Shown here: piece after piece, positions 1-13,515 of the stretch | How positions within the stretch are numbered: position 1 is the first letter of the stretch | Layout of the letters: each line of letters opens with the position of its first letter | Source: a bacterium | GTDB taxonomy: Bacteria; ARS69 | Length of the DNA stretch: 13,515 bases | NCBI GenBank assembly: GCA_025774865.1 | Contig: JALGZO010000095.1 | Span: 1 to 13,515, forward strand | Direction of reading: 5' to 3' | Program-made: the position numbers and the translations under genes | Notes under the pieces: model-generated | Database searches by the model: none | Told to the model about the DNA's origin: nothing | Seen by the model: the letters and a program-made list of their open reading frames with translations, nothing else

Positions 1-1
1 C

Positions 2-304
2 GGCGTGGTGGCCCTCCTCGAGTCTCCTCGGGCGGTCGGCGAGATCTTCAACCTCGGGAGCAACGAGGAGGTCTCGATCCTCGGTCTCGCCGAGCGCGTC
101 CGCGAAGTCGCCGGCAGCTCTTCGGAGATTCACCTCGTTCCGTATGACGAGGCCTACGAACCGGGGTTCGAAGACATGCCGCGGCGGGTGCCCGATTTGC
201 GCAAGATCAACGAGATCGTCGGCTACGCTCCCAAGCGCACCCTCGACGACATCCTCCATTCGGTCGTCGAGTACCGGCGGGCAATGACCTTCCGGCCGTC
301 GTGA
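2..304 (+). CDS. NAD-dependent epimerase/dehydratase, C-terminal end (partial)
   Basis: This is the last 100 or so residues of an extended short-chain dehydrogenase/reductase that acts on a nucleotide sugar; the start lies before the window. The stretch GEIFNLGSNEEVSI is the usual segment after the substrate pocket, where the family has 'fNlGs' followed by a 'sI.eLA..i' helix. Further on, FEDMPRRVPDLRKI and the closing helix TLDDILHSVVEYRR match the conserved end of UDP-glucose 4-epimerase, UDP-glucuronate decarboxylase and dTDP-glucose dehydratase relatives. The Rossmann nucleotide-binding part and the catalytic YxxxK are outside the window, so the exact reaction cannot be assigned. The polyprenyl-phosphate sugar transferase two genes downstream supports a role in making sugars for a surface polysaccharide. 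The end at TGA 302-304 is clear. Confidence 0.85.
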   Translation, partial: GVVALLESPRAVGEIFNLGSNEEVSILGLAERVREVAGSSSEIHLVPYDEAYEPGFEDMPRRVPDLRKINEIVGYAPKRTLDDILHSVVEYRRAMTFRPS

Positions 305-380
305 GTCGCCCCGGGCCGACTCAAGCTCCGTCTCGATCACGTCGATATTGAGGCCAATCAGCGCAAGAGCTTGAGCGTAC

Positions 381-410
381 CGGGGGTGGGCCGGCCCCCG
401 CGCCCCGGGG
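381..410 (+). other. GC-rich hairpins over the ribosome binding region of the receiver-kinase gene
   Basis: The 111-base gap at 305-415 holds no gene. Its most distinctive part is CGGGGG (381-386) facing CCCCCG (395-400), with the self-complementary core GGGCCGGCCC (388-397). Directly after it comes the palindrome CCCCGGGG (403-410). The only purine-rich stretch before ATG 416 is GGGGA at 407-411, so the second palindrome would pair with it and could limit translation. The effect on expression is inference. If translation starts at TTG 371 instead, this sequence is coding. Confidence 0.35.
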
Positions 411-415
411 ACTCC

Positions 416-1516
416 ATGTCCGAGAAGAGCCCGCGAGTACTGCTGATCGACGACGACCTCGTCGACTGCGAGGTCGCGCGACGCCTGCTGCGAGGCGGCT
501 ACCTGTTGTCGGAGACGCCGACCGGCATTCAGGGCGTCGAAGCGGTGAGCTCCACTCGGCCGGATTGCGTCCTTCTGTCCACACGATTGCCCGACACCGA
601 TGCCCTCGAGGTCCTCGACCAGATCGTGAGACAGAGTCGAGTCGTTCCCGTCGTCCTGATGGCAGAGGCGGGCGACGAGGAGATCGCCGAGCGTGGCATG
701 GCCGGCGGAGCGTCCGGATTCGTGTCGAAGGTGTCTTTGACGGTCCACAATCTACGTGCCGCGATCGAGCTCGCGCTTCGCGCCGCATCGCTGCAGCGGG
801 ACCTGGAGAACGCGCGCCGGGAACTCGGCCTGATCACCGGGAACCTCACGAAGGAGCTCCGAAGTTCGCTGCAACACATCGCCGAGTCGAGTCACGAGCT
901 GCGGACGCGGCTCGCCTCGCATCTCGACGATCGGTCGGCGGCCGACCTCGCCTTCATCCAGGAGCGCGCACTCGAAATGTCGGCGGGGATGGACGATCTC
1001 GTCGAGTACACCTTGGTCGGGACGGCCGTCTCCTCGGCGGGATGGGTGGATCTGAACGAGGTCATTCGCCAGGTGCTCGACAAGCTGGACGAAGCCGTTC
1101 GCCAGACGAGCGCGTGCATCGAAGTCGAGCCGCTTCCGATGGTGTGGGGCGACACGCCTTCGCTCATCCGCCTCCTGATGAATCTGCTCTCGAACTCGAT
1201 CAAGTTTCACGGTCACGGAAGCCCCGTCGTCCGCGTGAGCTCGCACCTCAAGGACGGCGAATGGGAGATCTCGATCCAGGACAATGGAATCGGGATCGAC
1301 CCTGGCCGACAATCGACGATCTTCCGGCCGCTCGATCCGATCGACGCCGGGCCCTCGTCCGACGGTCGAGGGCTCGGGCTGGCGACCTCTGCCCGCATCG
1401 TCGAGCAGCACGGGGGGCGGATTCGCGTGTTCTCGAATCCTGGGGCTGGCAGTATCTTCCGCTTCACCCTGCGGACGCCCCCGGAGGGGCTCCGGGCGGC
1501 GTCGGACCGTCGTTGA
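416..1516 (+). CDS. Receiver-histidine kinase fusion lacking both phospho-acceptor residues (likely pseudo-signalling protein)
   Basis: This 366-residue soluble protein has an N-terminal receiver domain (about 6-122), a coiled linker (123-140), a HisKA-like helical pair (141-202) and an ATP-binding domain (211-360). The ATP-binding boxes look intact: N box NLLSNSIKF (256-264), DNGIGID (289-295) and GRGLGLA (317-323). The receiver keeps the acidic pocket D12-D14 and Lys105, but Ser55 stands where the phosphorylated Asp belongs (VLLSTRLPD) and Ala83 replaces the switch Thr/Ser. In the helical pair, TKELRSSL (145-152) aligns with the usual SHDLxxPL box, so the phospho-His is Lys146. Its distance to EYT (197-199) is the normal family spacing. 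ATG 416 was chosen because receivers usually start a few residues before the first strand; TTG 371 would add 15 residues. It lies between glycan genes. The next gene overlaps its stop as TTGA. I infer an ATP-binding regulator that works without phosphotransfer. Confidence 0.8.
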   Translation: MSEKSPRVLLIDDDLVDCEVARRLLRGGYLLSETPTGIQGVEAVSSTRPDCVLLSTRLPDTDALEVLDQIVRQSRVVPVVLMAEAGDEEIAERGMAGGASGFVSKVSLTVHNLRAAIELALRAASLQRDLENARRELGLITGNLTKELRSSLQHIAESSHELRTRLASHLDDRSAADLAFIQERALEMSAGMDDLVEYTLVGTAVSSAGWVDLNEVIRQVLDKLDEAVRQTSACIEVEPLPMVWGDTPSLIRLLMNLLSNSIKFHGHGSPVVRVSSHLKDGEWEISIQDNGIGIDPGRQSTIFRPLDPIDAGPSSDGRGLGLATSARIVEQHGGRIRVFSNPGAGSIFRFTLRTPPEGLRAASDRR

Positions 1517-2622
1517 CGGCCCTCAGGGGTCAGCGTAGGCTCCGCAACGGCCAGAAACGCGCCCGAGCCAGGGGGGCCACCCTGCCCGTCGTCCTCATCA
1601 CGTTCCTGACCGCACTCGCCGGGGCAGTCGCCCTCACGCCCGTCTGTCGGAGGATCGCTCTGCGGATGGGATTCCTGGCCCACCCCTCCTCTCGAGGTGT
1701 CCACCGGGAACCGACGCCCCTCCTCGGAGGCGTCGCGATCTTTGCGGCGTTCGCTCTGGCTCTCGCGGTGGGAGCGCTGGTGAGCCGCGTCGGCGCCGTC
1801 ACCCCGACCCTCGGCTTTCTCGCCGGCGGGACCCTGATCTTCGTGATGGGCATCATCGACGATAAGCACGACCTGAGCTGGTTCTCCAAGCTCCTCGGTC
1901 AAATCATCGCCGCGGTACTCCTGCTGGCGAGCGGGAACACCGGCGGGGTGTTCTTCTTCTCTCCGCTGGGCCTCGTGCTGTCACTCGTGTGGGTGGTCGG
2001 ACTCACCAACGCGATGAACTTCTTGGACAACATGGACGGCGTCTGCGCCGGGATCACGGCGGTGGTCGCGCTGACGTTCGTGGGGCTGGGGCTGCTCTCG
2101 GGGGACACCGCGATGGCGGTGATCGCGGCGGCGCTGTGCGGAGCGTCGTTCGGTTTCCTTCGCTTCAACTTCCACCCCGCGCGCATCTTCCTCGGCGACG
2201 GTGGGAGCCTCTTCCTCGGCTACTCGCTCGGGTCTCTCGGCCTGAAGAGCATCGGCCACTCGGATCTCTCGCTGTCGTTGCTCGTGCCGGTAGTAGCGCT
2301 CGCGTACCCGATCTTCGACATCACGTTCGTCAGCGTGACGCGCTCCGCTCGCGGGCAGAGTCTGACGCAGGGTGGCAAGGATCACACGAGCCACCGCCTC
2401 GCCCGGATCAAGCACGGCACGCGCCTCACCGCCGTCGCCATCTACGGAATCTGCGCCGCTCTCGGCGTGATCGCCCTCGTGCTCCAGCGACTCTCGTTCG
2501 CGCCCGCCACGGTCGTGGGGTTCCTGGTCGTCGTGTTCGGACTATTCGCATTCGGAATCCGGCTTGCGCGCCTCGCGCCGGTGCCGGAGTCAGTGCCACC
2601 CCCGCGCGCCGCGGTGGGTTGA
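1513..2622 (+). CDS. Polyprenyl-phosphate sugar-1-phosphate transferase (WecA/MraY/TagO family)
   Basis: This is a multi-spanning inner-membrane enzyme of glycosyltransferase family 4. The family moves a sugar-1-phosphate (often GlcNAc-1-P) from a UDP-sugar to undecaprenyl phosphate, the first step of O-antigen, capsule or similar glycan assembly. With the start used here it has 369 residues and about ten hydrophobic segments. The cytoplasmic motifs are present: EPTPLLGG early in the chain, Asp116-Asp117 in GIIDDKHDLSW, NFLDNMDG with Asp172 and Asp175, FLGDGGSLFLG with Asp229, and the His-rich loop GGKDHTSHRL (His291, His294). It lacks a MraY-like context of cell-wall genes, so a WecA/TagO-like role is more likely. 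The start is uncertain: TTG 1513 overlaps the previous stop (TTGA) and gives a strongly basic N-terminus, while CTG 1582 would begin right at the first membrane helix. The acceptor sugar cannot be read from the sequence. Confidence 0.88.
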   Translation: MTALRGQRRLRNGQKRARARGATLPVVLITFLTALAGAVALTPVCRRIALRMGFLAHPSSRGVHREPTPLLGGVAIFAAFALALAVGALVSRVGAVTPTLGFLAGGTLIFVMGIIDDKHDLSWFSKLLGQIIAAVLLLASGNTGGVFFFSPLGLVLSLVWVVGLTNAMNFLDNMDGVCAGITAVVALTFVGLGLLSGDTAMAVIAAALCGASFGFLRFNFHPARIFLGDGGSLFLGYSLGSLGLKSIGHSDLSLSLLVPVVALAYPIFDITFVSVTRSARGQSLTQGGKDHTSHRLARIKHGTRLTAVAIYGICAALGVIALVLQRLSFAPATVVGFLVVVFGLFAFGIRLARLAPVPESVPPPRAAVG

Positions 2623-2648
2623 CCACCGCCCGGACTTCGCCGGATACT
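2619..2648 (+). promoter_or_regulatory. Possible sigma-70-type promoter for the HemC-like gene
   Basis: TTGACC (2619-2624) overlaps the stop codon of the upstream transferase gene. It is followed after 18 bases by GATACT (2643-2648). This is a 5/6 match to the -35 consensus and a 4/6 match to the -10 consensus. It sits about 50 bases before the TTG start at 2697, within the 74-base gap 2623-2696. Promoter consensus in this phylum may differ, so this is tentative. Confidence 0.35.
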
Positions 2649-2684
2649 CGACCCACTGCTATCGTCCGTCAGAATCGTTGAACC

Positions 2685-2690
2685 AGGAGG
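2685..2690 (+). promoter_or_regulatory. Ribosome binding site that sets a TTG start
   Basis: AGGAGG lies six bases before TTG 2697, the best Shine-Dalgarno match in the window. It supports the TTG start, which places the first conserved strand (LRVGCRGT) at residues 7-14. The nearby ATG at 2701 is in another frame and soon meets a stop. Confidence 0.75.
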
Positions 2691-2696
2691 GAAGTC

Positions 2697-3575
2697 TTGA
2701 ATGAGGATCGCCCGCTTCGGGTGGGATGCCGGGGTACCGAATTCTGCAAAGCCCAGACGTCCACGGTCCTGAAGCGGCTCAACGAGAAGCGCCCCGGAGC
2801 GGAGTTCGAGATCGTGGAAGTTCCGGGGAATGGAGACCAGAGCCCCATTCTGGACGCTCTGGGTGCCGGCGTCGTCGACCTCCACGTGCGGGGCATGCGC
2901 GAGGTTCCGCTCGAGTTGCCCGATGACGTCCACATCGCCGCCTGCACCGAGCGGATCGATCCCTTCGACGTCCTCATCGCGGAGGACGGTGTTCTTCTCG
3001 AGGACCTGCCCGACGGCGCGAAGCTCGGAGTGGAGTCGGCCCGGGTGTCGGTCCAGATCGGCTCGTTCCGCGAGGAACTCGCGATCGAGAAGATGGAAGG
3101 AACCATTGATCGTTTCCTCCAGTATCTGAATGCAGGGAAGGTTGCCGCCTTCATCGTCGCGGCCGAGGACGTCGAGACCATGGGTTGGGAGGACGCGGTC
3201 TCCGAGGTCTTTCCCCCGGATATTCTGCTGCCGGCGGCAGGGCAAGGGAGCTTCGGTCTCCTCACGCGGAAGGACGACGACACCACCACGGAGCTCGCGA
3301 TGGAGATCGACCACCAAATCTCACGGCAGGTAGTGAGAGCGGAGCGAGCGTTCCTGCGCGAGCTGAACGTGAAACTCACGGATCCGGTCGCGGTTCACGG
3401 AAGCTTCGAGGCCGACACGCTCGTCTTGGAGGCCTTGCTGGGCGACGAAGTCTCCGGAGCGATTCTTCGCGACGACCTCGACGGAGATCCTGCGGAGGAA
3501 CACGACCTCGGCATCCGGCTCGCGAAGTTGTTCGTGGCCGACGGGGCACGGGACTACCTGGCCAGCTACGACTGA
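2697..3575 (+). CDS. Hydroxymethylbilane synthase (HemC)-like protein lacking catalytic residues
   Basis: The 292 residues align end to end with porphobilinogen deaminase, the tetrapyrrole enzyme that polymerises four porphobilinogens on a dipyrromethane cofactor. Recognisable parts are RVGCRGTEFCKAQ (8-20), VPLELP (70-75), ERIDPFD (85-91), LPAAGQGSFG (178-187) and AERAFLRELN (215-224). Compared by eye with E. coli HemC (residues from memory), the cofactor Cys242 is Leu227, Asp84 is Glu69, Lys83 is Arg68, Arg132 is Val117, Arg149 is Glu134, Arg155 is Phe140 and Arg176 is Thr161. Only Arg11 (Arg12) and Arg131 (Arg116) appear kept. The flexible lid loop after the early Gly-Asp pair (46-47) is shortened by about 14 residues. 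No other haem gene is nearby. It has its own ribosome binding site, possible promoter and terminator-like hairpin. The reading frame is intact, so it is probably a repurposed fold, perhaps for ligand binding. Automatic annotation would probably call it hemC; that activity is unlikely. Confidence 0.8.
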   Translation: MNEDRPLRVGCRGTEFCKAQTSTVLKRLNEKRPGAEFEIVEVPGNGDQSPILDALGAGVVDLHVRGMREVPLELPDDVHIAACTERIDPFDVLIAEDGVLLEDLPDGAKLGVESARVSVQIGSFREELAIEKMEGTIDRFLQYLNAGKVAAFIVAAEDVETMGWEDAVSEVFPPDILLPAAGQGSFGLLTRKDDDTTTELAMEIDHQISRQVVRAERAFLRELNVKLTDPVAVHGSFEADTLVLEALLGDEVSGAILRDDLDGDPAEEHDLGIRLAKLFVADGARDYLASYD

Positions 3576-3610
3576 GGGGATCCTGTCACCGGATCCTCTT
3601 GGTCTTCTTT
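3575..3610 (+). terminator. Probable intrinsic terminator after the HemC-like gene
   Basis: AGGGGATCC (3575-3583) pairs with GGATCCTCT (3591-3599) across the seven-base loop TGTCACC. This gives about nine pairs, two of them G-T. The T-rich run TCTTCTTT follows at 3603-3610. It begins on the stop codon of the HemC-like gene and ends before the kinase gene, in a 72-base gap. The T tract is interrupted, so read-through is possible. Confidence 0.5.
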
Positions 3611-3647
3611 GAAACCACAGGTTGCGAAGTAGCATCCGGGGAAAACC

Positions 3648-4907
3648 ATGGCGGGACTGCGCGTCTCCATGTCTCCGGTCTTCATCCGGAACTTTCTCTT
3701 CCTGGGGATGGTGACGCTCTCCCTCGCGTCGCTGCTCTACACGAGTCGCCTCGCGACGCACCTCGAGCGGCAGACCGCCATCTTCACGGATCTGTTCGCG
3801 CGATTCGCCGCCGCCTCGACCCTTGCCGCGTCCCAGGACGAAGAGGTGCAGCGCATCTTCCGCGGCTTCATGGATCATGTGACGTTTCCGATCATCGTCA
3901 CGGACCGTCGGGGCGTGCCGTGGACCTGCAAGGGCACCGGCATCTCTCCCGATGCGATTCCCTACGACACGTTCGTGTCGACCGATCCCGCGAACCCGCC
4001 GCCCGGTCCGATCGCGGACCTCCTTTACCTGGCCTGGGAGATGGATACCGAGCGCACGCCGATTCCGATGATTCTCCCCGACACGGGCGAGGTTTTCGGC
4101 TACATCCACTACGGCGAGTCTCCCCTCGTCGGTCAGCTTCGGATGATGCCGGTGATCCAGATCGCGATCGCCGGATTGCTCGTCGCGATCGGTTACTTCG
4201 GGGTGCGCACGGTGCGTCAGAGCGAGAAGCGCTCCATCTGGGCGGGGATGGCGAAGGAGACCGCTCACCAGCTCGGTACGCCGATCTCCTCGATGATGGG
4301 CTGGATCGATCTGCTCGAAGCCGAGGCGTCGCCGGACGACGAATCGACGCGGAGCACGCTCCGGGAGATGCGGACGGACGTTGCGCGGCTCAGCCAGGTC
4401 GCGAGCCGATTCGAGCGAGTCGGGTCGATGCCGAAGCTGGAGCTCCTGGACCCGAACCCGATCATCGCCCACGTGGTCGAGTACCTGCGCCGGCGCCTTC
4501 CTTCCGTGGGTCGCCGGGTGGAAATCGTCGAGCAGCTCAACGACGTTCCGAGGATCCGCTCCGACCGAGAGCTCCTCTCCTGGACCGTCGAGAACGTCCT
4601 CAAGAACGCCGCCGACGCCATTCTGAAGGACGGCGCCGACGGGACGATCATCATCCGGACCGATCCCGGCGTCCCCGACGGAGTCCGGATTCTCGTGGAG
4701 GACAACGGTCCGGGCATTCCCGAATCGATCCAGAGCCGTATCTTCGATCCGGGGTTCACGACGAAGCCGCGCGGCTGGGGCCTGGGGCTCGCGCTGGCGA
4801 AGCGAATCATCGAGGAATACCATGGCGGACGGATCCGCTTGTTGCGGAGCGCACCGAACGTGCGTACCGTGTTCGTCCTGGATATCCCGGAGGGCAAGCG
4901 CCGCTGA
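3648..4907 (+). CDS. Membrane sensor histidine kinase, PorY-like
   Basis: This 419-residue kinase is anchored by two membrane segments (about 12-31 and 168-186) that flank a sensor region of roughly 135 residues outside the membrane. The sensor contains FPIIVTDRRGVPW (80-92) and FGYIHYGES (150-158), which suggests a PAS-like fold. The dimerisation box is WAGMAKETAHQLGTPISSM with phospho-acceptor His207. The ATP-binding domain has the N box NVLKNAADAI, then EDNGPGIP, and GWGLGLA after FTTKPR. All parts look functional, unlike the protein at 416-1516. The sequence around the second membrane segment and His box resembles a kinase family common in Bacteroidota, which I associate with PorY; that link is from memory. 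ATG 3648 has GGGGA at 3638-3642. The PorX-like regulator starts 35 bases downstream, so the two are probably a cognate pair. The signal sensed is unknown. Confidence 0.9.
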   Translation: MAGLRVSMSPVFIRNFLFLGMVTLSLASLLYTSRLATHLERQTAIFTDLFARFAAASTLAASQDEEVQRIFRGFMDHVTFPIIVTDRRGVPWTCKGTGISPDAIPYDTFVSTDPANPPPGPIADLLYLAWEMDTERTPIPMILPDTGEVFGYIHYGESPLVGQLRMMPVIQIAIAGLLVAIGYFGVRTVRQSEKRSIWAGMAKETAHQLGTPISSMMGWIDLLEAEASPDDESTRSTLREMRTDVARLSQVASRFERVGSMPKLELLDPNPIIAHVVEYLRRRLPSVGRRVEIVEQLNDVPRIRSDRELLSWTVENVLKNAADAILKDGADGTIIIRTDPGVPDGVRILVEDNGPGIPESIQSRIFDPGFTTKPRGWGLGLALAKRIIEEYHGGRIRLLRSAPNVRTVFVLDIPEGKRR

Positions 4908-4942
4908 GCGCGCCCGGCGGCGACCCGCCGAAGCAGGAGATC

Positions 4943-6514
4943 ATGGCCGAGGAACGTAAGAGAATCCTTTGGGCGGACGACGAGATGGACCACCTGCGTC
5001 CGCACGTGAAGTTCCTGGAGGATCGGGGTTTCTCGGTGTCCAAGGTGACGAACGGCGAGGATGCCATCGCCCTCACGTCGGACCCCGAGGGCCGCTTCGA
5101 TCTCGTCATCCTGGACGAGATGATGCCCGGCATCGGCGGACTCGAAACCTTGAAGGGGATCAAGGAGCGGGATCCGTACGTGCCCGTCATCATGGTGACG
5201 AAGTCCGAGGAAGAGACTCTCATCGACGCCGCAATCCGCGAGAACATCGACAACTTCCTCGTGAAGCCGGTGAACCCACTCCAGGTGTACACGGCCGCGA
5301 AGCGGCTCCTCGACGGTGACCGAATCCGGGAGTCGGGGGCCATGCGTGACTACGTGGACGACTTCACCGTCCTGCGTAACCTGCGAACCGACACCGCCAC
5401 TCCGGACACCTGGATCGACGTGTATCGAAAGCTCGTGGAGTGGGATCTTCGCCTCGACGATCACCGTGACGCCGGGCTGCTCCAGACCCATGAGGACGCG
5501 AAACTCGAGACCAACATCGAGTTCTGCCGCTTCGTCTCGGAGAACTACCGCGATTGGGTGTCCGGGGCCGAGGGTCGCCCCACCCTTTCGGTGGACATCG
5601 TCCAGAAGTATGTAGCGCCGCTCCTCGCCGAGAAGCGCAAGGTGTACTTCATCATCATCGATTGCCTGCGGCTCGATCAGTGGATCGCGATCGAGGCGCT
5701 CCTGGAACCCTACTTCGACATCCGGCGAGATCACTACTATTCGATCCTCCCCACGGCCACTTCCTTCGCGCGCAACTCGATCTTCTCCGGCCTCTTTCCG
5801 CTCCAGATCTCCCAGCAGCATCCGGAGTACTGGAGCATGCCGGGGGACGACGATTCGAGCTTGAACCGGTACGAGCGGCAGCTTCTTGACGAGCAGCTCG
5901 ACCGGATCGGCGTGAAGCTCAATCCGAGCACCAAGTACATCAAGGTGTTCAACCAGGAAGAGGCCTCCACGGTGAAGAAGGACATCGCGAGCCTGTACTC
6001 GTTGCCGCTCGTCGCGATGGTCTTCAACTTCGTCGACATCCTGTCGCACGGGCGCAGCGAGTCCGCAATCCTCCAGGAGATCGCGCCGGATGAGGCCGCG
6101 TTCCGCGCGCTGACCACCGCATGGTTCAAGCACTCGTCGCTCTTCGACATCCTGAAGGCGATTTCTCGCCAGGACGCGACGGTGGTGCTCTCCACGGATC
6201 ACGGTTCGGTGCTGAGTCGCCGCTCGACGATCGCGTACGGAAACCGCGACACGTCCACGAACCTGCGTTTCAAGATCGGGACGAATCTGGGCTGCGACGA
6301 GAAGAACGCGCTGCACCTCAAGAGCCCGGAGGACTTTCAGCTGCCGACAAATGGACTCAACACGCACTACATCTTGGCGAGGGAGAACTACTACTTCGTC
6401 TACCCCACGAAGTTCCACGAGTACGAGCGGCAATACCGCGGCAGCTTTCAGCACGGCGGCATCTCGATGGAGGAGATGCTCCTCCCGTGCATCGTGATGA
6501 ATCCTCGGCGATGA
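4943..6514 (+). CDS. porX: PorX-like response regulator with PglZ/alkaline-phosphatase-fold effector domain
   Basis: The 523 residues carry a CheY-like receiver (about 6-120), a helical middle (about 125-230) and a PglZ-type alkaline phosphatase superfamily domain (about 235-520). The receiver is complete: Asp12-Asp13, phospho-Asp58 (VILDEMMPG), the switch Thr in IMVTKS and the Lys in FLVKPVNP. In the effector, Asp240 (IIIDCLRLDQW), Thr271 (LPTATSFARN, the nucleophile position), Asp365-x3-His369 (DILSH), Asp419-His420 (STDHGS) and His504 (FQHGG) look like the metal site. The length matches PorX, which in Porphyromonas controls type IX secretion genes and has been reported to act as a zinc-dependent phosphodiesterase. 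It has no DNA-binding helix-turn-helix. AGGAG at 4935-4939 is only three bases from ATG 4943. Its stop overlaps tsaE as ATGA. Whether this organism has type IX secretion cannot be judged here. Confidence 0.92.
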   Translation: MAEERKRILWADDEMDHLRPHVKFLEDRGFSVSKVTNGEDAIALTSDPEGRFDLVILDEMMPGIGGLETLKGIKERDPYVPVIMVTKSEEETLIDAAIRENIDNFLVKPVNPLQVYTAAKRLLDGDRIRESGAMRDYVDDFTVLRNLRTDTATPDTWIDVYRKLVEWDLRLDDHRDAGLLQTHEDAKLETNIEFCRFVSENYRDWVSGAEGRPTLSVDIVQKYVAPLLAEKRKVYFIIIDCLRLDQWIAIEALLEPYFDIRRDHYYSILPTATSFARNSIFSGLFPLQISQQHPEYWSMPGDDDSSLNRYERQLLDEQLDRIGVKLNPSTKYIKVFNQEEASTVKKDIASLYSLPLVAMVFNFVDILSHGRSESAILQEIAPDEAAFRALTTAWFKHSSLFDILKAISRQDATVVLSTDHGSVLSRRSTIAYGNRDTSTNLRFKIGTNLGCDEKNALHLKSPEDFQLPTNGLNTHYILARENYYFVYPTKFHEYERQYRGSFQHGGISMEEMLLPCIVMNPRR

Positions 6515-6987
6515 CCCCCCTCAGGTCCCTCGTGGTCCGAACGTCCGGACCCGAGGAAACCCGCGCGTGCGGGCTTGCGCTGGGCCGGAGCCTCCCCGGC
6601 CACGTCACGCTTTCGCTCGAAGGTCCGCTCGGATCGGGGAAGACCGTGCTCGCGGGCGGGGTCTGTGAAGCGGTCGGCGTGGAAGGGCCGATCACGAGTC
6701 CAACGTTCACGCTCTTGAACGAGTACGAAGGGCGCAGCGGGCGCCGCGTGATCCACGTGGACTGTTTTCGCCTGAGTGGCGCCGCGGAGTTTCTGGACCT
6801 CGGGGTCGACGACCGGCTGACGGACGACGCGCTGCTGCTCGTGGAGTGGGGCGATCGCGTGACGGAGGCGCTTCCCGCGGACACGATTCGGATCCGGTTG
6901 GAGCCCGGTGACGAGGACGAGCGGCGTATCGTCATCCTCGGGCCGGAAGGTGTGGATCTCGCCGCGCTCGAGGCGGGTGCTGAATGA
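6511..6987 (+). CDS. tsaE: tRNA threonylcarbamoyladenosine biosynthesis ATPase TsaE
   Basis: TsaE is the small ATPase that, with TsaB and TsaD, helps move the threonylcarbamoyl group onto A37 of ANN-decoding tRNAs. The 158 residues show the Walker A loop GPLGSGKT (38-45), the SPTFTLLNEYEG segment that follows switch I in the family, HVDCFRL and the signature VEWGDR. The length is normal. ATG 6511 lies inside the porX stop (ATGA) and has no clear ribosome binding site of its own, which suggests translational coupling. Its stop overlaps the tsaB start in the same way. TsaC and TsaD are not in this window. Confidence 0.95.
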   Translation: MTPLRSLVVRTSGPEETRACGLALGRSLPGHVTLSLEGPLGSGKTVLAGGVCEAVGVEGPITSPTFTLLNEYEGRSGRRVIHVDCFRLSGAAEFLDLGVDDRLTDDALLLVEWGDRVTEALPADTIRIRLEPGDEDERRIVILGPEGVDLAALEAGAE

Positions 6988-7706
6988 GAATCGTCGCGCT
7001 GGAGACGGCCACGACCGACGGGAGCGTCGCGCTCCTCGATGGCGACCGCATCGTCGAGCGGAAGGTGGACCTCCGGGGCGAAGGCGTGGTCGCGGGGCTC
7101 GAGCGGCTGCTCGGAGAGGTGGAGATCCCCCCCGACGAAGTGGACGCCGTGGCCGTATCGGTGGGGCCAGGGTCGTTCACGGGGGTGCGCATCGGCGTCG
7201 CGGCAGCTCAGGGGCTTTGTCGGGGGCTCGATATCCCGGCCGTTCCGGTGGGTACGCTCGAGGCGCTGGCGTGGTCGGCACTGGCCTCGGACTGGGGCCT
7301 GCCGGGCACGCGGTTTCTCGCATCGGTGGACGCGCGCCGAGCCGAGGTTTACGCTGCCCTGTACGGGTGCGGGGCGCAAGGCCCGCCGGAGCTCCTGTGG
7401 GGTCCAGAGGTCGTTTCCTGCGAGGCCCTCGTTCGTCGGTTCGTGGAGATGCGCCCCGAGGTGCGGGAGCAGGTAGGCGCGCTCGTGGGGAGCGGCGCTC
7501 CGCTCCTGGCTCCGCTCTTTCCGGCGGAGTCGGGCTGGGCACGTCCGCAGGCGCTTTCCCGGGCGCAGGCGGCCGCCGTCGCGCGAGTGGGGGCACACAA
7601 GCTCCTTGCCGGGGATACGCGCACTCCGGCCGAGCTGCAACCCATCTACCTCAGGAAGTCGGATGCCGAGATCAACCGCGAGAAAAATCGCCTCTCCACC
7701 AGCTAG
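6984..7706 (+). CDS. tsaB: tRNA threonylcarbamoyladenosine biosynthesis protein TsaB
   Basis: This 240-residue protein belongs to the ASKHA fold family and matches TsaB, the non-catalytic partner that stabilises TsaD in t6A synthesis. The N-terminal strand MRIVALETAT and the family hallmark VGPGSFTGVRIG (60-71) are clear, followed by GLDIPAVPVGTLEALAW. The usual His-Ser-Glu near residue 32 reads RGEGV here, so that motif is not kept; TsaB does not need it for catalysis. ATG 6984 overlaps the tsaE stop (ATGA), so the two subunits are probably made together. The downstream acetyltransferase gene overlaps its end by 44 bases, a common arrangement for tsaB and rimI. Confidence 0.95.
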   Translation: MRIVALETATTDGSVALLDGDRIVERKVDLRGEGVVAGLERLLGEVEIPPDEVDAVAVSVGPGSFTGVRIGVAAAQGLCRGLDIPAVPVGTLEALAWSALASDWGLPGTRFLASVDARRAEVYAALYGCGAQGPPELLWGPEVVSCEALVRRFVEMRPEVREQVGALVGSGAPLLAPLFPAESGWARPQALSRAQAAAVARVGAHKLLAGDTRTPAELQPIYLRKSDAEINREKNRLSTS

Positions 7707-8178
7707 CTTCACTCCGGAGCGCATGCGACTCACCGACCTGCCGGAGGTGTTCGCTCTCGAAGAACTGGTGTTCACCGATCCTTGGTCGGTCGACTCGTTC
7801 GTCGCGGAAGTCGAGCGCAAGGCGGACATCGGCTTTCCCGTGGTGATCCGGGGTGAGCGCGACGAGCTCGTGGGCTACGCCGTCGCCTGGTTCATCGTCG
7901 ACGAAATTCACATCGGCAACATCGCCGTGCATCCGGATTACCAGGGGCGGGGACACGGATCAGCCCTTCTCGAATACGTCATGGAAGAGGGACGTCGCCG
8001 GTCGATGGCCTTCGTCACGCTCGAGGTCCGGCCGTCGAACCGCGCGGCGATCGCGTTGTACGAGCGGCATGGATTCCGCAGGGTCGCGGTTCGCAAGAGC
8101 TACTATCGCGACAATCGTGAGGACGCCCTCGTGCTCGCGTGCCCACTCCACGCCGAAGCGGAGACGCGGCTTGGTTGA
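7663..8178 (+). CDS. rimI: RimI-like GNAT N-acetyltransferase
   Basis: A GNAT-family acetyltransferase that uses acetyl-CoA. RimI acetylates the N-terminus of ribosomal protein S18 and, in some bacteria, other proteins. The 171 residues include the DLPEVFALEELVF helix, EIHIGNIAVHPDYQG, the acetyl-CoA loop Q94-GRGHG-99, and ALYERHGFRRV followed by SYYRDNREDALVL, which matches the RimI end with its conserved Tyr and Glu-Asp-Ala. The start is uncertain: ATG 7663 overlaps tsaB by 44 bases and leaves a basic 15-residue lead. ATG 7723 would remove part of the first strand, so 7663 is preferred. Placement right after tsaB supports RimI over a generic GNAT enzyme. Confidence 0.88.
   Translation: MPRSTARKIASPPASFTPERMRLTDLPEVFALEELVFTDPWSVDSFVAEVERKADIGFPVVIRGERDELVGYAVAWFIVDEIHIGNIAVHPDYQGRGHGSALLEYVMEEGRRRSMAFVTLEVRPSNRAAIALYERHGFRRVAVRKSYYRDNREDALVLACPLHAEAETRLG
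8160..8163 (+). promoter_or_regulatory. Ribosome binding site supporting the TTG start of the phosphorylase
   Basis: GGAG lies seven bases before TTG 8171, inside the 3' end of the rimI-like gene. I see no ATG or GTG nearby in the phosphorylase frame that would suit the family, so this site decides the start. Confidence 0.5.
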
Positions 8179-8995
8179 CGCCGCCGCTCTTCTCCGCAAC
8201 CGCGACGCTGTCAGCTTCCTCACCCGCGAGGGCCTTGAAGGGCCCCGGGTCGGGTTCGTGCTCGGCTCCGGGTGGGGTCACTTCGTGGACTCCACGGAGA
8301 TCGTCGCGGCCTGTCCCTACGAACAGATTCCCGGATTCGGTGAGAGCACGGTGCCCGGGCACGCGGGCCGGCTCGTTCGAGGTCGCTCGGGCGACCACGA
8401 GTATCTCGCGATGCAGGGGCGACTTCACCACTACGAAGGGCATCCTCTATCGCGGATCGGTGCCGCGGTGTCCGTGCTACGCGAGCTCGGCGTGCGGGAG
8501 CTCGTCGTGACGTGCGCGGCGGGGGCCGTGAATCCTGATTACGCGATCGGCGATCTCGTGCTCGTCCGGGACTACATCAACTTCATGCTCGACAGCCCCG
8601 CGCGCGGGGCGGGTGATTCCGTGGGGATTCGCACGAGCCCGTCTCCTCGGTTGCTGACGGCGTCGCGGGAGGCAGCCGAGAGCGAGGGGATCACGCTCGC
8701 CGAGGGTGTACTCTTTTCTTCGAAAGGCCCATCCTACGAGACGCCGGCCGAGGTCCGCATGGTCCGCACGTTCGGCGGCGATGTGGTCAGCATGTCGACC
8801 GCCCCCGAGCTCATCGCCGCCGGCGCGATGGGGATGGAAGCCGTGGCCTTCGCGTGCGTGACGAACATGGCTCCCGGCGTCGTGCCCGGTCGCGAGGTCA
8901 ACCACGAGGAAGTGATCGAGGTGATGGACAAGATGAAGGGGCGCTTCTCCGCGCTGCTCACCGCGATCCTCGCGCGCTTCGAAGGGGATCGCTGA
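8171..8995 (+). CDS. Purine nucleoside phosphorylase (trimeric PNP family)
   Basis: The family cleaves purine (deoxy)nucleosides with phosphate to free base and (deoxy)ribose-1-phosphate in purine salvage. The 274 residues show the phosphate loop LGSGWGHF (31-38), VPGHAGRL, MQGRLHHYEGH (81-91, with His86), TCAAGAVNP, GPSYETPAE with Glu190, MSTAPE and TNMAPG with Asn232. The Glu and Asn pair is the known signature for 6-oxopurine nucleosides such as inosine and guanosine, so those are the likely substrates. The length fits the trimeric class rather than the hexameric DeoD class. The TTG start overlaps rimI by eight bases and has GGAG upstream. The SSKGPSYE variant replaces the more usual GVSGPSFE and is a minor change. 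The gene lies in a t6A-to-lipid chain without other purine genes. Confidence 0.92.
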   Translation: MVDAAALLRNRDAVSFLTREGLEGPRVGFVLGSGWGHFVDSTEIVAACPYEQIPGFGESTVPGHAGRLVRGRSGDHEYLAMQGRLHHYEGHPLSRIGAAVSVLRELGVRELVVTCAAGAVNPDYAIGDLVLVRDYINFMLDSPARGAGDSVGIRTSPSPRLLTASREAAESEGITLAEGVLFSSKGPSYETPAEVRMVRTFGGDVVSMSTAPELIAAGAMGMEAVAFACVTNMAPGVVPGREVNHEEVIEVMDKMKGRFSALLTAILARFEGDR

Positions 8996-8997
8996 CC

Positions 8998-9885
8998 ATG
9001 CCCTGGTTCCGTCGCGCGAAGAAGGGGATCAAGGGCAGCGGCAGCCACAAGAAGGGCGTGCCGGAAGGTGTCTGGATCAAGTGCGACGAATGCAGCGAGA
9101 TCCTCTATCGCCCCGAGATGGACCGGGCCGGCTGGACCTGCCAGAAGTGCGGCTACCACTTTCGTATCGGCAGCCGGAAGTATCTCGACCTGTTGCTCGA
9201 CGAGGGGAGCTTCGTGGAGCAGGACGCCGATCTCACGGCGGCGGATCCCCTCAAATTCCGCGACTCCAAACGGTATCCCGAGCGCCTGGCCGCCGCGAAG
9301 GAAAAGACGGGACTCTCCGACGCGATCGTCGCGGGACGCGGTACCGTGAAAGGTACGCCAGTCTCGATCGCGGCGCTGGACTTCGGCTTCATGGGAGGTA
9401 GCATGGGCTCGGTGGTGGGGGAGCGGGTCGCGCGCGTGACGGAACGCGCGCTGGACGCGCGCCGCGCGCTCGTGACGTTGTCCAGCTCGGGTGGCGCCCG
9501 CATGCAAGAGGGTATCTTGTCCCTGATGCAGATGGCGAAGACGTCGGCGCTTCTCGCGCAGCTCGCCGACGAAGGACTGCCGCACGTCTCGATCCTCACG
9601 GACCCCACGACCGGAGGAGTGACCGCGAGCTTCGCGATGCTCGGCGACATCATCCTGGCCGAGCCGAAAGCGCTCATCGGGTTCGCGGGCCCGCGCGTCA
9701 TCAAGGAGACGATCCAACAGGAGCTGCCGGAGGGTTTTCAGCGGGCCGAGTTTCTCCTCGAACACGGATTCGTCGACCGGGTGGTGCACCGCAAGGAAAT
9801 GCGGGACGAGCTCGCGCAGGTGCTCGCCTTCTTCGGGGACGCGCCCATGGTGCCGCCGGCGCCGCGGCGGCGAAGGGACGACTGA
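8998..9885 (+). CDS. accD: Acetyl-CoA carboxylase carboxyltransferase subunit beta
   Basis: AccD pairs with AccA to transfer the carboxyl group from biotin to acetyl-CoA, giving malonyl-CoA for fatty acid synthesis. The 295 residues begin with a basic lead, then a four-cysteine zinc ribbon (Cys29, Cys32, Cys48, Cys51), then the crotonase-like carboxyltransferase domain: MGGSMGSVVGE, SSSGGARMQEGILSLMQMAK, DPTTGGVTASFAMLGD and GFAGPRVIKETI. All hallmark segments are present and the length is typical. ATG 8998 is two bases after the phosphorylase stop. The tail ends in a short Pro/Arg-rich run. The following folC gene repeats the accD-folC order seen in E. coli. Confidence 0.97.
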   Translation: MPWFRRAKKGIKGSGSHKKGVPEGVWIKCDECSEILYRPEMDRAGWTCQKCGYHFRIGSRKYLDLLLDEGSFVEQDADLTAADPLKFRDSKRYPERLAAAKEKTGLSDAIVAGRGTVKGTPVSIAALDFGFMGGSMGSVVGERVARVTERALDARRALVTLSSSGGARMQEGILSLMQMAKTSALLAQLADEGLPHVSILTDPTTGGVTASFAMLGDIILAEPKALIGFAGPRVIKETIQQELPEGFQRAEFLLEHGFVDRVVHRKEMRDELAQVLAFFGDAPMVPPAPRRRRDD

Positions 9886-9892
9886 GAACCCG

Positions 9893-11212
9893 ATGGCCGA
9901 ACCAATCGGACCGTTCGAAAGGCTGGGCGCGCTCCGCGGCCAGTCCGTCGACCTCGGCCTCTTCCAGATCACGCGCCTTCTCGACCGGCTCGACCACCCG
10001 GAGCGGGACTACCCCGCGGTGCACGTGGCCGGGACGAACGGCAAGGGCTCGGTCTGCGCGATGATCGCGGCGTCGCTGCAAGCCGCGGGGCATCGCGTCG
10101 GCCTGCTCACGTCGCCGCACCTCGTCGATTACCCGGAGCGGATCCGTGTGAATGGCGTGCCCATCCGCGACGATGAAGCCGGAACGATCATCGATGGGCT
10201 CGAGAAACCCGACGGCACGTTCGACGGCTCCTTCTTCGAAGTCGTGACGGCGCTCGCGCTCGAGCACTTCCGTCGCCGCGGTGTGGACGTCGCGGTGCTC
10301 GAGGTCGGGCTCGGGGGTCGCCTCGACGCGACGAACGTCTGCTTCCCGAGGGTGACCGCGATCACGTCGATCGATCTCGATCACGTCAAGACCCTCGGCG
10401 CCGACCTGCCGACGATCGCGGCCGAGAAGGCGGGAATCGTGAAGCCGGGGATTCCCGTGGTGGCCGGGGCGATGGATGCCGACGCCCGGCAGGTGCTCGA
10501 GGCGATCGCCGCCCGGCGCGGGGCGCCGTTCCGATCAGCCGCCGACGAGGTGGAGGTCCGCATCCTGTCGCAAAGCTGGGACGGGCTCGAGGTCTCCCTC
10601 CGGCTGCCCGGCGGCCGCGCGCACGGGGTGCGGATCCCTCTGCCCGGTCGCCACCAGGCGGCGAACCTCGCGGTGGCCGCGCTCGCGGCTCGTCTCTTCG
10701 ACCCTCGCCCCGGTTCGCTCGAGCTTCTTCTGGGCGGTATCGAGGACACGCGCTGGCCCGGCCGCCTCCAGCGGGTGGAAGGAAACCCGGTTCGCGTCTA
10801 CGATGTGGCTCACAATCTGGCCGGGTCCCAAGCGCTGTCGGACGCTCTCGAAGAGCTCGGAATCCCGGATGGTTCGGCGGTCGTCGTCGGAGTTCTCGGG
10901 GACAAGGATCTCTCCGGGATGGCGGAGGCGCTGGCGCGCCACTTCCGCACGGCGGTCGCGGCCACGCCGCCACATCCGCTCCGAGCGCGGCCGGCGGCCG
11001 AGACGGCGGCAGCGCTGCGGGAAGCGGGCATCGAGTCGGTCGCCCGGGAAGACGTCGGGGTGGCGGTCGAGGAAGCGGAGCGCCGGCTCGAGCCCGGCGG
11101 CTGGATCGTCGTCACCGGCTCGCTCTTCACGGTCGGAGCGGCCATGCAAGCGTTCGGCGATTCGGTCGATGGGCCCGCCGCGCGCGCGAACCTCGCGGCT
11201 CGCGAGGGGTAG
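9893..11212 (+). CDS. folC: Folylpolyglutamate synthase / dihydrofolate synthase
   Basis: FolC adds glutamate to dihydropteroate and/or to folates, using ATP. The 439 residues show the P-loop GTNGKGS (47-53), LTSPHLVDYPERIRVNG, FFEVVTALALEHF, EVGLGGRLDATN and SIDLDHVKTLG, then AEKAGIVKPG. The Mur-ligase-type C-terminal domain carries DVAHNLAGSQAL, which corresponds to the family DgAHNp motif with Pro changed to Leu. The start at ATG 9893 is seven bases after accD. Whether it is bifunctional or only one of the two activities cannot be told by eye. The last part includes a segment rich in Ala and Arg. Confidence 0.95.
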   Translation: MAEPIGPFERLGALRGQSVDLGLFQITRLLDRLDHPERDYPAVHVAGTNGKGSVCAMIAASLQAAGHRVGLLTSPHLVDYPERIRVNGVPIRDDEAGTIIDGLEKPDGTFDGSFFEVVTALALEHFRRRGVDVAVLEVGLGGRLDATNVCFPRVTAITSIDLDHVKTLGADLPTIAAEKAGIVKPGIPVVAGAMDADARQVLEAIAARRGAPFRSAADEVEVRILSQSWDGLEVSLRLPGGRAHGVRIPLPGRHQAANLAVAALAARLFDPRPGSLELLLGGIEDTRWPGRLQRVEGNPVRVYDVAHNLAGSQALSDALEELGIPDGSAVVVGVLGDKDLSGMAEALARHFRTAVAATPPHPLRARPAAETAAALREAGIESVAREDVGVAVEEAERRLEPGGWIVVTGSLFTVGAAMQAFGDSVDGPAARANLAAREG

Positions 11213-11228
11213 AGAATAGAGGAGCCCC

Positions 11229-12335
11229 ATGGCGCAGGTCGTGTTTCGCGATGTCTGGAAGATCTTCCCCGGCGACGTCGAGGCCGTACGTGAGGCCAAC
11301 TTCACGATCGAGGACGGCGAGTTCATGGTCGTCGTGGGGCCGTCCGGCTGCGGCAAATCGACCACTCTACGAATGGTCGCGGGTCTGGAGGACGTGACGC
11401 GGGGCGAGATCTCCATCGACGGTCAGGTCGTCAACGACGTCGCGCCCAAGGATCGCGACATCGCCATGGTGTTTCAGAACTACGCCCTGTATCCGCACAT
11501 GACCGTATACGACAACATGGCGTTCGGTCTGAAGATGCGGAAGTACGCGAAGCCCGAGATCGATACGCGCGTTCGTGAAGCGGCGGAGATCCTCGGGCTC
11601 ACCGAGTACTTGAGCCGAAAGCCGAAGGCGTTGTCGGGCGGCCAGCGACAGCGGGTCGCGGTGGGGCGCGCGATCGTGAGGAAGCCCAAGGTCTTCCTGT
11701 TCGACGAGCCGCTCTCCAACCTCGACGCGAAGCTCCGCGTACAAATGCGCGCCGAGATCTCGCGACTCCACCAGCAGCTCGGAGCCACGATGCTCTACGT
11801 GACCCACGATCAGGTCGAAGCCATGACCATGGGCACGCGAATCACCCTGATGAAGGACGGCGACATCCAGCAGATCGATGGTCCACTCACGCTCTATCGC
11901 GAACCGAAGAATCGCTTCGTGGCGGAGTTCATCGGTAGCCCGGCCATGAACATCTTCGACGGTACCCTCGGATCGGACTCGGGCGGCACCGTCTTCGACA
12001 CGGGCGTGTTTTCGGTCGGGCTCGGCGCGTTGCCCGGGGCCGATGCTCTGCCCGCAAGAGTCGCGATCGGCGTGCGTCCAGAGAACCTCGCTTTCGCCGA
12101 TGGCGAGACCGCCGCCGGGGTTCTCGATGTCTCGGTCGAGCTCGTCGAGCCGCTCGGCAGCGAGATCTACCTCCATGGTCGAGTGGGGGATCGTCGACTC
12201 GTCGCGCGCATCGGACCGGATCATCCGGTCCGGGTCGGCGATCAAGTCCGTCTTGCGATGGACCTCGCCCATCTTCATTTCTTCGACGGCGAGTCCGGCG
12301 TCGCCCTTCGTCCCACCCCTTCGCAGGTCTCGTAA
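11229..12335 (+). CDS. ABC transporter ATPase, MalK/UgpC/MsmX type
   Basis: This 368-residue cytoplasmic ATPase has the layout of sugar-importer subunits. The nucleotide-binding domain carries Walker [10 protein letters not shown] (37-45), the Q loop in [17 protein letters not shown], signature LSGGQ (135-139), Walker B VFLFDEP (155-161) and switch His193 (VTHDQ). The C-terminal part (about 235-368) is an OB/TOBE regulatory domain starting near [13 protein letters not shown], with GVRPENL inside. This is not LptB, which is shorter and lacks the OB domain. No permease or binding-protein gene is in the window, so it may be a shared ATPase that serves several sugar importers, as known for MsmX. 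GAGGAG at 11219-11224 precedes ATG 11229. The OstA-like gene follows after a single base. Confidence 0.93.
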
Positions 12336-12336
12336 C

Positions 12337-13515
12337 GTGGCGCGGCTGTGGGCGTCCCGTCGCGGATGCCTGCTCGTGGGTTTTCTTTGCCTTTTCGTAC
12401 CGCTCCCGCTCGCCGCCGCCCCCGAAGAGGAGGAGTCGTGGCGAATCGCTTCGAAGTCTTCGCAGGCGGTGCGCGCCGCCGACGGCGGTCGCATCGTTTC
12501 GTTCGTGGATGAGGTCCGGATCCTCCACGGTGCGCTGACCATCACCGCCGACGCCGCTCGCTACCTCGACCAGTCACGACGGGCGATCCTCACCGGCCAC
12601 GTCGTGATGACCCAGGACACCACGGTCGTGCGCGCGCCGTTCGCGCTCTACGACCGGGAACGGCGGATCGCGCGCTTCCCGAACGGCATCGTGATCGAGC
12701 GCCCGTCCGGTACCGCGGTGGGCGACGCCGGATGGTGGTGGCGCGACGATCAGAAGTTCGAGCTGCGAGGCGACGCCGCGGCGGCCGACACCTCCGGCAC
12801 GCTCGACGCGGAGGCGATGACGCTCGACACCGCCCGCGACGTGTTCTACGCAGTGGGGGCCGCGCGCCTCGTCGACGATGCCAGCGGGGTGATCATCGAG
12901 GGCGAGAACCTCCAGTACGATCGGAACGCGGCGCTCGCGACAGCGATCGGCGCGCCGTCCGCGACCTTCGTGGACGAAGACAGCGTGTCGATCCTCATCA
13001 CGTCCGAACGCATGACGTACGACCCCGCGACGAACGTCGCGATCGCGACCGGTGACGTCCATGTTCAACGCGGCTCGGTCGAGGCCACGGCGGGAGAGGG
13101 GACGTTCTGGCGCGACGAGGACCGGTTCGTCCTGACCGACGGTCCGGAGCTCATCGACGGGGCGACGGTCGTCACCGGAGAGCTCGTCGAGCTGCAAATG
13201 CAGGGACCCGGACGGCGGCAAGTTCGCGTGCGAGGCGGCGCCCGCGTCGCGAATCGGTTTCTCGACGAGAGGGAGCGACCGGCCGCGGCCGCGCCGGAGG
13301 CCGTGGACCTGACAGAGACCCGGGAGCGAATCGAGACCGAAGCGGCCGAGATTCCCGTGGAAGCCCCGGCCGACGCGGCCGGGTTCGACGACGCGACCAT
13401 CGATCCGCCCGAGGGGCCGCGTCCCGAGGATGAAATGCAGGCGGCCATCGATGCCGAACCAGCGCCGACCGCAGACGCAGAAGAGGCCGCCGACAAAGAG
13501 CCGCTCCCGGAGTGG
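12337..13515 (+). CDS. OstA/LptA-like exported protein with acidic linker (3' end missing)
   Basis: Reading from GTG 12337, the frame stays open to the window end (393 codons), so the gene is cut. A signal peptide is clear: basic MARLWASRRG, a hydrophobic run to about residue 25, and a likely cut after LAAA near residue 28. Residues 40-300 contain repeated beta-strand units typical of the OstA fold, such as ITADAARYLDQ, AILTGHVVMTQDTTVVRAP, GTLDAEAMTLDTARDVFYAVG, VIIEGENLQYDRN and MTYDPATNVAIATGDVHVQRG. The LptA family bridges the periplasm and carries lipopolysaccharide to the outer membrane; long OstA-like proteins occur in several phyla. From about residue 309 the sequence becomes Ala/Glu/Pro-rich and very acidic up to the window end, which is unusual for LptA and may link to a second domain. 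The start is one base after the ABC ATPase stop. The lipid substrate is unknown. Confidence 0.85.
   Translation, partial: MARLWASRRGCLLVGFLCLFVPLPLAAAPEEEESWRIASKSSQAVRAADGGRIVSFVDEVRILHGALTITADAARYLDQSRRAILTGHVVMTQDTTVVRAPFALYDRERRIARFPNGIVIERPSGTAVGDAGWWWRDDQKFELRGDAAAADTSGTLDAEAMTLDTARDVFYAVGAARLVDDASGVIIEGENLQYDRNAALATAIGAPSATFVDEDSVSILITSERMTYDPATNVAIATGDVHVQRGSVEATAGEGTFWRDEDRFVLTDGPELIDGATVVTGELVELQMQGPGRRQVRVRGGARVANRFLDERERPAAAAPEAVDLTETRERIETEAAEIPVEAPADAAGFDDATIDPPEGPRPEDEMQAAIDAEPAPTADAEEAADKEPLPEW

Follow-up and report, generated by a model that had tools for sequence, protein, structure and literature searches.

Clade of hydroxymethylbilane synthase homologues without the cofactor cysteine, under purifying selection and encoded near envelope-glycan and porY-porX genes in two bacterial phyla

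The window analysed here is a stretch of 13,515 nucleotides that forms contig C96 of a 4.7-Mb draft genome, and the features described below all lie on its forward (+) strand. It opens inside a probable sugar-nucleotide epimerase/dehydratase gene, of which the contig end leaves only the 3' part (2..304); this fragment has no Pfam match, but an epimerase/dehydratase is conserved 5' of wecA in relatives from the same family of genomes (f1; the codes f1, f26, and f57 to f63 denote families of the genome set, most of whose members are drafts). A regulator with receiver and HATPase domain matches (413..1516) lies between this partial gene and a wecA-like gene for an undecaprenyl-phosphate sugar-1-phosphate transferase (1564..2622, start approximate; PF00953, 117 bits). 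We could recognise no HisKA domain in this regulator, which is directly 5' of wecA in the window genome. The gene of interest (2697..3575) encodes a protein of 292 amino acids with the hydroxymethylbilane synthase (HMBS) fold from a TTG start codon, with an AGGAGG ribosome-binding site six bases upstream (2685..2690), and a weak promoter-like match occurs 5' of it (2619..2648; 9/12, with 0.3 expected by chance). It is followed by a terminator-like hairpin (3570..3604), present in this genome, where relatives that were read have shorter gaps, then by a porY-like membrane histidine kinase gene (3648..4907; HisKA and HATPase_c domains, synteny with porX) and by porX itself, encoding a receiver and PglZ response regulator (4943..6514; NF052313 T9SS_RR_PorX, 637 bits against a cut-off of 300). 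We use the name HemC-L for Cys-less relatives of HemC, the window protein included.

HMBS, or porphobilinogen deaminase (HemC; PF01379 and PF03900, TIGR00212), is among the most conserved metabolic enzymes and relies on a single cofactor Cys and a single catalytic Asp. The window protein is a full-length homologue (PF01379, 115 bits; PF03900, 29 bits) that shares the three-domain fold, the LPAxGQG motif, and the structural glycines and prolines of the enzyme, and it narrowly misses the cut-off of the HemC equivalog model TIGR00212 (163.2 against 164 bits). Some HemC-L proteins surpass that cut-off, such as L172 (6900-7853; 165.8 bits) and L179 (6487-7398; 170.3 bits), and scores at or near it create an annotation trap through which genomes that make no haem would be labelled as encoding hydroxymethylbilane synthase. 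The AlphaFold2 model of the window protein is confident (pLDDT 94.7, pTM 0.92) and, among solved structures, most resembles HMBS enzymes (TM 0.92-0.95 by Foldseek/VIA-align); against E. coli HMBS, it gives a Z of 38.9 and an rmsd of 1.5 A over 289 residues at 30% identity. A divergent f60 member whose genome lacks hemB is likewise predicted to fold as HMBS (pLDDT 92.1, with TM, by target length, reaching 0.9). A preliminary description of this DNA, made by eye, had proposed a full-length porphobilinogen deaminase fold with an open frame, a strong AGGAGG site, and an intact LPAAGQG motif, and each of these features is present.

That description also held that the catalytic site had been erased. 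We aligned the window protein with E. coli HemC (NC_000913), with three canonical HemCs from the window's own phylum, and with 25 from other families, and found every substitution it named: in E. coli numbering, the cofactor Cys242 is Leu227 in the window (codon CTC, 3375..3377), the catalytic Asp84 is Glu69 (codon GAG, 2901..2903), and R132, R149, R155, and R176 are V117, E134, F140, and T161. The roles of Cys242, Asp84, Arg149, and Arg155 in HMBS have been reviewed (PMC8561815). The lid-loop region carrying Lys55 and Lys59 is deleted, as had been noted, and the alignment adds the replacement of K83 by R and of H80/S81 by R/G. R11 (R12 in the window), Q19 (Q20), and R131 (R116) are retained, so that from the Arg/Lys set of R11, K55, K59, K83, R131, R132, R149, R155, and R176 the window keeps only R11 and R131. 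A better alignment might have placed a Cys and the Arg/Asp set back in the active site, but the set is still absent in ours.

The losses extend well beyond the window. Cys242 is kept in none of 45 Cys-less sequences and in 100% of 39 canonical HemCs, and retention in the Cys-less set is also low for N151 (2%), T127 (4%), K83 (7%), R155 (9%), and R132 (18%), each of which is at 100% in the canonical proteins; in f60 and f61, the most divergent subfamilies, the residue alignment is uncertain in the N-terminal and lid region. Position 84 is Glu (Glu69) in all five f1 orthologues, and across the Cys-less clade it is D, E, or another residue (D, E, Y, H, or L by subfamily), while position 242 is Q, G, P, W, E, L, or M. 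New acidic residues have become conserved across the HemC-L family at E. coli positions 175 and 185. We also compared net charge over 25 columns that we take, given what is generally known of E. coli HMBS, to form the cofactor and substrate site. The mean is +6.9 in canonical HemCs and -3.1 to +2.5 across the Cys-less families, with +8 in E. coli and -1 in the window, and none of 2000 random column sets was as extreme. With this fall in charge the cleft no longer suits a polycarboxylate bilane, and with about eight positive charges lost, tetrapyrrole binding in the old cleft would be less likely.

Within the window's phylum, a HemC-L orthologue with 57-67% identity was found in all five species examined, which represent five genera (f1), and the pattern of active-site changes is common to them; in one (G001) the stretch at the Cys position reads N. 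The preliminary description had asked whether a second, canonical hemC exists in the window genome, and one does: it lies on contig C625 beside hemA-like and hemD-like frames (TIGR00212, 309 bits), and hemB is present as well. A canonical, Cys-containing hemC occurs in the three most complete of the five f1 genomes. Pairwise dN/dS among the f1 orthologues is 0.20-0.38, with dS high and partly saturated, and across the HemC-L comparisons dN/dS spans 0.07-0.38, showing that HemC-L is under purifying selection. Loss of an active site is the expected first step in the decay of a gene, and we therefore considered a decaying pseudogene or an alignment artefact. However, the frame is open in all genomes, synteny is conserved across genera, and the predicted fold is confident, and together with dN/dS these points lead us to reject decay, as the earlier description had done, and to regard this explanation as almost inconceivable.

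Among named genomes, HemC-L had only two matches, Gemmatimonadota bacterium DHS20C21 and bacterium M3-44_Bin_119. We rejected a restriction to the window's phylum, as a genome of another phylum (G029) carries two HemCs, one of them without the Cys. A profile search of 80 genomes of this second phylum, followed by reading of the matches, found Cys-less relatives in 68 of them (families f26, f58, f59, f60, f61, f62, and f63), so the family is far wider than the window suggested, and the active-site loss recurs in approximately 40 relatives more distant than f1. Canonical Cys-containing copies coexist with HemC-L in f26, f59, and f63, and f57 has canonical copies only; some of these class assignments, chiefly those of the second f26 copies, were made by score and not from a read sequence. 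In a quick tree, a single branch separated the 45 Cys-less from the 39 canonical sequences (SH-aLRT 99), and a more careful maximum-likelihood tree (LG+C20 mixture) of 33 Cys-less and 27 canonical sequences again placed all Cys-less proteins on one side of one branch (bootstrap 100/SH-aLRT 99), the split appearing in all bootstrap trees; branches are long, and neither the root nor the early branching within the Cys-less set is certain. The separate clade anticipated in the preliminary description is thus recovered, and as reconstructed from these alignments, the sampled Cys-less clade has one old origin. Repeated independent loss within the f1, f26, and f58 to f63 sample is unsupported. Our literature search on Cys-less or HemC-like proteins found no description of this family.

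The distribution of HemC-L also separates it from haem synthesis. Scoring hemB by PF00490 over 85 genomes, we found that canonical hemC is present or absent together with hemB in 83; the other two are drafts at 65% and 90% completeness. HemC-L, on the other hand, occurs without hemB in 32 genomes, 15 of which (f58, f59, and f60) are at least 90% complete, one being a single contig. No porphobilinogen is made without hemB, and HemC-L therefore cannot be a porphobilinogen deaminase in these carriers; the family is independent of haem synthesis. This bears directly on the possibility that HemC-L is simply a hydroxymethylbilane synthase that attaches its cofactor in an unusual way, for which the members above the TIGR00212 cut-off might speak. 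The window genome has a canonical hemC besides; the Cys, the lid Lys residues, and the greater part of the Arg set have been lost; and relatives persist in genomes without hemB, whose absence refutes a true HMBS for f58 and f60. We reject this explanation and regard it as very improbable overall. HemC-L thus differs from HMBS in lacking the cofactor Cys, the lid loop, most of the Arg/Lys set, and, in the window's clade, the catalytic Asp, as well as in its reversed cleft charge, its separate clade, and its occurrence without the haem pathway.

The prevailing locus can be written as [sugar-nucleotide genes]-wecA-hemCL-(serS)-porY-porX. In f1 the order is wecA-hemCL-porY-porX-tsaE-tsaB, then the same downstream genes as far as the contigs reach; porY is directly 3' of hemC-L in all five genomes, with gaps of 6-7 nt in two relatives and 72 nt in the window, and serS is no longer in the slot between them. 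Families f60, f61, f62, and f63 have wecA-hemCL-serS-porY-porX-tsaE, and 5' of wecA, where read, are genes for UDP-glucose/GDP-mannose dehydrogenase, epimerase/dehydratase, UDP-GlcNAc 2-epimerase, and polysaccharide flippase. Overall, wecA is immediately 5' of hemC-L in f1 and f59 to f63. The preliminary description had noted an adjacent PorY/PorX-like pair and expected relatives to keep the same neighbours. The PorX is genuine and most loci retain this arrangement, but PorY/PorX is not the most persistent link: in f59, hemCL is 3' of wecA with serS-porY-porX elsewhere, and in f26 it is 3' of epimerase, nucleotide-sugar dehydrogenase, and DegT aminotransferase genes, with serS-porY-porX again elsewhere. 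In f58, conversely, hemCL-serS-porY-porX stay together, with neither wecA nor nucleotide-sugar genes seen alongside. The ancestral cluster also contains the housekeeping genes serS, tsaE, tsaB, rimI, accD, and folC, and the linkage of hemC-L may in part be inherited gene order. Four f61 genomes without HemC-L keep porX, so HemC-L is dispensable there. In the two that were read, of genus g82 (L242 and L244, in G093 and G091), wecA abuts serS, a clean loss of hemC-L with wecA, porY, and porX kept. In two single-contig genomes of genus g98, porX appears as two distant pieces (G133:C1 78715-79131 and 675777-677006; G134:C1 819621-820406 and 2113823-2114542), and the canonical hemC matches of G134 are likewise partial and at distant places; these split genes may reflect rearrangement or misassembly.

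The proximity to porY raises the possibility that HemC-L is a cytoplasmic sensor arm of PorY/PorX, perhaps reading haem or tetrapyrrole and linking iron or haem status to secretion control. The position directly 5' of porY throughout f1, with the very short gaps in two genomes, is consistent with such a role, as are reports that hemin elicits a response of P. gingivalis PorX/PorY through an unknown sensor (PMC8050853) and that the activator of PorY is undetermined (PMC7712824). However, hemC-L is not beside porY in f26 or f59, porX carriers lacking HemC-L occur in f57, f61, and other phyla, and an HMM search of loci in other phyla (L084-L094) found no HemC-L beside porX. Since porX is near-universal in the second phylum, co-occurrence of the two is uninformative. 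The loss of the approximately eight positive charges that bind pyrrole carboxylates, together with the persistence of HemC-L in genomes making no tetrapyrrole, argues against a tetrapyrrole ligand; we consider this explanation as a whole unlikely. Although porX and a PorY-like kinase gene lie 3' of hemC-L in most loci, HemC-L is not among the PorXY components in the literature that we found, and in P. gingivalis porX and porY are far apart in the genome (PMC8050853).

We favour the explanation that HemC-L is an HMBS paralogue, ancient and catalytically dead, that has been kept in the cytoplasm either to bind a ligand other than a tetrapyrrole or to serve as a partner protein of the envelope-glycan/PorYX locus, with a probability of roughly 0.6. 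That the protein is dead as an HMBS and repurposed, as proposed in the preliminary description, is well supported by the lost chemistry, the purifying selection, and the carriers without hemB. That it binds something or serves a partner within the locus, and which partner and ligand these are, we infer. The sequence has no evident signal peptide and reads as a stand-alone protein, and the structural matches that follow the HMBS enzymes are venus-flytrap sensor and substrate-binding domains (Z ~10-11), such as the BvgS/EvgS VFT, the LysR effector domain, and the GlnPQ SBD. These share a two-lobed fold of a class that can sense ligands, but they are extracytoplasmic or fused to regulators and are only ~12% identical. 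HemC-L would accordingly be pictured as a cytoplasmic, two-lobed protein of the venus-flytrap type whose former polypyrrole cleft may now hold a less anionic ligand, or none, and whose lobe closure or surface could regulate a partner protein from the same gene cluster. This cluster would make or regulate a surface glycan, given its nucleotide-sugar enzymes, flippase, and WecA, and it holds the PorY/PorX secretion-control pair. As its client, we favour glycan assembly, through WecA or a nucleotide sugar, only moderately over PorY, because the glycan link outlasts the porY link in f59 and f26 and the reverse is seen in f58. Against the favoured explanation stand the possibly inherited gene order, the loss of HemC-L from four f61 genomes, the hairpin between hemC-L and porY in the window, and the persistence of R12, Q20, and R116 in f1.

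Conserved cleft residues of this kind could also belong to a living enzyme with a new reaction, its cleft remodelled for another substrate. In f1 the fold is kept along with strictly conserved R12, Q20 (except where unread), E69, R116, E113, C11, and C17; the family-wide acids at positions 175 and 185 point the same way, and the Glu that replaces Asp84 might serve a different chemistry. The subfamilies nevertheless have no catalytic set in common, and positions 84 and 242 vary, which makes a new enzyme quite improbable in our estimation. Cys11 (2727-2729) and Cys17 (2745-2747) form a CRxxxFC motif near Arg11 that is invariant in f1 and absent from the aligned canonical HemCs, and the pair is a possible metal or redox site. 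A more specific form of the favoured explanation, which we consider unlikely, would make HemC-L a cytoplasmic flytrap sensor that reads a surface-glycan precursor supplied by the cassette 5' of it, either a nucleotide sugar or an undecaprenyl-linked intermediate, and signals to PorY/PorX. If this were true, the two phyla would couple surface polysaccharide production to a type IX-like control of secretion. HemC-L is in any case a new candidate for the control of WecA-type glycan assembly in these phyla and for the activation of PorY, and its selection across a clade as a dead branch of HMBS, even without tetrapyrrole synthesis, indicates a fold freed for another job.

Among 386 further genomes, the best-scoring matches outside the two phyla were canonical, with the exception of L219 of G386. 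This protein (L219/L261, G386:C10:21859-22743), from another phylum, has Asp in place of the Cys and Tyr in place of Asp84, and it has lost the lid; it is 62% identical to a canonical HemC of its own family and grouped with canonical HemCs in the tree, and its genome has a second HemC match. On these grounds, L219 is an independent case of a degenerate HemC. Finally, HemC-L proteins of f26 (L157, L152, and L095) carry an extra acidic C-terminal tail beyond the HMBS core, for example DEDDDGEGAADANLDEFEDLEDL.
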